From: Saccharopolyspora thermophila
Lineage (GTDB): Bacteria > Actinomycetota > Actinomycetes > Mycobacteriales > Pseudonocardiaceae
Assembly (NCBI RefSeq): GCF_014646075.1
Contig: NZ_BMMT01000009.1
Location: forward strand, 124,001 to 188,000
Direction: 5' to 3'
DNA length: 64,000 nt
Position numbers and translations under genes: made by a program. This document shows, piece by piece, positions 1 to 64,000 of this stretch. Below the pieces are notes generated by a model. It made no database searches and had not been told where the DNA came from. It was given only the letters and a program-made list of their open reading frames with translations. Numbering within the stretch: position 1 is the stretch's first letter; each line of letters starts with the position of its first letter.

Positions 1-184
1 TCAGCGAGTCGCGGTCCGGGAAGCGCCGGTAGAGCGTGCCGATGCCGACTCCGGCGATGCGGGCGATCTCCTCCATGGGCACATCGGTGCCGCGGTCGGT
101 GAACGCCGTGCGGGCCGCGGTGATGATCCGGTCGCGGTTGCGGCGGGCGTCCGCCCGCAGTCGCGGGGTCGCGTCGGTGGTCAT
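1..184 (-). CDS. TetR-family transcriptional regulator, N-terminal part (runs off the left edge)
   Basis: Only the first 61 residues are inside the window; the gene continues to the left. The visible part is the DNA-binding domain of a TetR repressor: a basic lead-in (DARRNRDRIITAARTAF), then the helix-turn-helix MEEIARIAGVGIGTLYRRF, which matches the family signature closely. The ATG at 184-182 is followed by the expected short N-terminal arm. It is divergent from the P450 operon, and a perfect inverted repeat lies in the space between them, so it probably represses that operon and perhaps itself. The ligand domain is not visible, so the inducer cannot be guessed. Confidence 0.93.
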   Translation of the reverse strand, partial: MTTDATPRLRADARRNRDRIITAARTAFTDRGTDVPMEEIARIAGVGIGTLYRRFPDRDSL

Positions 185-251
185 GGTCCTCGCTGGTGTC
201 GTGCGGTGGGCTGGTGGGCGGATTGTCGCATGTCTCCCGGCGGGAGAAAGG

Positions 252-288
252 TCGACGGAATTCTTCCGGTTCGCTATAAACGGAAGAA
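252..288 (+). promoter_or_regulatory. P450 promoter with embedded palindromic operator
   Basis: A -10 box TATAAA lies at 275-280, and a weak -35 box TCGACG at 252-257 is 17 bases upstream. The perfect inverted repeat TTCTTCCG (261-268) and CGGAAGAA (281-288), with a 12-base spacer, brackets the -10 box. A 28-bp span fits a TetR-type operator, and a TetR gene is divergent. That the operator is used by this TetR protein is inference. Confidence 0.55.
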
Positions 289-328
289 GTTCATCCAGTT
301 GTCCGCTCGGTGATCAGGGAGTCACGTG

Positions 329-1531
329 ATGTCCGAAGCCACCACCGGCACCTTCCCGAAGGTGCGCGCCTGCCCGTACGAGGTGCCCGCCGAGTACACC
401 CGCCGCCGCGCCGAGGAGCCCGTCTCGAAGGTCCCGATGCTCGGCGGCGGCACCGCCTGGCTGGTCACCCGCCACGAGGACGTCCGCCGGGTACTTACCG
501 ACCCGCGGTTCAGCGCCGACCGCCGCAACCCCGGCTTCCCGCAGCTCGCCCCGGGGGCGCGCAACGTCGTCCCCACGGTGGCACCGTCGATGATCACGAT
601 GGACGCCCCCGAGCACACCGCCGCGCGCCGCGCGGTGCTCGGCGAGTTCACCGTCCGCCGGATCGCCGACCTGCGCCCGCGCGTCCAGCAGATCGTCGAC
701 GACTGCATCGACGCGATGATCGACGGGCCGCGCCCCACCGACCTGGTGCGGGCGCTGTCCCTGCCGGTCCCGTCGCTGGTGATCTGCGAGCTGCTCGGCG
801 TGCCCTACGCCGACCACGAGTTCTTCCAGCGGCGCAGCAGCGCGCTGCTGCGCCGCACCACGCCGGCGGACGAGCGCCTGCGGCTGATCACCGAGATCCG
901 GTCCTACCTGGACGAGCTGGTCACGGCCAAGGAACGCGACACCACCGATGACCTGCTCGGCAGGCAGATCCGCAAGCGGCGCGAGGACGGCGACTACGAC
1001 CACGACGCGGTGGTCAGCCTGGCGGTTTTGCTGCTGATCGCCGGGCACGAGACGACGGCCAACATGATCTCGCTGGGCACCCTGGCGCTGCTGGAGAACC
1101 CCGAGCAGCTGGCGCGGATCGTCGCTGACCCAAGCCAAACCCCGGCCGCGGTGGAGGAGCTGCTGCGCTACTTCACCATCGTCGAGGCCGCGACGGCGCG
1201 GGTGGCGACCGCCGACGTCGAGATCGGCGGGCAGCTGATCCGGGAGGGCGAGGGCGTGCTGGCCGTCGGGATCGCCGCCAACCGGGATCCGGAGGTCTTC
1301 GACCGGCCCGACGAACTGGACCTGGCCCGCGGCGACCGGCGGCACGTGGCCTTCGGGTTCGGGCCGCACCAGTGCCTCGGGCAGAACCTCGCCCGGATGG
1401 AGCTGCAGGTCGTCTTCGACACGCTGTTCCGGCGGCTGCCCGGCCTGCGGTTGGCCGCTGCCGTCGAGGACATCCCGTTCAAGACCGACGCCAACATCTA
1501 CGGCGCCTACGAACTGCCGGTCACCTGGTGA
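329..1531 (+). CDS. Cytochrome P450 monooxygenase
   Basis: A 400-residue soluble bacterial P450 that would insert one oxygen atom from O2 into an unknown substrate using electrons from a ferredoxin. The oxygen-binding I helix reads AGHETT (about 238-243), the ExxR motif is EELLR (276-280) and the haem loop is FGFGPHQCLGQ with the cysteine ligand near residue 349. Length and motifs fit the class I CYP105/107-like group. A GTG three bases earlier (326) is also in frame, but ATG 329 has better spacing from AGGGAG at 316-321. The ferredoxin gene follows after 11 bases. No ferredoxin reductase is nearby, so a shared reductase must serve it. Confidence 0.96.
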   Translation: MSEATTGTFPKVRACPYEVPAEYTRRRAEEPVSKVPMLGGGTAWLVTRHEDVRRVLTDPRFSADRRNPGFPQLAPGARNVVPTVAPSMITMDAPEHTAARRAVLGEFTVRRIADLRPRVQQIVDDCIDAMIDGPRPTDLVRALSLPVPSLVICELLGVPYADHEFFQRRSSALLRRTTPADERLRLITEIRSYLDELVTAKERDTTDDLLGRQIRKRREDGDYDHDAVVSLAVLLLIAGHETTANMISLGTLALLENPEQLARIVADPSQTPAAVEELLRYFTIVEAATARVATADVEIGGQLIREGEGVLAVGIAANRDPEVFDRPDELDLARGDRRHVAFGFGPHQCLGQNLARMELQVVFDTLFRRLPGLRLAAAVEDIPFKTDANIYGAYELPVTW

Positions 1532-1542
1532 GAGGAGCGGAC

Positions 1543-1740
1543 GTGCGGATCGAAGCGGACCTGGAGCGCTGCGTCGGAGCCGGGCAGTGTGTACTGACCG
1601 CCCCGGCGCTGTTCGACCAGGACGACGCGGACGGGCGTGTCGTCCTGCGGTCGCCGGAGGTGACCGGCGCACACGAGGTGGCGGCCCGCGAAGCGGTGCA
1701 GGTGTGCCCGTCGGGAGCGCTGTCGCTGGTCGCCGAATGA
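1543..1740 (+). CDS. [3Fe-4S] ferredoxin, P450 electron donor
   Basis: A 65-residue ferredoxin. Cysteines at about 10, 16 and 55 (CVGAGQC, then VCPSGAL) give the three-cysteine pattern of a [3Fe-4S] cluster: the position of the usual second cysteine is alanine 13. Such small ferredoxins carry electrons to the P450 beside them. The GTG start is preceded by AGGAG at 1533-1537 and follows the P450 stop by 11 bases, so the two are cotranscribed. The gene is too short to be obvious except by its cysteine pattern and context. Confidence 0.93.
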   Translation: MRIEADLERCVGAGQCVLTAPALFDQDDADGRVVLRSPEVTGAHEVAAREAVQVCPSGALSLVAE

Positions 1741-1741
1741 C

Positions 1742-2545
1742 GTGGGGGCGAAACCGTGGTGGGCGCAGGGCGTCGACGTCAGCAGGCCCAGTTCAGCCCG
1801 GGTGTACGACGTGCACCTCGGGGGTTCACACAACTTCCAGGTCGACCGGGAGCTGGCCGAGAAGGCCGCCGAGCTGATGCCGTCGCTGCCGGCCGTGCTG
1901 CGGGCCAACCGGTCCTTCCTGCGCCGGGTGGTGCACCACCTGGCCGAGCTGGGCGTGCGGCAGTTCCTCGACCTCGGTTCGGGCATCCCGACGGTCGGCA
2001 ACGTGCACGAGATCGCCCAGCGAGTCGATCCGGAATGCCGCGTGGTCTACGTGGACAACGACCTGGTGGCCGTGGCACACAGCCAGGCGATCCTGCGCGG
2101 CAACGACCCCGCCACCGCCATCCGCGCCGACTTCCGCGACGTTGAGGAGGTGCTCGACCACCCCGAGGTGCGGTCCACTCTGGACTTCGACCGGCCGGTC
2201 GCGGTGCTGTTCTTCGCCGTCCTGCACTTCGTGCCGGACTCCGACGACCCGGCCGGTGTCGTGGCACGCTACGTCGACCGGGTGCCCAGCGGCAGCTACC
2301 TGGCGATCTCGCACGCCTGCAGCGACGGCATCCCGGAGTCGACCCGGGAGGCGGCCGAGCTCTACAGCCGCCGCATCGGCGGCTTCCACATGCGCCCGAA
2401 GGAACAGATCGCCGCGATGTTCGGTGACCTGGAGCTGCTCCCACCGGGCCTGGTGGACCTCGCGGAATGGCGGCCGGACTCCTGGGAGCTGCCGCCGGGC
2501 GGCAAGCCGTGGACCGGTCCCGGCGGCGTGGCCCGCAAACCCTGA
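1742..2545 (+). CDS. SAM-dependent methyltransferase, DUF574 family
   Basis: A 267-residue protein of the actinobacterial DUF574 methyltransferase family. The family opening is clear (SRPSSARVYDVHLGGSHNF), followed by the SAM-binding segment FLDLGSGIPT and an acidic strand VVYVDNDLVAV. These proteins are abundant in actinomycetes, but no substrate is established that I know of. Its GTG start is one base after the ferredoxin stop, so it belongs to the P450 operon; it may methylate the P450 product, but paralogues also occur in unrelated settings. The hairpin at 2706-2742 ends the unit. Confidence 0.92.
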   Translation: MGAKPWWAQGVDVSRPSSARVYDVHLGGSHNFQVDRELAEKAAELMPSLPAVLRANRSFLRRVVHHLAELGVRQFLDLGSGIPTVGNVHEIAQRVDPECRVVYVDNDLVAVAHSQAILRGNDPATAIRADFRDVEEVLDHPEVRSTLDFDRPVAVLFFAVLHFVPDSDDPAGVVARYVDRVPSGSYLAISHACSDGIPESTREAAELYSRRIGGFHMRPKEQIAAMFGDLELLPPGLVDLAEWRPDSWELPPGGKPWTGPGGVARKP

Positions 2546-2705
2546 ACGCCCGCCGTTGCGACGCCCGCCGTTGCGGCGGCGCGGCCGCCGGGCGTGCTCG
2601 CAAGGGATGGCTTCCCGCGTGAACGTGGTCGGGGATCGGCGCAGCCGAGCGGCGTTTGCGAGCTTGCGGGGCCAGCCGCGAGTCGGATGGCTCCAACACC
2701 GAAAA

Positions 2706-2742
2706 GCGGCGCCACCTCCCCCTCTCCTGGAGGTGGCGCCGC
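2706..2742. terminator. Bidirectional hairpin between convergent genes
   Basis: A perfect 14-bp inverted repeat, GCGGCGCCACCTCC (2706-2719) and its complement (2729-2742), has a 9-base loop. It lies between the ends of the methyltransferase and the flavoprotein genes. No T tract is seen, as is common for actinomycete terminators. The rest of 2546-2815 holds only a 15-base tandem duplication (about 2547-2575, unit ACGCCCGCCGTTGCG). Confidence 0.75.
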
Positions 2743-2815
2743 CCCGGTGCGGTTGAGCCGCCAGCACGCAGCCTGGCGGTTGGGGCGCTGCGATCACAGG
2801 GACTTGTGCCTCTGG

Positions 2816-3871
2816 TCAGCCCCGTTTAAGACGCTCTTGATCTCCGCGCAGCAGGATGCGGATCTCGTGCACCGCCGCGCGGCCGGCCCGGCTGGCGCCG
2901 ATGGTGCTCGCCGACGGACCGTAGCCCACCAGGTGCAACCGCGGTTCGGCCACCACGCGGGTGCCTTCGACGCGGATGCCGCCGCCCGCCTCGCGCAGGT
3001 GCAGCGGTGCCAGGTGGGCGATGGCGGGCCGGAAACCGGTCGCCCACAGGATCACGTCCGCGCGCTGGGCGCGGCCGTCGGCCCACACCACGCCGGTGCT
3101 GGTGATCCGCGCGAACATCGGCTGCCGGTCCAGCACGCCGCGCTGCTGGGCGGCGCGCACTGCCGGGGTGCCGGGCAGGCCGGTCGCGCTGACGACGCTG
3201 CCGGGCGGCAGGCCCACCCGAACCCGGCGTTCCACCTCGGCGACCGCGGCGCGGCCGTCGAACTGACCGGTGGTGAACCGCGGGGGCCGCCGCGTCACCC
3301 ACGTCGTGGTGGCGACCTCGGAGATCTCCAGCAGGTGCTCCACCGCGGAAATACCGCCGCCGACCACGACGACGTGCTGTCCCCGGAACTCCTGCGGGTC
3401 GCGGTAGTCCGCGGTATGCAGCTGGCGGCCGGTGAACAGGTGCCGACCGGGGTAGTGCGGCCAGAACGGGTTGTCCCAGGTGCCGGTCGCGTTGAGGACG
3501 GCGCGGGCCGCCCAGGTGCCCGCCGAGCTGTCCACCAGCAGCCGCTCGCCGCCGTCGCGCACGGCGTCGACCTTCACCGGTCGCAGCACGGGGAGCTGCC
3601 TGTCGTGTTCGTAGCGTCCGAAGTAGTCGACGATCACGTCGGCGGCAGGGCGGGCGCCGTCGGTCTCCGGTAGGGGGCTGCCGGGCAGGTCGTGGATGCC
3701 GTGCACGCCGCCGAGGCGCAACGACGGCCAGCGGTGTCGCCACGCGCCGCCCGGTCCGTCACCGCGGTCGAGGACCACGTGCTCGATCCCGGTCCGCTGC
3801 AGGTGGTGCGAGGCGGTCAGCCCGGCCTGACCGGCTCCGATGACCACGACGTCGATGCGTTTCACGTCCAC
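2816..3871 (-). CDS. FAD/NAD(P)-dependent flavoprotein oxidoreductase (CzcO/FMO-like)
   Basis: A 351-residue flavoprotein. The N-terminal FAD site is VVVIGAGQAGLTASHHL, and the second dinucleotide site is VVVVGGGISAVEHLLE (about 170-185). ILWATGFRP near 280 is the ATG motif of this group. The size and two GxGxxG sites match the CzcO/YpdA-like, flavin-containing monooxygenase-like proteins of actinomycetes; the substrate is unknown. It is convergent with the P450 operon, so it is not that operon's reductase by position. Start ATG at 3871. Confidence 0.88.
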   Translation of the reverse strand: MDVKRIDVVVIGAGQAGLTASHHLQRTGIEHVVLDRGDGPGGAWRHRWPSLRLGGVHGIHDLPGSPLPETDGARPAADVIVDYFGRYEHDRQLPVLRPVKVDAVRDGGERLLVDSSAGTWAARAVLNATGTWDNPFWPHYPGRHLFTGRQLHTADYRDPQEFRGQHVVVVGGGISAVEHLLEISEVATTTWVTRRPPRFTTGQFDGRAAVAEVERRVRVGLPPGSVVSATGLPGTPAVRAAQQRGVLDRQPMFARITSTGVVWADGRAQRADVILWATGFRPAIAHLAPLHLREAGGGIRVEGTRVVAEPRLHLVGYGPSASTIGASRAGRAAVHEIRILLRGDQERLKRG

Positions 3872-3991
3872 CGGAACACCCCCGGCGCGGGGTTCTTCCC
3901 ACTGCCAGAGTGGTCTGTGTCACTGTGCGGCGAGTTCGCCGGATACGGCCGGTCGGGTGCGACGCACAACACCGTCAGGGTGTCTTCGATC

Positions 3992-4052
3992 CGGAAGAAA
4001 CAAGGCCCTACGATTGTTGGTACACGTGGTGGTTTCCCCAAACCTTCTTCCG
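3992..4052. repeat. Second pair of the CGGAAGAA/TTCTTCCG octamer
   Basis: CGGAAGAA (3992-3999) and its complement TTCTTCCG (4045-4052) occur 45 bases apart in the region between the flavoprotein and the small membrane protein gene. It is the same octamer that forms the palindrome upstream of the P450, in reversed arrangement. The region is also less GC-rich than its surroundings. A shared TetR target is possible, but looping over 45 bases would be needed. Confidence 0.4.
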
Positions 4053-4123
4053 ATTGTCGCTGCCCATTGCGGGGCGGTACTTCGCGCGCGGAAGACGGGG
4101 CGGTTCGCGGAAGGGAGGCAAGA

Positions 4124-4273
4124 GTGACAACGGTGTGGGTGGCCCTCGCGGCCGAGACGGTGGTGCTGCTGGCGGTGGCGGCGGTGTTGACCCGGTGGGC
4201 GCAGCGGTCGCGACCGGACACCCAGGACCAGGAGGGTGAACAGGCTGGTCCCGCTGCCGAGCGCCTCGCCTGA
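4124..4273 (+). CDS. Small single-pass membrane protein, 49 residues
   Basis: A short reading frame starting with GTG at 4124 behind a strong ribosome site, AAGGGAGG (4111-4117). The product has one hydrophobic helix (TVWVALAAETVVLLAVAAVL, residues 3-22), then a basic stop (TRWAQRSRP) and a hydrophilic, acidic tail. I do not recognise a family. The good ribosome site and clean membrane topology argue that it is real. It stands alone, 307 bases before the next gene. Confidence 0.6.
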   Translation: MTTVWVALAAETVVLLAVAAVLTRWAQRSRPDTQDQEGEQAGPAAERLA

Positions 4274-4580
4274 TCCCGCGCGACCACGGCTCGTTCGCTC
4301 GCCGAACAAGCCCGTGCCCCTCATCCGCAACGGCTTTCCATATCGCTGTGGAACCCGTTCGCGTTACACAATTCCCGGTGTTTTTTCGCGATTCACGGCG
4401 CTGTCGCAATACCCATTCCGCAATTGGCGCACCAGCGGTCCGGGCGGCCGGCCGGGTTTGCTGGTCGCGTCCGGTCGCGCCCCTTACCGATGTGATGGCG
4501 CCCATGCCGTGCTCCGGCGTGCGCGGCGCCCGATAGGGTGGGCCGGACAACGGCGAACCACCGAATCGGGAAGGGAATCC
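4274..4580. other. Intergenic region, 307 bases
   Basis: No convincing gene. A short hairpin (GTTCG 4293-4297 with CGAAC 4303-4307, plus an outer GGC/GCC) may end the small membrane gene. The middle (4335-4425) is notably AT-richer than its flanks, with a run of six T at about 4381-4386. A -10-like TAGGGT occurs near 4535, without a convincing -35 box. Confidence 0.4.
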
Positions 4581-5243
4581 GTGACTCGAGCTGAGCAGTC
4601 CAGTGGTCCCCGGCCGCGTTCCACGGTGCTGCCCGCCAGCCGGTCGGTGCTGGCGAACTACCGGACGTTCCTCGAGCGCGCGCTGCGCAGACCGAAGCTG
4701 GTCGGCGCGGTGGCGCCCAGCTCGCCGCACCTGGCCCGGGAGATGGCCGCGGTGGTGCCCACCTCCGGAAGCCCGGTGGTCGTCGAACTGGGCCCTGGCA
4801 CGGGCGCGCTCAGCGGCGCGATCCGCGAGCGCCTGCCGGAGGGCGGTCGCCAGCTGGCCATCGAGCTGGACGGCGGCATGGTCGACTACCTGCGCGCCGA
4901 GCTGCCGTGGCTGGAGGTGGTCCAGGGCGACGCGGCACGGCTGGGTGACCTGCTCGCGGAGGCCGGTGTCGGCCGGGTCGACGCGGTCGTCAGCGGCCTG
5001 CCCTGGTCGATCTTCCCGGCCCGGCTGCAGCAGGACATCCTCCAGCAGGTCGGCTCGGTGCTCGCGCCCGGCGGCGCCTTCACCACGTTCGCCTACGTGC
5101 ACGCCCTGGGCATGACTGGCGCGCGGCTGTTCCGCCGCCGCCTGGACCTGACCTTCGACGAGGTGCTGACCTCCCGCACGGTGTGGCGCAACGTCCCGCC
5201 GGCCCGCAGCTACGTCTGCCGCCGCCCGCGCATCCTCGGCTGA
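4581..5243 (+). CDS. Class I SAM-dependent methyltransferase, phospholipid N-methyltransferase-like
   Basis: A 220-residue methyltransferase. Motif I is VVVELGPGTGALSGAI, followed by the acidic strand QLAIELDGG and a substrate-side motif SGLPWSIF. This layout resembles the phosphatidylethanolamine N-methyltransferase (PmtA) and KsgA/Erm group; the GLPW motif and N-terminal FLERALRRPKLVGAVAPSS favour the PmtA-like branch. The GTG start at 4581 has GGGAAGGGA just upstream. Monocistronic, ending at a strong terminator shared with acnA. Confidence 0.85.
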   Translation: MTRAEQSSGPRPRSTVLPASRSVLANYRTFLERALRRPKLVGAVAPSSPHLAREMAAVVPTSGSPVVVELGPGTGALSGAIRERLPEGGRQLAIELDGGMVDYLRAELPWLEVVQGDAARLGDLLAEAGVGRVDAVVSGLPWSIFPARLQQDILQQVGSVLAPGGAFTTFAYVHALGMTGARLFRRRLDLTFDEVLTSRTVWRNVPPARSYVCRRPRILG

Positions 5244-5355
5244 CTCGTCAGCGAGGTGTGCCCTGCCTCCCCGAACGCGGGGGCGACAAGGACATCGCCG
5301 AGCGCCAACGCACGCCCACCTCACCGGCCGGTGGTCGCAGTTTCCCGCCAAAGGG

Positions 5356-5394
5356 GAACGGGGCCGATGCGCTTGTGGCGCACCGGCCCCGTTC
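5356..5394. terminator. Strong bidirectional hairpin between the methyltransferase and acnA
   Basis: An 11-bp perfect stem, GAACGGGGCCG (5356-5366) with its complement (5384-5394), continues after one A/C mismatch into TGCGC/GCGCA around a five-base loop (TTGTG). It lies between convergent genes and is one of the most stable structures in the window. Confidence 0.85.
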
Positions 5395-5422
5395 GGAAGT
5401 GCCCGCCGGATCGGCAGGGGTC

Positions 5423-8227
<2,805 letters not shown>

Positions 8228-8327
8228 GTCCAACTCCATCTCGCGACGGGCGCAGGTTCGGGAACGGTTGCGAGTCTCGCGCACGTCGGCCGAGCATGCG
8301 CGGGGACCCACCGTCTCGTCACTGCTA

Positions 8328-8357
8328 ACAGTACGCTTGTCCTGTATTTGTTCCCAA
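8328..8357 (-). promoter_or_regulatory. Candidate acnA promoter
   Basis: On the minus strand, -35 TTGGGA (8357-8352) and -10 TACTGT (8333-8328) are 18 bases apart, about 100 bases upstream of the acnA start. The region 8320-8425 is AT-richer than its surroundings. No regulator site is recognised. Confidence 0.4.
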
Positions 8358-8492
8358 CCGAGGGTCGGCAAACTCCCGATCGCATGTACCAGCCCGTGCA
8401 AAACCGCAGAATTTCCGGGGTGTCCCACGTTCTGGGACGGTGGTACCGAAATTGGCTCCCACGCGGTCGGGGCGGCGTGCTTCGATGGCCCG

Positions 8493-9425
8493 GTGCGCAA
8501 CCTGACCCACAACGCCAAGGCCGCCGGGCTGGCGGTCGCGATCGCCTCCGCGTTCTGCTTCGGCGGTTCCGGCCCCGTCGCCAAACCGCTCATCACCGCC
8601 GGGTTCACCCCGCAGCAGGTGGCCTGGCTGCGGGTGGCCGGGGGAGCGCTGCTGATGCTGCCGTTCGTCGTCCGCCACGCCCGGGTGGTGCGCCGGTCGC
8701 CGAAACTGCTGCTCGGATACGGACTGTTCGCCATCGCGGGGGTCCAGGTGTGCTACTTCGCCGCGATCGCCACCGTGCCGGTCGGCGTCGCGCTGCTCAT
8801 CGAGTTTCTGGGGCCGGTGTTCGTGCTGGGCTGGATCCGGTTCGTGCGCAGGCGTCCGGTGACCCGCTCGGCCGCGGTGGGCGTGGTGATCGCCGTGGCC
8901 GGTCTGGCCTGCGTGGTGGAGCTGTGGTCCGGATTGGGCTTCGACCCGGTCGGCCTGCTGCTGGCGCTGGGCGCGGCGGGCTGTCAGGCCACCTACTTCC
9001 TGCTGTCCGACAGCGGACCGCAGGTCAACCCGTTCGCGCTGACCGGTTTCGGGCTGCTGATCGGCGCCGCGCTGATCACGCTCGTCGCGGCCCCATGGAA
9101 CATGGACTGGGCGCTGCTGACCGGACCGGTGCAACTGGCCGGGCACCACGTCCCGGCACTGCTGGCGGTGGCCTGGCTCGTCGTGCTGAGCACGGTGCTG
9201 GCCTACCTGACCGGGATCGTCGCGGTGCGGCGGCTGTCGCCACCGGTCGCCGGGGCGGTGGCGTTCCTGGAGCCGGTCGTGGCGACCGTGCTGGCGTGGG
9301 CGCTGCTGGCCGAGGCGCTGGGGCCGTACCAGCTGCTCGGCGGTGCGCTCATCCTCACCGGGGCCTACGTGGCGCAGCGCGCCGCCCCGGCGCGGACGCA
9401 GGCGTCGGAACTGGCCGGTGTGTGA
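8493..9425 (+). CDS. EamA/DMT-superfamily transporter
   Basis: About 310 residues with ten hydrophobic segments in two repeated EamA halves, typical of drug/metabolite exporters in the cytoplasmic membrane. The N-terminal half contains [18 protein letters not shown] and the second half ends with the usual [18 protein letters not shown] segment. The best start is GTG 8493, although the ribosome site is weak. The substrate is unknown; relatives export amino acids or purines. It is convergent with the P-type ATPase. Confidence 0.9.
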
Positions 9426-9470
9426 GCCCACGCCCCGACGGTGCGCTGATCCGGTGAGCGCGCGGTGCGC

Positions 9471-9498
9471 GGCGGGTGACGAGCGGGTGAAGCCCGCC
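9471..9498. terminator. Weak hairpin between convergent genes
   Basis: GGCGGG (9471-9476) pairs with CCCGCC (9493-9498); a shorter alternative, GCGGG/CCCGC, lies inside. It is modest compared with the other terminators here, but sits correctly between the transporter and the ATPase. Confidence 0.4.
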
Positions 9499-9505
9499 GG
9501 AACGG

Positions 9506-12500
9506 TCACCGCCGCAGCGCCGTGACCAGCGCCGCGGCCACCGCGGCCGCCAGCGCGATGCCCCATTGGTGCGGCAACAGCGGGCTGCTGCCGAAGAACC
9601 GGCTGACGACCGGCGTCTGCACCAGCGCCGCCAGGGCCAGCAGCGAGCCGAAGCCCGCGGCCAGCACCAGCGGGGTGCGGCCGCGCACGGCGAGGGTCTG
9701 CGCCAGCTGCGCCGCCACCAGCGCCACCAACCCGGTGGTGCGGGCCTGCGCGGTGGTGGACACCGGCCGGGCCAGCGCCCACGCCAGGCCCGCCGCACCG
9801 GCGGTGGCCGCGGCCCGGACATAGACGTCCCGGGCCAGCGCCGTGCCCAGCGACGCCTCCGGCCCCTCACCCAGCAGCTTCTCCGGGGTGGCGTCCGGCG
9901 GCGGGCGCACCGCGATGGCGATCGCGGGCAGCACGTCGGTGAACATGTTCACCACCAGCAGCTGGCGGGTGTTCAGCGCCGCGCCACGACCCAGCAGACC
10001 GGTGCCCAGCGCGTAGCCGATCTCGCCGAGGTTGCCGCCAAGCAGCATCGACAGCGCGTCGTGCACCGACATCCACATGCCGCGGCCCTCCACGATGCCG
10101 TCGGTGAGGGTCTCGATCCGGTCGTCGGAGACCACCAGGTCCGCGGCCTCCCGCGCGGCGGGCGTGGCCCGCGAGCCGAAGGCGACGCCGACCTGCGCCA
10201 GCCCGATGGCGGGCACGTCGTTGGCCCCGTCGCCGGTCATCGCCACCACCCGCCCGACGGCCTGTAGCCGCTGCACGATCCGCGCCTTCTGCGCCGGGCT
10301 GACCCGGGCGAACACCGAGATCTTCGGCAGCTCACCGGCCAGCTGCTCGTCGTCGAGCTCGTCCAGCTCCGCCCCGGCGAGCACCTGCCGGTCGCCGAGC
10401 ATGCCCAGCTCGGCGGCGATCGCCTCGGCCGTGCTCGGGTGATCACCGGTGATCATGATCGCGTCCACCCCGGACCGGCGCAGCCGCGCCACCGCCTCGG
10501 CCGCCGTCGGGTGCACCGGGTCGGCCAGGCCGAGCAGCCCGACGAACCGCATGCCGTCCACATCGGACTCGGTGACCTCCGTGCCTGGTTCGTCCGGCCG
10601 CTCGGCCACCGCCAGCAGCCGGTAGCCCAGCAGCGCCAGGCGCTCCACCTCCGTCTCGACGCGGGCGCGTTCCCGCGGATCAGCGAAGGCGCAGCGGTCC
10701 AGCACGACCTCCGGAGCGCCCTTGACCGACAGCAGTCCGTGGGTGCGCACCGCGTGGAAACCCCGCGACGGCTCGAACCGCAACTCGGCGAGCACCGGCG
10801 GCGCGGGCGGCAGGCCCAGCTCGCGCGCCCCGTCGAGCACCGCCCGGTCAGTGAGGTGCGGCAGGGGCTCGCCGTCCGGGCGCGGGCTGGCCCGTACCGC
10901 CGCGGCCACCACCTCGCGGTGCGCGGCGTCGAGGTCCGAAGTGGACTGCGCGGTGCGGCCGTCGGAAACCCGCCGCAGCGCGATCCGGCCCTGGGTGAGG
11001 GTGCCGGTCTTGTCGAAGCACAGCGCGTCCACCCGGCCCAGCGCCTCGACGGTCGCCGGCGCGCGCACCAGCACCCCGCGCCGCGAAAGGCGCCGCGCCG
11101 CGGCGAGTTCGGCCAGCGTCGCCACGAACGGCAGGCCCTCCGGCACCGCCGCCACGGCCAGGCCGACCGACCGGGACAGCGTCTGTCCCAACGGGACGGC
11201 CCGCAGCAGGTCCACCACGAACAGCGCCACCCCCGCACCGGCCGACAGCGGCAGCACCTGCCTGGTCAGCTCCCGCATCCTGGCTTCCACACCACCGGTC
11301 GCACCGGGACGGCCCGGGTTTTCCTGTGCCGTGCGGCCGAGTTCGGTGCCCGCGCCGGTCGCCACCACGATCGCGGTGCCCGCCCCGCTGGCCACGTAGG
11401 TGCCCTGGTAGAGCATGCAGGCTCGGTCGGCGACCACGGGCGCGGCGGTGGCCGCCATCTGCTTGGTGACGGCCAGGGATTCGCCGGTCAGCGCGGACTC
11501 GTCCACCTCCAGGCCGTCGACCTCCAGCAATCGGCAGTCGGCCGGGACGCCGTCACCGGCGCGGACCTCGACGACGTCGCCGGGCACCAACCGGTCGGCG
11601 GGCACCACCTCGGTGCCGCCGTCCAGCCGCCGCCGGGCGGGCAGCTGCTCGGCGTCCAGCAGCTTCGCCAGCTCCCGGTCGGTGACCACCCGCTGCAGGC
11701 CGTCCACGAACGCGCTGACCACCAGCACGCCGACGATCAGCACCGCGTCGAGCAGTGACCCCATCGCGGCGGAAGCCACCGCACCGGCCGCCAGCACCGG
11801 TGTGATCGGGTTGACCAGTCCCTCCACCGTGGCCGCGACCACGCCCAGCGGGGCCCGGCCGGCGGCACGCGGGCGCCGCCGCCGGGGTTCGGGCAGGCGA
11901 CGACCGCGTTCGGTGCTGCCGAACGCGGCGAGGACGGTCGCGGCGGGCATGGCGTGCCACGGCGTGCGTTCGCGCGGCACCGGAGGACCTCGCTTGGCCA
12001 CCCGCAGACCCGACCAGGTGCCGAGCACCAGCGCGGAGAACGTCGCCGCGTGCAGCGGCAGCGCGGCCCGTGCCGGTGCGCCGCGGGCCGGGCCGAACAC
12101 CGCCAGCACCGCCCCCAGACACGACCCGGCCACCGACAGTAGCGCCCCCCGGCGGCTGGCGGTGCGCGCCTCCGCCAGCGCCAGCAGCGCCAGGTGCACC
12201 AGATCGGCGCTGGGGCACAGCAGATCCGCGCCCCACGGGTCGCTGTCCTGTTCGGACAGTCCGATGCCGACGTCGGCCGCGGCCAGCGCGGCGTGTGCGG
12301 TCCGCGAGACCACCGCCACCACCGCGCCTTCGTGCTGCATCCGCCGCACTTCCTGCGCCAGCCGGTCGCCGGGCACCACCTCGTCGACCCCGAGCCGCTC
12401 GTCGAGGTGCTCGCCCGCCGCGGCGACGAACGCGCTCGGGGACGCCGCCGCGACCAACGCCTCGGCCAACGGGTCCAGCTCCTCGACGACCGAGACCACG

Positions 12501-13735
12501 GCCACCGGCTCGTCGTGGCGGAACAGCAGCAGCGCGATCGCCCCCGGCTCCACCGACGCCTCGGGCAGGTCCCCGGCGGGCCGGATCGACCATGGGCCGC
12601 TGCTGCGGGGTGCGGTGGGATCGCGCAGGTCGAGAAGGTGCCCGGCGCGGGAGAAGCACTCCACCGGGTCGCTGTCATCCAACGGCCGCACCGAGTCGAG
12701 CACGCGGCGCCCGGTGAGCAGCACCGAGCTGTCGAACACGACGGTGTCCACCCGGTCCAGCCGGCGCACCGCCTCGGGCCGCAGCACCAGCCCTCCGCGC
12801 CCGGAGAACGTGGCCGTGAGCTGCGCGGCGAACGCCTCCCGCCCGGACCTGGCCGCCCGCGGCACCCCGGCCACCAGCGCCGCCAGCGCGCGTTGCGGGC
12901 TGCGGGTGGTCGCCAGCACCGAGCCGTACCCGGCGAGCGCGAGACCGCCCAGGGTGCCCGCCACGCGCTCCACGGGCCCGTCGGGCAACCGGGTCGGTCG
13001 CGCCTCGGCGGCCACCGGCGCGCAGCGGTGCGTGGCCGACTGCTCCCACTGCAACCACGCCTGGTGGCGGGCGATCGCCTCGCGCGTGGCGCAGAACCGG
13101 TTGCCGAGGTCGGCCAGCACCGACAGCGGAGCACCCCCCAGGCCATGCGCGGCCGAACCGCCCACCGCGAGCACCATGTTGGCCCTCGAGCGGCCGAGTG
13201 TGGACTCCACGCCCGCGCGCAGCCACGGCACCGAGTCCACCAGGGACAGCACGGCCGGCACCAGCGGGGAGACCACCCGCACGGGCAGCAGGGCGCCGAG
13301 CGTGGCGTAGCCGAGGCCGAACAGGCTCACCGCGAGCGCGCCGACGTCGCGCAGCAGGGCGTCGGCGTTGCCGGGGTGTGTTTCGCCGTGCTCCGAGATC
13401 CCCTCGTCGGTCAGGCCGTACTCGGCCTCGACCGCGGCGATCACCTCCGCCAGCGCCGCGATGCCCAACCGCTTCGGGTCGTGGCCGACCACCACGCGCC
13501 CCAGCACGCCGTTGACCTCGGCGCTGTGCACGCCCTCGACCGCCAGCAGCCGCTGCTCCAGGTCACGCGCGGCGTCCTCGGTACCGGGACGGTGAATGCC
13601 CCGCACCTCCAGGTGGCTGCGCCGCCGCCCGCGCCACACCCGCCTCCCGGCCGGAGTGGTGGTCACGGACGCGATCGCGTCGCGGATCGGCGCGGCGATC
13701 GCAGCTGCCCTGGAGAGGAGACCCGCCAGCGGCAT
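9506..13735 (-). CDS. ctpI: CtpI-like giant P-type ATPase with a degenerate N-terminal half
   Basis: A 1409-residue membrane ATPase. The C-terminal half is a complete P-type pump: TGES (about 750), PEGLP (865-869), phosphorylation site DKTGTLT (908-914), KGAPE (1005), TGDH (1097) and TGDGAND (1167-1173), with six or more C-terminal membrane segments. The N-terminal half has an HMA-like fold (about 40-90) and what looks like a second, decayed pump: DSSVLLT (335-341) in place of DKTGTLT, and a later MQHEGAVVAVVSRTAHAALA stretch that mimics the hinge region without TGDGxND. This matches CtpI of mycobacteria in plan; the transported ion is unknown. A small membrane protein gene lies six bases upstream. 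Confidence 0.9.
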   Translation of the reverse strand: MPLAGLLSRAAAIAAPIRDAIASVTTTPAGRRVWRGRRRSHLEVRGIHRPGTEDAARDLEQRLLAVEGVHSAEVNGVLGRVVVGHDPKRLGIAALAEVIAAVEAEYGLTDEGISEHGETHPGNADALLRDVGALAVSLFGLGYATLGALLPVRVVSPLVPAVLSLVDSVPWLRAGVESTLGRSRANMVLAVGGSAAHGLGGAPLSVLADLGNRFCATREAIARHQAWLQWEQSATHRCAPVAAEARPTRLPDGPVERVAGTLGGLALAGYGSVLATTRSPQRALAALVAGVPRAARSGREAFAAQLTATFSGRGGLVLRPEAVRRLDRVDTVVFDSSVLLTGRRVLDSVRPLDDSDPVECFSRAGHLLDLRDPTAPRSSGPWSIRPAGDLPEASVEPGAIALLLFRHDEPVAVVSVVEELDPLAEALVAAASPSAFVAAAGEHLDERLGVDEVVPGDRLAQEVRRMQHEGAVVAVVSRTAHAALAAADVGIGLSEQDSDPWGADLLCPSADLVHLALLALAEARTASRRGALLSVAGSCLGAVLAVFGPARGAPARAALPLHAATFSALVLGTWSGLRVAKRGPPVPRERTPWHAMPAATVLAAFGSTERGRRLPEPRRRRPRAAGRAPLGVVAATVEGLVNPITPVLAAGAVASAAMGSLLDAVLIVGVLVVSAFVDGLQRVVTDRELAKLLDAEQLPARRRLDGGTEVVPADRLVPGDVVEVRAGDGVPADCRLLEVDGLEVDESALTGESLAVTKQMAATAAPVVADRACMLYQGTYVASGAGTAIVVATGAGTELGRTAQENPGRPGATGGVEARMRELTRQVLPLSAGAGVALFVVDLLRAVPLGQTLSRSVGLAVAAVPEGLPFVATLAELAAARRLSRRGVLVRAPATVEALGRVDALCFDKTGTLTQGRIALRRVSDGRTAQSTSDLDAAHREVVAAAVRASPRPDGEPLPHLTDRAVLDGARELGLPPAPPVLAELRFEPSRGFHAVRTHGLLSVKGAPEVVLDRCAFADPRERARVETEVERLALLGYRLLAVAERPDEPGTEVTESDVDGMRFVGLLGLADPVHPTAAEAVARLRRSGVDAIMITGDHPSTAEAIAAELGMLGDRQVLAGAELDELDDEQLAGELPKISVFARVSPAQKARIVQRLQAVGRVVAMTGDGANDVPAIGLAQVGVAFGSRATPAAREAADLVVSDDRIETLTDGIVEGRGMWMSVHDALSMLLGGNLGEIGYALGTGLLGRGAALNTRQLLVVNMFTDVLPAIAIAVRPPPDATPEKLLGEGPEASLGTALARDVYVRAAATAGAAGLAWALARPVSTTAQARTTGLVALVAAQLAQTLAVRGRTPLVLAAGFGSLLALAALVQTPVVSRFFGSSPLLPHQWGIALAAAVAAALVTALRR

Positions 13736-13741
13736 CGGACG

Positions 13742-14098
13742 TCAGGAGGGCTTCGCGGACCCCTGGCGGCGGGCCGACCGCTGCACCAGAGCGTTGCCCA
13801 CGCCGATGGCCAGCGCCACCGGCCACTCGATCACGCTGAACACCGCGGCGGCGGCCAGCCCGCCGTAGAACAACGCCTGGCCACCGGACGGCATCCACCC
13901 GCGCATCGCCTGGGTGGCGTGGGTGACGTCCTCCCCACGCGGCAGCGGGATCTGGTAGGTGTGCAACTGCGGGGTGAGGTAGGGGACCGGGATTGACGCG
14001 CCGTGCTGGACGCGTTTGGGGTTCGCCGCGCTCGTCGTCCGCCCGCCGTGCCGCGTGCGCTGCGCGGGATGCTGCCGTGCGCTCGTCGAGGTGGCCAT
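13742..14098 (-). CDS. Small membrane-associated protein, partner of the P-type ATPase
   Basis: 118 residues. The first half is basic and polar; the second has two hydrophobic stretches (ALFYGGLAAAAVFSVI and PVALAIGVGNALV, about 75-103) and a basic tail. I do not recognise a named family. Start ATG 14098 is behind GGGAG. Its stop is six bases before the ATPase start, so the two are cotranscribed, and it may be an accessory or regulatory subunit of the pump. Confidence 0.75.
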   Translation of the reverse strand: MATSTSARQHPAQRTRHGGRTTSAANPKRVQHGASIPVPYLTPQLHTYQIPLPRGEDVTHATQAMRGWMPSGGQALFYGGLAAAAVFSVIEWPVALAIGVGNALVQRSARRQGSAKPS

Positions 14099-14160
14099 CT
14101 CCGCTCCCTTCCCCCTCGGCCCGGCAGCGCGCCGGCGGCCGGGCGCGGCCCCTGATCCAC

Positions 14161-14173
14161 CCGGTATACCCGG
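14161..14173. promoter_or_regulatory. GGTATACC palindrome upstream of the ATPase operon
   Basis: CCGGTATACCCGG contains a perfect 8-bp palindrome (14163-14170) in the 77-base space between the chelatase gene stop and the small membrane gene. Pseudo-palindromes with GGGTAT/ATACCC cores are known for CsoR-type metal sensors; here the match is short and no sensor gene is nearby. Confidence 0.3.
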
Positions 14174-14175
14174 AG

Positions 14176-14865
14176 TCAGGCGGCGGAAACGTCGTCGCGC
14201 GCCGCGGCCAAATAGCGGCGGGCGATCAGCTCCAGCACGCGGGGGTGTGCCCCGATCGGCTCGGCGACTCCGGCCACCGGCAGCGCGGCCAACCGCCGGT
14301 GGAACAACCCGGGCGCCAGCAGGTACGGGGCGACGAAGTCGCCGGGCCGGCAGATCTGCTCGATCAGCGGCTGCGCGGCGGTGACGTGGCTGGGGCTGAG
14401 CCACTGCCCGCAGCGCCGCCCCAACTGCCGGGCCGCGGTGCGCACGTCGCCGAGCGCCCGCTCGTCGGACGATCCGGCAGCGGCGAACAGCACCCGCTGG
14501 CCGGGCTGCCACCCGGCGGCCACCAGGCGTTGCAGCATCGCCTCGGCGATCCGCGGGTCGGGGCCCAGGGGAGCGCAGGTGGTGACGTCCTCGCGGCCGG
14601 TCGCGGCGATCTGCTCGGGCAGGTCGATGCGCACGTGGTACCCGGCCGCCAGGAAGGCGGGCAGCGCGATCACCGGCCCGTCGATCCCGCGCAGCGCCTC
14701 CTCGACGGTGGGCCCGATGACGTCGACATAGGCGACGTGCACCGACACGCGCAGCCGCGCCGACACCGCGTCGGCGAGCTGCTCGACCACCAGCGGACCC
14801 GCAGGATCGCGGGTTCCGTGGGCCACCAGCAGCAGCGGGGTGCTCAGGGTTGCGGATCGGCGCAT
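14176..14865 (-). CDS. CbiX/SirB-like sirohydrochlorin chelatase
   Basis: A 229-residue two-repeat protein of the CbiX/SirB family, which inserts Fe2+ (or Co2+) into sirohydrochlorin to make sirohaem. The metal-site signature LLLVAHGTRDPAG opens the protein, followed by VHVAYVDVIGPTVEEAL and LPAFLAAGYHVRIDLPE, all typical. Its start overlaps the end of the HemD-fusion gene by 22 bases. Its place at the end of the nirBD operon fits a role in supplying sirohaem to NirB. The same pair (Rv0259c-Rv0260c next to narK3) is found in M. tuberculosis, from memory. Confidence 0.88.
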   Translation of the reverse strand: MRRSATLSTPLLLVAHGTRDPAGPLVVEQLADAVSARLRVSVHVAYVDVIGPTVEEALRGIDGPVIALPAFLAAGYHVRIDLPEQIAATGREDVTTCAPLGPDPRIAEAMLQRLVAAGWQPGQRVLFAAAGSSDERALGDVRTAARQLGRRCGQWLSPSHVTAAQPLIEQICRPGDFVAPYLLAPGLFHRRLAALPVAGVAEPIGAHPRVLELIARRYLAAARDDVSAA

Positions 14866-15986
14866 CGCGGCGCGTCCCCCATCGGTTCCAGCGGAAGTCG
14901 GTATCCGCGCTTGATCACGGTCTGCACGAGTTCCGGAGCGCCCAGCGCGGCCCGCAACCGGGCCACGGCCTGCTCCACGGCGTGCTCGTCGGCGGTGCCC
15001 CCGGAGCCGTTGATCGCCGCGGCCAGCTTCGGCCGCGACACCACGCGCCCGGGGCGTTCGGCCAGCACGCGCAGCAGTGTTCTGCCTTGCGGGGAAAGCG
15101 GTTTGACCACGCCGTCGACGACCGCGGCGTGCCCGCGCACCTGCAGCCGTCGACCACCGACCGGCAGGGTCGGCGCCCGTTGCGGCAGGGCGTCGCACAA
15201 CGCGCGCACCAGCGCGCCGATGCGGAACCGCGGCGGGATCACCGCGGGCACCCCGTGGTCGGCCAGCGGGGCATGCGTCACCGGCCCGACGCAGGCGGCC
15301 AGCACCGGGCCGCGCAGCGCCCTGATCAGCTCCTCCCGGCAGCGCAGCTCGGCGGCCAGCGCCAACATGCTGGCCGCCGCCGGGGCGCTGGTGAAGGTCA
15401 CCGCGTCGACCTCGGCGGCGCACACCGCCGCGATCACGTTCTCCAGCCCGGAGGGATCGGCGGGCGCGGTCCACCGGTAGACCGGAATCTCGATGACCTT
15501 CGCACCCGCGCAGTGCAACGCCTCGACGAAGTCCGGCAGCGGCTGGCCGTGCAACTGCACCGCGATCCGGACGCCGTCCAGCGGCTGTTCGAGCAGGTGC
15601 TCCAGCAGCTCCGCCGAGGACTCGGAGGCGGGCGACCACGGGTCGGGCAACCCGGCCGCCCGCACCGCGCCGCGGGCCTTGGGGCCGCGGGCCAGCAGCT
15701 GCGCGCCGCGCAACGCGTCGAGCAGGTCGCGGCCCAGACCCCAGCCCTCGGCCGCCTCGATCCAGCCGCGGAACCCGATGCCGGTGGTGGCCACCACCGC
15801 GTCCGGCGGACTGGAGACGCACTCCTCGCTGGCGCGGCGCAGCTCGGTGTCGTCGGCCAGCGGCAGGATCCGCAGGGCCGGGCCGTGCACCACGCGCGCG
15901 CCGCGCCGTTCCAGCAGGGTGGCGAGCTCGTCGGCCCGTCGCGCCGCGGTCACCGCGACCGTGTAACCAGCGAGTTCTTCGGTCAA
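14844..15986 (-). CDS. Uroporphyrinogen-III synthase fused to an OmpR-type winged-helix domain
   Basis: A 380-residue two-domain protein. Residues 1-270 form a HemD fold (VAVTAARRADELATLLERRG at the start, DAVTFTSAPAAASMLALA in the second lobe), which closes hydroxymethylbilane to uroporphyrinogen III. Residues about 285-370 are a winged-helix DNA-binding domain of the OmpR C-terminal type (PLSPQGRTLLRVLAERPGRV, VEQAVARLRAALG, LVQTVIKRGYRLPLE). The start is TTG, overlapping the nirD stop as TTGA, with GGAGG upstream. It could be enzyme, regulator of the nitrate operon, or both. A homologous fusion (Rv0260c) is annotated in mycobacteria, from memory. Confidence 0.9.
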   Translation of the reverse strand: MTEELAGYTVAVTAARRADELATLLERRGARVVHGPALRILPLADDTELRRASEECVSSPPDAVVATTGIGFRGWIEAAEGWGLGRDLLDALRGAQLLARGPKARGAVRAAGLPDPWSPASESSAELLEHLLEQPLDGVRIAVQLHGQPLPDFVEALHCAGAKVIEIPVYRWTAPADPSGLENVIAAVCAAEVDAVTFTSAPAAASMLALAAELRCREELIRALRGPVLAACVGPVTHAPLADHGVPAVIPPRFRIGALVRALCDALPQRAPTLPVGGRRLQVRGHAAVVDGVVKPLSPQGRTLLRVLAERPGRVVSRPKLAAAINGSGGTADEHAVEQAVARLRAALGAPELVQTVIKRGYRLPLEPMGDAPRCADPQP

Positions 15987-16306
15987 GGGACGGCGACCTC
16001 CACCACGTTGTCGCGCCGCCGTACCCGGTAGGTGGGCAACCGTGCGCCGGGATCATCCAGGCACTTCCCGGTGCGCAGCGAGAACACCTGCTTGAGCAGC
16101 GGCGAGGCCACCGTCGGCTCACCGGCGCGGTCGCCGACGATGCCGCGGCTGATCACCCCGGCCCCGAAGAACGGGTCGATGTTGCTCACCGCGAACAGCT
16201 CGTCGTCGCGGGTGCGAAACAGCGCCACGGCGTGCTCGCCCACCAGGGCGGGGACGCCGTACTCCGGCTGCAGCAGGTCGAATTCGCAGATCTGTTCCCA
16301 GTTCAC
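15983..16306 (-). CDS. nirD: Nitrite reductase small subunit
   Basis: 107 residues with the Rieske-like fold of NirD (ICEFDLLQPEYGVPALV, ALFRTRDDELFAVSNIDPFF, SPLLKQVFSLRTGKCLDDP). As in other NirD proteins, the CxH pairs that bind the Rieske cluster are absent, so it is structural or regulatory rather than a redox carrier. The GTG start sits behind AGGAGGTG (minus strand, about 16319-16312) and overlaps the nirB stop by four bases (GTGA). Confidence 0.95.
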   Translation of the reverse strand: MNWEQICEFDLLQPEYGVPALVGEHAVALFRTRDDELFAVSNIDPFFGAGVISRGIVGDRAGEPTVASPLLKQVFSLRTGKCLDDPGARLPTYRVRRRDNVVEVAVP

Positions 16307-18816
16307 GCGTGCACCTCCTGGACTCCAACGGTGGGCATGGGCAGCGACACCGGGCCCGGCCGGATCTGGCCGCGCTCCTGCACGAAGCTGATCGTCGGAT
16401 CCGGTGCCTCGGGAGCGTTGACGAACGACACGAAGCGGGCCAGCTTGGCGGGATCCCCGAGCACCCCGGCCCACTCGTCGCGGTAGCTGTCGACGTGCCG
16501 CTGCATGGCGGCCTCCAACTCCTCGGCGATGCCCAGCGAGTCCTCGACGATGACCTCGCGCAGGTGGTCGAGCCCGCCCTCCATCGCCTCGATCCACGCG
16601 GCGGTGCGCTGCAACCGGTCGGCGGTGCGCACGTAGAACATCAGGAACCGGTCGATCAGCCTGATCAGCTGCTCGTCGTCGAGGTCGGCGGCCAGCAGCT
16701 CGGCGTGCCGCGGGGTGAAGCCCCCGTTGCCACCGACGTAGAGGTTCCAGCCCTTGTCGGTGGCGATCACGCCGAAGTCCTTGCCGCGCGCCTCCGCGCA
16801 CTCGCGGGCGCACCCGGACACCCCGGCCTTGATCTTGTGCGGCGCCCGCAGCCCGCGGTAGCGCAGCTCCAGCCGGATGGCCATGCTCACCGAGTCCTGC
16901 ACCCCGTAGCGGCACCAGTCGTTGCCCACGCAGGACTTCACGGTGCGCAGCGCCTTGCCGTAGGCGTGGCCGGATTCGAACCCGGCGTCGACCAGCCGCC
17001 GCCAGATCGCCGGCAGCTGCTCCACCCGCGCGCCGAACAGGTCGATGCGCTGCCCGCCGGTGATCTTGGTGTAGAGGCCGAACTCCTTGGCCACCTCACC
17101 GAGCACGATGAGCTTGTCCGGGGTGATCTCCCCGCCGGGCACCCGCGGCACCACCGAGTAGGTGCCGTTGCGCTGCATGTTGGCCAGGTAGCGGTCGTTG
17201 GTGTCCTGCAGCGCGGCCTGCTCGCCGTCGAGGATGTGCCCGTGGCCCAGGCTGGCCAGGATGGAGGCCACCGCGGGCTTGCAGATGTCGCACCCGCGCC
17301 CGGAGCCGTACCTGCCGATCAGCTCGGAGAACGAGCCGATGCCGGTGGCCTGCACGATCTCGAACAGTTCGGCGCGGGACTGCGGGAAGTGCTCGCACAA
17401 CGCCTTGGAGGTGCTCACCCCGCACTCGCCGAGCAGGTTCTTCAGCATCGGCACACAGGAACCGCAGCTCGTCCCGGCCCGGGTGCACGCCTTGATGCCG
17501 GGCACGTCGGTCAGGCCATGCTCGGTGATCGCGGTGGTGATGTCCTGCTTGGTCACGTTGTTGCAGGAGCACACCGTGGCGTCAGCGGGCAGCGCCCCGG
17601 TGTCCACACCCGAACCGGCCGGCAACAGCAGCTGCTCGGGCGGGGCGGGCAGCTCCCGGCCGACCAGCGGCCGCAGCACCGAGTACGCGCTGGCATCGCC
17701 GACCAGCACACCGCCGAGCAGCACCCGTGCGTCGTCGCTGAGCACCAGCTTGGCGTAGGTGCCCGCGGCGTTGTTGGCGTAGACGACCTCCAGCGCGCCG
17801 TCGGTCTGCCCGTGGGCGTCGCCGAAGCTGGCCACGTCCACGCCCAGCAGCTTGAGTTTGGTGGACAGATCCGCGCCGGGGAAGGTGCCCTCGCCGAGCT
17901 CCAGCAGCTGCTCGGCGACGCCCTCGGCCATGCTGTAGCCGGGCGCGACCAGGCCGTAGCAGCGGCCGTCCACCGCGGCGCACTCGCCGATCGCCCAGAT
18001 GTGCTCCTGGCTGGTGCGGCAGCGCTCGTCGACCAGGAATCCGCCCCGCTCCCCGCGCGCCAGCCCGGCCAGCTCCGCCAGCTCGTCGCGCGGCCGGACG
18101 CCGGCGGAGAACACCACCAGATCGGTCTCGATCACCGTGCCGTCGGCGAGGGTGACGCTGCGGACCGCGCCTTCGCCGTTGATGGACTGCGTGGCCGCAC
18201 CACAGTGCACCACCAGCCCCAGGTCCTCGACCAGGCGGCCGAGCACCTGGCCGCCGCCCTCGTCGACCTGTAGCGGCATCAACCGGGGCGCCATCTCCAC
18301 GACGTGCGCCTGCATCCCCAGCAGCCGCAGGGCGTTGGCCGCCTCCAACCCGAGCAGACCACCGCCGATGACCACCCCGGGACGGCTCTCTTTCGCCGCG
18401 TCGCGGATCGCGTCGAGGTCCTCGATGGTGCGGTAGACGAAGCAGCCGTCGAGGTCGTGACCGGGCACCGGCGGCACGAACGGCCGCGACCCGGTGGCCA
18501 GCACCAGCGCGTCGTAGGACAGCACCAAACCGTCCGATGTGGACACCGTGCGTGCGGCGGGGTCGACACCGGTGACGGCGGTGCCCAGCCGCAGGTCCAC
18601 CAGCGGGTCGTCGAGCAGTTCGTGGCTGGTCAGGCTGAGGTCCTCGGCGCTCTTACCGTCCAGGTAGGACGACAGCGCCACCCGGTCGTAGGCGGGCCGG
18701 TTTTCCTCGGCCAGCACGGTGATCCGCCAGGCGCCGGCCTCGTCGCGCTCCCGGAGCGCCTCCACGAGGCGGTGTCCGACCATGCCGTGTCCGACGACGA
18801 CGAGCGTGCGGGTCAT
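16303..18816 (-). CDS. nirB: Assimilatory nitrite reductase large subunit
   Basis: An 837-residue NAD(P)H-nitrite reductase that makes ammonium. In order: FAD domain (VVVGHGMVGHRLVEAL), NAD(P)H site with GGGLLG at 151-156, a BFD-type [2Fe-2S] domain with C416, C418, C451 and C454 (CSCNNVTK, CGSC), a second BFD-like segment (about 480-525), and the sirohaem/[4Fe-4S] domain with C629, C635, C669 and C673 (SCVGNDWCRYG, GVSGCARECAEA). All cofactor ligands are intact. It overlaps the genes on both sides by four bases. Confidence 0.97.
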   Translation of the reverse strand: MTRTLVVVGHGMVGHRLVEALRERDEAGAWRITVLAEENRPAYDRVALSSYLDGKSAEDLSLTSHELLDDPLVDLRLGTAVTGVDPAARTVSTSDGLVLSYDALVLATGSRPFVPPVPGHDLDGCFVYRTIEDLDAIRDAAKESRPGVVIGGGLLGLEAANALRLLGMQAHVVEMAPRLMPLQVDEGGGQVLGRLVEDLGLVVHCGAATQSINGEGAVRSVTLADGTVIETDLVVFSAGVRPRDELAELAGLARGERGGFLVDERCRTSQEHIWAIGECAAVDGRCYGLVAPGYSMAEGVAEQLLELGEGTFPGADLSTKLKLLGVDVASFGDAHGQTDGALEVVYANNAAGTYAKLVLSDDARVLLGGVLVGDASAYSVLRPLVGRELPAPPEQLLLPAGSGVDTGALPADATVCSCNNVTKQDITTAITEHGLTDVPGIKACTRAGTSCGSCVPMLKNLLGECGVSTSKALCEHFPQSRAELFEIVQATGIGSFSELIGRYGSGRGCDICKPAVASILASLGHGHILDGEQAALQDTNDRYLANMQRNGTYSVVPRVPGGEITPDKLIVLGEVAKEFGLYTKITGGQRIDLFGARVEQLPAIWRRLVDAGFESGHAYGKALRTVKSCVGNDWCRYGVQDSVSMAIRLELRYRGLRAPHKIKAGVSGCARECAEARGKDFGVIATDKGWNLYVGGNGGFTPRHAELLAADLDDEQLIRLIDRFLMFYVRTADRLQRTAAWIEAMEGGLDHLREVIVEDSLGIAEELEAAMQRHVDSYRDEWAGVLGDPAKLARFVSFVNAPEAPDPTISFVQERGQIRPGPVSLPMPTVGVQEVHA

Positions 18817-20303
18817 GCCGCGCCCTCCCTTTCGTGATCAGTGCGGTTGGCCAGGGCCGCGCAGATGCGGCCGACGTCGTCGACGCACCCCCCGCAGCCG
18901 GTGGTCGCTCGGGTGGCCCCGGCCAGCTCCGGCACGGAGCGGGCTCCGCCCTGCCAGGCGGCGGTGAGGGCCTTCTTGGTGACGTTGTTGCAGCGGCAGA
19001 TCACCGCGTCGTCGGGCAGTTCGGCGGGCGCGCCCGGCATTGCGGCCGGGGTGCCCAGCAGCAGCGCCAACCGGTCCGCGGGCACCGGCAGGTCGCGGTC
19101 GTGAAGCTGGCTGACCGAGGCGATGGCCTCCGGGAGGCCGAACAGCACCGCGCCGATGATCCGCTCCTCGCGCAGCGCCAGCTTCGCGTAGCGGCCCCGC
19201 GCCGGGTCCGACAGCGTCACCACCTCGGCCTCGGCGCTGTCCAGCCCGTCGACCGAGCCGATCGAGACCAGGTCGATGCCGCGGGCCTTGAGCCGGGTGA
19301 CGGTGCGGGTGCCGCGGTAGCGCACGTCCTCGCCGGTGAGCACGGCGGCGAGGACGTCGGCCTGGTCCCACGCCGAGGCGATCAGCCCCGGGGTGTCGCC
19401 GTTGTGCTCGGCGCAGTCGCCGATGGCGTGGATGCGCGGGTCGGCGGTGCGCAGCTGGTCGTCGACGACGACGCCGCGCCGCACCGGCAGCCCGGCCCGC
19501 ACCGCCAGCCCGGTCTCGGGCACCACCCCGGTGCAGGCCACGACCAGCTCTGCCGGGACCACGTCACTGTTGTCCAGGATCAGACGCCCGGGCCGGTAGG
19601 CGGTCGCGCGGCGTCCCAGCCGCAGCTCGACGCCGAGCTTGCCGAGCCGCTCGGCCAGCAGCCGCCCGCCGGCCGGGTCCACCTGCCGGTCCATCGGGTA
19701 GGGCTTCGGGTGCACCAAGGTGACCCGGTGCCCGCGCGCCAGCAGCGCCCGGGCGGCCTCGACGCCGAGGATCCCGCCGCCCAGCACCGCCAGCGGCCCG
19801 GCCACGTCGTCGAACCGGCGGCAGTCGGCCAGCGTGCGCAGCGGCTGCAGGTGCTCGGCGCGTAACCCGGTGATCTCCGGCAGCGTCGGGCGCGCCCCGG
19901 TCGCCAGCACCAGCACGTCGTACTCGTGCTCGGTGCCGGTGTCGGTGCGTACGACCCGGCGGCGCCGGTCGATCTCGGTGGCGGTGACCCGCAGCCGCAC
20001 CTCGGCGTCCACGTCGGGCAGCGCCACGGTCTCGGGGCTCAGCGTGCGGTCCAGCACCGCCCCCAGCAGCACCCGGTTGTAGGCGGGCTGCTCCTCGCGG
20101 CCCAGCACGGTGATGGACCCGGTGTGCCCGTGCGCGCGCAGCCGCTCGACGAGCCGGTGCGCGGCGGGCCCGTTGCCGACCACCACGATCCGGCCCGCAC
20201 CCGCCGGTCGGAGCACAGTGGTGCCCATGCGGCCTCCGCTGTGCCTCTGCGGGGCAGCCGCACCCGGTCGGCCGCCACGAGCAGGGCGGCGGGTGTTACT
20301 CAT
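18813..20303 (-). CDS. NasC-like FAD/NAD(P)H oxidoreductase with a [2Fe-2S] BFD domain
   Basis: 496 residues. An FAD domain (IVVVGNGPAAHRLVERLRAHG, a few residues shown here only as its GNGPAAH core, about 43-49), an NAD(P)H site (AVLGGGILGVEAARALLARG) and a C-terminal BFD cluster domain (VICRCNNVTK ... TGCGGCVDDVGRIC). It most likely passes electrons from NAD(P)H to the nitrate reductase NasA encoded upstream, which itself lacks a BFD domain. ATG 20303 overlaps the nasA stop (ATGA); a second good start with GGAGG lies at 20228. Confidence 0.9.
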   Translation of the reverse strand: MSNTRRPARGGRPGAAAPQRHSGGRMGTTVLRPAGAGRIVVVGNGPAAHRLVERLRAHGHTGSITVLGREEQPAYNRVLLGAVLDRTLSPETVALPDVDAEVRLRVTATEIDRRRRVVRTDTGTEHEYDVLVLATGARPTLPEITGLRAEHLQPLRTLADCRRFDDVAGPLAVLGGGILGVEAARALLARGHRVTLVHPKPYPMDRQVDPAGGRLLAERLGKLGVELRLGRRATAYRPGRLILDNSDVVPAELVVACTGVVPETGLAVRAGLPVRRGVVVDDQLRTADPRIHAIGDCAEHNGDTPGLIASAWDQADVLAAVLTGEDVRYRGTRTVTRLKARGIDLVSIGSVDGLDSAEAEVVTLSDPARGRYAKLALREERIIGAVLFGLPEAIASVSQLHDRDLPVPADRLALLLGTPAAMPGAPAELPDDAVICRCNNVTKKALTAAWQGGARSVPELAGATRATTGCGGCVDDVGRICAALANRTDHEREGAA

Positions 20304-22369
20304 GCAGCCTCCCCGGCGGGTTCGATCCGGACCGCGCTGACCTTGAACTCCGGCATCCGGCTGCGCGGGTCCAGCACGTCGTTGGTGAGCAGGTTCGCCC
20401 GGGCCTCGCCGGGGAAGTGGAACGGCAGGAACACCGTGTCGGTGCGCATCGTCGGCACCAGCCGTACCCGCACCACGGCGGTGCCGCGCGGCGAGCTGAC
20501 CCGCGCCAGCGCCCCGTCGGCCAGGCCCGCGCGGTCGGCGGTGTCCGGGTGGATCTCCACGAACCCGGCCGGTGCCGCCTCGTTGAGCTCGGCCACCCGC
20601 CGGGTCTGCGCCCCGGACTGGTACTGCGCCAGCACCCGCCCGGTGGTCGCGGTCAGCGGGAACGCCTCCTGCGGCGTCTCGGCCGCGTCCCGGTGCTCCA
20701 CCGGCGCGAAGCGGGCCAGGCCGTCGGGATGCGCGAACCCGTCCAGGAACAACCGCGGCGTGCCGGGGTGCTCCGGGTCCGGGCACGGCCAGTGCAGGGC
20801 CTCCCCGGCGTCGAGGCGCTCGTAGGTGATCCCGGAGTAGTCGGCCTTGCCTCCGGCCGAGGCGCGGCGCAGCTCCTCGAACACCTCGCGCGGCGAGGTG
20901 GGGTAGCGGTGCCCGGGTTCGCCGAGGCGCACCGCCAGCCCGTGCAGTACCTCCAGGTCGCTGCGCGCGTGGCCCGGCGGCACCTGCAACCGGCGGCGCC
21001 GCAGGACGCGGCCCTCGAGGTTGGTCATGGTGCCCTCTTCCTCGGCCCACTGCGTCACCGGGAGCACCACGTCGGCCAGCTGCGTGGTCTCCGACGGCAC
21101 GAAGTCGGCGACCACCAGCAGGTCCAGCGCCGACAGCCGCCGCACCACGTGGTCGGTGTTGGGGGCCGAGACCACCGGGTTGGACCCGAAGACCAGCAGC
21201 GCCCGCGGCCCGTTGTCGGTGCCCAGCGCGTCGAGCAGCTCGTAGGCGCTGCGGCCCGGGCCCGGCAGCGTCTCCGGCGACACGCCCCACACCTGGGCCA
21301 CGTGCTCGCGGGCCGCCGGGTCAGTGATCATCCGGTAGCCGGGCAGCTGGTCGGCCTTCTGCCCGTGCTCCCGGCCGCCCTGCCCGTTGCCCTGCCCGGT
21401 CAGGCAGCCGTAGCCGCGACCCTCGCGGCCCGGCAGGCCCAGTGCCAGCGCCAGGTTGATGAAGCCCGAGACCGTGTCGACGCCCTTGCTGTGCTGCTCG
21501 ACCCCGCGACCGGTGAGCACGTATGCGCTGCCCGCCTCGGCGAGCATGCGCACCGTCTGCCGCTGCGCGGTCACCGGTACTCCGGTGACCCGCTCGACGC
21601 GCTCGGGCCACCAGGCCGTCGCCCGCTGCCACGCGGCGTCGAAGCCGGTGGTCCGCGACCGCACGTAGTCCATGTCGGCCCAGCCGTCGACGACGGCGAC
21701 GTGCAGCAACCCGAGCGCGAGCGCCAGGTCCGTGCCCGGCGCGGGCTGCAGGTGCAGCGCGGCGCGCTCGGCGGTCGCGCTGCACCGGGGGTCGATGACC
21801 ACCAGCTGCGCCTGGCTCAGATGCTGCATCAGCGGGGGCATCGTCTCGGCGGGGTTCGCCCCGGCGAGCAGCACCGCGTCCGCGCCGCCGAGATCGGTGA
21901 CCGGGAACGGCAGCCCCCGGTCCACGCCGAAGGCGGCGGTCCCGGCCGCGGCGGCCGAGGACATGCAGAACCGGCCGTTGTAGTCGATCTGGCTGGTGCC
22001 CAGGGCAAGTCGCGCGAACTTGCCGAGCAGGTATGCCTTCTCGTTGGTCAACCCGCCGCCGCCGAACACACCGACCGCGTCGGCGCCGTGCTCGGCGCGG
22101 ATCCGGTCGACACCCCGGGCGACGGTGTCCAGGGCGGTGTCCCAGTCGACCGGGGTGAGCGTGCCGTCGCGCCGCACCAGCGGGTGCCGCAGGCGGTCGT
22201 CGACGTCCAGTAGCGCCGGCGCCGTCCAGCCCTTCTGGCACAGCCCGCCCTGGTTCACCGGAAAGTCCGTCGGCCGCACCGACACCCCGCGGCGCTCCCG
22301 GGTCAACCGGGTGCCGCACTGCAGGGCGCAGTAGGGGCAGTGGGTGGCGACCGTCCGCAGTTCAGGCAC
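20300..22369 (-). CDS. nasA: Assimilatory nitrate reductase catalytic subunit
   Basis: A 689-residue molybdopterin oxidoreductase that reduces nitrate to nitrite in the cytoplasm. C11, C14, C18 and C44 (CPYCALQC, GGLC) hold the N-terminal [4Fe-4S] cluster. Molybdopterin-guanine-dinucleotide motifs follow (NGRFCMSSAAAAG, VLTGRGVEQHSKG, VFGSNPVVSAPNT) and the C-terminal dinucleotide-binding domain starts near 590. There is no twin-arginine signal, which supports an assimilatory role. GTG 22369 is behind GGAGG and overlaps the narK end by eight bases. MobA, encoded at 26.3 kb, would complete its cofactor. Confidence 0.95.
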   Translation of the reverse strand: MPELRTVATHCPYCALQCGTRLTRERRGVSVRPTDFPVNQGGLCQKGWTAPALLDVDDRLRHPLVRRDGTLTPVDWDTALDTVARGVDRIRAEHGADAVGVFGGGGLTNEKAYLLGKFARLALGTSQIDYNGRFCMSSAAAAGTAAFGVDRGLPFPVTDLGGADAVLLAGANPAETMPPLMQHLSQAQLVVIDPRCSATAERAALHLQPAPGTDLALALGLLHVAVVDGWADMDYVRSRTTGFDAAWQRATAWWPERVERVTGVPVTAQRQTVRMLAEAGSAYVLTGRGVEQHSKGVDTVSGFINLALALGLPGREGRGYGCLTGQGNGQGGREHGQKADQLPGYRMITDPAAREHVAQVWGVSPETLPGPGRSAYELLDALGTDNGPRALLVFGSNPVVSAPNTDHVVRRLSALDLLVVADFVPSETTQLADVVLPVTQWAEEEGTMTNLEGRVLRRRRLQVPPGHARSDLEVLHGLAVRLGEPGHRYPTSPREVFEELRRASAGGKADYSGITYERLDAGEALHWPCPDPEHPGTPRLFLDGFAHPDGLARFAPVEHRDAAETPQEAFPLTATTGRVLAQYQSGAQTRRVAELNEAAPAGFVEIHPDTADRAGLADGALARVSSPRGTAVVRVRLVPTMRTDTVFLPFHFPGEARANLLTNDVLDPRSRMPEFKVSAVRIEPAGEAA

Positions 22370-23756
22370 GGCTGGCCTCCGCCCTGGCCTGCTGCGCCCG
22401 CACCGGCGCCTCCGGGTCCTGCTTCCGCGCACCGCGTAGGTACACCGCCCAGGTCACGACCACGCAGAGCGCGTAGTAGACGAGGAAGGTGGCCAGCGCG
22501 GCGTTCCCACTGGCGGCCTCCCCGCTGTAGGAGGAGCGGAAGGCGAGGTTGATGCCGACCCCGCCGAGGGCGCCGATCGCCCCGGCGATGCCGATGACCG
22601 CCCCGGACATCCGCCGGGCCCGGGCGAACGCCGCGATGGCCTCGCCGCCGTTGGTCACGTCGTCCTCGGCCTCCTTGGCGAAGACCGCCGGGATCATCTT
22701 GTAGGTCGAGCCGTTGCCGATGCCGGTGAGCACGAACAGGACGATGAACGCCGCGACGTAGAGCCCGAACGACCCCAGCGAGGACGCGACCAGCAGCGCC
22801 CCGGTGCCCAGCGCCATACCGACGAAGTTCCACAGCGTCACCTGCGCGCCGCCCAACCGGTCGCTGAGCCAGCCGCCGACCGGCCGGGCCACCGAACCCA
22901 TCAGCGGGCCGAGGAACGTCCAGCTCGCGGCCTGCAGCGGGGTGAAGTTGAACTCGGTCTGCAGCACCAGGCCAAACGCGAAGCTGTAGCCGATGAACGA
23001 GCCGAAGGTGCCGATGTAGAGGAAGGAGATCCACCAGGTGTGCTTGTTCGCCGCGGCCTCGCGCAGCGCTCCCGGCCGGGCTCTGACCGCGTCCACGTTG
23101 TCCATGAACAGCGCCGCGCACAGCGTGGCGACCACGATCAGCGGCAGGTAGATCGCCGCCACGTAGGACGGGTGGGTGTTGCCGGCGAGGGCGATCACCA
23201 GCAGGCCGACGACCTGGATGGTGGCCACCCCGATGTTGCCACCGCCCGCGTTCAGGCCCAGCGCCCAGCCCTGGTGGCGCTGCGGAAAGAACGTGGTGAT
23301 GTTGGTCATCGACGAGGCGAAGTTGCCGCCCCCGACGCCGGCGGCCGCGCCGATCAGCATGAACACCCACAGCGGCGTGCCCGGCTGCTGCACGAAGTGG
23401 AACGCCAGCACGGCCGGCACCAACAGGATCGCCGTGCTGACGATGGTCCAGTTGCGGCCGCCGAAACGGGTCACCGCGGCGGCGTAGGGCAGCCGCAGCA
23501 CCGCCCCGACCAGGTTCGGCGTGATGACCAGCAGGAACTTCTCGGCCGCGGTGAAGCCCAGACCGATCGCCGGCGACAGGAACAGCACCAGCACCGACCA
23601 GATGCTCCACACCGAGAACCCGATGTGCTCGGACAGGATCGAGAAGATCAGGTTGCGCCGGGCCACGCGCTTGCCGGAGGCTTCCCAGAACTCCTCGTCC
23701 TCGGGGTTCCAGCCCTCGATCCAGCGGCCTCTGGCCAAGGCTCTCGCGGTCAACAC
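22362..23756 (-). CDS. narK: Nitrate/nitrite transporter, NarK family
   Basis: A 464-residue major facilitator with twelve predicted membrane segments. The family motifs are visible: ITPNLVGAVLRLPYA in the first half, GVGGGNFASSMTNITTFFP (nitrate signature), and the matching AFARARRMSGAVIG/GALGGVGINLAFR region in the second half. It imports nitrate or exchanges nitrate for nitrite for the enzymes encoded downstream. GTG 23756 has GAGGAG upstream. It is the first gene of the seven-gene operon. Confidence 0.95.
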   Translation of the reverse strand: MLTARALARGRWIEGWNPEDEEFWEASGKRVARRNLIFSILSEHIGFSVWSIWSVLVLFLSPAIGLGFTAAEKFLLVITPNLVGAVLRLPYAAAVTRFGGRNWTIVSTAILLVPAVLAFHFVQQPGTPLWVFMLIGAAAGVGGGNFASSMTNITTFFPQRHQGWALGLNAGGGNIGVATIQVVGLLVIALAGNTHPSYVAAIYLPLIVVATLCAALFMDNVDAVRARPGALREAAANKHTWWISFLYIGTFGSFIGYSFAFGLVLQTEFNFTPLQAASWTFLGPLMGSVARPVGGWLSDRLGGAQVTLWNFVGMALGTGALLVASSLGSFGLYVAAFIVLFVLTGIGNGSTYKMIPAVFAKEAEDDVTNGGEAIAAFARARRMSGAVIGIAGAIGALGGVGINLAFRSSYSGEAASGNAALATFLVYYALCVVVTWAVYLRGARKQDPEAPVRAQQARAEASRA

Positions 23757-23926
23757 GGCTCCTCTCGTCGGTTGCTCCGAAGTTAGGAACCGGGTGTTTC
23801 GCGGCGTGTCGTCCAGCGTTACCGCGATGCAAAGCCGCCTTCACACGCCCAGGTCCGGGCGCTGTGAGCGGCCCTGTGGGGTGCCCGACGACACACCCGC
23901 CGCGGGGCGCGTGGCACCGTGGAGGG

Positions 23927-24766
23927 GTGAGGCAAAAAGGTACGGGTGCCCGCGACGCAGCGGTGGAGCGGCAGCGCGCCCGGGAACTGTTCGCCGCGGC
24001 CCGCCGGATCACCGCGCTGACCGGGGCCGGGGTGTCCACGGCGTCGGGCATCCCCGACTTCCGCGGCCCCAACGGCGTGTGGACCCGCAATCCGGCCGCG
24101 CAGCGGCTCAGCGACATCGACAGCTACGTCTTTGACCCGCAGGTGCGCGAGCTGGCGTGGCGCAGCCGCGCCGAGCACCCAGCCTGGCACGCCGAACCGA
24201 ACGCGGCGCACCGGGCCTTCGTCGACCTCGACCGCGCGGGGCGGCTCGGAGCCCTGCTGACGCAGAACATCGACGAACTGCACCAGCGCGCCGGGCTGGA
24301 CCGGGACAGGGTGCTGGAGCTGCACGGCACGATGTTCAAGGTCGTGTGCCTGAGCTGCGGTGCCGTCACCTCCATGCGCTCGGCGCTGCGGCGGGTCGCC
24401 GACGGCGAGCCCGACCCGTCCTGCCTGGAGTGCGGCGGGATCCTGAAGTCGGCCACCATCTCCTTCGGGCAGGCGCTGGACGCCGAGGTGCTCCGCCGGG
24501 CGCAGCGCGCGGCCCTGGACTGCGACCTGTTCCTGGCGGCGGGGACGTCCCTGACGGTGCACCCGGCAGCCGGGCTTGCCGAGCTGGCCGTGCGCGCGGG
24601 CGCCGAGCTGGTCATCTGCAACGCCGAGCCCACGCCGTACGACGAGGTGGCCGCGGCGGTGCTGCGCGGGCCGCTGGTCGAGGTGCTGCCGGAGCTGGTG
24701 GCGGTCCCACTGAACGAATCCGCTCCACCGCTGCGCACCTGGGGTGACCCCAGCACCTGGGACTGA
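23927..24766 (+). CDS. Sirtuin, NAD-dependent protein deacylase
   Basis: About 279 residues. The NAD site ALTGAGVSTASGIPDFRG, the motif TQNIDELHQRAG, the catalytic histidine in LELHGT, and four zinc cysteines (CLSCG, CLECGG) are all present, so the enzyme should be active. FLAAGTSLTVHPA ends the Rossmann core. The start is uncertain: GTG 23927 has GGAGG only one base away and could be leaderless; GTG 23963 is the next choice. It is divergent from narK; a link to nitrate metabolism is not implied. Confidence 0.93.
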   Translation: MRQKGTGARDAAVERQRARELFAAARRITALTGAGVSTASGIPDFRGPNGVWTRNPAAQRLSDIDSYVFDPQVRELAWRSRAEHPAWHAEPNAAHRAFVDLDRAGRLGALLTQNIDELHQRAGLDRDRVLELHGTMFKVVCLSCGAVTSMRSALRRVADGEPDPSCLECGGILKSATISFGQALDAEVLRRAQRAALDCDLFLAAGTSLTVHPAAGLAELAVRAGAELVICNAEPTPYDEVAAAVLRGPLVEVLPELVAVPLNESAPPLRTWGDPSTWD

Positions 24767-24901
24767 AGTGACACTTGTGGTCGATGTTGTGCGTGCTCCA
24801 CTGGTGTCAAGTGGTGCAAAAGGGACCAGAGTGGCAGAGTTTCCAACCGTCGTGTGACTCCATTCGGCCTAATCTTCGGCCGCCAATGGGAGGTGACGGT
24901 T

Positions 24902-26155
24902 GTGTCGCGTGCCGCATCCGTGCGCAGGATGACCGCGCTCGCCCTGCTCGCCGCAGTCGGTGCCGCCCTGCCAGGTGTCGGCGCCGCCGTGCCGCCGCCC
25001 CCGCCCAACCCCAGCGACGCCGAGCTGCACGCTGGGCGCGCCGCCGTGCAGCAGGCGGCGGGCCAGGTCGGCGAGCTGGCCAACCGACTGGCTCAGGCCG
25101 AATCCCGGCTGCTCGACCTGCAGACCCAGGTCGAGCTGAAGATGGAGGACGCGAACAAGGCCCGGGTTGACTTCCAGCGCGCCGCACGCGCCCACGCCGA
25201 CGCCCGGCGGGCCGCCGACGCCGCCCGTGCCGACGCCGACGCCGCGGCCCGGCAGGTCGAGCAGCAGCGCAGCCGGCTGGACAACTTCGCGGCCAGCAGC
25301 TACCGGCAGGGCAGTCGCCTCGGCTCGGTCACCGCGTTCATCGGCGCGAAGAACCCGCAGGAGATGCTCGACCGGGCGGTGTTCCTCGACGCGATCAGCG
25401 ACTCGCAGCTCAACGTCCTCGAGGACCTGGAACGCGCCCGCGTCGAGAAGGTCAACAAGGATTCGCTGGCCCGCGCGGCGCTGCAGGAGGCCGAGGCCCG
25501 GCGGCTGGAGGCCGACCGTGCCCGCGTCGCGGCCGAAGCCGCCGAGCGCGAGGCGGTCGCGGCGCAGGCTGCCCAGGCCGAGCAGGCCCGGCGGCTGGAA
25601 GCCGACAAGGCGGTCGTTGAGGCGCAGCTCGCCGAGGCCCGCTCACGCGTCGCCGGGCTGGAAGCGCAGCGCGACCGGTACGAGGACTGGCAGGCGGCCA
25701 GGCAGCGCGAGGAGCAGGCCGCGGCGCCCACCGGCCGGTCGGTCGAGGTGGTCATCGCGCGAGCACTGTCGCAGCTGGGCGTGCAGTACGCGTGGGGCGG
25801 TGGCAACGCGTTCGGCCCCACCCGCGGCATCCGTGACGGGGGAGTGGCCGACGCCTTCGGCGACTTCCGCAAGGTCGGTTTCGACTGCTCGGGCCTGATG
25901 ATCTACGCGTTCGCCGGCGCGGGGATACCGCTGGACCACTACAGCGGATACCAGTACCAGGCGGGTCGCCAGGTGCCACTGTCGCAGATCCGCCGCGGCG
26001 ACATGCTGTTCTGGCAGCGCGGCGGGCGCGTTCACCACGTGGCCCTGTACCTGGGCGACGGCAGGATGGTGGAGGCGCCCTACTCGGGCTCCCGGGTCCG
26101 GGTTGCACCGGTGCGGTACAGCGGCATCGCCCCATACGCCGTCCGCATGTTCTGA
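24902..26155 (+). CDS. Secreted NlpC/P60 peptidoglycan hydrolase, RipA-like
   Basis: 417 residues: a signal peptide (MTALALLAAVGAALPGVGAA, about 10-29), a proline patch, a long Ala/Glu/Arg-rich coiled coil (35-270), then an NlpC/P60 endopeptidase domain. The catalytic triad is C329 (GFDCSGLM), H379 (HHVALYLG) and E391 (MVEAPYSG), matching the Cys-His-Glu of RipA. It should cut stem peptides between daughter cells, with the coiled coil acting as an inhibitory or anchoring arm. GTG 24902 is eight bases behind GGGAGG. As in M. tuberculosis (ripA-ripB-moxR1), it precedes moxR, here with mobA between. Confidence 0.93.
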   Translation: MSRAASVRRMTALALLAAVGAALPGVGAAVPPPPPNPSDAELHAGRAAVQQAAGQVGELANRLAQAESRLLDLQTQVELKMEDANKARVDFQRAARAHADARRAADAARADADAAARQVEQQRSRLDNFAASSYRQGSRLGSVTAFIGAKNPQEMLDRAVFLDAISDSQLNVLEDLERARVEKVNKDSLARAALQEAEARRLEADRARVAAEAAEREAVAAQAAQAEQARRLEADKAVVEAQLAEARSRVAGLEAQRDRYEDWQAARQREEQAAAPTGRSVEVVIARALSQLGVQYAWGGGNAFGPTRGIRDGGVADAFGDFRKVGFDCSGLMIYAFAGAGIPLDHYSGYQYQAGRQVPLSQIRRGDMLFWQRGGRVHHVALYLGDGRMVEAPYSGSRVRVAPVRYSGIAPYAVRMF

Positions 26156-26254
26156 CGCTGCCCGAACGAGGCTTCCAGCGGATCAGGGCGCGGTTGTGCG
26201 GTGGAGTCGGTGGCCGGTTGGTGGGCCGGCCGTGGTGGCTGGAAGCATTGCGGT

Positions 26255-26827
26255 GTGGTGAAGTTCGCGGCGGTGGTGCTGGCTGGTGGACGGGCGCGTC
26301 GACTCGGCGGGGTGGACAAGGTCCTGCTGCCGGTGTCGGGGCGGACGCTGCTGGACCGGACGATCGACGCGGTGGCGGGTGCCGGACCGGTGGTGGTGGT
26401 CGGCCCGCGCCGTGCGACGGCCGAACCCGTCCTATGGACGAGGGAGGACCCGCCGGGCAGCGGCCCGCTGGCGGGCGTGCAGGCCGGGCTGGCCGCGCTG
26501 CCTGCGGAGACGGCGCTGGTGGCGGTCCTCGCGGGCGATCATCCGCATCTGACACCGGGAACGCTTACGCGCCTCCGCGGCGCCCTGCGCGCGAACCCGG
26601 GGGCCGCGGGGGCGGTTCTGGTCGACCGCAACGGCGAACCGCAGTGGCTGGTGGGGCTCTGGCGCGTGTCGTCCCTCCGCGCCGCCATGCCGGGGGAGGC
26701 CCGCGACCGTTCGATCCGCTCGGTGTTCGCCCGGCTGGACCCGGTGCTGGTCCCGGCGGCGGGGGAGGAGGCGTCCGATGTGGACACACCGGAGGACCTC
26801 CACCGCGCCCGCACTCCGAAGGGCTGA
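26255..26827 (+). CDS. mobA: Molybdenum cofactor guanylyltransferase
   Basis: About 190 residues. The nucleotide-binding signature VVLAGGRARRLGGVDK is that of MobA, which links GMP to molybdopterin. The acidic metal-binding site appears as AGDHPHL, where the family normally has DMP or similar, a mild departure. SDVDTPEDL near the end is typical. The start is GTG 26255 or 26258 behind GGAAG. Its likely client in this window is NasA. Confidence 0.85.
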   Translation: MVKFAAVVLAGGRARRLGGVDKVLLPVSGRTLLDRTIDAVAGAGPVVVVGPRRATAEPVLWTREDPPGSGPLAGVQAGLAALPAETALVAVLAGDHPHLTPGTLTRLRGALRANPGAAGAVLVDRNGEPQWLVGLWRVSSLRAAMPGEARDRSIRSVFARLDPVLVPAAGEEASDVDTPEDLHRARTPKG

Positions 26828-26879
26828 TCGCTGTCAGGGCACCCCGACCCGCAGTTGTCGCCTTGGTATTTATCGCGAT

Positions 26880-26905
26880 CGATAACTTCAGTGTTGACTG
26901 AAACT
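26880..26905. repeat. Operator-like palindrome, copy 1 of a 26-base direct repeat
   Basis: Contains TTCAG-N6-CTGAA (26887-26902), effectively TTCAGT-GTTG-ACTGAA, a perfect 6-4-6 inverted repeat. It matches 21 of 26 bases of the copy at 27179-27204. Confidence 0.55.
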
Positions 26906-27178
26906 CACTGACCGCAGTGCGAACCGAGGAGAAGCCGCGCAGCAGGTCGAATAGACGAGCGTGGAGGTCCAAGCGGTCCGTGGGGGGCAGCACGCGCGAA
27001 GGTGAGAGGCCGGGCGGAGAACACATCGGGTGCCTGCGACGCCTCGTCCGCGGTGGGGAATGCCGCGACCAGCGTGGCGAGGCCCCGGCGGCGCACAGGG
27101 CGGGGGATTCCGTGCTCCGATGACCGCCCACCGTCATGCAACTGCGCCCTGGGCACATTCGAAACAGTTCTGTTGTCT

Positions 27179-27204
27179 CGATTATTTCAGTGTCGACCGA
27201 AATT
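27179..27204. repeat. Operator-like palindrome, copy 2 of a 26-base direct repeat
   Basis: Contains TTCAG-N6-CCGAA (27186-27201); with flanks, ATTTCAGT-GTCG-ACCGAAAT is an inverted repeat with one mismatch. It lies 202 bases upstream of the moxR start and is well placed to control that operon. Confidence 0.55.
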
Positions 27205-27405
27205 GACCCTCAGGCAACGCGCGCAGGGAACAGCTGAGGAAGGGATAGAGCGTTCTTCACAGAGGTCATACCGGGGGTGCTGTTGGGTGGGATGCGGGGC
27301 GTTGCCCCCTCGCGAGCGTGTGCTCGCAGCGTGACAGGATCTTGGGCGGCTGATCTGCCGCATCGACGACGCCCGGGGCGGGCCAGGGACAGGAGGCTGG
27401 GAGAA

Positions 27406-28530
27406 GTGACCGAAGCGGGCAACGGTGAGAGCGGGGGTGCCGGGGCCGCGGCGGCGCGTCCAGCGGAGCAGATGACCACACCGGCGCGCGACGCGCAGCT
27501 GCTGGAGCGCACCGTCTTCGAGGTCAAGCGGGTCATCGTCGGGCAGGATCGGCTTGTCGAGCGGATGCTCACCGGTCTGTTGGCCAAGGGCCACATCCTG
27601 TTGGAGGGCGTGCCCGGCGTGGCCAAGACCCTGGCGGTGGAGACGTTCGCGCGGGTGGTCGGCGGCTCCTTCTCCCGTCTGCAGTTCACCCCCGACCTGG
27701 TGCCCGCCGACATCCTCGGTACCCGGATCTACCGGCAGGGCAGCGAGCGCTTCGACGTGGAGCTGGGCCCGGTGCTGGCCAACTTCGTGCTCGCCGACGA
27801 GATCAACCGCGCTCCGGCGAAGGTGCAGTCGGCGCTGCTGGAGGTGATGGCCGAGCGGCACGTCTCCATCGGCGGGGAGAGCTTCCCGATGCCCGCGCCG
27901 TTCCTGGTGCTGGCCACCCAGAACCCGATCGAGAACGAGGGCGTCTACCCGCTGCCGGAGGCCCAGCGCGACCGGTTCCTGTTCAAGCTGCCCGTCGAGT
28001 ACCCCTCGGCGGAGGAGGAGCGGGAGATCATCTACCGGATGGGCGTCGCCGCGCCGGAGCCGAACCCGGTGCTCACCCCGGACGAGCTGATCCGGTTGCA
28101 GAACGTGGCTTCGCAGGTGTTCGTGCACCACGCCCTGGTGGACTACGTGGTGCGGCTGGTGGTGGCCACCCGGATGCCCAACGACCACGGGCTGTCCGAC
28201 ATCGCCGGCTGGGTGTCCTACGGCGCGTCCCCGCGCGCCAGCCTGGGCATCGTCGCCGCCGCGCGGGCGCTGGCGCTGGTGCGCGGCCGCGACTACGTGC
28301 TCCCGCAGGACGTGGTGGATGTGGTGCCGGACGTGCTGCGGCATCGCCTGGTGCTGTCCTACGACGCGTTGGCCGACGGTATTCCGGTCGAGCACATCGT
28401 CAACCGGGTGCTGCAGACGGTGCCGTTGCCGCAGGTCTCGGCCCGGCCGCAGGGCGGTCCGCCGCCGGTGCCGGTCGGTCCCGGCGGCGGCTACGGCCAG
28501 CCGCCGCTCGGGCCCGCGCCGCACCAGTGA
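27406..28530 (+). CDS. moxR1: MoxR-family AAA+ ATPase
   Basis: 374 residues. Walker A is GVPGVAKT (68-75), Walker B is VLADEIN (about D131-E132), and sensor 1 is LATQNPIE. MoxR ATPases act as chaperones with VWA-domain partners, and the next two genes encode such partners. The N-terminal 25 residues and the Pro/Gly-rich C-terminus (ARPQGGPPPVPVGPGGG) are low-complexity. GTG 27406 is behind AGGAGG. It corresponds in position and family to moxR1 (Rv1479). Confidence 0.95.
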   Translation: MTEAGNGESGGAGAAAARPAEQMTTPARDAQLLERTVFEVKRVIVGQDRLVERMLTGLLAKGHILLEGVPGVAKTLAVETFARVVGGSFSRLQFTPDLVPADILGTRIYRQGSERFDVELGPVLANFVLADEINRAPAKVQSALLEVMAERHVSIGGESFPMPAPFLVLATQNPIENEGVYPLPEAQRDRFLFKLPVEYPSAEEEREIIYRMGVAAPEPNPVLTPDELIRLQNVASQVFVHHALVDYVVRLVVATRMPNDHGLSDIAGWVSYGASPRASLGIVAAARALALVRGRDYVLPQDVVDVVPDVLRHRLVLSYDALADGIPVEHIVNRVLQTVPLPQVSARPQGGPPPVPVGPGGGYGQPPLGPAPHQ

Positions 28531-28541
28531 GGGGCGGGTCG

Positions 28542-29474
28542 GTGTCTGACGATCGTCCGTCCTGGGCCCCGCCCGTGTTGGACAACGGGCGGTTGGAGGC
28601 GGCCCTGCGGTCGCTTGAGCTGAGCGTGCGCGGTCGGCTTGACGGTCTGCTACAGGGCAATCATCTCGGTCTGGTGCCGGGCCCGGGTACCGAACCTGGT
28701 GAGGCCCGGATCTACCAGCCTGGTGACGACGTGCGGCGGATGGACTGGGCGGTCACCGCCCGCATGGCCGAGCCGCACATCCGGCAGACCGTGGCTGATC
28801 GGGAGCTGGAGACCTGGGTGGCGATGGATTTGTCGCCGAGTCTGGATTTCGGGTCCGCGGCGTGCGAGAAGCGGGAGCTGGCGGTCGCGGCGCTGGCTGC
28901 GGTGATGTTTTTGACCAGCGGTGGCGGGAACCGTATCGGTGCGGTGGTGGACAACGGCACCGGTCCGGTGCGGCTGCCGGCGCGTGGTGGCGCCGCCCAC
29001 GCGCGGGCGCTGCTGAAGAAGGTGGCCCAGACGCCGCGGGCGGCGGAAGGCACCCGTGGTGATCTGGCGACGTTGCTGGAGTCGCTGCGCCGGCCGCCGC
29101 GGCGGCGTGGTCTGGTGGTGGTGATCTCCGATTTCCTTGGGCCCACCGATTGGGACCGCGCGCTGCGTGGGCTGGGGGCGCGGCATTCGCTGCTGGCCAT
29201 TGAGGTGGTGGATCCGCGGGATCTGGAACTGCCGGACGTGGGCACGGTGTTGTTGTCGGACCCGGAGTCCGGTGAGCAGCGCGAGGTGCATACGTCTGCG
29301 GTGTTGCGTAAGGAGTTCGCCGCCGCGGCGGCGGCGCACCGGGAGCAGGTGGCGGGCCTGCTGCGGCGTGCGGGCTGTGGGCATCTGGTGTTGCGGACGG
29401 ATTCGGACTGGATCGCCGACGTGGTGCGGTTCGTGGTGGCTCGCAAGCGTGGTTGGTCCGGAGGAGCTGCCTGA
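28542..29474 (+). CDS. DUF58 domain protein
   Basis: About 310 residues of the DUF58 family, which is almost always encoded between MoxR and VWA genes. The hallmark RIYQPGDDVRRMDWAVTAR is present, followed by a degenerate VWA-like fold (WVAMDLSPSLDFGS). The GTG at 28542 has GAGGGG upstream; a second GTG at 28527 overlaps the moxR stop. It ends in TGATG, sharing one base with the next start. It probably works with MoxR on envelope or oxidoreductase substrates. Confidence 0.92.
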   Translation: MSDDRPSWAPPVLDNGRLEAALRSLELSVRGRLDGLLQGNHLGLVPGPGTEPGEARIYQPGDDVRRMDWAVTARMAEPHIRQTVADRELETWVAMDLSPSLDFGSAACEKRELAVAALAAVMFLTSGGGNRIGAVVDNGTGPVRLPARGGAAHARALLKKVAQTPRAAEGTRGDLATLLESLRRPPRRRGLVVVISDFLGPTDWDRALRGLGARHSLLAIEVVDPRDLELPDVGTVLLSDPESGEQREVHTSAVLRKEFAAAAAAHREQVAGLLRRAGCGHLVLRTDSDWIADVVRFVVARKRGWSGGAA

Positions 29475-30457
29475 TGTTGAGCCTGTCGGGATTCACCGCG
29501 CCGTGGTGGTTCCTGCTGCTTGTGGTGGTTGCGGCGCTGGTCGCCGGGTATGTGTGGGCGTTGCGGCGGCGGCGGCGCGACACGCTGCGGTTCAGCAATC
29601 TGGAGGTGCTGGACCGGGTGGCTTCGGCGCGGCAGGGTTGGTGGAAGCACGTGCCGCCGGCGCTGCTGGGTGTGGCGTTGGTCCTGTTGACGGTGGCGCT
29701 GGCGGGGCCGACCGCGGAGCAGCGGATTCCGCGTAACCGGGCGACGGTGATGTTGACCATTGACGTGTCGCTGTCGATGAAGGCCACCGATGTGGAGCCG
29801 AACCGGTTGGAGGCGGCGAAGGTGGCGGCGAAGGAGTTCGCCGACAAGCTCACGCCGGGTATCAATCTTGGGTTGGTGTCGTTTGCGGGCACCGCGACGG
29901 TGTTGGTGATGCCGACGACTGACCGGGTCAGTGTCAAGCAGGCCATCGACAGCCTGAAGTTGGCGGAGGCCACGGCGACCGGTGACGGGATCAATGCCGC
30001 GATGCAGGCGATCGACTCCTTCGGCAAGATGGTCGGGGGTCCGGCGGGGGCGCCGCCCGCGCGGATTGTGCTGATGGCCGACGGTGGGCAGACGATCCCG
30101 CGTGAGTTGGATGCGCCTCGTGGTGCCTACACCAAGGCGCGGGAGGCCAAGCAGGCGGGGATCCCGATCTCCACGATCTCCTTCGGTACCAAGCACGGCA
30201 GTATCGAGATCGACGGTGAGCAGGAGCTGGTCGAGGTCGACGACGAGGCGATGCAGGAGATCGCGCGGTTGTCTGGCGGTGAGTTCCACAAGGCGGCCAG
30301 CGCCGAGCAGCTGCGTGAGGTTTATGACACGTTGGGTGAGCAGATCGGGTACGAGACCAAGCACACTGACGCCAGTAAGCCGTGGTTGGTGTTGGGTACG
30401 TTCGCCGCGATCATCGCGTGCGGTGTGTCGGTGTTGGCGGGTCGTCGGTTGCCGTAG
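29474..30457 (+). CDS. VWA-domain membrane protein
   Basis: 327 residues. Two membrane segments lie near the N-terminus (about 11-30 and 62-80) and one at the C-terminus (about 305-322); between them is a von Willebrand A domain on the outside. The metal site (MIDAS) is intact: DVSLS (D97, S99, S101), a threonine in ATATGDG and an aspartate in LMADGGQ. With MoxR and DUF58 it forms the usual three-gene chaperone system (Rv1479-1481 in M. tuberculosis). Confidence 0.93.
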   Translation: MLSLSGFTAPWWFLLLVVVAALVAGYVWALRRRRRDTLRFSNLEVLDRVASARQGWWKHVPPALLGVALVLLTVALAGPTAEQRIPRNRATVMLTIDVSLSMKATDVEPNRLEAAKVAAKEFADKLTPGINLGLVSFAGTATVLVMPTTDRVSVKQAIDSLKLAEATATGDGINAAMQAIDSFGKMVGGPAGAPPARIVLMADGGQTIPRELDAPRGAYTKAREAKQAGIPISTISFGTKHGSIEIDGEQELVEVDDEAMQEIARLSGGEFHKAASAEQLREVYDTLGEQIGYETKHTDASKPWLVLGTFAAIIACGVSVLAGRRLP

Positions 30458-30469
30458 CGCGTGGGGGTG

Positions 30470-30496
30470 GGCCGCCGCGTTCGGGTGTGGGCGGCC
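30470..30496. terminator. Hairpin between VWA gene and thioredoxin gene
   Basis: GGCCGCC (30470-30476) and GGCGGCC (30490-30496) form a 7-bp perfect stem with a 13-base loop in the 71-base space between two convergent genes. Confidence 0.55.
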
Positions 30497-30528
30497 TGCG
30501 TGCCAGGTGGGTGGAAGCCGGGCGCCGT

Positions 30529-30879
30529 TTACTCGGCGTTCTTGCGGACCTCGTCCATGTCGAGTTCGCGGGCCTGGCGGATGAGGTCTTCGAAGACGGG
30601 TTCGGGTAGGGCGCCCGGTTGCTGGAAGACCAGCACGTTGTCGCGCACGATCGCCAGGGTGGGGATGGAGCGGACGTCGAAGGCGCCGGCCAGTTCCGGC
30701 TGGGCCTCGGTGTCGACCTTGGCGAAGACGATGTCGTCGTGGTGCTGTGAGCTGCGCTCGAAGACCGGCGCGAACATCGTGCACGGGTCGCACCAGTCGG
30801 CCCAGAAGTCGATGATCACGAAGTCGTTGCCGGAGATGACGTCGTCGAAGTTGTCGGTGGTCAGCTCGACGGTTGGCAT
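30529..30879 (-). CDS. Thioredoxin with a WCDPC active site
   Basis: 116 residues with a full thioredoxin fold (VIIDFWADWCDPC, DVRSIPTLAIVRD). The active site is C30-D-P-C33: the usual Gly is Asp, a change that alters redox potential in related proteins. The ATG at 30879 is behind AAGGGA. It lies 71 bases downstream of a FAD/Fe-S oxidoreductase gene on the same strand and may be cotranscribed. No thioredoxin reductase gene is in the window. Confidence 0.93.
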   Translation of the reverse strand: MPTVELTTDNFDDVISGNDFVIIDFWADWCDPCTMFAPVFERSSQHHDDIVFAKVDTEAQPELAGAFDVRSIPTLAIVRDNVLVFQQPGALPEPVFEDLIRQARELDMDEVRKNAE

Positions 30880-30950
30880 GGGCCGTTTCCCTTCTGGAGT
30901 GGACGGCTGTCCTCGGGGAACGCCGTGCGGCCGGTGTCGCATTCCCGGGG

Positions 30951-33809
30951 TCAGCTGCCGCTGACGTCCATGGCGCGGGCGACGAGGGTGGCCAGGTGGA
31001 GGGGTTCGACGTCGGTGGTCTGGCGCAGTTGTGTGCGGCAGCTGAAGCCGTCGGCGACGACGTCGGTGCTGGGTGGGGCGGCGCGCACGGCGGGGAGCAG
31101 GGCTTGTTCGGCGCAGGTGAGGGAGATGTCGTGGTGGCCGCGTTCGAAGCCGAAGTTGCCGGCCAGGCCGCAGCAGCCTGCGTCGAGGACCTGGGCGTGG
31201 ACGCCGGTGGCGGTCAGGGCGGTGCGGTCGGCGGTGAAGCCGAGTTCGGCGTACTGGTGGCAGTGGATCTGGACCAGTGCCTGCTCGCTGGTGGTGGGGC
31301 GTTCCCAGCGGGCGTGGGAGGGTTCGATGTGCTCGGCGAAGGTGCGGGTGGCTTGTGCGAGGGTGGCGACGTTGGTGTCGTGCGGGGCGAGTTCGAGGGC
31401 GTCGTTGCGGAGGAAGGCGGTGCAGCTGGGTTCCAGGCTCACCAGGGGGATGCCGGGGGTGAGTAGGGGCTGCAGGAGGCGGGCGGTGCGGCGCAGCACG
31501 GTCCGGGCGGTGTTGAGTTGGCCGGTGGAGTACCAGGTGAGGCCGCAGCACAGGCGGTGGCGTGGGATGTGCACGGGGTGGCCGAGTGTTTCGAGGACGG
31601 CGACGGCGTCGCGGCCGATGTGCGGGTCGAAGTGGTTGGTGAAGGTGTCGGGGAACAGCAGTACGGGTTCGGCGGTGGCCGCTGTGGCGCGGGGGCGTGT
31701 TGACCACCACGCCTGTAGTGACTGGGGTGCGAGTCGCGGGATCGTGCGGCGGGCGTCGATGCCGCCGAGTCGCTTGAGCAGTGGAGCCAGTGGGCCGGAC
31801 AGGATCCGGTTGGCCAGCCTGGGCGGGGTGGCGGCCAGCCCCAGTGGCAGGAAGCCCATCGAGTAGTGGGCGGCCGGGCGGGGGCGGTGGCGGTAGTGCT
31901 GGTGCAGGAACTCGGCTTTGTAGGTGGCCATGTCGACGTCGACAGGGCAGTCGGACTTGCAGCCCTTGCAGGACAGGCACAGGTCCAGGGCGTCGCGTAC
32001 CTCGCGTGAGCGCCAGCCGTCGGTGATCAGCTGGCCGGCGAGCATTTCGTACAGCAGGTGTGCTCTTCCGCGGGTGGAGTGCTGTTCTTCCTTGGTGGCC
32101 CGGTAGCTTGGGCACATCACCCCGCCTGTGGTGTTCAGGCACTTGCCCATGCCGACGCAGCGGCGGGTGGCTGCGGCGAGGTCGCCGCCGTCGGCGTGTA
32201 GTGCCAGGGTGGTGCGGGTGGGCAGTGGTGGGGCGACCAGCAGCCGCAGGTCGGTGTCGACCGGGTGTGGCCGGACGATGTGGCCGGGGTTGAACAGGTT
32301 TTCGGGGTCGAAGGCGGCCTTGAAGCGTTCGAAGGCGCGGATCACCTCTGGTGGGTACATGCGGGGCAGCAGTGCTGAGCGGGCGTGGCCGTCGCCGTGT
32401 TCGCCGGAGAGGGAGCCGTCGTGGCGGACGACGAGGTCGGCGGCTTCTTCGAGGAATCGGCGGTACTGGTCGGCTCCGGTGGTGGAGTGCAGGTCGAAGT
32501 CGATGCGGACGTGGATGCAGCCGTCGCCGTAGTGGCCGTAGGTGACGCCTCGGCGGCCGAAGCGGGTCAGCAGGGCGTCGAACTCGCGCAGGTAGGTGCC
32601 GAGGCGTTCGGGTGGGACGGCGGCGTCCTCCCAGCCGGACCAGCGTTCCGAGCCGGCCATGCGGGTGGAGTAGCCGGATCCCTCCTCGCGGATTTTCCAC
32701 AGGGCGGCCATTTGGGCGGGGTCGGTGTGCAGTGCGGTGTGGGCGCGTTCGCCGATGGCGCGGATGATGCGTTGCGCTGCTGTTTGGGCCGCGCCCTGGT
32801 CGTGGCCGCCGGTTTCCACCAGCAGCCAGCTGCGGCCGTCGGGGAGCAGCGGCAGTGCGGGGGAGTGGGGGTTGTGTTGGCGGACGACGTCGACGAGTTC
32901 GGTGCTGAGTCCTTCGATCGCCAGCGCCGCCAGGCCGCGCAGCCGGGGTACTTCGTCGGCGGCGGCGTAGGTGTCTGGGAAGCCGAGCACGGTCAGGGCT
33001 CGGGCGGGTGGGGAGGGGAGGAGTTCGACGGTCGCGCCCAGTACGGCTGCGCAGCTGCCTTCGCTGCCAACCAGGGCGCGGGCCACGTTGACGTTGTTGT
33101 CCGGTAGCAGTTGGTCGAGGTTGTAGCCGGATACCCGGCGGGTCAGGGTGGGGAAGGTGCTGCGGATGAGTTCGGCGGTGTCGTCGCGCAGGGATCGTAG
33201 TTCCTGGTAGAGCCGCCCGGTCCGGTCGCTGCGGGTGCACAGCTGGGTTAGTTCGGCCGGGGAGGTGGGGCCAAGGAGCAGTCGGGTGCCGTCGGCGAGC
33301 AGCACGTCGAGGGAGTGGATGTTGTCGACGGTTTTGCCCCAGGCGACCGAGTGGGGGCCGCAGGCGTTGTTGCCGATCATGCCGCCGAGGGTGCAGCGGC
33401 TGTGTGTGGATGGGTCGGGTCCGAAGGTCAGGCCGTGTCGGGCTGCGGCGGAGCGCAGTGAGTCCAGGACCACGCCGGGCTGTACCCGGGCGAGGCGGTG
33501 GTGCGGGTCGATGTCGAGGATGCGGTTGAGGTGCCGGGCGCAGTCCAGGACGATGCCGGGGCCGCAGGCGTTGCCGGCGATGCTGGTGCCCGCGCCGCGG
33601 GGGGTGATGGGCACACCGTGGTGGCGTGCGATGGCTACTGTGGCGGCCACGTCGTCTTCGGAGCGTGGGAACACCACGCCCAGCGGGACCTGCCGGTAGT
33701 TGGAGGCGTCGGTGGAGTACAGGGCGCGGGTGCCGGGGTCGAAGCGGGCGGGGCCGGACACCGCGGCGCGGAGTTCGGCGGCGAGGTCTGCGGGTGTGGT
33801 GGCCGTCAA
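30951..33809 (-). CDS. FAD-linked oxidase fused to an Fe-S/CCG domain (D-2-hydroxyacid dehydrogenase type)
   Basis: About 952 residues combining a GlcD-like part with a GlpC-like part. The N-terminal half has the VAO-type FAD site (PITPRGAGTSIAGNACGPG, LGGMIGNNACG) and the FAD-oxidase C-terminal domain (GSLSGEHGDGHARS). The C-terminal half has two ferredoxin-like cysteine groups (CVGMGKC...CPSY and CLSCKGCKSDCP) and two CCG motifs (LCCGLTW, AGCCGLAGNFG). It should oxidise lactate, glycolate or a similar 2-hydroxyacid and feed the membrane electron chain. TTG 33809 has GGGAG well placed upstream; GTG 33878 is a longer in-frame alternative. Confidence 0.9.
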   Translation of the reverse strand: MTATTPADLAAELRAAVSGPARFDPGTRALYSTDASNYRQVPLGVVFPRSEDDVAATVAIARHHGVPITPRGAGTSIAGNACGPGIVLDCARHLNRILDIDPHHRLARVQPGVVLDSLRSAAARHGLTFGPDPSTHSRCTLGGMIGNNACGPHSVAWGKTVDNIHSLDVLLADGTRLLLGPTSPAELTQLCTRSDRTGRLYQELRSLRDDTAELIRSTFPTLTRRVSGYNLDQLLPDNNVNVARALVGSEGSCAAVLGATVELLPSPPARALTVLGFPDTYAAADEVPRLRGLAALAIEGLSTELVDVVRQHNPHSPALPLLPDGRSWLLVETGGHDQGAAQTAAQRIIRAIGERAHTALHTDPAQMAALWKIREEGSGYSTRMAGSERWSGWEDAAVPPERLGTYLREFDALLTRFGRRGVTYGHYGDGCIHVRIDFDLHSTTGADQYRRFLEEAADLVVRHDGSLSGEHGDGHARSALLPRMYPPEVIRAFERFKAAFDPENLFNPGHIVRPHPVDTDLRLLVAPPLPTRTTLALHADGGDLAAATRRCVGMGKCLNTTGGVMCPSYRATKEEQHSTRGRAHLLYEMLAGQLITDGWRSREVRDALDLCLSCKGCKSDCPVDVDMATYKAEFLHQHYRHRPRPAAHYSMGFLPLGLAATPPRLANRILSGPLAPLLKRLGGIDARRTIPRLAPQSLQAWWSTRPRATAATAEPVLLFPDTFTNHFDPHIGRDAVAVLETLGHPVHIPRHRLCCGLTWYSTGQLNTARTVLRRTARLLQPLLTPGIPLVSLEPSCTAFLRNDALELAPHDTNVATLAQATRTFAEHIEPSHARWERPTTSEQALVQIHCHQYAELGFTADRTALTATGVHAQVLDAGCCGLAGNFGFERGHHDISLTCAEQALLPAVRAAPPSTDVVADGFSCRTQLRQTTDVEPLHLATLVARAMDVSGS

Positions 33810-33933
33810 GGCGTCTCCCGAGGTGGTGCGGGGTCCCTGTGCGCAGTGTGCCTGTCTGGGCGGCTGTAGGTGAACCACGACATGGTGCGCTGATTTCTGT
33901 ATGGAGGCGACGAGCGGTCGGCGATCGTCAGCG

Positions 33934-33939
33934 GATAAT
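33934..33939 (+). promoter_or_regulatory. Candidate -10 box for fabG-inhA
   Basis: GATAAT lies 54 bases upstream of the fabG GTG in a short AT-richer patch. No convincing -35 box is found 16-18 bases upstream, so this is tentative. Confidence 0.3.
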
Positions 33940-33950
33940 GTCGCGGCTGA

Positions 33951-34697
<747 letters not shown>

Positions 34698-34796
34698 GTC
34701 TGTCTGTTTCGGACGGACATCCTGGACGGTTTCCGACCCCCGTGGGTCGGCGCGGGCTCGGTGACGCCTGCGAGAGCACAGCGGAGGAAGCACAAC

Positions 34797-35564
34797 GTGA
34801 GCGGATTGCTCGAAGGCAAGCGGATTCTGGTCACCGGCGTGATCACGGACGCCTCGATCGCGTTTCACGCGGCGAGGGTGGCTCAGGAGCAGGGGGCCGA
34901 GGTGGTGCTGACCGGGTTCGGCCGGTTGAGCCTGGTGCGGCGGATCGCCGGGCGGCTGCCCAAGCCCGCGCCGGTGCTGGAGTTGGACGTGACCAACGCC
35001 GAGCATCTGGACAGCCTGGCTGATCGGGTGCGTGAGCACGTCGACGGGCTCGACGGTGTGCTGCACTCGATCGGGTTCGCTCCGCAGTCGTGTCTGGGTG
35101 GGGATTTCCTGGCCGCGCCGTGGCAGGACGTGGCCACCGCGTTGGAGATCTCGGCGTACTCGCTGAAGTCGCTGACCACCGCGACGCTGCCGCTGCTGGG
35201 GGCGGGTGCCTCGATCGTCGGCATGGACTTTGACGCGCGGGTGGCGTGGCCGGCCTACGACTGGATGGGTGTGGCGAAGGCGGCGCTGGAGTCGACCTCG
35301 CGTTACCTGGCGCGGGAGCTGGGGCCGAAGGGTATCCGGGTCAACCTGGTGTCGGCTGGTCCGGTGCGGACGATGGCTGCCAAGTCGATCCCGGGTTTCG
35401 CTGATCTGGAGGCGGGCTGGGACAAGCGGGCGCCGCTGGGTTGGGATGTCAACGATCCGGAGCCGGTGGCCAGGTCGGTGTGCGCGGTGTTGTCGGACTG
35501 GCTGCCCAAGACGACCGGTTCGATGATCATGGTGGACGGCGGCGTGCACGCGCTGGGTATCTGA
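34797..35564 (+). CDS. inhA: Enoyl-ACP reductase
   Basis: 255 residues, the NADH-dependent last step of the FAS-II cycle. [20 protein letters not shown] is the nucleotide-binding start of FabI/InhA, and the catalytic pair is Y154 and K161 (YDWMGVAK). The residues equivalent to InhA G14-S20-I21 are conserved in type. GTG 34797 has GCGGAGGAAG upstream. In mycobacteria this enzyme is the isoniazid and triclosan target; whether this host makes mycolic acids is unknown, and Pseudonocardiales do not. Confidence 0.96.
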
Positions 35565-35632
35565 TGTGATGTGGGCCGGTCGCGCGTGGCCCCGGGTGCG
35601 GGCGACCGGCCGTGCAGCGCCATCATGGTGGC

Positions 35633-36655
35633 GTGAGCTTTGATGCGTTGCTGTTGCTGTCCTTCGGCGGTCCGGAGGGGCCGCAGGACGTCCGACCGTT
35701 TCTGGAGAACGTCACCAGAGGCAGGGGCGTGCCGCCGGAACGCCTGGACGAGGTCGCCGAGCACTACCTGCACTTCGGCGGGGTGTCGCCGATCAATCGG
35801 CTCAACCGCGACATCATCGCTGCTGTGGAGGCGGAGCTGGCCGCGCAGGGCCGGAAACTGCCGGTGTACTTCGGCAACCGCAACTGGCATCCGATGATCG
35901 AGGACACCGTCGCGCAGATGGCCGACGACGGGGTGCGGCGGGCGTTGGTGTTCGCCACGTCGGCGTGGGGCGGCTACTCGGGCTGCAAGCAGTATCACGA
36001 GGACATCGCGCGGGCCCGCGCGGCCGTGGGGGAACGCGCGCCGGAGCTGGTGAAGTTGCGGCAGTTCTTCGACCACCCGCTGTTCGTGGAGGCCACCGCT
36101 GATGCCGTGCGTGAGGCGTTCGCCGAGCTGGAGCCGGGGCAGCGGGAGCGGGCTCGGTTGGTGTTCACCGCGCACTCGATTCCGCTGAAGGCCGACGCGC
36201 TGGAGGGGCCCGACGGGCGGGGGCAGTGGTATTCGCGGCAGGTCGCCGAAGCGGCCCGGCTGGTTGCCGAGGCGGTCGGGGTGGACGGCTACGACGTGGT
36301 GTGGCAGTCCCGGTCGGGGCCGCCGCAGGTGCCGTGGCTGGAGCCGGATGTCTGTGATCACCTGGCGGATCTGCATGGTCGGGGCGTGCCGGCGGTGGTG
36401 ATCAGCCCGATCGGGTTTGTCTCTGATCATCTTGAGGTGATCTGGGACCTGGACAACGAGGCCAGGGACAAGGCGGCCGAACTTGGCATGGGTTTTGTCC
36501 GCGCGGCCACGGTGGGGCCGGATCCGCGGTTTGCGAAGCTGGTGGTGGAGCTGGTCGCCGAGCACATCGACGAGATCAGGCCGCGCAAGCTGTCCCCGAT
36601 GCTGGCCGCGGGCTGCACGCTCAACGGGGAGCCGTGCGCCCCGGGCTGCTGCTGA
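35633..36655 (+). CDS. hemH: Ferrochelatase (coproporphyrin type) with Fe-S cysteines
   Basis: 340 residues. The core motifs [26 protein letters not shown] (H181) and [13 protein letters not shown] are intact; it inserts Fe2+ into coproporphyrin III in the actinobacterial haem route. C118 ([12 protein letters not shown]) and a C-terminal cluster C328, C335, C339, C340 correspond to the [2Fe-2S] ligands known in actinobacterial ferrochelatases. The GTG 35633 has a weak ribosome site. It is 68 bases after inhA, as hemZ is in M. tuberculosis. Confidence 0.95.
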
Positions 36656-36681
36656 TCCCCCGACCCGGGTGGTTTGTGCCG

Positions 36682-36733
36682 GGGGTGGGAGGGAGCCGTC
36701 GCCAGGAATCATGGCGAGGCGCCCTCCTACCCC
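36682..36733. terminator. Two-tier hairpin between hemH and the hypothetical gene
   Basis: GGGGTGGGAGGG (36682-36693) pairs with CCCTCCTACCCC (36722-36733) with one G-T pair, and a CGCC/GGCG stem is nested inside. Both flanking genes end here. Confidence 0.7.
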
Positions 36734-36820
36734 GATCGGGTGATTCAGGGTGTGGGTGGTTCGCGTGGTCGGGCGTCAGGCGGGCGGCGTCCGCCCCGCG
36801 GCGCGAGCCACCGACCCGGT

Positions 36821-37594
36821 TCAGTGTTTGCCGGCGCGGTCGGCCAAAACGCGCACCATCTCGGCCACCGCGGCCTGCCGCGCCGCCCGCACCGCGTCGA
36901 ACAGCGGGCGCAGCGCCTCGGTGCGGGCGCGGATCGCCGAGGCCGACAGCGCGCCACCCGGGGAGTCCTCGGTGGCCACCCACAGGATGGCCTCCACCTC
37001 GGTGGAGCGCTGCAGGACGCGCAGCGCGCGCTGCGGCACGTTCTGGGGCCACGGCGGAGTCGGGCGCGAGGCGACGGTGCGGGCGATCTCCTCGCGGACG
37101 CCGGGCCGGTGCTTGGCGACTCCGAGGTCGATCAGCGCGCTGGCGGCCTCCCGCATCGTCGAGGCCATCCCGTGCTCGGCCTCGCCGATCGGCAGGTGCT
37201 CGGCCGGGGGCAGCTCCCCGGTGTCGAAGGCGGTCCAGCGCAGCACGCCCTCGGCGGCCCGCTGCGGCACCAGGCCCAGCTGCGCGTCGGGCAGCACGAT
37301 CGCCTCGCCGACACGCATCGCCAGCTTCGCGAAGGGACTCCTCCCACCGAGCCCGCGGGCGTCGCCGGGGACCGGCAGCACCAGCCGCCCGTCGGCGGCC
37401 CCGGCCTTGCGCAGGGCGGCCAGCAGCAGCGCCGGGCCGGCCGGGGGGTCCTGCGGGCCCGGCAGGTCCAGTCGCGTGGCCAGGTCGTCGTCGGCGGCAC
37501 GCACTTCCTGCGATTCGGCCCAGGGTTGGAGGGCGTCAAGCACATCGTCCGACGCGGCCGCACCGTGCAGCCAGGCGGACGTCCATACAACCAT
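36821..37594 (-). CDS. Conserved actinobacterial hypothetical protein (Rv1486c-like by position)
   Basis: About 257 residues, no named domain recognised. It begins MVVWTSAWLHG, has an Ala/Pro-rich middle and an Arg-rich helical C-terminal third. There is no signal peptide or membrane segment. A gene of similar size and unknown function (Rv1486c) occupies this spot between hemZ and the NfeD-like gene in M. tuberculosis, from memory. No good ribosome site is visible for ATG 37594 or for GTG 37615, so the start is uncertain. Confidence 0.75.
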   Translation of the reverse strand: MVVWTSAWLHGAAASDDVLDALQPWAESQEVRAADDDLATRLDLPGPQDPPAGPALLLAALRKAGAADGRLVLPVPGDARGLGGRSPFAKLAMRVGEAIVLPDAQLGLVPQRAAEGVLRWTAFDTGELPPAEHLPIGEAEHGMASTMREAASALIDLGVAKHRPGVREEIARTVASRPTPPWPQNVPQRALRVLQRSTEVEAILWVATEDSPGGALSASAIRARTEALRPLFDAVRAARQAAVAEMVRVLADRAGKH

Positions 37595-37628
37595 CGTGGC
37601 GCTTGGGCAAGGCACGTCGCAGAGGGTA

Positions 37629-37640
37629 CGGACGCGTCCG
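37629..37640. promoter_or_regulatory. CGGACGCGTCCG palindrome in a divergent promoter region
   Basis: A perfect 12-bp palindrome in the 138-base space between the divergent hypothetical gene and the DUF3097 gene. GC-only palindromes of this size are not rare in such DNA, so its role is uncertain. Confidence 0.25.
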
Positions 37641-37732
37641 CCGCTGCGTCGTGCGGGGGCGCGTGACTGTGATCTGTGTGGCGCGGCGTGCCGCGACCAC
37701 CCGGGGCCCTGATCGGATTACCGTGACGCCTC

Positions 37733-38545
37733 GTGCGTTCGGTCAACTACGGCAAGGACATCCTGGCGGGCCCGCGGCGGCGCACGGCGCCGGAGATTCC
37801 GGCGGAGCCGGGGTTGGTGGTCGAGGATGCGGCCAGCGGGTTCTGCGGTGCGGTGGTGCGGGTGGAGTCTGGGTCGGTGGTGTTGGAGGACCGGCATGGT
37901 AGGCGGCGGCTGTTCCCGCTGCGCCCGGCGGCGTTTCTTTTCGAGGGCAGGCCCGCGACGCTGGTGCCGGCCCCTCGGTGCGCGCCGGCGGCGCCGCGCC
38001 GGTCGGCGTCGGGGTCGGTGCGCACCGAGGGGCTGCGGGCCCGCACTGCCCGCGGCAGCCGTATCTGGGTGGAGGGTCTGCACGACGCCGAGCTCGTCGA
38101 GCGGATCTGGGGCCACGATCTGCGGGTGGAGGGTGTGGTGGTCGAACCGCTGCACGGGCTCGACGACCTGCCGGGCATGCTCGCTGAGTTCCGGCCCGGG
38201 CCGGGCCGGCGGATCGGGGTGCTGGTGGATCACCTGGTGCCCGGCAGCAAGGAGTCCCGCATCGTCGAGCGCATCAACGACCCGCACGTGCAGGTCAGTG
38301 GGCATCCCTACGTGGATGTCTGGCAGGCGGTCAAGCCGCGGGTGCTGGGCATCGACGCCTGGCCGCAGGTGCCGCGCGGCAGCGACTGGAAGCAGGGGGT
38401 GTGCGAGCGGCTCGGCTGGGGCGAGCCCGCTGACGGGTGGCGCCGGGTGCTGTCGGCGGTGTCGGGGTTCCGTGACATCGAGGCGCCGCTGCTGGGTGCG
38501 GTCGAGCAGCTCATCGACTTCGTCACCGCCGACGTCACGCGATGA
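37733..38545 (+). CDS. DUF3097 family protein
   Basis: 270 residues of an actinobacterial family of unknown function. The N-terminal 80 residues form a small beta-rich domain (VVEDAASGFCGAVVRVESG, VVLEDRHGRRRLFPL). The rest resembles a Toprim-like fold (IWVEGLHDAELVERIWG, IGVLVDHLVPGSKESRI), suggesting a nucleic-acid function. Start GTG 37733. Not clearly in an operon with NfeD, which begins 55 bases later. Confidence 0.85.
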   Translation: MRSVNYGKDILAGPRRRTAPEIPAEPGLVVEDAASGFCGAVVRVESGSVVLEDRHGRRRLFPLRPAAFLFEGRPATLVPAPRCAPAAPRRSASGSVRTEGLRARTARGSRIWVEGLHDAELVERIWGHDLRVEGVVVEPLHGLDDLPGMLAEFRPGPGRRIGVLVDHLVPGSKESRIVERINDPHVQVSGHPYVDVWQAVKPRVLGIDAWPQVPRGSDWKQGVCERLGWGEPADGWRRVLSAVSGFRDIEAPLLGAVEQLIDFVTADVTR

Positions 38546-38600
38546 TCACGCCTGGTGGATCCGCGCTCGTGGTGGCGCTGGGTGGGCCACAATAGGAGCC

Positions 38601-39032
38601 ATGACTCCCGCGCTGCTGTGGCTGGTCGCCGGGGTGGTGCTGATCGCCGCTGAGGTGCTTTCCGGTGACTTCGTGCTGGCGATGCTCGGCGCCGCCGCGT
38701 TGGGTGCCGCCGGGGCCTCGGCGCTGGGTGTGCCGCTGGGGGTGGACGCGGTGGTGTTCGCCGTGTTGGGGCTGGGGCTGATCTTCCTGGCGCGCCCTGC
38801 GCTGAAGCGCCGGATGCACGTGCAGCGTGAACTGAAGACCAATGTCGACGCCCTGGTCGGCAAGCATGCCCGCGTGGAAGCCACTGTGGACGCGCACGGT
38901 GGTCGGGTGCGTATCGACGGTGCGTTGTGGTCGGCGCGGGCGTTCGACGAAACGCAAGTGATCGAGGCCGGCCGGACGGTCACCGTGATGGAGATCTCGG
39001 GTGCCACGGCCGTCGTGTGGGCCGAGCCGTAA
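38601..39032 (+). CDS. NfeD-like membrane protein
   Basis: 143 residues: three to four hydrophobic segments in the first 65 residues (LLWLVAGVVLIAAEVLSGDF, VVFAVLGLGLIFLARPAL) and an OB-fold C-terminal domain (ALVGKHARVEATVD ... RVRIDGALWSAR). Short NfeD proteins pair with SPFH proteins, and one follows 10 bases downstream. The ATG at 38601 has AGGAG immediately before it. Equivalent to Rv1487 by position. Confidence 0.92.
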   Translation: MTPALLWLVAGVVLIAAEVLSGDFVLAMLGAAALGAAGASALGVPLGVDAVVFAVLGLGLIFLARPALKRRMHVQRELKTNVDALVGKHARVEATVDAHGGRVRIDGALWSARAFDETQVIEAGRTVTVMEISGATAVVWAEP

Positions 39033-39042
39033 GGAGAGGGAC

Positions 39043-40209
39043 GTGGGCATTCCCGAACTGGTCGTGCTGGCGGTGGTGGTGCTGCTGGTGCTGGTTGTGG
39101 CGGTGAAATCGGTGCTGGTGGTGCCGCAGGCGCAGTCGGCGGTGATCGAGCGCCTCGGCAGGTTCCGCACGGTGGCCGAGCCGGGCCTGAACTTCCTGGT
39201 GCCGTTTCTGGACCGGGTGCGGGCCCGTATCGATCTGCGTGAGCAGGTGGTGTCGTTCCCGCCGCAGCCGGTGATCACCCAGGACAACCTGACGGTGTCC
39301 ATCGACACCGTGGTGTATTTCCAGGTCACCGACTCCCGGTCGGCGGTGTATGAGATCTCCAACTACATCGTCGCGGTGGAGCAGCTGACCACCACGACCC
39401 TGCGCAACGTGGTGGGCGCGATGAGCCTGGAGGAGACGCTGACCTCCCGCGACGCGATCAACACCCAGCTGCGTGGGGTGCTGGACCAGGAGACCGGGCG
39501 GTGGGGCATCCGCGTGGCGCGGGTGGAGCTGAAGGCCATCGACCCGCCGCCGTCCATTCAGGACTCGATGGAGAAGCAGATGCGCGCCGACCGGGAGAAG
39601 CGCGCGATGATCCTCAACGCCGAGGGGCAGCGGGAGTCGGCGATCAAGACCGCCGAGGGGCAGAAGCAGGCCGCGATCCTGGCCGCGGAAGGGCAGAAGC
39701 AGGCGGCCATCCTCGCCGCGGAGGCCGACCGGCAGTCCAGCATCCTTCGGGCGCAGGGCGAGCGGGCCAGCCGCTATCTGCAGGCGCAGGGCCAGGCCAA
39801 GGCGATCGAGAAGGTCTTCGCCGCGGTCAAGCGCGCCAGGCCGACCCCGGAGCTGTTGGCCTACCAGTACCTGCAGACGCTGCCGCAGATGGCGCAGGGC
39901 GACGCGAACAAGGTGTGGGTGGTGCCCAGCGACTTCGGCAAGGCGCTGGAGGGCTTCGCGCGGATGCTCGGCGAGCCCGGCGAGGACGGTGTGTTCCGTT
40001 ACGAGCCGCCGCAGGAGGAGCCGCCGGCCGCCGCGCCGGAGGATGAGGAGGAGTCGGTCAGGTCCTGGTTCGACACCTCGACCACGCCGGAGGTCGCCGA
40101 GGCGGTGCGGGCCGCCGAGGCGGTGGCTCGCAAGGAGGTTCCGGGCCCGAACGTCGGGATGAACCCGGCGTCGCTGGCTGAACCACCAAGGCCCGACCGG
40201 CCCGAGTAG
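39043..40209 (+). CDS. SPFH/Band 7 (stomatin-like, QmcA-type) membrane scaffold protein
   Basis: 388 residues. One N-terminal membrane anchor (LVVLAVVVLLVLVVAVKSV), the SPFH domain (PQAQSAVIERLGRFRTV, EPGLNFLVPF, YFQVTDSRSAVYE), then an Ala/Glu/Gln-rich coiled coil with near-repeats of AEGQKQAAILAAEGQKQAAI (about 208-235), and an acidic proline-rich tail. Such proteins form membrane microdomains with NfeD partners. GTG 39043 sits behind AAGGAG. Equivalent to Rv1488 by position. Confidence 0.94.
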   Translation: MGIPELVVLAVVVLLVLVVAVKSVLVVPQAQSAVIERLGRFRTVAEPGLNFLVPFLDRVRARIDLREQVVSFPPQPVITQDNLTVSIDTVVYFQVTDSRSAVYEISNYIVAVEQLTTTTLRNVVGAMSLEETLTSRDAINTQLRGVLDQETGRWGIRVARVELKAIDPPPSIQDSMEKQMRADREKRAMILNAEGQRESAIKTAEGQKQAAILAAEGQKQAAILAAEADRQSSILRAQGERASRYLQAQGQAKAIEKVFAAVKRARPTPELLAYQYLQTLPQMAQGDANKVWVVPSDFGKALEGFARMLGEPGEDGVFRYEPPQEEPPAAAPEDEEESVRSWFDTSTTPEVAEAVRAAEAVARKEVPGPNVGMNPASLAEPPRPDRPE

Positions 40210-40218
40210 GCACTGTCG

Positions 40219-40259
40219 CGGCCAGGGGGTGCTGACGATGAGTCACCACCCCCTGGCCG
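40219..40259. terminator. Strong bidirectional hairpin between SPFH and GntR genes
   Basis: A 13-bp perfect stem, CGGCCAGGGGGTG (40219-40231) with its complement (40247-40259), continues after one mismatch as TGAC/GTCA around a 5-base loop. It separates the conserved backbone from the catabolic region. Confidence 0.85.
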
Positions 40260-40270
40260 GCGTTGGGGGC

Positions 40271-40963
40271 TCAGGTTCCGGCCGCGGGGTCGAGGTAGGG
40301 GCCCCCGGCCACGCCGAGGGCGCGGACCGTGCCGAGGAGGTGTTCGCGCAGCCGCGTCTTGGCCAGCTCGGCGTCGCCGTCGCGGATCGCTTGGGCGAGC
40401 TGGGTGTGCTGGTGGGTGATGCGGGGCCGGGCGGCGTGGGTGCGGGCGGTGGCGGTGATGCGCATCTGCTTGTCGCGCAGGGCGTTGTAGAGGTCGGCCA
40501 CCACCGGGTTGCCCGCGGCGGCGACGAGGGTGGCGTGGAAGGCGCGGTCTGCCTCGTGCATGTCGGCGTCGCTGAGGCCGGTGGCGTCGCAGGCCGGGTG
40601 CGCGGCCAGTTCGGTGCCGACGGCGGTCATCACCTCGGCGCCCTGCGCGGCCAGTTTGTCGATGGCGAAGGTCTCCAGGGCCAGGCGGGCCTCGACCACC
40701 GCCCGCGCCTCGGTCGGTGTGACGGGGACGACGAGCGCGCCTCGTTTCGGGTACAGCCGCAGGAACCCCTCGGTCTGCAGCCGGAGGAAGGCTTCCCGCA
40801 CCGGGGTTCGTGACATCTGCAGCGCGCTGGCCACCTCGCCTTCGGACAGCAGGTCGCCGTCGGGGTATCGGCCGTCCAGCAGGCCGGCTTTGACGTACTG
40901 GTAGGCGCGGTCGGCGGCGGGTGTGGCGGGGGACGCGGTTGGGCGTGGTGTTGCGCTCGACAC
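40271..40963 (-). CDS. GntR-family (FadR/FCD) transcriptional regulator 1
   Basis: 230 residues. The winged helix (LLDGRYPDGDLLSEGEVASA, SRTPVREAFLRLQTEGFL) and the FCD ligand domain are clear; the acid and histidines that bind metal in FCD proteins are in ADMHEADRAFHATLV and TRLREHLLG. It is divergent from the MFS transporter gene, and a 27-bp palindrome lies between. It most likely represses the transporter in the absence of a small organic acid. Confidence 0.93.
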   Translation of the reverse strand: MSSATPRPTASPATPAADRAYQYVKAGLLDGRYPDGDLLSEGEVASALQMSRTPVREAFLRLQTEGFLRLYPKRGALVVPVTPTEARAVVEARLALETFAIDKLAAQGAEVMTAVGTELAAHPACDATGLSDADMHEADRAFHATLVAAAGNPVVADLYNALRDKQMRITATARTHAARPRITHQHTQLAQAIRDGDAELAKTRLREHLLGTVRALGVAGGPYLDPAAGT

Positions 40964-40984
40964 GAGGGCATCGTACTTCCACCC

Positions 40985-41011
40985 ATCTTGTATCTAAGAT
41001 AGATACAAGAT
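40985..41011. promoter_or_regulatory. Perfect 11-5-11 palindromic operator between GntR 1 and MFS
   Basis: ATCTTGTATCT (40985-40995), spacer AAGAT, AGATACAAGAT (41001-41011). The TTGTAT...ATACAA arms are typical of FadR-subfamily GntR operators. A -10-like TAAGAT (40995-41000) lies inside. It is 22 bases from the GntR start and 24 from the MFS start, so one bound dimer could control both. Confidence 0.85.
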
Positions 41012-41034
41012 TGTGTGGGAGGGGTCTGAAGAAC

Positions 41035-42276
41035 GTGTCCGCGACGGTGTTGACCGACGCGCGACCGGATCGGCGACACCGCATGGCGTGGCTGATCTGG
41101 GGCGTCGGCGCCCTCTGCTACTGCACCGCGATGTTCCACCGCGCCGGCCTCGGCGTGGCCGCACCCGAGGCGATCCAGCGCTTCGGTGCCGGGCCGGCGG
41201 TGCTGTCGCTGTTCTCCGCGCTGCAACTGGGCGTCTACCTGGCGCTGCAGGTGCCCTCGGGGCTGCTGGCCGACCGGCTGGGCCCCCGCAAGGTGATCAC
41301 CGGCGGCATGGCGGCACTGGCGGCGGGCTCGGCGGTGTTCGCGCTCAGCGGCTCGATCCTCGGCGGCATCGCCGGGCGGATGCTCATCGGCTTCGGCGAC
41401 GCCTTCATGTTCACCAACGTGCTGCGGCTGGCCGCGCACTGGTTCCCGCCGCACCGCTACGGCCGGGTCGCGGCGATCACCGGGCTCGCCGGCGGGCTCG
41501 GCCAAGTCGCTTCCACACTGCCGCTCGGCCTCGCCCTGCACGGGCTTGGATGGGTCCCGACGTTCGTGGGCGCGGCGGTGCTGACCGGGGCGCTGGCGGT
41601 CCTGGCCGCGGTGGTGATCCGCGACCGGGCCGAGCCGGCCGAACCCGCCGCGCAGCCGCGCGAGCCGATCGGCCGCACGCTGCGCCACGTGACCGCCCAG
41701 CGCGGCACCCGGCACGCCTTCTGGGTGCACTTCGTGCTGATGGCGCAGTTCCTGGCGATGACCACGTTGTGGGGCGGGCCGTGGCTGACCGCCGCGCAGG
41801 GCCGCGGCACGACCGAGGTCGGTTCGCTGCTGCTGGTCAGCGTGGTGGGCTTCATCGCCGGATCGTGGTTTGCCGGGCAGTACGTGGCCGGGCGGCCGCT
41901 GCGGCGCGATCGCTACACGCTGGGTCTGTCGGCGGCTGTGGTGGCGGTGTGGGCGCTGCTGGTCGGCTGGCCAGGGATGCTGCCAACACCGGTGCTGGTG
42001 GTGGCGCTGGTCGTCATCGGCGCCGGCGGCGGGGGCGCGATGCTGGCCTTCGACGCGGCACGGCTGGCCAACGCCGAGCACCGCTCCGGGACCGCCTCGG
42101 GCGTGGTGAACATGGGCGGGTTCACCGCGGCGGTGCTGATCCAGCTGCTGGTCGGTGGGGTGCTGCAGGCGGTCGCGTTTCTGCCCGCGGCGCTGGCCTA
42201 CCGGTGGGCGTTCGCGCCGGTTCTGATGCTGCTGGTGGCGGGCGTGCTGGCCCAGTGGCGGCTACGGCAGCGGTGA
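41035..42276 (+). CDS. Major facilitator superfamily transporter
   Basis: About 413 residues with twelve membrane segments. The loop 2-3 motif GLLADRLGPRKVI is the MFS signature, and GRMLIGFGDAFMFTNVLRLA resembles the conserved segment of organic-anion/sugar-phosphate symporters. The GTG start at 41035 has GGGAGGGG upstream. Controlled, by position, by GntR 1. It may import the compound degraded by the enzymes that follow, but the aldehyde-dehydrogenase-like gene downstream is 106 bases away and the link is inference. Confidence 0.9.
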   Translation: MSATVLTDARPDRRHRMAWLIWGVGALCYCTAMFHRAGLGVAAPEAIQRFGAGPAVLSLFSALQLGVYLALQVPSGLLADRLGPRKVITGGMAALAAGSAVFALSGSILGGIAGRMLIGFGDAFMFTNVLRLAAHWFPPHRYGRVAAITGLAGGLGQVASTLPLGLALHGLGWVPTFVGAAVLTGALAVLAAVVIRDRAEPAEPAAQPREPIGRTLRHVTAQRGTRHAFWVHFVLMAQFLAMTTLWGGPWLTAAQGRGTTEVGSLLLVSVVGFIAGSWFAGQYVAGRPLRRDRYTLGLSAAVVAVWALLVGWPGMLPTPVLVVALVVIGAGGGGAMLAFDAARLANAEHRSGTASGVVNMGGFTAAVLIQLLVGGVLQAVAFLPAALAYRWAFAPVLMLLVAGVLAQWRLRQR

Positions 42277-42382
42277 GCTCGCCCGGCCAGCCGCCGTCAC
42301 CGCCGGGCCGGTCGGGATAGGGTCGACTGACGCAAGGCGGCACCCGACCGGCCGGCGGCCGGCCCAGCGAGGGAGGTTCTCG

Positions 42383-43822
42383 GTGACCACGGCGCTGCAA
42401 CTGCACAACTTCGTCGGCGGCGAACGCACCGGCACCCTGGCCGGGGAGACCCTGCCGCTGGTGGACCCGAGCACCGGTGAGCAGTACGGGACCTCGCCGC
42501 TGACGCGGTGGATGGACGTCGACGCCGCGATGGAGGTGGCCTCCTCAGCGTTTGAGACGTGGTCGCAGACCACGCCGCGGCAACGGCAGCGGGTGCTGCT
42601 CGACGTCGCCGACGCGGTCGAGCAGCGAGCCGAGGAGCTGGTGGCCGCCGAGTGCCGCAACACGGGCAAGCCATGGTCGGTGGTGCGCGACGACGAGCTG
42701 CCGATGGCGGTAGATCTGATCCGGTTCTACGCCGGAGCCGCGCGGGTGCAGGAGGACGGGGCCGGCGGCGAGTACCAGCAGGGGCACACGTCGTTCTCGC
42801 GGCGGGAACCGATCGGGGTGTGCGCGCAGGTGACGTCATGGACACATCCGCTGCTCCTGGCGGCGGCGAAGGTCGCCCCGGCGCTGGCGGCGGGCAACGC
42901 GGTGGTGCTCAAACCGGCCGAGACGACCCCGGTGAGCACGGCGTTGCTGGTGGAGATCGCCGGGGAGTTCCTGCCGGCGGGAGTGTTGAACCTGATCTGC
43001 GGGGACCGCGACAGCGGGCGCGCGATGGTGGCACACGAGGTGCCGGGGATGTTCTCGATCACCGGGACCGTGCGCTCCGGGATGGAGGTGGCCGGGTCAG
43101 CGGCGGCCGACCTCAAGCGGGTGCACCTGCAGTTGGGGGGCAAGGCACCGGCGGTGGTGTTCGACGACGCCGACGTGCCGCGGGCGGCGCGGCGGATCGC
43201 GGCGGCGGCGTTCGGCAACGCAGGACAGAGCTGCACGGCGGCCAGCCGGGTGCTGGCGGGGCCGGGCGTGTTCGACGAGGTCGTGGCGGCGCTGGCCGAG
43301 TGGGCGGTGGCGATGCGACCAGGCCCGCCGCAGGACCCGGACGCGGCGTTCGGGCCGTTGAACAGCCAGGGACAGTTGGAGATCGTGCAGGCCCACCTGG
43401 AGCGGTTGCCCGAGCACGCGCAGATCGTGGCCGGCGGGCAACGCAAAGGCGAACGCGGGTACTTCCACGAGGCGACGGTGGTCGCGGGGGTGTCGCAGGA
43501 GGACGAGCTGGTGCAGAACGAGGTGCTGGGGCCGGTGGTGACGGTGCAGCGCTTCGGCAGCGAGGACGAGGCGGTGGAGCTGGCCAACGGAGTCCGCTAT
43601 GGGCTGGTGGCCAGCGTGTGGACCCGGGACCACGCGCGGGCGATGCGGATGTCGCGGCGATTGCAGGCGGGCACGGTGTGGATCAACACCCATCACCCGC
43701 TGGCGGCGGAGATGCCACACAGCGGTTTCAAGCACTCGGCGTCGGCGCGGGACTTCGGGCGCTACGGCCTGGAGGAGTACAGCCGCATCAAGCACGTGAT
43801 GACCGCGTGGGACCAGCAGTAA
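42383..43822 (+). CDS. Aldehyde-dehydrogenase-fold protein with altered catalytic residues
   Basis: 479 residues, aligned along its whole length with the betaine/gamma-aminobutyraldehyde dehydrogenase group. The nucleophile is present (C284, GNAGQSCTAASR). But the oxyanion asparagine of the WNxP motif is changed (W153-T-H-P156), and the general-base glutamate of ELGGK is glutamine (Q250, HLQLGGKAP). The FTGS motif reads ITGT. It may be a dehydrogenase with unusual chemistry, a thioester- or binding-only protein, or inactive. GTG 42383 follows GAGGGAGG. It ends at a hairpin against the amidase gene. Confidence 0.88.
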   Translation: MTTALQLHNFVGGERTGTLAGETLPLVDPSTGEQYGTSPLTRWMDVDAAMEVASSAFETWSQTTPRQRQRVLLDVADAVEQRAEELVAAECRNTGKPWSVVRDDELPMAVDLIRFYAGAARVQEDGAGGEYQQGHTSFSRREPIGVCAQVTSWTHPLLLAAAKVAPALAAGNAVVLKPAETTPVSTALLVEIAGEFLPAGVLNLICGDRDSGRAMVAHEVPGMFSITGTVRSGMEVAGSAAADLKRVHLQLGGKAPAVVFDDADVPRAARRIAAAAFGNAGQSCTAASRVLAGPGVFDEVVAALAEWAVAMRPGPPQDPDAAFGPLNSQGQLEIVQAHLERLPEHAQIVAGGQRKGERGYFHEATVVAGVSQEDELVQNEVLGPVVTVQRFGSEDEAVELANGVRYGLVASVWTRDHARAMRMSRRLQAGTVWINTHHPLAAEMPHSGFKHSASARDFGRYGLEEYSRIKHVMTAWDQQ

Positions 43823-43830
43823 CCCCGCAC

Positions 43831-43854
43831 GCCGGGTGCCTGGCCACACCCGGC
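43831..43854. terminator. Hairpin between the aldehyde-dehydrogenase-like and amidase genes
   Basis: GCCGGGTG (43831-43838) pairs with CACCCGGC (43847-43854) around an 8-base loop, between convergent stops. Confidence 0.65.
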
Positions 43855-43905
43855 ACCGCAGGCCACCCGCCACGACGCCCGCCAGCGTCCAGCAGTCGCA
43901 GAGCG

Positions 43906-45318
43906 TCACGCGGCGGGGTGGTGGGTGCGGGGCCAGGGCCGGGCCTGTTCGTAGGCGCGGGCGGCGCGCAGGACCAAAGCGTCGGCGTGGCGCGGGCCCA
44001 CGATCTGCAGGCCGATCGGCAAGCCCGCACTGGTGTGTCCACACGGGACGCTGGCGGCGGGTTGCTGGGTCATGTTGAATGGATAGGTCAACGGGGTCCA
44101 GCTCGTCCACCGCGGGTGCGCTGACCCGGCGGGCACCTCGCGGCCGGCTTCGAACGCGGGGATGGGCACCGTGGCGGTCAGCAACACATCGTGGGTCTGG
44201 TGGAAGGCGCCCATGCGCTGACCAAGCAGCATGCGGGTGTTGGTGGCCTCCAGATAGTCCTGGGCGGAGTAGGTCAGGCCCTGCTCGCAGATCTCACGCA
44301 GGCCGGGGTCGAGTTGTGCACGCTGGCCGGCGGTGAGGTGCTCGGTGGACTTCGCGGCGCCGGCGAACCACAGCACGTGGAAGTCCTCGACCGGGTCGGC
44401 GAAACCGGGATCGGCGTGTTCCACGACCGCACCGAGCGATTCGAAGACCTCCGCGGCGGCGGTGACGGCAGCGGCCACCTCCGGGTCAACGGGGATGCCG
44501 AAACCGAGATCGACACTGACGGCGATGCGCAGGCCGCGCACACCGGAGTCCAGACCCTCGCAGAACGACGCCGCCGGTGGTTGTAGCGCCGACCAGTCAC
44601 GCACGTCCGGTTCGCACAGCACGTCCAGCAGCAGCGCGGTGTCGGTGACGGTGGTGGTCATCGGCCCGGCGTGAGCGAGGGTGCCGTAGGGGCTGGCCGG
44701 AAAGTGCGGGATACGGCCGTAGGTGGGTTTGAGCGCGACGATGCCGCAGAAGGCCGCGGGGATACGCACCGATCCGCCGCCGTCGGTGCCGATCGCCAGC
44801 GGGGCCATGCCCGCGGCGAGCGCCGCTGCCGCGCCGCCACTGGAACCGCCCGCGGTGCGCGCGGTGTCCCAGGGGTTGCGGGTGATGCCGTGCAGCGGAC
44901 TGTCGGTGACACCTTTCCAGGCCAGCTCCGGGGTGGTGGTCTTGCCGACGAACACGGCGTTGTGCTCACGCAGGCGAGCCACGGCGGGAGCGTCGACACT
45001 CCACTGCTGGTGGGGGTTGATGGTGCGGGAGCCGCGCAGGGTCGGCCAGCCGGCGGTGAGGAAGATGTCCTTGATCGAGACCGGCACGCCGTCCAGCCGC
45101 CCGGCGGGCTGGCCGCGGTGCCAGCGTTGTTCGGACTGGCGGGCCTGCCGCAGCGCCCGGTCGGCGTCGATGAGACAGAACGCGTTGAGGGCGGGGTCGG
45201 CCTCGGTGATGCGCCGCAGGGTCGCCTCGGTGGCCTCCACCGGGGACAGCTCGCCGCGGGCGTAGGCGTCGAGCAGCTCGGTGGCGGTGAGATCGGCGGC
45301 GGTGCGTTCGGCTGGCAT
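43906..45318 (-). CDS. Amidase-signature family hydrolase
   Basis: 470 residues. The Ser-cisSer-Lys triad is visible: K83 (VSIKDIF), S159/S160 (GGSSGGAAAAL) and S183 (GTDGGGSVRIPAAF). It hydrolyses a carboxamide, releasing ammonia or an amine; the substrate is not predictable within this large family, and GatA can be set aside because no GatB or GatC is near. Its ATG directly follows the stop of the upstream 2-hydroxyacid dehydrogenase gene with no gap, so the two form one operon driven from 46.4 kb. Confidence 0.93.
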   Translation of the reverse strand: MPAERTAADLTATELLDAYARGELSPVEATEATLRRITEADPALNAFCLIDADRALRQARQSEQRWHRGQPAGRLDGVPVSIKDIFLTAGWPTLRGSRTINPHQQWSVDAPAVARLREHNAVFVGKTTTPELAWKGVTDSPLHGITRNPWDTARTAGGSSGGAAAALAAGMAPLAIGTDGGGSVRIPAAFCGIVALKPTYGRIPHFPASPYGTLAHAGPMTTTVTDTALLLDVLCEPDVRDWSALQPPAASFCEGLDSGVRGLRIAVSVDLGFGIPVDPEVAAAVTAAAEVFESLGAVVEHADPGFADPVEDFHVLWFAGAAKSTEHLTAGQRAQLDPGLREICEQGLTYSAQDYLEATNTRMLLGQRMGAFHQTHDVLLTATVPIPAFEAGREVPAGSAHPRWTSWTPLTYPFNMTQQPAASVPCGHTSAGLPIGLQIVGPRHADALVLRAARAYEQARPWPRTHHPAA

Positions 45319-46296
45319 TCAGTGCTCCGTTCCGCTGACGTATCCCCGGTGTTTGTCGACGACGTTGCGCAGCTCGGCGCCGCTGATGTAGGCGCGCAGG
45401 TTGGTCAGGAACACATCGACGAGTTCGTCGATCCAGCCGACGGTGTCACCGGACATGTGCGGGGAGACCAGCACACCGGGCAACTCCCACAGTGGTGAGG
45501 ACTCGGGCAGCGGTTCGGCTGGGAAAACGTCCAGCGCCGCGCCGGCCAGGTGCCCGGCACGCAGCGCGGCGACCAGGTCGGCTTCCACGACCAGTTCACC
45601 GCGGCCGACGTTGATCAGCCGGGCGTTCGGGCGGCAGCGGGCCAGCACGTCGGCATTGATCAGGCCCTTGGTCTGTTCGGTGAGCGGGGCGGCGAGCACG
45701 ACGTAGTCGAAGGCGCCGATGACGTGGGCAAGGTCGCTGGAGGCGTGCACGTCGCCGAAGTCGGGGTCGCCGCTGCGGGCGACGCGGCCGGCGCCGCAGA
45801 CACGCATCCCGGCGGCGGTGAGCTGGCGGGCGATGGCGCGGCCGATGGGGCCGGTGCCCACCACCAGGACGCTTGTGCCCTCGATGCGTTCGGTTTCCCG
45901 GTGGCGCCACTGCCTGCGGTCCTGCAGCCGCAGCGTGGTGTGCAGATCCTTGGCGAAGGCCAGCACGATGCCCAGGACGTATTCGGCCATGGGCCGGTCG
46001 AACACGCCGCGGGAGTTGGTGAGCACGACGGGGGAGTCGACCAGGGCGGGAAACAGCAGCCGGTCGACCCCGGCGCTGGCGGTGTGGATCCAGCGCAGCG
46101 CGTCGGCGTGCGGCCAGGCCGCGGCGATGGCGTCGGTGCGGAAGTCCCAGACGAACAGCACCTCAGCGCCGGGCAACGCGGTGGGCAGCTCCTCGGCGGT
46201 GGCCAGGCGCAGGTTGGCGTGATCCCCGATGCGGGTCACCGGCTCCGGCGCAGTGCCGCCATGCAGGGCGACAACGGTGGGCGTGCGGTTGATCAT
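45319..46296 (-). CDS. D-isomer-specific 2-hydroxyacid dehydrogenase
   Basis: 325 residues, NAD(P)H-dependent. The dinucleotide site is VVGTGPIGRAIARQL (147-152 core), and the catalytic set is R232 (NVGRGELV), E261 (DVFPAEPLP) and H280 (SPHMSGDT). It resembles the glyoxylate/hydroxypyruvate reductase branch. ATG 46296. First gene of the minus-strand operon, with the amidase; the promoter overlaps operator site 1. Confidence 0.93.
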   Translation of the reverse strand: MINRTPTVVALHGGTAPEPVTRIGDHANLRLATAEELPTALPGAEVLFVWDFRTDAIAAAWPHADALRWIHTASAGVDRLLFPALVDSPVVLTNSRGVFDRPMAEYVLGIVLAFAKDLHTTLRLQDRRQWRHRETERIEGTSVLVVGTGPIGRAIARQLTAAGMRVCGAGRVARSGDPDFGDVHASSDLAHVIGAFDYVVLAAPLTEQTKGLINADVLARCRPNARLINVGRGELVVEADLVAALRAGHLAGAALDVFPAEPLPESSPLWELPGVLVSPHMSGDTVGWIDELVDVFLTNLRAYISGAELRNVVDKHRGYVSGTEH

Positions 46297-46412
46297 GGGC
46301 CTGACCTTAGGGGCGGTGGGGGCGCGGGGCCGGGCAACGGTGATCGGTCGGCGTGCCGGTTAAAAGTGTGTTTCCCCCAGCCTGGCGGGGAAAACGTACT
46401 TAGCAGGGGGCA

Positions 46413-46452
46413 TTGACACGCTAGAAACCGTTCGTAGGATTGTCAACAATCC
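46413..46452. promoter_or_regulatory. Interleaved divergent promoters over GntR operator site 1
   Basis: Plus strand: -35 TTGACA (46413-46418), -10 TAGGAT (46435-46440), spacer 16, leading to DUF3830. Minus strand: -35 TTGACA (46446-46441), -10 TAGCGT (46423-46418), spacer 17, leading to the 2-hydroxyacid dehydrogenase. The palindrome GGATTGT-CA-ACAATCC (46437-46452) covers the plus -10 and the minus -35, so one bound repressor would close both. Confidence 0.8.
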
Positions 46453-46551
46453 ACGGGTACCCTCGGCGGACGAGGTGACTCCTGGCCCTGGCGCCAGGAC
46501 CGGAGGAGATCAACCAGCTTTCCCCACTCCTTGCGAACGGAAAAGATCACG

Positions 46552-47046
46552 ATGCCCAGGTACCTGTCGATCACGCTGGAAAAGCGCGGCGTGTCGTGCG
46601 TGGCCGAGCTGCTGGACAAGGACGCGCCGCGGACCTGCGAGGCGGTGTGGCAGGCGCTGCCGCTGGTCGGGCCGGTGCACCACGCGAAGTACGCGCGCAA
46701 CGAGATCTACACGATGGTGCCGCGGTTCGCGGTGGACGAGCCCGGCCAGGAGAACCCGACGGTCACCCCGATCCCCGGTGACGTCGTGTACTTCTCCTTC
46801 GACGGCGGCATGCTCGACCGCGCGTTCAAGGAGGAGAAGAACATCCACCAGCTGCCCGGTGTGATCGACCTGGCCCTCTTCTACGGCCGCAACAACCTGC
46901 TGCTCAACGGCGACGTGGGCTGGGTGCCGGGCAACGTCTACGCCACCATCGTGGAGGGGCTGGACCGGATGGCCGAGGCGGGCAACGACGTCTGGCGGTC
47001 CGGCAGCGTCGGCGAGACCCTCCGCTACGAACGCCACGAGGGCTGA
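46552..47046 (+). CDS. DUF3830 family protein
   Basis: 164 residues of a family of unknown function; a cyclophilin-like beta fold has been assigned to a member, from memory. Conserved-looking stretches are VWQALPLVGPVHHAKYA, ARNEIYTMVPRF and PGDVVYFSFDG. No catalytic motif can be named. ATG 46552 is preceded by GGAAAAG. It is the first gene of a two-gene operon with a maleate-isomerase-like protein. Confidence 0.85.
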   Translation: MPRYLSITLEKRGVSCVAELLDKDAPRTCEAVWQALPLVGPVHHAKYARNEIYTMVPRFAVDEPGQENPTVTPIPGDVVYFSFDGGMLDRAFKEEKNIHQLPGVIDLALFYGRNNLLLNGDVGWVPGNVYATIVEGLDRMAEAGNDVWRSGSVGETLRYERHEG

Positions 47047-47057
47047 CGGGGGAGACC

Positions 47058-47816
47058 ATGCCGCCTGACTTCCTCGGGGCGGTATCGGGCCCAAACCCGC
47101 AGCGCGGCGTGGGGGTGATCGCTCCGTTTGACCTGGCGTTGGACCGCGAGCTGTGGCGGTGGACTCCGCCGGAGGTGTCGCTGTATCTGACGCGCACGGC
47201 GTTCGTGCCGGTGCCGGTAACCGTCGAGCAGGCCCACCTGGTCTCCGACGAGGCAGCGGTGCACGGTGCGACACGCGACCTGCTGGTACCCGAACCGGAG
47301 GTGGTGGCCTACGCCTGCACCTCCGGCAGCTTCGTCAACGGCGCGACCGGTGAGCGTGCGCTGGTGGAGGTGATGGTGCAGGCGGGGGCACCCGCGGCGG
47401 TGACGACCTCGGGTGCGCTGGTGCAGGCGTTGCGGACACTGGGCGTGGGCCGCATCGCGATCGCCACACCGTACGTGGCGGCCATGACCGAGCGGCTGCA
47501 GGGCTTTCTCGACGAGCACGGGGTCGAGGTGGTCACCAGCGTGGGGCTGGGGCTGCTGGGCCAGATCTGGAAGGTCAGCTACCGGCAGGTGGTCGACATC
47601 GTGCGCTCGGCGGACCGGCCGGAGGCCGAGGCGATGTTCATCAGCTGCACGAACCTGCCCACCTACGACATCATCGGGCCGCTGGAGAAGGAGCTGGGCA
47701 AGCCGGTGCTGACGGCCAACCAGGTCACCATCTGGGCGGCGCTCCGCGTGATGGGGCTGCAGGCGGTGGCCCCGGAACAGCGGTTGATGCAGGTCGTCGA
47801 CGCGCCGGCCGCATGA
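47058..47816 (+). CDS. Maleate isomerase/arylmalonate decarboxylase/Asp-Glu racemase family protein, two-cysteine type
   Basis: 252 residues. Both catalytic cysteines of the superfamily are present: C87 (YACTSGSF) and C197 (ISCTNLPTYDII). LGKPVLTANQVTIWAALR is the typical C-terminal signature. Maleate cis-trans isomerase, Asp/Glu and hydantoin racemases and arylmalonate decarboxylase share this fold; the two-cysteine form favours an isomerase or racemase. It starts 11 bases after DUF3830. Confidence 0.9.
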   Translation: MPPDFLGAVSGPNPQRGVGVIAPFDLALDRELWRWTPPEVSLYLTRTAFVPVPVTVEQAHLVSDEAAVHGATRDLLVPEPEVVAYACTSGSFVNGATGERALVEVMVQAGAPAAVTTSGALVQALRTLGVGRIAIATPYVAAMTERLQGFLDEHGVEVVTSVGLGLLGQIWKVSYRQVVDIVRSADRPEAEAMFISCTNLPTYDIIGPLEKELGKPVLTANQVTIWAALRVMGLQAVAPEQRLMQVVDAPAA

Positions 47817-47862
47817 CGATCCCACCCAGCACCAACCAGACCCCCGCGACCGTTACGGTAAC

Positions 47863-47874
47863 ATTGTCAACAAT
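47863..47874. promoter_or_regulatory. GntR operator site 2 (ATTGTCAACAAT)
   Basis: An exact copy of the 12-base core, 102 bases before the next gene. Just upstream is another small palindrome, GTTAC-G-GTAAC (47852-47862). It would control the second isomerase-like gene and the GntR 2 gene, giving autoregulation. Confidence 0.8.
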
Positions 47875-47975
47875 CGACCGGTCGTTTCGGTGTTGGCCAT
47901 ATGGTCAGTGTTGGCGGTGACGCCGTGTGCGGTGGTGGTGCACACCCAACATCGAGCAAAGAAGGGAGTTCTCCG

Positions 47976-48728
47976 GTGCCGCACACCGCAGGCATTCTCT
48001 ACCCCGGCCACAGCGCCGAAGACGACTACCCGGCCCTCGAGCGGCTGCTCGGTGATGGCGTGCGGCTGCCGCTGGTGCACACGCTGATGCGCGAGGACGC
48101 CCACCGGGTCGACGCGCTGCTGGACATCGGCTCCGAGGAGGTGCTCGCCGACGGCGCCCGCCAGCTGCTGGGGCAGCACCGCGTGCAGTCGGTGATCTGG
48201 GCGTGCACCAGTGGCAGCTTCATCTTCGGCTGGCAGGGCGCGCGCGAGCAGGTGGAGAGGCTGCAGGCGGTCACCGGCCTGCCGACCTCCAGCACGTCGT
48301 GGGCGTTCGTGCACGCCGCGGCCGCCCTCGGGGTGCACCGGGTGGCGGTGGCCGCGACCTACCCGGCCGACGTGGCCGCGAAATTCGTGGAGTTCCTCAA
48401 GGCCGCCGACCTGGAGGTGGTGCGGCAATCCAGCCGGGGCATCATCACCGCCGCCGAGGTGGGGCGCCTGCAGCGCGAGGAGGTGCTGGCCTTCGCCGCG
48501 GCCAACGACGACGACCGGGCCGATGCGCTGCTGATGCCGGACACCGCGCTGCACACCGCGGCGTGGCTGGAGGATCTGGAGGACCGGCTCGGCAAACCCG
48601 TGCTCACCGCCAACCAGGTCAGCGCCTGGGAGGCGCTGCGGCTGGCCGGTGATCACCGGCCGCACGACGGAGTGGGAACGCTGTTCCGCACGGCAACAGC
48701 AGGGGAGCGCGAGCACTCCCCGGGATGA
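47976..48728 (+). CDS. Maleate isomerase/Asp-Glu racemase family paralogue, single-cysteine type
   Basis: 250 residues, a paralogue of the previous protein. C77 is kept (IWACTSGSF), but the second cysteine is lost: the matching segment reads LLMPDTALHT instead of SCTNL. LGKPVLTANQVSAWEALR is kept. Arylmalonate decarboxylase also has one cysteine, but the other one, so this is a different reduced form. GTG 47976 is behind GAAGGGAG. Its stop overlaps an ATG of the GntR gene (ATGA). Confidence 0.88.
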   Translation: MPHTAGILYPGHSAEDDYPALERLLGDGVRLPLVHTLMREDAHRVDALLDIGSEEVLADGARQLLGQHRVQSVIWACTSGSFIFGWQGAREQVERLQAVTGLPTSSTSWAFVHAAAALGVHRVAVAATYPADVAAKFVEFLKAADLEVVRQSSRGIITAAEVGRLQREEVLAFAAANDDDRADALLMPDTALHTAAWLEDLEDRLGKPVLTANQVSAWEALRLAGDHRPHDGVGTLFRTATAGEREHSPG

Positions 48729-48742
48729 GGAGATGGTGTCAG

Positions 48743-49435
48743 GTGCTCGGGACCGACGAGCAGAACCAGCAGCCCGGTGAACTGGAGCCGGTGCAGCGCA
48801 AGTCGACCGCGGCGATCGTGGCTGACCAGCTGCGTGCGGCGATCATGTACGGTTCGCTGCCGCCGGGCAGTCAGCTCGGGGAGGCCGAGCTGGCCGCCCG
48901 GCTCGGGGTCAGCCGCGGACCGCTGCGCGAGGCGATGCAGCGGCTGGTCGCCGAGGGGTTGCTGCGCAGCGAACCGCACCGCGGGTTGTTCGTGATGACC
49001 CTGGACGCCGACGACGTCCGCGACATCTACCTGGCGCGGCTGGCGGTGGAACGCGCCGCGTGCGAGCAGATCGTGCGTCACCACCGGGTGGAGGCGGTGG
49101 CGGAGCTGACCGCGGCACAGAGCCGGATGGTGGCCGCGGCAGGCAAGGGCGATCCGATCGAGCTGGCCGACGCCGACCAGGAGTTCCACGAGACCCTGGT
49201 GCGGGTCTCCGGCAGCCCGCGGCTGCAGCGCATGGCGCAGACGCTGCTGGTGGAGAAGCGGATGTGCCTGACGGCGCTGCAGGACAAGTACCACGCGGAC
49301 GTGCAGGCGCTCGTCGACGAGCACAAGGGGCTGGTGGACGCGATCGAGGCCGGTGACGAGCAGCTGCTGCTGCAACGCCTGCAAGCCCACATGAACGACG
49401 CCCTGAACCGCCTCAACGGCTCCATGACCAGCTGA
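48743..49435 (+). CDS. GntR-family (FCD) transcriptional regulator 2
   Basis: 230 residues: winged helix (LRAAIMYGSLPPGSQLGEAE, LGVSRGPLREAMQRLVAEGL) and an FCD ligand domain (ADADQEFHETLVRVSGS, ALVDEHKGLVDAI, LLQRLQAHMNDAL). It is probably the protein that binds the three ATTGTCAACAAT sites, since GntR-FCD proteins favour such TTGT-N-ACAA palindromes and this is the only regulator inside the site-bearing interval. GTG 48743 is behind GAGGAG; ATG 48725 overlapping the previous stop is an alternative. Confidence 0.92.
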   Translation: MLGTDEQNQQPGELEPVQRKSTAAIVADQLRAAIMYGSLPPGSQLGEAELAARLGVSRGPLREAMQRLVAEGLLRSEPHRGLFVMTLDADDVRDIYLARLAVERAACEQIVRHHRVEAVAELTAAQSRMVAAAGKGDPIELADADQEFHETLVRVSGSPRLQRMAQTLLVEKRMCLTALQDKYHADVQALVDEHKGLVDAIEAGDEQLLLQRLQAHMNDALNRLNGSMTS

Positions 49436-49455
49436 AGGCACCCAGGCAGCGGGAA

Positions 49456-49504
49456 CGACTGCGGGGTGCCTTCGCCAACCTCGGCTGAAGGCACCCCGCA
49501 GTCG
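49456..49504. terminator. 18-bp perfect hairpin with an alternative upstream partner
   Basis: CGACTGCGGGGTGCCTTC (49456-49473) pairs perfectly with 49487-49504, loop 13. The sequence GCTGAAGGCACCC occurs both at the gntR stop (49431-49443) and in the right arm (49484-49496), so the left arm could pair with either. It separates convergent genes. Confidence 0.85.
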
Positions 49505-49519
49505 GGGATCGGATCGCGG

Positions 49520-51001
49520 TCACAGGCCGCCCACGGCGACGTACTTGGTTTCCAGGAACTCCTCGATGCCCAGCTTGCCGCCCTCGCGGCCCAGACCGGA
49601 GTGCTTGACCCCGCCGAACGGCGCCGCCGGGTTGGACACGATGCCCTGGTTGAGGCCCACCATGCCGCTCTCCAGCGCCTCGGCGACCCGCAGGGCGCGC
49701 TGCACATCGCGGGTGTAGAGGTAGCTGACCAGGCCGTACTCGGTGTTGTTGGCCTGGGCGATGACGGCCTGCTCGTCGGTGAACGCGGTGATCGGCGCGA
49801 CCGGTCCGAAGATCTCCTCCCGGCTCAGCCGCGCGGCCAGTGGCACCCCGGTGAGCACCGTGGGCTGGTAGAAGTAGCCCTCGCCGTCGCGCGGGGAGCC
49901 GCCGGTGACGATCTCGGCGCCGAGCCGCACGGCGTCGTCGACCAGGTCGGTGACCTTGCCCAGTTGCGTGTCGTCGATCAGTGGCCCCACCTGCACGTCG
50001 TCGGTGACGCCGCGGCCCACCCGCAACCGGCTCATCCGCTCGGCCAGCCGGCGGGAGAACTCCTCGACGACGTCGGCGTGCACGTAGAACCGGTTGGCCG
50101 CGGTGCACGCCTCCCCGATGTTGCGCATCTTCGCCAGCATCGCGCCGTCGACCGCGGCGTCGAGGTCGGCGTCGTCGAAGACCACGAACGGGGCATTGCC
50201 GCCCAGTTCCAGCGACACCTTCAGCACCTGCTCGGCGGACTGCTCGATGAGTTTGCGGCCGACCGCGGTGGAGCCGGTGAACGACAGCTTGCGGGCCCGG
50301 CCGTCGCGGATCATCGGCTCCATCAGCCGACCCGCGCTGTGGGAGGTGACGACGTTGAGCACGCCGTCGGGCAGCCCGGCCTCCTGCAGGATTCCGGCCA
50401 GTGCCAGCATCGACAGCGGTGTCTGGTGGGCGGGCTTGATCACCGAGGTGCAGCCCGCGGCGATGGCCGGGCCGATCTTGCGGGTGCCCATGGCCATCGG
50501 GAAGTTCCAGGGGGTGATCAGCAGCGCCGGGCCGACCGGCTGGCGCATCACCAGAAACCGGCCGGTGCCGTTGGGGGCCACCGCGTAGTCGCCGCCGATG
50601 CGCACGGCTTCCTCGGAGAACCAGCGGAAGAACTCCGCGGCGTAGGTGACCTCGGCACGCGACTCGGTCAGCGGTTTGCCCATCTCCAGGGTCATCAGCA
50701 GCGCCAGGTCCTCGTGGCGCTGCATGATCAGCTCGAAGGCGCGGCGCAGGATCTCGCCGCGTTCGCGCGGTGGGTGCGTGGCCCACCGGGGTTGGGCGTC
50801 CGCGGCGGCGGCCAGCGCCGCCAGGCCGTCCTCGGGGGAGGCGTCGGCCACCGAGCACAACGCCCGCCCGGTTGAGGGGTCCTCCACGTCGAAGGTGCGT
50901 TCGCCCGTGGCGGGCCGCCACGTGCCGCCGATGAGCAGCTGTTTGGGTGCGGCGTCGACGACAGTGGCCTCGCGGGGGTGCTGTTGGGTTGAGATGGTCA
51001 T
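49520..51001 (-). CDS. gabD: Succinate-semialdehyde dehydrogenase-like aldehyde dehydrogenase
   Basis: 493 residues with an intact active site: N166 (TPWNFPMAM), E265 (SLELGGNAPF) and C299 (GEACTAANR). MRQPVGPALLITPWNFP and the GGVKHSGLGREGG end are typical of GabD, which oxidises succinate semialdehyde to succinate. The name is by family only. It is divergent from an aminotransferase gene, with operator site 3 between, a layout that suggests oxidation of the aldehyde made by that transaminase. Confidence 0.9.
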   Translation of the reverse strand: MTISTQQHPREATVVDAAPKQLLIGGTWRPATGERTFDVEDPSTGRALCSVADASPEDGLAALAAAADAQPRWATHPPRERGEILRRAFELIMQRHEDLALLMTLEMGKPLTESRAEVTYAAEFFRWFSEEAVRIGGDYAVAPNGTGRFLVMRQPVGPALLITPWNFPMAMGTRKIGPAIAAGCTSVIKPAHQTPLSMLALAGILQEAGLPDGVLNVVTSHSAGRLMEPMIRDGRARKLSFTGSTAVGRKLIEQSAEQVLKVSLELGGNAPFVVFDDADLDAAVDGAMLAKMRNIGEACTAANRFYVHADVVEEFSRRLAERMSRLRVGRGVTDDVQVGPLIDDTQLGKVTDLVDDAVRLGAEIVTGGSPRDGEGYFYQPTVLTGVPLAARLSREEIFGPVAPITAFTDEQAVIAQANNTEYGLVSYLYTRDVQRALRVAEALESGMVGLNQGIVSNPAAPFGGVKHSGLGREGGKLGIEEFLETKYVAVGGL

Positions 51002-51070
51002 GGCAACGGCGGACCCTTCTGGCTTGCACGGTGGACAGCGTTGGCCGGTGATGGTTGCATGTCACCGGAG

Positions 51071-51082
51071 ATTGTCAACAAT
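51071..51082. promoter_or_regulatory. GntR operator site 3 (ATTGTCAACAAT)
   Basis: Third exact copy of the core, between the divergent dehydrogenase (start 51001) and aminotransferase (start 51118). On the minus strand the site contains TTGACA (51078-51073), usable as a -35 box, but no good -10 box is found 16-18 bases away. Confidence 0.8.
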
Positions 51083-51117
51083 CCTACATTCGTACGCTTG
51101 GATACCTGGAGTTGATC

Positions 51118-52368
51118 ATGGCTGAGCTCTCGCCGGTCCTGAAGCAGGCCACGCCGGTCCTGGCCGCACGAGGCGAAGGCGTCTACCTCTACGACGAGCA
51201 GGACCGCCGCTACCTGGACTTCACCGCCGGGATCGGCGTCACCAGCACGGGCCACTGCCACCCGCGCGTGGTCGAAGCCGCCCAGCGCCAGGTGGGTACC
51301 CTCATCCACGGCCAGTACACGACCGTGATGCACCGGCCGCTTCTGCAGCTGACCGAACGGCTCGGCGAGGTGCTACCCGAGGGCCTGGACCGGCTGTTCT
51401 ACGTCAACTCCGGCAGCGAAGCGGTGGAGGCCGCGGTGCGGCTGGCCCGCCAGGCCACCGGGCGGCAGAACATCGTGGCCTTCCAGGGCGGCTTCCACGG
51501 CCGCACCATGGGCGCGGCCGCCCTGACCAGCTCCGGCACCAAGGTGCGCGCCGGCATCGGCCCGCTGATGCCCGGCGTGGTGTTCACCCCGTTCCCCGAG
51601 CCCTACCGGCAGCACTGCAGCCAGGCCGAGGCGGTGCGGTGGGCCCTGGCCGAGTTCGACCACCTGCTGGTCACCCTCAGCTCCCCCCGCGACACCGCGG
51701 CCATCATCGTCGAACCCGTCCTCGGCGAGGGCGGCTACATCCCGGCCCCACCGGAGTTCCTGCGCGGCCTGCGGGAACGCGCCGACCAGCACGGCATCCT
51801 GCTCATCGTCGACGAGGTGCAGACCGGCGTCGGGCGCACCGGCAGGTTCTGGGGTCATGACCACGCCGCCATCCGCCCCGACATTCTCATCACCGCCAAG
51901 GGCCTGGCCAGCGGCTTCCCGCTGTCGGCGATCGCCGCCGGCGAGGACCTCATGGCCACGGCGTGGCCGGGCTCGCAGGGCGGCACCTACGGCGGCAACG
52001 CGGTCGCGGCCGCCGCGGCCATCGCCACCCTCGACGTGGTGCGCGACGAAAAGCTCGTCGACAACGCCGCCGAGCAGGGCGCCCGGCTGCAGGAGGGACT
52101 GCGCAAGGTCGCCGCCGAGCACCCGGTGATCGGCGACGTGCGCGGCCTGGGCCTGATGATCGGCAACGAGTTCACCACCCCCGACGGGCTGCCGGACACC
52201 GCCACCGCCACCCGCGCACACCAGGCCGCCGCCGAACGCGGCCTGCTGCTGCTGACCTGCGGCCCGCACGGCAACGTGGTGCGGATGATCCCGCCGCTGA
52301 TCGTCACCGCCGAGCAGGTCGACGACGCGGTGGCACGCTGGGCCGAGGCACTCGCCGCCATCGCCTGA
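51118..52368 (+). CDS. gabT: Class III PLP aminotransferase, 4-aminobutyrate type
   Basis: 416 residues, acetylornithine/4-aminobutyrate aminotransferase family. Cofactor residues are D232 (IVDEVQTGVGRTG) and K261 (ITAKGLASGFP); FVNSGSEA appears as YVNSGSEAVEAAVRLAR. It should move an omega-amino group to 2-oxoglutarate or pyruvate, producing a semialdehyde. ATG 51118 has TGGAG upstream. The exact substrate (4-aminobutyrate, beta-alanine or another) cannot be told from sequence. Confidence 0.9.
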   Translation: MAELSPVLKQATPVLAARGEGVYLYDEQDRRYLDFTAGIGVTSTGHCHPRVVEAAQRQVGTLIHGQYTTVMHRPLLQLTERLGEVLPEGLDRLFYVNSGSEAVEAAVRLARQATGRQNIVAFQGGFHGRTMGAAALTSSGTKVRAGIGPLMPGVVFTPFPEPYRQHCSQAEAVRWALAEFDHLLVTLSSPRDTAAIIVEPVLGEGGYIPAPPEFLRGLRERADQHGILLIVDEVQTGVGRTGRFWGHDHAAIRPDILITAKGLASGFPLSAIAAGEDLMATAWPGSQGGTYGGNAVAAAAAIATLDVVRDEKLVDNAAEQGARLQEGLRKVAAEHPVIGDVRGLGLMIGNEFTTPDGLPDTATATRAHQAAAERGLLLLTCGPHGNVVRMIPPLIVTAEQVDDAVARWAEALAAIA

Positions 52369-52547
52369 CCCCCGCCTGGCCAACGGTGCCGTGTGACCTG
52401 ACGCTCACCCCCACCACCAGCCAAAACGGGTGATCGCGGGTCACCGTTTCATAGCGGTCGCTGTTTCGCGGGCGCCCGTCTGCGATGCTTCACGCCAACA
52501 CCGGCGCGCGCCGGAAGCGCCGGTCGGAACCGACGCAGGTGTGGTGC

Positions 52548-53681
52548 ATGAGTGACTGGTCGGCGGGTCAGCCGCCGAAAAGCCCGAGGCCGCAGCAGCC
52601 AGGCGGCCGCTATGACTACTACCGCCAGGCCCGCGAACCCCGCGGCGGACCACCCCCGCCCCCGCCGCCGCACCGCGGGATCCGGCCGCCGGCCCACGAC
52701 ACACCGCCGCCGCGGCCACGCCGCAAGCCCAGGCGGTGGGGGCGGCGCATCGGCGTCACCCTGGCCGTGCTGGTGGTGCTGCTCGGGGCTCTGGTGCTCT
52801 ACCTCGACAGCCTGCTGCAGCGCACCGCCGCGCTGTCCTTCTCCGGCCAGGCCGCCGACTCCTCAGGCACGAACTGGCTGCTGGTGGGCTCCGACAGCCG
52901 CGAGGGCCTGGACGAGGCCCGCCGCGAGGAGCTCTCCGCCGGTGACGCCGGCGGCCGCCGCACCGACAGCATGATGCTGGTGCACATCCCCGGCAGCGGC
53001 GGCCAGCCCGCGCTGATCAGCCTGCCCCGCGACTCCTACGTGGCCATCCCCGGCCACGGCAAGGACAAGCTCAACGCCGCCTTCTCCTACGGCGGCCCGC
53101 AGCTGCTGGCCCAGACCATCGAGCAGGCCACCGGCGTGCACATCGACCACTACGCCGAGATCGGTTTCGGCGGGTTCGCCGACCTGGTCGACGCCGTCGG
53201 CGGGGTCGAGATCTGCCTGGATGAGCCGATGAACGACGACATGGCCAACGTCCACCTACAGGCCGGCTGCCAGGAGCTCGACGGTCCCACCGCGCTGGGC
53301 TTCGTCCGCGCCCGCTACTCGCTCAAGGGCGGCGACCTGGAACGGGCGCAGAACCAGCGCAAGCTGCTGGCCGCCCTGGTCGACAAGGCCACCGGGCCAG
53401 CCACGCTGCTCAACCCGTTCCGGCTGTTCCCGCTGGCGACCGGAGCGAGCAAAACGTTCTTGGTCAACGACGGCGACCACATCTGGCACCTGGCTTCGCT
53501 GGCGCTGGCGATGGGCGACATCAGCAGCGGCCAGGGCGTGACCACAGCCGTGCCGTTCGGCCGCTTCGGAAAGGCCGCCAACGGCGGCTCGGTCATCGTG
53601 TGGGACCACGACAAGGCCAGCCGCCTGTTCGAGGCGATCGCCCACGACCAGCCCATCCCGCAGGATCTGATCGGGCAGTAG
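52548..53681 (+). CDS. LytR-CpsA-Psr (LCP) family cell-wall ligase
   Basis: 377 residues: a proline/arginine-rich cytoplasmic head (PPPPPPPHRGIRPPAHDTPP), one membrane helix (IGVTLAVLVVLLGALVLYL, about 88-106), and an outside LCP domain (NWLLVGSDSREG, RRTDSMMLVHIP, LISLPRDSYVAIPGHG, GFVRARYS). The conserved Arg/Asp that bind polyprenyl phosphate are present. Such enzymes attach glycopolymers such as arabinogalactan or teichoic acid to peptidoglycan. ATG 52548. Confidence 0.94.
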   Translation: MSDWSAGQPPKSPRPQQPGGRYDYYRQAREPRGGPPPPPPPHRGIRPPAHDTPPPRPRRKPRRWGRRIGVTLAVLVVLLGALVLYLDSLLQRTAALSFSGQAADSSGTNWLLVGSDSREGLDEARREELSAGDAGGRRTDSMMLVHIPGSGGQPALISLPRDSYVAIPGHGKDKLNAAFSYGGPQLLAQTIEQATGVHIDHYAEIGFGGFADLVDAVGGVEICLDEPMNDDMANVHLQAGCQELDGPTALGFVRARYSLKGGDLERAQNQRKLLAALVDKATGPATLLNPFRLFPLATGASKTFLVNDGDHIWHLASLALAMGDISSGQGVTTAVPFGRFGKAANGGSVIVWDHDKASRLFEAIAHDQPIPQDLIGQ

Positions 53682-53685
53682 CCAA

Positions 53686-53731
53686 CGATGCGGGCCGCCC
53701 CGGGACCGTGTCGCCGGAGCGGCCCGCATCG
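53686..53731. terminator. 13-bp perfect hairpin between LCP and GH25 genes
   Basis: CGATGCGGGCCGC (53686-53698) pairs with its complement at 53719-53731, loop 20. Convergent stops lie on both sides. Confidence 0.75.
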
Positions 53732-53746
53732 CCGTGGGAGGGACGG

Positions 53747-54598
53747 TCAGGAGATGAACCGCCGCAGCTGCTGCAGGTCGCCGTTGAAGACGTCCTGCCC
53801 GCCGGGCAACGGGCCCCGGTCGCTGTGCTGCCAGATGGTGTGGAAGCCCCACCCCGCGGGCAGCTGCCCCAGCTGCGGCCCGTAACGGGCGATCCACAGC
53901 GGATTGTTCGGCGCGAAGTCCGGATTGGCCCCGGTGCAGCGGTTCCACCAGTTCGTGGTGGTGTAGATGACCGGGAACCGGCCGGTCCGGGCATGGTAGG
54001 TGTTGCTGAAATCAGCGATCCACCGCGACATCGCCACCGGGTCCAGCCCGTAGCATGCCTCACCGTAGGGGTTGTACTCGATGTCGAGCGCCCCGGGCAG
54101 GGTCCGCCCGTCGCGCGACCAGCCGCCGCCGTTGTCGACGAAGAAGTTCGCCTGCTCGGCACCGGAGGAACGGTCGGGCAGCGCGAAGTGGTAGGCGCCG
54201 CGGATCATGCCGACCTGGTGCGAGCCGGCGTACTGCTGGGCGAAGCTGCTGTTGCGGAACCCGGTGCCCTCGGTGGCCTTGACGTAGGCGAACCGGGCCC
54301 CGTCGGCCCATGCCTTTGCCCAGTCCACGTCGCCCTGGTGGCCGCTGACGTCCATGCCCGCCACCCCGCCCGCGGGCAGCGAACGCGGCGAGCCGGTGCC
54401 CTCGACGCTGTAACCGGCCCACGCCCCGTCGGGATCGCGGGGGTCCAGCAGCGGCGCGGCCCGCGGCACACCCGGCGCGGCCTGCGCCGCCCCGCTGGTC
54501 AGCGCGGCCGCGGTCAGCAGCGCGCACAGCAGCCCGAAAGTCCTTCGTGGACGGCGTGGGCGCCGGCGTCGCCGGTGGTCGCTTCTCGCGCGTAGCAC
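53747..54598 (-). CDS. Secreted GH25 lysozyme (N-acetylmuramidase)
   Basis: 283 residues. The catalytic acids are in GMDVSGHQGDVDW and ALDIEYNPYG, and GAYHFAL and IYTTTNWWNRC are typical of GH25. It cuts the glycan strands of peptidoglycan. The N-terminus is a signal peptide with an unusually arginine-rich head (RSDHRRRRRPRRPRRTFG), including RRTF, so export by the Tat route is possible. GTG 54598 has GAGGAGGGG upstream. Its leader carries marked secondary structure. Confidence 0.92.
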   Translation of the reverse strand: MLRARSDHRRRRRPRRPRRTFGLLCALLTAAALTSGAAQAAPGVPRAAPLLDPRDPDGAWAGYSVEGTGSPRSLPAGGVAGMDVSGHQGDVDWAKAWADGARFAYVKATEGTGFRNSSFAQQYAGSHQVGMIRGAYHFALPDRSSGAEQANFFVDNGGGWSRDGRTLPGALDIEYNPYGEACYGLDPVAMSRWIADFSNTYHARTGRFPVIYTTTNWWNRCTGANPDFAPNNPLWIARYGPQLGQLPAGWGFHTIWQHSDRGPLPGGQDVFNGDLQQLRRFIS

Positions 54599-54625
54599 TG
54601 CATTCCCCTCCTCACCACCTGGGCT

Positions 54626-54647
54626 TTCCCCGGGTGGTTCCGGGGAA
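54626..54647 (-). promoter_or_regulatory. Structured leader of the GH25 gene with possible pseudoknot
   Basis: On the minus strand an 8-bp stem TTCCCCGG/CCGGGGAA encloses the loop AACCAC. Downstream GGTGGT (about 54618-54613) is complementary to ACCACC in the loop and stem edge, and GGGGAA next to the ribosome site repeats the stem's right arm. Two competing folds could expose or hide the ribosome site. Confidence 0.4.
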
Positions 54648-54717
54648 GCGACCGACGCCGAAAGCGGAGATCGTGTGCGTTGGGAGAATAACCCGGTACC
54701 GCACCTCGCGCTGTGTT

Positions 54718-54759
54718 CTGCCGCCACTGTGGACCCGCCGGGGTCCACAGTGGCGGCAG
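54718..54759. repeat. 19-bp perfect inverted repeat between divergent genes
   Basis: The arms CTGCCGCCACTGTGGACCC (54718-54736) and 54741-54759 are exact complements around a 4-base loop. Unlike the other hairpins it is between gene starts, not ends. Confidence 0.85.
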
Positions 54760-54820
54760 GCAGGGGTGACGCAGATCTCCCGACTGGAGAATCAGCGGCG
54801 CGTCAGGTAGGTCTCGGGGC

Positions 54821-56569
54821 ATGGCACAGCGAACGGCAGGCCCCGGAGCGGGGCGCCACGGCGAGAGGTACCGCCGTGACCGGGCACCGCGCGAGCCGCG
54901 CGGCCGACGTGACGAGCAGGGACTGCGCCAGCAGCTGCGGACGCTGCACGGCTGCGGCTACGGGCGGTACAGGACCCTCGGCGGGCGCTGGTCCTTCGGC
55001 GGGTTCACGCTGGAGATCCGGCGGGTGCAGCCCGACCCCTTCGCCCCGGCCAGCCGCTGCGAGGTGCGGGTCGACCCCGCGGTGGCCGCCTTCCCCGAGC
55101 AGTTGTGGTCCACCCCGGTGCGGGCCCGCGGCCTGGCCGGCTACCTGGTGCGCGCGGCGCACCGGCACCTGCGCGACAGCCGGCTGCGGGTGGACGCCGG
55201 TGGCCAGGAGGTGCTCGACCGCAGCGCCTGCCAGGTCCTCGACGGCGAAGTGGTGCTGCGGTTGGGCATCGATCTGCCCGGGCGCGGGCGCACCATCGAC
55301 GGCCGGGCCGCCGAGCGGGCGTTGTGCGACGAGCTGCCCGAGGTTGTGGAGGCGGCGTTGCGGTGGGCCACCGCCGACCAGCAGCGGGTGGAGGAGTTCG
55401 TCGACTCCATTGAGGACACCCATACGCTGCGGCGGATGCTGCCCGGGTTGGGGTTGGTGGCCTTCGTCGCCGACGGTGCGGTGCTGCCGCGCCGCAGCGG
55501 CGTCGACGAGCGACCGCTGCCGGACGCGGTGCCGTTCACCTCACCGGAGTCGATGCGCATCGAGGTGGAGCTGCCGCACCGCGGCCGCATCACCGGCATG
55601 GGGGTGCCCGAGGGCGTCACGCTGATCGTCGGCGGCGGGTTCCACGGCAAGTCGACACTGCTGCGGGCCCTGGAGTTCGGCGTCTATGACCACGTGCCCG
55701 GCGACGGGCGGGAACTGGTGGTGTCCCGGGCCGACACCGTCAAGATCCGCGCCGAGGACGGCCGGCGGGTGCACCGGGTGGACGTCAGCCCGTTCGTCAG
55801 CCACCTGCCCACCGGGGCCGACACCAGCGACTTTTCCACCGACAACGCCTCGGGGTCGACCTCGCAGGCCGCGGCGATCGCCGAGGCGGTGGAGGCCGGG
55901 GCGAAGGTGCTGCTGGTCGACGAGGACACCGCGGCGACCAACCTGATGATCCGCGACGCCCGCATGCAGGCGCTGGTGGCCAAGGACCGCGAGCCGCTGA
56001 CGCCGTTCGTGGACCTGGTGCGGCCGCTGGCCGCCGAGCACGGGGTGTCGACGGTGCTGGTGATGGGCGGCTCGGGCGACTACATCGACGTCGCCGACCA
56101 GGTGCTGATGCTCGACGCCTACCGGGCCCGCGACGTCACCGACCGGGCCCGGCAGCTGGCGGCCGAGCCCACCGGCCGACGCAGCGAGGCGCAGCGGTTC
56201 CCGCCCATACGCCACCGCGTGGTGGACCCCCGCAGCATCCCCACCGACCGGCCCAAGGTGCGGGCCCGCGGCGTGGACGCGTTGACGCTGGGCGAGTCGA
56301 CCGTGCAGCTGCGCGGGGTGGAGCAGCTGGTCGACCCCGCGCAGGTCACCGGGATCGGGTTGGCGCTGGTGACCTGCGTGCGCCGGGGTCTGCTGGATGG
56401 CACCCGCACGCTGGCCGAGGTGCTCGACGCGTTCGCCACGGAGGTCGACAAGCGCGGCATCGCCGCCGTCGACGAGCAGTACGCGGGGGACTTCGCGGTG
56501 CCACGGCGGTTCGAGCTGGCCGCGGCCCTCAACCGGCTCCGGGTGTTGCGCGTGGCGCGTTTCCGCTGA
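54821..56569 (+). CDS. ABC-class ATPase, MRB1590/PF09818 type
   Basis: 582 residues. Walker A is IVGGGFHGKSTLL (271-279), an ABC-like signature is SGSTSQA (344-350), and Walker B is VLLVDEDTAATN (363-370). The N-terminal 200 residues are the family's own domain (GYGRYRTLGGRWSFGGFTLE). This is the predicted ABC-class ATPase family whose trypanosome member MRB1590 binds RNA; the bacterial role is unknown. There are no membrane segments, so it is not a transporter subunit. ATG 54821. Confidence 0.9.
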   Translation: MAQRTAGPGAGRHGERYRRDRAPREPRGRRDEQGLRQQLRTLHGCGYGRYRTLGGRWSFGGFTLEIRRVQPDPFAPASRCEVRVDPAVAAFPEQLWSTPVRARGLAGYLVRAAHRHLRDSRLRVDAGGQEVLDRSACQVLDGEVVLRLGIDLPGRGRTIDGRAAERALCDELPEVVEAALRWATADQQRVEEFVDSIEDTHTLRRMLPGLGLVAFVADGAVLPRRSGVDERPLPDAVPFTSPESMRIEVELPHRGRITGMGVPEGVTLIVGGGFHGKSTLLRALEFGVYDHVPGDGRELVVSRADTVKIRAEDGRRVHRVDVSPFVSHLPTGADTSDFSTDNASGSTSQAAAIAEAVEAGAKVLLVDEDTAATNLMIRDARMQALVAKDREPLTPFVDLVRPLAAEHGVSTVLVMGGSGDYIDVADQVLMLDAYRARDVTDRARQLAAEPTGRRSEAQRFPPIRHRVVDPRSIPTDRPKVRARGVDALTLGESTVQLRGVEQLVDPAQVTGIGLALVTCVRRGLLDGTRTLAEVLDAFATEVDKRGIAAVDEQYAGDFAVPRRFELAAALNRLRVLRVARFR

Positions 56570-56672
56570 CGGTCACAGGTTTGCCCGCACGCGCACACCG
56601 GGCATCATCGAGGCAAGTGGTGTGCCCCGGAGGTGTCGTGCGCGGCGGCGCGCGGCGGAGGGGAGGCCCGCG

Positions 56673-57377
56673 ATGCCTCGCATGAAGTTCCCCGCACGCA
56701 ACGCGACCGGCTACGCCGATCGCCGGCATGCCGGTCGGGTGCTGGCCGAGCGCATGGGTGGACTCACGCTGGTCGATCCCGTGGTGTTCGGGCTGGCCCG
56801 CGGCGGGGTGCCGGTGGCCGCGGAGGTCGCCCGGGCGCTGTCGGCGCCACTGCGGGTGTGCGTGGCGCGCAAGATCGGCGCGCCCACCCAACCGGAGCTG
56901 GCGGTGGGGGCGGTGACCGCGCACGGCCCACCCAGCTACGACGAGCAACTGGTGCGGTCGTTCCACCTCGACGAGGCGACGCTGGCCGCCGCCTGCGAGC
57001 GGGAACGCGCCGAGGCCCGCCGCCGGGAGCAGGTGTTCCAGCTGTGCGAGCCGCTTGAGCTGGCCGATCGGGACGTGGTGCTGGTCGACGACGGGCTGGC
57101 CACCGGTGCCACCGCCCGCGCGGCGGTGCGGATGCTGCGCGCGGCCGGGCCGCGCCGGGTGGTGCTGGCCGCGCCGGTCGGCGCGCCGGAGGCGGTGGCG
57201 GCGCTGCGCAAGCAGGCCGATGCGGTGGTCTGCGTGCTGCAGCCGGTCGGGTTCGCCGCGGTCGGGCAGTGGTACCGCGACTTCGCCGCCACCACCGACG
57301 AGGAGATCCTGCGGATCCTGCGCGAGTACGGCCAGACCCGCTCACCCCGGCGCAGCCGACCAGCAGAGGACCGCTGA
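56673..57377 (+). CDS. Phosphoribosyltransferase family protein
   Basis: 234 residues. The PRPP loop VVLVDDGLATGATARAA (about 130-146) is complete, and FGLARGGVPVAAEVARAL and CVARKIGAPTQPELAVGAV mark the type often annotated as erythromycin-esterase-linked or stand-alone phosphoribosyltransferase. The substrate is unknown. ATG 56673 is behind GAGGGGAGG, 103 bases after the ABC-class ATPase and on the same strand. Confidence 0.88.
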   Translation: MPRMKFPARNATGYADRRHAGRVLAERMGGLTLVDPVVFGLARGGVPVAAEVARALSAPLRVCVARKIGAPTQPELAVGAVTAHGPPSYDEQLVRSFHLDEATLAAACERERAEARRREQVFQLCEPLELADRDVVLVDDGLATGATARAAVRMLRAAGPRRVVLAAPVGAPEAVAALRKQADAVVCVLQPVGFAAVGQWYRDFAATTDEEILRILREYGQTRSPRRSRPAEDR

Positions 57378-57416
57378 GCGACCCGCCCGCCGCGAGTACC
57401 CGTTCGCGGGAGTCGT

Positions 57417-57432
57417 TTCAGCGCGGACTGAA
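57417..57432. promoter_or_regulatory. Third TTCAG-N6-CTGAA palindrome
   Basis: TTCAG-CGCGGA-CTGAA in the 230-base space before the small hypothetical gene. It has the same half-sites and spacing as the pair at 26.9 and 27.2 kb. Nothing else is recognised in 57378-57607. Confidence 0.35.
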
Positions 57433-57607
57433 CGAAAACGTCGGGCCCAACCTTCCACCAACCCCGGCCGGAACGCGATAGCCTCACCGGCGACCCCGCT
57501 CCATGTGCTGCGAGAAAGCGGAAATCGGGTGGTTTGTGCCACCGGATGGGCGTTTTCGGGCGCGTCGGGGTGGAAGTGGGTATCGGTCTCGGGTTGATTG
57601 GTTCGCT

Positions 57608-58012
57608 ATGACTGCCGCTGGACATTCCGACAACACACCGCTGCAAGCGGGTAGGCACACGCCACCTCGGCGGGCGGGGGCAAGACGGGGTGACGACTCC
57701 AGCGAGCTGGGCTACTCGGCGGAGGTGGCCTGGCAGGTGGGCGAGGCCACCGCGGCGCTGGGCGACCGGCTGCGCGATCCGGCCGTGCCGCACTCCGTGG
57801 AGGAGATCGAGAAGATCATGCGCGGGTTCGCGCTGACGGTGGAGAGCATGTCGCGGGGCATGGGCGGGGTGACCGAATGGCTGCGCGCCGCCGGTCACGC
57901 GGGGCCGCTGTCCGGGCACGCCAGCGTGATGGCCGAGCGGCTGTCGCACATCGGCAAGGAGCTCGGCCGGTTGGCCGCGGCGATCGAGCAGGCCCAGAAG
58001 CGGGCCAGCTGA
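57608..58012 (+). CDS. Small hypothetical helical protein
   Basis: 134 residues. A polar, basic first 30 residues is followed by a probably all-helical body (SAEVAWQVGEATAALGDRL, VEEIEKIMRGFALTVESMSR, MAERLSHIGKELGRLAAAIE). No signal peptide, membrane segment or known domain. ATG 57608 has no ribosome site upstream, so it may be leaderless. Heptad-like spacing suggests self-association, which is inference. Confidence 0.65.
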   Translation: MTAAGHSDNTPLQAGRHTPPRRAGARRGDDSSELGYSAEVAWQVGEATAALGDRLRDPAVPHSVEEIEKIMRGFALTVESMSRGMGGVTEWLRAAGHAGPLSGHASVMAERLSHIGKELGRLAAAIEQAQKRAS

Positions 58013-58264
58013 GCTCGGCCTGGCGCGGAGCCACCGGCCCGCGCCACCGGATCACCGCCGGGGTGGCTCGGGGCGCCGCGCGCAGGAGGCGCCGGGGTCG
58101 CCGCCGGCCGGTGGTGCGCCATCGCGCGACTTTCCCGCATGGCATGCCCGCAGCACAGCCAGCCCGCCACGTCCCTCCTCGTGTGCGCGCCGTCGGGTGA
58201 TGGCGGGATCGCTGGCGGGCTGCCGCGGACCGCTCAGTATGTTGGTGCCACCATCGCGGCTGCG

Positions 58265-60844
58265 ATGATCGAGTTGTGCCGCGCCGGTGTCCACCCCGGC
58301 GGTGCTGGGCGCACCGGCTCGGTGGGCGCGGTCGCGGGGATCGGCGCGGTGCCGCTGGTGGGGACCGGCGGCGGGGGCGCGCTGGTGCGTGATCGGGTGC
58401 AGGCCGGGCCTGCGTGTGTGCTGTGTGGAGGTGCCCCGTTGGTTCGCGGCAGTGCCGGTGATTCCTCTGCCGCCTTCGACGCGCTGTTCAGCGAGGTGTT
58501 CTCGAAAGCGGCGCAGGATGGGGCCTCGGAGCGGTTGGCGCTCGGGTCGCTGCTGGACGAGCAGGCGCACGAGGTGGTGTCCAAGGCGATCCGGGCCACT
58601 GTGGACTGGGGCAGTCGGGAGCTGGACAGCACGCACCTGCTGTGGGCGGTGACGCAGGTGGGGGCGACCGCGGAGCTGCTGAGGTCCTCGGGCGTGCGGG
58701 TGGCGGAGCTGGCCGAGGCGGTGCGGTCGGCGGTGGTGGCCGCGCAGGAGCCGCTGGCGGGGGCCCGGCCGGTGCTCTCGCCAGCGGCGCGGCGGGCGTT
58801 GCTGGGCGCCTACCAGCAGGCGTTGGGCGAGGGTGCTGACGTTGTCGGGGCCCGGCACGTGTTGTTGGGGTTGGCCGCGGACGCGGATTCGGTGGCGGGT
58901 CGTGCGTTGGCGCGCGCGATCGAGTTGGGTGACGGGAGCGGGGCCCGGTCGGTGTTGAGCGTGACGCCGCGGTTGGACGAGTTCGGCCTGGATCTGACGG
59001 AGCTGGCGCGGGCCGGGAAACTGGATCCGGTGGTGGGCCGGGACGCCGAGATCGAGCAGGCGATCGAGGTGCTGGGGCGGCGGTCGAAGAACAACCCGGT
59101 GTTCGTGGGGGACCCGGGGGTGGGCAAGACAGCGATCGTGGAGGGGTTGGCGCAGCGGATCGTCGACGGGGCGGTGCCGTGGTCGCTGGCGGACGTGCGG
59201 GTGGTGTCGCTGGATCTGGCGGGGCTGGTGGCCGGCGCGAAGTACCGGGGGGAGTTCGAGCAGCGGTTCCGGGACGTGCTGGCGGAGATCCGGGCGCACC
59301 GCGAGGACGTGCTGGTGTTCATCGACGAGATCCACAGCATCGTCGGCGCTGGTGCCGGTGAGGGGTCGATGGACGCCGGCACGCTGCTCAAGCCGGCGTT
59401 GGCGCGGGGCGAGGTGCGGTTGCTGGGGGCCACGACGGTGGAGGAGTACCGGCGGTACGTGGAGAAGGATCCGGCGTTGGAGCGGCGGTTCGCGCCGATC
59501 ATGGTGGCCGAGCCGTCGGTGGCCGAGACGGTGGTGGTGCTGCGCGGGTTGCGGGAGCGTTACCAGCACCACCACCGGGTGCGCATCGATGATTCGGCGT
59601 TGTCGGCGGCGGCGGAGCTCTCGCAGCGCTACATCGTGGACCGGTTTCTGCCGGACAAGGCGGTGGACCTGCTGGACCAGGCGTGTTCGCGGGTGCGGTT
59701 GCGGCGTGGTGGCACGGTGCGGGACTCGGCGGTGTTCGAACCGACGGTGGGCGCTGACGACGTGGCCGATGTGGTGTCCACGCGCACGGGGATCCCGGTG
59801 TCGGACGTCAGCGCGCAGGACGCGCAGCGGTTGCTGGATCTGGAGGATCAGCTGCGGTCGCGGGTGGTGGGTCAGGACGCGGCGGTGGCGTCGGTGGCCG
59901 AGGCGGTGCGGCGCGCCCGGGCGGGGTTGGCCGATCCGGACCGGCCGATCGGCAGTTTCCTGTTCCTGGGGCCCACCGGGGTGGGCAAGACGGAGTTGGC
60001 GCGGGCGTTGGCGCAGGCGTTGTTCGGGGATGCGCAGCGGTTGGTGCGGCTGGACATGGGGGAGTTCCAGGAAAAGCACACGGTGTCGCGGCTGGTGGGG
60101 GCTCCGCCGGGGTACGTGGGCTACGGCGAGGCGGGGCAGTTGACCGACCAGGTGCGGCGGCAGCCGTATTCGGTGGTGTTGCTGGACGAGGTCGAAAAAG
60201 CGCATCCGGATGTGTTCAACACGTTGTTGCAGGTGTTGGACGCGGGGCGGTTGACCGACGCCCAGGGGCGGTTGGTGGACTTCCGCAACGTCGTGGTGAT
60301 CATGACCTCCAACATCGGGGCGGATCGGATCCTGGACGCCGGCGCGGACGCGGGCGAGTCGGCGCTGGTGGTGCTGGAGGAGCTGCGGGCGTTCTTCCGC
60401 CCGGAGTTCATCAACCGCATCGATGACGTGGTGGTGTTCCGGCCGTTGACCGCCGAGCAGCTGCGGCGGATCGCGCGGTTGTTGCTGGAGCGCACCGCGC
60501 AGCAGTTGTCGGCCAAGGGCATCGCGTTGGTGGTCTCGGACGCGGGCGTGGACTGGCTGGTGCGGCGGGGGTATCAGCCGGAGTTCGGGGCGCGCCCGTT
60601 GCGGCGGGTGATCTCGCGGGAGCTGGACAACCGGCTGGCGTCGATGGTGTTGGAGGGGGCGGTGTCGGCGGGGGACCAGGTGTCGGTGGACGTGGTCGGT
60701 GGGGAGTTGTCGTGGTCGGTGACGCCGGTGTGGGAGCCGGTGTCGGGCGGCCGGCACGCGGCTCCGCCCTCGCCGCAGCCGTCGGCGGGGCCGTCGGCGG
60801 TGGAGCGGTTGAAGCCGATCCAGCGGCACAGCGTGTTCGGGTGA
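58265..60844 (+). CDS. Clp/Hsp100 AAA+ ATPase without middle domain
   Basis: About 859 residues from ATG 58265 (an in-frame ATG at 58139 would add 42 atypical residues). Near the N-terminus is a C-x2-C knuckle (ACVLCGGA), then a Clp_N repeat domain (LDEQAHEVVSKAIRATVDWG, STHLLWAV). NBD1: GDPGVGKT (282-289) and VLVFIDEIHS. NBD2: GPTGVGKT (569-576) and VLLDEVEKAHPDV. Only about 55 residues join them, so the ClpB coiled-coil domain is absent. The ClpC/ClpA docking tripeptide (IGF/LGF) is not seen between TSNIGADRIL and FRPEFINRIDD. It is either a ClpP-independent unfoldase or a ClpC variant. Confidence 0.9.
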   Translation: MIELCRAGVHPGGAGRTGSVGAVAGIGAVPLVGTGGGGALVRDRVQAGPACVLCGGAPLVRGSAGDSSAAFDALFSEVFSKAAQDGASERLALGSLLDEQAHEVVSKAIRATVDWGSRELDSTHLLWAVTQVGATAELLRSSGVRVAELAEAVRSAVVAAQEPLAGARPVLSPAARRALLGAYQQALGEGADVVGARHVLLGLAADADSVAGRALARAIELGDGSGARSVLSVTPRLDEFGLDLTELARAGKLDPVVGRDAEIEQAIEVLGRRSKNNPVFVGDPGVGKTAIVEGLAQRIVDGAVPWSLADVRVVSLDLAGLVAGAKYRGEFEQRFRDVLAEIRAHREDVLVFIDEIHSIVGAGAGEGSMDAGTLLKPALARGEVRLLGATTVEEYRRYVEKDPALERRFAPIMVAEPSVAETVVVLRGLRERYQHHHRVRIDDSALSAAAELSQRYIVDRFLPDKAVDLLDQACSRVRLRRGGTVRDSAVFEPTVGADDVADVVSTRTGIPVSDVSAQDAQRLLDLEDQLRSRVVGQDAAVASVAEAVRRARAGLADPDRPIGSFLFLGPTGVGKTELARALAQALFGDAQRLVRLDMGEFQEKHTVSRLVGAPPGYVGYGEAGQLTDQVRRQPYSVVLLDEVEKAHPDVFNTLLQVLDAGRLTDAQGRLVDFRNVVVIMTSNIGADRILDAGADAGESALVVLEELRAFFRPEFINRIDDVVVFRPLTAEQLRRIARLLLERTAQQLSAKGIALVVSDAGVDWLVRRGYQPEFGARPLRRVISRELDNRLASMVLEGAVSAGDQVSVDVVGGELSWSVTPVWEPVSGGRHAAPPSPQPSAGPSAVERLKPIQRHSVFG

Positions 60845-61252
60845 ACCGGACATTGCTCGGTGACCCGGTTTTGAGTGCTGTTGTTGTGTGTGCTGATGCG
60901 ACGCTGCAGTGCTGGTCGTGTCGTTGTGTGGTGAATGAGTGCGAGGGAGCCGGTGTGTGTCCGGTGGGGTGTGCCGCTCCTGATCAACGCGATTACGTCA
61001 CGTAATGGCACTGTGGGCCGACATACCTCGGCCCGGTGATGGCGGAGTGCGGGATTCTCGCTGATCAGCGGCACTCCAGAACCGCGCATCACACGAACGT
61101 GGTGAAGCTTGTTGGGGTGGCGAGTGTGCTCCTACGGTGATGGGTGCGGTTCGTTGGCCTTCACGACGCACCTCTTGATGTGAGCGCAGCGGCGAGTGTT
61201 GGGCCCGTGGCCGACCAATTCGTCGATTCGCGATGACAATCGGGGAGGTAGC
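60845..61252. other. Intergenic region of 408 bases with palindromes
   Basis: No convincing gene. It contains ATTACGT-C-ACGTAAT (60992-61006, listed separately), the self-complementary CGCTGATCAGCG (61059-61070), and GGAGTGC/GCACTCC (61044-61050 with 61071-61077) enclosing it, which may end the Clp transcript. The left part is rich in TGTG steps. Confidence 0.5.
60992..61006. promoter_or_regulatory. ATTACGT-C-ACGTAAT palindrome
   Basis: A perfect 7-1-7 inverted repeat, AT-rich in a GC-rich setting, about 250 bases upstream of the STAS gene and 150 bases after the Clp gene. Its regulator is unknown. Confidence 0.5.
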
Positions 61253-61714
61253 GTGATCGTCTCCAGATCCGGTATCCCCCCGGCCGCATGGCCGGGCGGG
61301 CGGCATGCGATCGTGACTCCGCGGACGGCCGACGATGCCCTGACCGGCCATGCCGGTTCGTCGCGTACGTTGCGGTTGGCGGTGGAGTGGCCCGCCTGCG
61401 GGGTCGTGGTGGTGCGCATCGGTGGGGAGGTCGACCTGTCGACCGTGCCGCGGTTGGCCGAGTTGATCCGGCAGCGGTTGACCGCGGCGGCGTTACGGTC
61501 GGTGGTGCTGGATCTGTCGGAGGTGACGTTCGCCAGCAGCGCGGCGGTCGAGCTGCTGTTGCACGTGCAGCGGCGGGCCGAACACCGCGGGATCCGGTTG
61601 TTCGTGGTCCCCGGTGAGGGCGCGTTGTTACGGTTGTTGACGATCACGCAGCTACGGGAGCAGTTCGTCTGCCGTGCCACAGCCGCCGAGGCGGTGGCCG
61701 AAGCCCGACGGTGA
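61253..61714 (+). CDS. STAS-domain protein, anti-sigma factor antagonist type
   Basis: 153 residues. After a 50-residue lead-in, a STAS domain (VVRIGGEVDLSTVPRLAELI, VVLDLSEVTFASSAAVELLL) with the phosphorylatable serine in FASSAAV. Such proteins bind anti-sigma kinases and free a sigma factor under stress. No sigma factor or RsbW-like kinase is nearby. GTG 61253 has GGGGAGG upstream. It is convergent with gdh, with 19 bases between stops and no room for a separate terminator. Confidence 0.9.
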   Translation: MIVSRSGIPPAAWPGGRHAIVTPRTADDALTGHAGSSRTLRLAVEWPACGVVVVRIGGEVDLSTVPRLAELIRQRLTAAALRSVVLDLSEVTFASSAAVELLLHVQRRAEHRGIRLFVVPGEGALLRLLTITQLREQFVCRATAAEAVAEARR

Positions 61715-61733
61715 ACCACCCGCCACCGGCACA

Positions 61734-64000
61734 TCACCCCTGGCTGGCAGGGCCTGGATCACCGCTGATCTGCGCCAGGTTACGCAGATCCTGCAACGCC
61801 ACCGACAGCATCGCCACGTCCAACCGGCCCGCGCCCCGCAGCTGCTGAAGCGTCGCCGCGCAGCGCCGCACCGCAGCCGAGTTGGCCGCCACCCAGTCCT
61901 CGACCACCTCCCCGGCGGACAGGCCCGGCACATAGCGGCCCAGCGCCGCCGAGGTCAACCGGCGCCGCTGGGCGAACAGGTCGTCGCGCAGCGAGATCTT
62001 GGCCAGCAGCTCCCAGTGCGACTCCGAGGGCAGCTCCACGATCTGCTCCTGCAACCAGTCCATACCCAGCGCCACGTCCAGCGCCGAGTACACTGCGGCC
62101 ACGAACCCCACGTCACGGCGGTCACCGGCGATCTCCACCACGTCCAGCGACGCCGCCAACGGGCCCAGCACCGCGATCCGCCCCGCCAGCACCCCCGGCA
62201 CCCCATGCCCGGTCAGCTCCGCGCGGCGCCGCTGCACCGCCTCGGCCTGCTTGCCCGCCAACGCCGCCGGCAGTACCGGGGCCAGCTGGCGGATCTGGCG
62301 GCGGAAGAAGTCGACCTCGGCGGCGATGTCCACCGGCGGCCGCCGGTGACGCAGAAACCACAGCGCCCCCTGCTGACAGAACCGCTGCAGATCGTGGAAC
62401 ATCTCGGTGCGCAGCGCCACCGGGCACCCCGGGCCCACCGCGTCGACCTCCGCCCACAGGGCGTTGACACCGAAGATGTCGCGCACCGCCAGATAGGCGC
62501 CCACCGCGTCCGGCGCGCTGATGCCGGTGGTCTCCTCCAACCGGTAGAAAAACCCGGTGCCGACGTGGTCGGCCACATCATTGCTCACCACCGTGGCCAC
62601 GATCTGCCGCCGCAACGGATGCCCGGCCATGCGCTCCCCGAACCGCTCCCGCAGCGCCGCCGGCAGCCAGGCCCGCAACTCCTCAGCCAGGTAGGCATCG
62701 TCGGGCACCGGTGAGGCCAGCAGCTCCCGTGTCAGGCTGTTCTTGGCGTGCGCCAGCAGCACCGCCAGCTCCGGGCGCACCAGTCCCAGCCCGGCGCGGC
62801 GGCGCTCCACCAGAGCCTGTTCACCCGGCAGGCACTCCAGCTCCCGATCGAGGTTGTCGCGCTGCTCGAAGATCCGGATGCTCTGCGCGTGCTGGTCCAA
62901 AAACACCGGCGCCTCGGCCTCCACCACCCCCAGCACCCGCGACTGCAACCGCGAATCGGTCAGCACCGCCGCGGCCACGTCCTCGGCCACCGCCGCCAGC
63001 ATCCGGTCGCGCTCGCCACGGTCGATGTCGCCGTCAGCGACCGCCGCGTCCAGCAGGATCTTCAGATTCACCTCCCGGTCGGAGGTGTCCACCCCGGCGG
63101 AGTTGTCGATGAAGTCGGTGTTGATCCGCCCGCCGCGCAGCGCGAACTCGATACGCGCCCGCTGGGTCAGGCCCAGGTTCCCGCCCTCGACCACCACCCG
63201 GGCGCGCAGCTGGTCGGCGTCGACGCGGATGGCGTCGTTGACCGGGTCGGCGGCATCGGCGTGGGTCTGGGTGCTGGCCTTGACGAACGTGCCCACCCCG
63301 CCGTTCCACAGCACGTCCACCGGCGCCCGCAGCAGCGCCTGCACCAGCTCCGGCGGCGTCAACGACTCCGCCTGCACCCCCAGCGCCGAACGCACCTGCG
63401 GCGACAGCGGCACCGACTTGGCGCGCCGCGAGAACACCCCGCCGCCGGGGGAGATGCGCTGCCGGTCGTAGTCGGCCCAGCTGGAGGCCGGCAGCGCCGC
63501 CAGCCGTGCCCGCTCGGCGTGCGAGAGCGCCGGATCCGGGTCCGGGTCGAGGAAGATGTGCCGGTGGTCGAAAGCACCCAGCAGCCGGATCCGCGGCGAG
63601 AGCAGCATGCCGTTGCCGAACACGTCACCGGACATGTCCCCCACACCCACCGCGGTGAACTCGTCGGTGTCCAGGCAGCGGCCCAAATCCTCGAAGTGCT
63701 GCCGCAGCGACATCCACGCGCCCCGCGCGGTGATGCCCATCGCCTTGTGGTCATAGCCCGCCGAACCACCCGAGGCGAACGCGTCGCCCAACCAGAACCC
63801 GTACTCCGCGGCGATCGCGTTGGCCACATCCGACAACCGGGCGGTGCCCTTGTCCGCGGCCACCACCAGATACGGGTCGGGCCCGTCGTGACAGACCACC
63901 CGCTGCGGCGGCACCACCGCGTTGTTGCGGAGGTTGTCGGTGACGTCCAGCAGGCCACGGATGAACGTGCTGTAGCAGTCGCGGACCTCCTGCTGCACCG
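61734..64000 (-). CDS. gdh: NAD-specific glutamate dehydrogenase, large type, C-terminal part (runs off the right edge)
   Basis: At least 755 residues are inside the window; family members have about 1600, so the N-terminal half is outside. It deaminates glutamate to 2-oxoglutarate. The catalytic domain is partly visible (VVAADKGTARLSDVANAIA, GSAGYDHKAMGITARGAW, GVGDMSGDVFGNGML, VVEGGNLGLTQRARIEFA), followed by the long family-specific C-terminal region. The frame is open to the window edge. This type is typical of mycobacteria and streptomycetes. Confidence 0.95.
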   Translation of the reverse strand, partial: VQQEVRDCYSTFIRGLLDVTDNLRNNAVVPPQRVVCHDGPDPYLVVAADKGTARLSDVANAIAAEYGFWLGDAFASGGSAGYDHKAMGITARGAWMSLRQHFEDLGRCLDTDEFTAVGVGDMSGDVFGNGMLLSPRIRLLGAFDHRHIFLDPDPDPALSHAERARLAALPASSWADYDRQRISPGGGVFSRRAKSVPLSPQVRSALGVQAESLTPPELVQALLRAPVDVLWNGGVGTFVKASTQTHADAADPVNDAIRVDADQLRARVVVEGGNLGLTQRARIEFALRGGRINTDFIDNSAGVDTSDREVNLKILLDAAVADGDIDRGERDRMLAAVAEDVAAAVLTDSRLQSRVLGVVEAEAPVFLDQHAQSIRIFEQRDNLDRELECLPGEQALVERRRAGLGLVRPELAVLLAHAKNSLTRELLASPVPDDAYLAEELRAWLPAALRERFGERMAGHPLRRQIVATVVSNDVADHVGTGFFYRLEETTGISAPDAVGAYLAVRDIFGVNALWAEVDAVGPGCPVALRTEMFHDLQRFCQQGALWFLRHRRPPVDIAAEVDFFRRQIRQLAPVLPAALAGKQAEAVQRRRAELTGHGVPGVLAGRIAVLGPLAASLDVVEIAGDRRDVGFVAAVYSALDVALGMDWLQEQIVELPSESHWELLAKISLRDDLFAQRRRLTSAALGRYVPGLSAGEVVEDWVAANSAAVRRCAATLQQLRGAGRLDVAMLSVALQDLRNLAQISGDPGPASQG

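What the first reader, a model, noticed from the sequence alone, without database searches (positions are those of the whole stretch)
46437..51082. Three identical ATTGTCAACAAT palindromes define a local GntR regulon
The exact 12-base palindrome occurs at 46439-46450, 47863-47874 and 51071-51082, each in an intergenic promoter region and none seen in coding sequence. The three sites would control 2-hydroxyacid dehydrogenase-amidase, DUF3830-isomerase, isomerase-GntR 2, the SSADH-like gene and the class III aminotransferase. The only regulator within this interval is the GntR-FCD protein at 48743-49435, and TTGT...ACAA palindromes are typical GntR-FCD targets. The regulon assignment is inference.
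Basis: partly seen in the sequence, partly recalled or inferred. Interest (0 to 1): 0.75.

Follow-up and report, generated by a model that had tools for sequence, protein, structure and literature searches.

The report
Conserved GntR operator controlling catabolic genes
A soil actinomycete carries one short DNA "switch" sequence in front of a set of breakdown genes of unknown substrate, kept nearly letter-perfect in its relatives, and the regulator encoded in the same cluster very probably works that switch.

Summary
ATTGTCAACAAT lies at all three places, between genes, and only once more exactly in the 5.36-Mb Saccharopolyspora genome. It is an imperfect palindrome; relatives show the full element, GATTGTC(A/G)ACAATC. 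Site 1 is kept in 40 of 40 family loci and 46 of 46 divergent pairs outside the family. In 390 family genomes the 14-mer and a GntR2 ortholog occur together in 239, GntR2 alone in 17, the 14-mer alone in 19. The regulon is not only local: the fourth copy precedes an unlinked Glu/Leu/Phe/Val dehydrogenase gene, conserved in 21 of 21 genus orthologs. Site 1 sits on two interlocked divergent promoters, abutting one -10 and containing the other's -35. Best reading: GntR2, a FadR-type regulator, represses these promoters by occlusion and regulates itself. Its operator matches that predicted for Pseudomonas aeruginosa PrpR/PmiR. Not shown: binding, direction of control, effector, pathway. Paralogous GntRs sit near the same motif elsewhere, so another binder is not excluded.

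The parts
46438..46451 (.). Operator 1, GATTGTCAACAATC, between the divergent hydroxyacid-dehydrogenase and DUF3830 operons
   Evidence: site in 40 of 40 family loci and 46 of 46 divergent pairs outside the family
46413..46440 (+). Predicted promoter of DUF3830 operon: TTGACA (46413-46418), 16 nt, TAGGAT (46435-46440); the -10 runs into the operator
   Evidence: full pattern in 62 of 65 sites, 0 of 1300 with shuffled flanks
46418..46446 (-). Predicted promoter of the hydroxyacid dehydrogenase-amidase operon: TTGACA inside the operator (46446-46441), 17 nt, TAGCGT (46423-46418)
   Evidence: 64 of 65 sites, 26 of 1300 with shuffled flanks
47862..47875 (.). Operator 2, CATTGTCAACAATC, upstream of the second isomerase-like gene and GntR2
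   Evidence: 36 of 40 family loci
47859..47864 (+). Predicted -10 (TAACAT) running into operator 2; no recognisable -35
   Evidence: TANNNT at this place in 50 of 52 sites
51070..51083 (.). Operator 3, GATTGTCAACAATC, between divergent SSADH-like and class III aminotransferase genes
   Evidence: all 35 of the 40 family loci that have the aminotransferase (L089 and L090 in a form with one outer arm changed)
43909..45318 (-). Amidase (PRK06169 equivalog), second gene of the leftward operon
45322..46296 (-). D-2-hydroxyacid dehydrogenase, first gene of the leftward operon
46552..47043 (+). DUF3830 protein (the one solved-structure match is 3kop)
47058..47813 (+). Arylmalonate decarboxylase/maleate isomerase-like protein 1
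47976..48725 (+). Arylmalonate decarboxylase/maleate isomerase-like protein 2
48743..49435 (+). GntR2, GntR-FCD (FadR subfamily) regulator; proposed binder of the operators (ATG at 48725 is an alternative start)
49523..51001 (-). Succinate-semialdehyde dehydrogenase-like aldehyde dehydrogenase
51118..52365 (+). Class III aminotransferase, closest solved structure by sequence E. coli-type 4-aminobutyrate aminotransferase 1sf2

Best explanation
The sites are operators of GntR2, a GntR-FCD (FadR-subfamily) regulator encoded in the cluster. A GntR2 dimer binds the 14-bp element GATTGTC(A/G)ACAATC. At site 1 it covers the end of the -10 of the DUF3830 promoter and the -35 of the hydroxyacid dehydrogenase promoter together, so one bound dimer closes both. 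At site 2 it covers the end of the -10 of the isomerase 2-gntR2 operon (autoregulation). At site 3 it controls the SSADH-like and aminotransferase genes, and in trans a fourth site covers the -35 of a Glu/Leu/Phe/Val dehydrogenase gene. A carboxylic-acid intermediate of the pathway probably releases it through the FCD domain. Shown by sequence comparison: sites, conservation, overlap with predicted promoters, co-occurrence with GntR2. Inferred: binding, dimer, repression, effector.
For: Site 1 in 40/40 family loci and 46/46 divergent pairs outside the family; aminotransferase site in 35/35 and 43/45. Motif/GntR2 table in 390 family genomes: both 239, GntR2 only 17, motif only 19, neither 115, Fisher p about 7e-59; by genus (motif in the majority of a genus's genomes) 31/32 with GntR2 against 2/14 without, p about 3e-8 (tallied by hand from the tables). 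In three genomes the aminotransferase gene is on another contig than the cluster and has the site (L123-L125). All 80 named GntR2-centred loci hold at least one motif with at most 1 mismatch. Fourth site conserved 21/21 in the genus, and all 30 conserved copies have TANNNT 18 nt after the TTGACA in the operator. Recognition helix VSRGPLREA is invariant in 26 sequences (GntR2 and 25 orthologs down to 58% identity). PmiR/PrpR shares SRGPLREA and its published predicted operator is ATTGTCGACAAT, with gel shift of the prpR upstream region (PMC9765439, passages). The 2-nt GT-AC spacing and one central site per divergon are known FadR-subfamily habits (PMC4494728, section 10 and passages).
Against: No binding, expression or ligand data. 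The same motif stands near other FCD-GntR genes (L119, L120, L121, L127, L130) and in near form beside a paralog in this genome (L005), so the motif alone does not name the binder. A conserved HTH is usual in this family, and proteins 60-70% identical may bind distinct motifs (PMC4494728), so helix identity is weak evidence. GntR2 without an exact 14-mer in 17 of 256 genomes; those whose loci I looked at have changed versions. The trans site is absent in 10 of 19 more distant dehydrogenase orthologs. Site 2 is absent in 4 of 40 loci. Site 3 fits no recognisable promoter. Activation at some sites is not excluded.
Confidence: 0.82

Rival explanations
1. The sites are true GntR-FCD operators, but another GntR-FCD paralog in the genome, for example the one at C4 beside GATTGTTGACAGTC, is the main binder or shares the sites with GntR2.
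For: Paralogs lie within about 150 bp of the same motif in L119, L120, L121, L127 and L130 (5 of 9 extra loci examined); own-genome near-site at C4:75857 beside an FCD-GntR with helix SRGTLREA. Two genera without a GntR2 ortholog have the motif in most genomes.
Against: The motif tracks GntR2 orthologs across genera, and GntR2 sits beside the cluster in 40/40 family loci.
Confidence: 0.1
2. GntR2 binds the sites but acts wholly or partly as an activator, at least at site 3 where no recognisable promoter overlaps the operator.
For: No promoter pattern around site 3 (0 of 61 in either direction); some FCD regulators activate (CitO, PMC4746285, abstract in the search listing).
Against: Sites 1 and 2 and the trans site lie on predicted core promoter elements, where a bound dimer should block polymerase.
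Confidence: 0.15
3. The conserved element is only a promoter element (a -35), not an operator.
For: TTGACA lies inside the element at site 1 (64 of 65) and at all 30 conserved trans sites.
Against: At sites 2 and 3 the centre drifts (CA, CG, TG) and often no longer makes TTGACA while both arms stay; a -35 does not need 12-14 fixed palindromic bases.
Confidence: 0.03
4. Chance repetition of an A+T-rich word.
For: The loose core TTGTNNACAA is at background in the genome (17 against 18 control places).
Against: Shuffles, genome count and conservation across families.
Confidence: 0.001

Closest known systems
PrpR/PmiR (PA0797) of Pseudomonas aeruginosa, GntR-FCD repressor of the methylcitrate operon
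   Same: Fold (7xp1 and 7xp0, Foldseek E 3.3e-9 and 4.4e-9), recognition residues SRGPLREA, predicted 12-bp operator ATTGTCGACAAT upstream of its own gene (PMC9765439, passages).
   Different: About 26% identity; no methylcitrate gene among the 11 genes examined here; multi-site regulon of other enzymes in Actinomycetes.
[quoted passage not shown] 2015
   Same: TTGT/ACAA boxes, 2-nt spacing, one site in the middle of a divergon (PMC4494728, section 10 and passages).
   Different: The parts read name no group with this gene content; their supplementary list was not open to me.
HypR of Streptomyces coelicolor (SCO6294)
   Same: Actinomycete GntR-FCD repressor, autoregulated, several scattered targets, site over its own -10 (PMC6608401, passages).
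   Different: Experimentally found motif CTNTGC(A/C)ATGTCAC is of unclear symmetry; hydroxyproline pathway.
Bidirectional promoters of Escherichia coli (Warman et al. 2026)
   Same: Two promoters on one short stretch, open to one polymerase at a time (PMC12825309, abstract and passages).
   Different: Those share one -10; here each -10 meets the other strand's -35, with an operator at one junction.

Membership tests
GntR family, FadR (FCD) subfamily | N-terminal GntR winged helix (PF00392) | tested here: met
   E 5.5e-19, 68 bits, cut-off 27
GntR family, FadR (FCD) subfamily | C-terminal all-helical FCD domain (PF07729) | tested here: met
   E 1.3e-23, 84.2 bits, cut-off 24.3; helical C-terminal domain in the model, mean pLDDT 89.3; best solved matches are GntR regulators, several titled VanR
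GntR family, FadR (FCD) subfamily | Palindromic site with TKGT/ACMA boxes, GT-AC spacing 2-3 nt | tested here: met
   ATTGT-CA-ACAAT, spacing 2 nt, against PMC4494728; that GntR2 binds it was not tested
GntR family, FadR (FCD) subfamily | Metal-binding Asp and His residues of the FCD domain (which residues these are is recalled) | tested here: inconclusive
   D135, H139, H184, H206 invariant in alignments of 26 and 34 sequences; no metal or geometry tested
GntR family, FadR (FCD) subfamily | Sequence-specific DNA binding released or changed by a small acid | not testable with these tools
   needs purified protein
PrpR/PmiR orthologous group | Linked to methylcitrate-cycle genes | tested here: not met
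   None of the 11 genes examined at 40274-52365 is such a gene
PrpR/PmiR orthologous group | Operator ATTGTCGACAAT | tested here: met
   CG-centred form is common at sites 2 and 3 in relatives; the window has CA centres. Works like it, is not filed as it
Phosphonate regulator phnR_burk (TIGR03338) | Reaches the family cut-off | tested here: not met
   126.4 bits against 271.5

The most novel reading that the evidence does not exclude
Operator 1 is the hub of a conserved one-polymerase switch: two divergent promoters are interlocked so that each -10 meets the other strand's -35, and a single GntR2 dimer closes both at once. The lopsided centre of an otherwise palindromic operator is kept because it doubles as the -35 TTGACA. 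This switch runs an undescribed catabolic regulon (DUF3830, two arylmalonate-decarboxylase-like enzymes, amidase, hydroxyacid dehydrogenase, 4-aminobutyrate-type enzymes and an unlinked amino-acid dehydrogenase) in several actinomycete families.
Probability: 0.5. Interest if true: 0.6.

Novelty: new member of a known kind. Interest (0 to 1): 0.47.

Why it matters
It gives a regulator, operator and target list for an actinomycete gene set, found here in several families, whose substrate I could not identify, including a DUF3830 protein of unknown function. In the library searched, DUF3830 and the 12-mer ATTGTCAACAAT each appear in no paper, and a joint search for GntR, arylmalonate decarboxylase, amidase and gene cluster found none. 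Because such regulators usually answer to a pathway metabolite, screening ligands on GntR2 is a direct way to the substrate. The interlocked promoter pair is a compact natural case for asking how a repressor controls two promoters that compete for polymerase.

Tried and rejected
GntR1 (40274-40963) as the local regulator: rejected, because it was not found in the fetched stretches of 15 of 40 loci that keep site 1 (some stretches are cut by contig ends). The loose core TTGTNNACAA as a genome-wide marker: rejected, at background. Of its 17 places, 4 are the exact 12-mer; of the other 13 I looked at 11, and none has A and T at both outer places; their genes were not annotated. Extra neighbour genes as clues to the substrate (selected open frames only): no consistent transporter or enzyme; the pathway stays open. 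PccD of S. erythraea as a possible earlier description: the listing names PccD a TetR regulator in a Mycolicibacterium title; not followed further. A consensus promoter around site 3: none found. A paper for this regulon: none seen in the listings. Of the 4 papers with ATTGTCGACAAT I read only passages of the PrpR paper; the other three were judged unrelated by title. The PmiR paper itself is not held, so its content is known here only through its title and citations and PDB titles.

Limits of counts: the loci were chosen by me from search lists for genus spread or as possible exceptions, not at random, and relatives are not independent; many genus loci are the same genomes as, so I did not add them up. 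The genome tally 239/17/19/115 and the genus tally 31/32 against 2/14 were made by hand from the printed tables. Site classes were built only from places where a site with at most 2 mismatches exists within 500 bp of a gene, so presence rates are taken. For one search I used 50 of the 80 loci, dropping 30 judged by name to be of the window's own family; 46 of the 50 had the divergent pair. One GntR2 protein (L080) was dropped because the translated match held a stop. The seven-genome rest of the GntR2-only group was looked at in 3 genomes (L107, L108, L113).
Full report
What was checked. The 12-mer ATTGTCAACAAT is exactly at 46439, 47863 and 51071 on the + strand. The genome has 4 exact copies and 1 copy with one mismatch. 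The word is not a perfect palindrome: arms ATTGT and ACAAT are symmetric, the centre CA is not. Comparison shows a longer element, GATTGTC(A/G)ACAATC, perfect when the centre is CG. The loose core TTGTNNACAA is not enriched in the genome (17 places, control 18).

Surroundings. From 40 to 52 kb: GntR-FCD 1 (-), MFS transporter, aldehyde dehydrogenase, amidase (-), D-2-hydroxyacid dehydrogenase (-), DUF3830, two arylmalonate decarboxylase/maleate isomerase-like proteins, GntR-FCD 2, SSADH-like dehydrogenase (-), class III aminotransferase. The one solved-structure match of DUF3830 is 3kop; the aminotransferase is closest to 4-aminobutyrate aminotransferase 1sf2.

Conservation. In 40 loci around DUF3830 orthologs of the same family, site 1 is present in 40, site 2 in 36, and site 3 in all 35 that have the aminotransferase; GntR2 is beside the cluster in 40, GntR1 was found in 25. 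In a second set of 40 loci, some picked as possible exceptions, sites persist where genes are rearranged: two genomes with no DUF3830 at the cluster (L091, L092), DUF3830 behind the aminotransferase (for example L097-L100), and the aminotransferase on a different contig from the cluster in three genomes (L123-L125), each time with a site just upstream. In 50 named loci outside the family (chiefly Actinomadura, Nocardiopsis, Streptomonospora and kin), 46 have the divergent pair and all 46 have a site with at most 1 mismatch; 43 of 45 aminotransferase genes have one. All 80 named loci hold at least one such motif.

Link to GntR2. Across 390 family genomes the 14-mer occurs in 258 and a GntR2 ortholog (E at most 1e-40) in 256: both 239, GntR2 only 17, motif only 19, neither 115 (Fisher test). 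By genus, the motif is in most genomes of 31 of 32 genera with GntR2, and of 2 of 14 without. The one GntR2-bearing exception, genus g7 (Actinopolyspora by contig match), has the 5'-C form of the site upstream of gntR2 in the loci examined (L093-L095, L148, L149, L151-L153, L157). Three motif-only genomes (G293, G334, G338) do hold DUF3830 and may lack GntR2 through incomplete assembly. The reversed-pattern control hit 6 of 390 genomes. The N-terminal 72 residues vary less than the rest of GntR2 (mean entropy 0.51 against 1.17 in 66 orthologs and GntR2), and the recognition helix is invariant in 26 sequences; this is usual in the family and so weak evidence. Against a unique assignment, FCD-GntR paralogs stand near the same motif in L119, L120, L121, L127 and L130 of nine extra loci examined, and beside a one-mismatch site in this genome.

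A fourth target. The fourth exact copy (C7:25202) lies 279 bp upstream of the codon I took as the start of a Glu/Leu/Phe/Val dehydrogenase gene. It is conserved in 21 of 21 genus orthologs, the window's genome included (76-100% identity; one of the 22 genomes has no ortholog), and in 9 of 19 more distant orthologs (66-81%), absent in the other 10 and in 7 weaker matches (43-48%). All 30 copies read ATTGTTGACAAT towards the gene, and all 30 have TANNNT exactly 18 nt after the TTGACA.

Promoter anatomy. Site 1 lies on two interlocked predicted promoters. Rightward: TTGACA 46413, 16 nt, TAGGAT 46435-46440, whose end lies in the operator. Leftward: TTGACA inside the operator, 17 nt, TAGCGT. In 65 sites of this class the rightward pattern is full in 62 (0 of 1300 with shuffled flanks), the leftward in 64 (26 of 1300). 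Outside the family: 39 and 46 of 46, both in 39. A separate consensus scan of 45300-51400 found one promoter-like site, the rightward one. At site 2 a TANNNT runs into the operator in 50 of 52, without a -35. At site 3 no such pattern was found in 61. The centre is CA in 64 of 65 sites of class 1 and mixed at sites 2 and 3 (26 CA, 20 CG, 3 TG, 3 others of 52; 30 CA, 26 CG, 5 TG of 61), which fits a double duty as operator and -35 where TTGACA is needed.

Mechanism. A GntR-FCD dimer bound on core promoter elements should block polymerase; a site on the -10 is described for HypR autorepression (PMC6608401, passages). PrpR/PA0797 of P. aeruginosa, a GntR-FCD repressor, has the predicted operator ATTGTCGACAAT (PMC9765439, passages). 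The structure titled PmiR (the two names are tied through PA0797) matches the GntR2 model, and its recognition residues SRGPLREA equal those of GntR2. Suvorova et al. list PrpR among 2-nt-spacing groups and find single divergon sites central. Thus repression with autoregulation is the best reading; the inducer is unknown. 4-Aminobutyrate-type enzymes suggest that the pathway ends at succinate, with the unlinked dehydrogenase possibly recycling glutamate, but this is inference.

Verdict. It is a new member of a known kind, a GntR-FCD regulon, with an unusually tight promoter-operator arrangement and an unknown pathway.

Noticed in passing
window 51030-51061: Two further blocks, GGTGGACAGCG and TGATGGTTGCATG, are largely invariant in 22 Saccharopolyspora between the SSADH-like gene and operator 3; possibly the SSADH promoter or a second regulator's site.
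   Followed up: no
window 47058-48725: The first isomerase-like protein keeps two cysteine motifs (ACTSGSF, SCTNLPT), the second only the first, so their chemistry may differ.
   Followed up: no
L005 765-1512 (genome C4:75857): Another FCD-GntR gene with a one-mismatch site GATTGTTGACAGTC beside it; a candidate for cross-binding.
   Followed up: partly
L159, L161, L165, L166, L168, L170, L184, L192, L200, L210: Ten of 46 loci outside the family carry two operators in the hydroxyacid dehydrogenase-DUF3830 gap.
   Followed up: partly
L091 4904-7932: In a genome of genus g18 the place of the DUF3830-isomerase genes holds a DUF5058 protein, a protein without Pfam match and an M20 peptidase-like gene, with the operator kept at 3827.
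   Followed up: partly
window 40274-43819: A second FCD-GntR, an MFS transporter and an aldehyde dehydrogenase lie next door without the site; GntR1 was found in 25 of 40 fetched family stretches.
   Followed up: no
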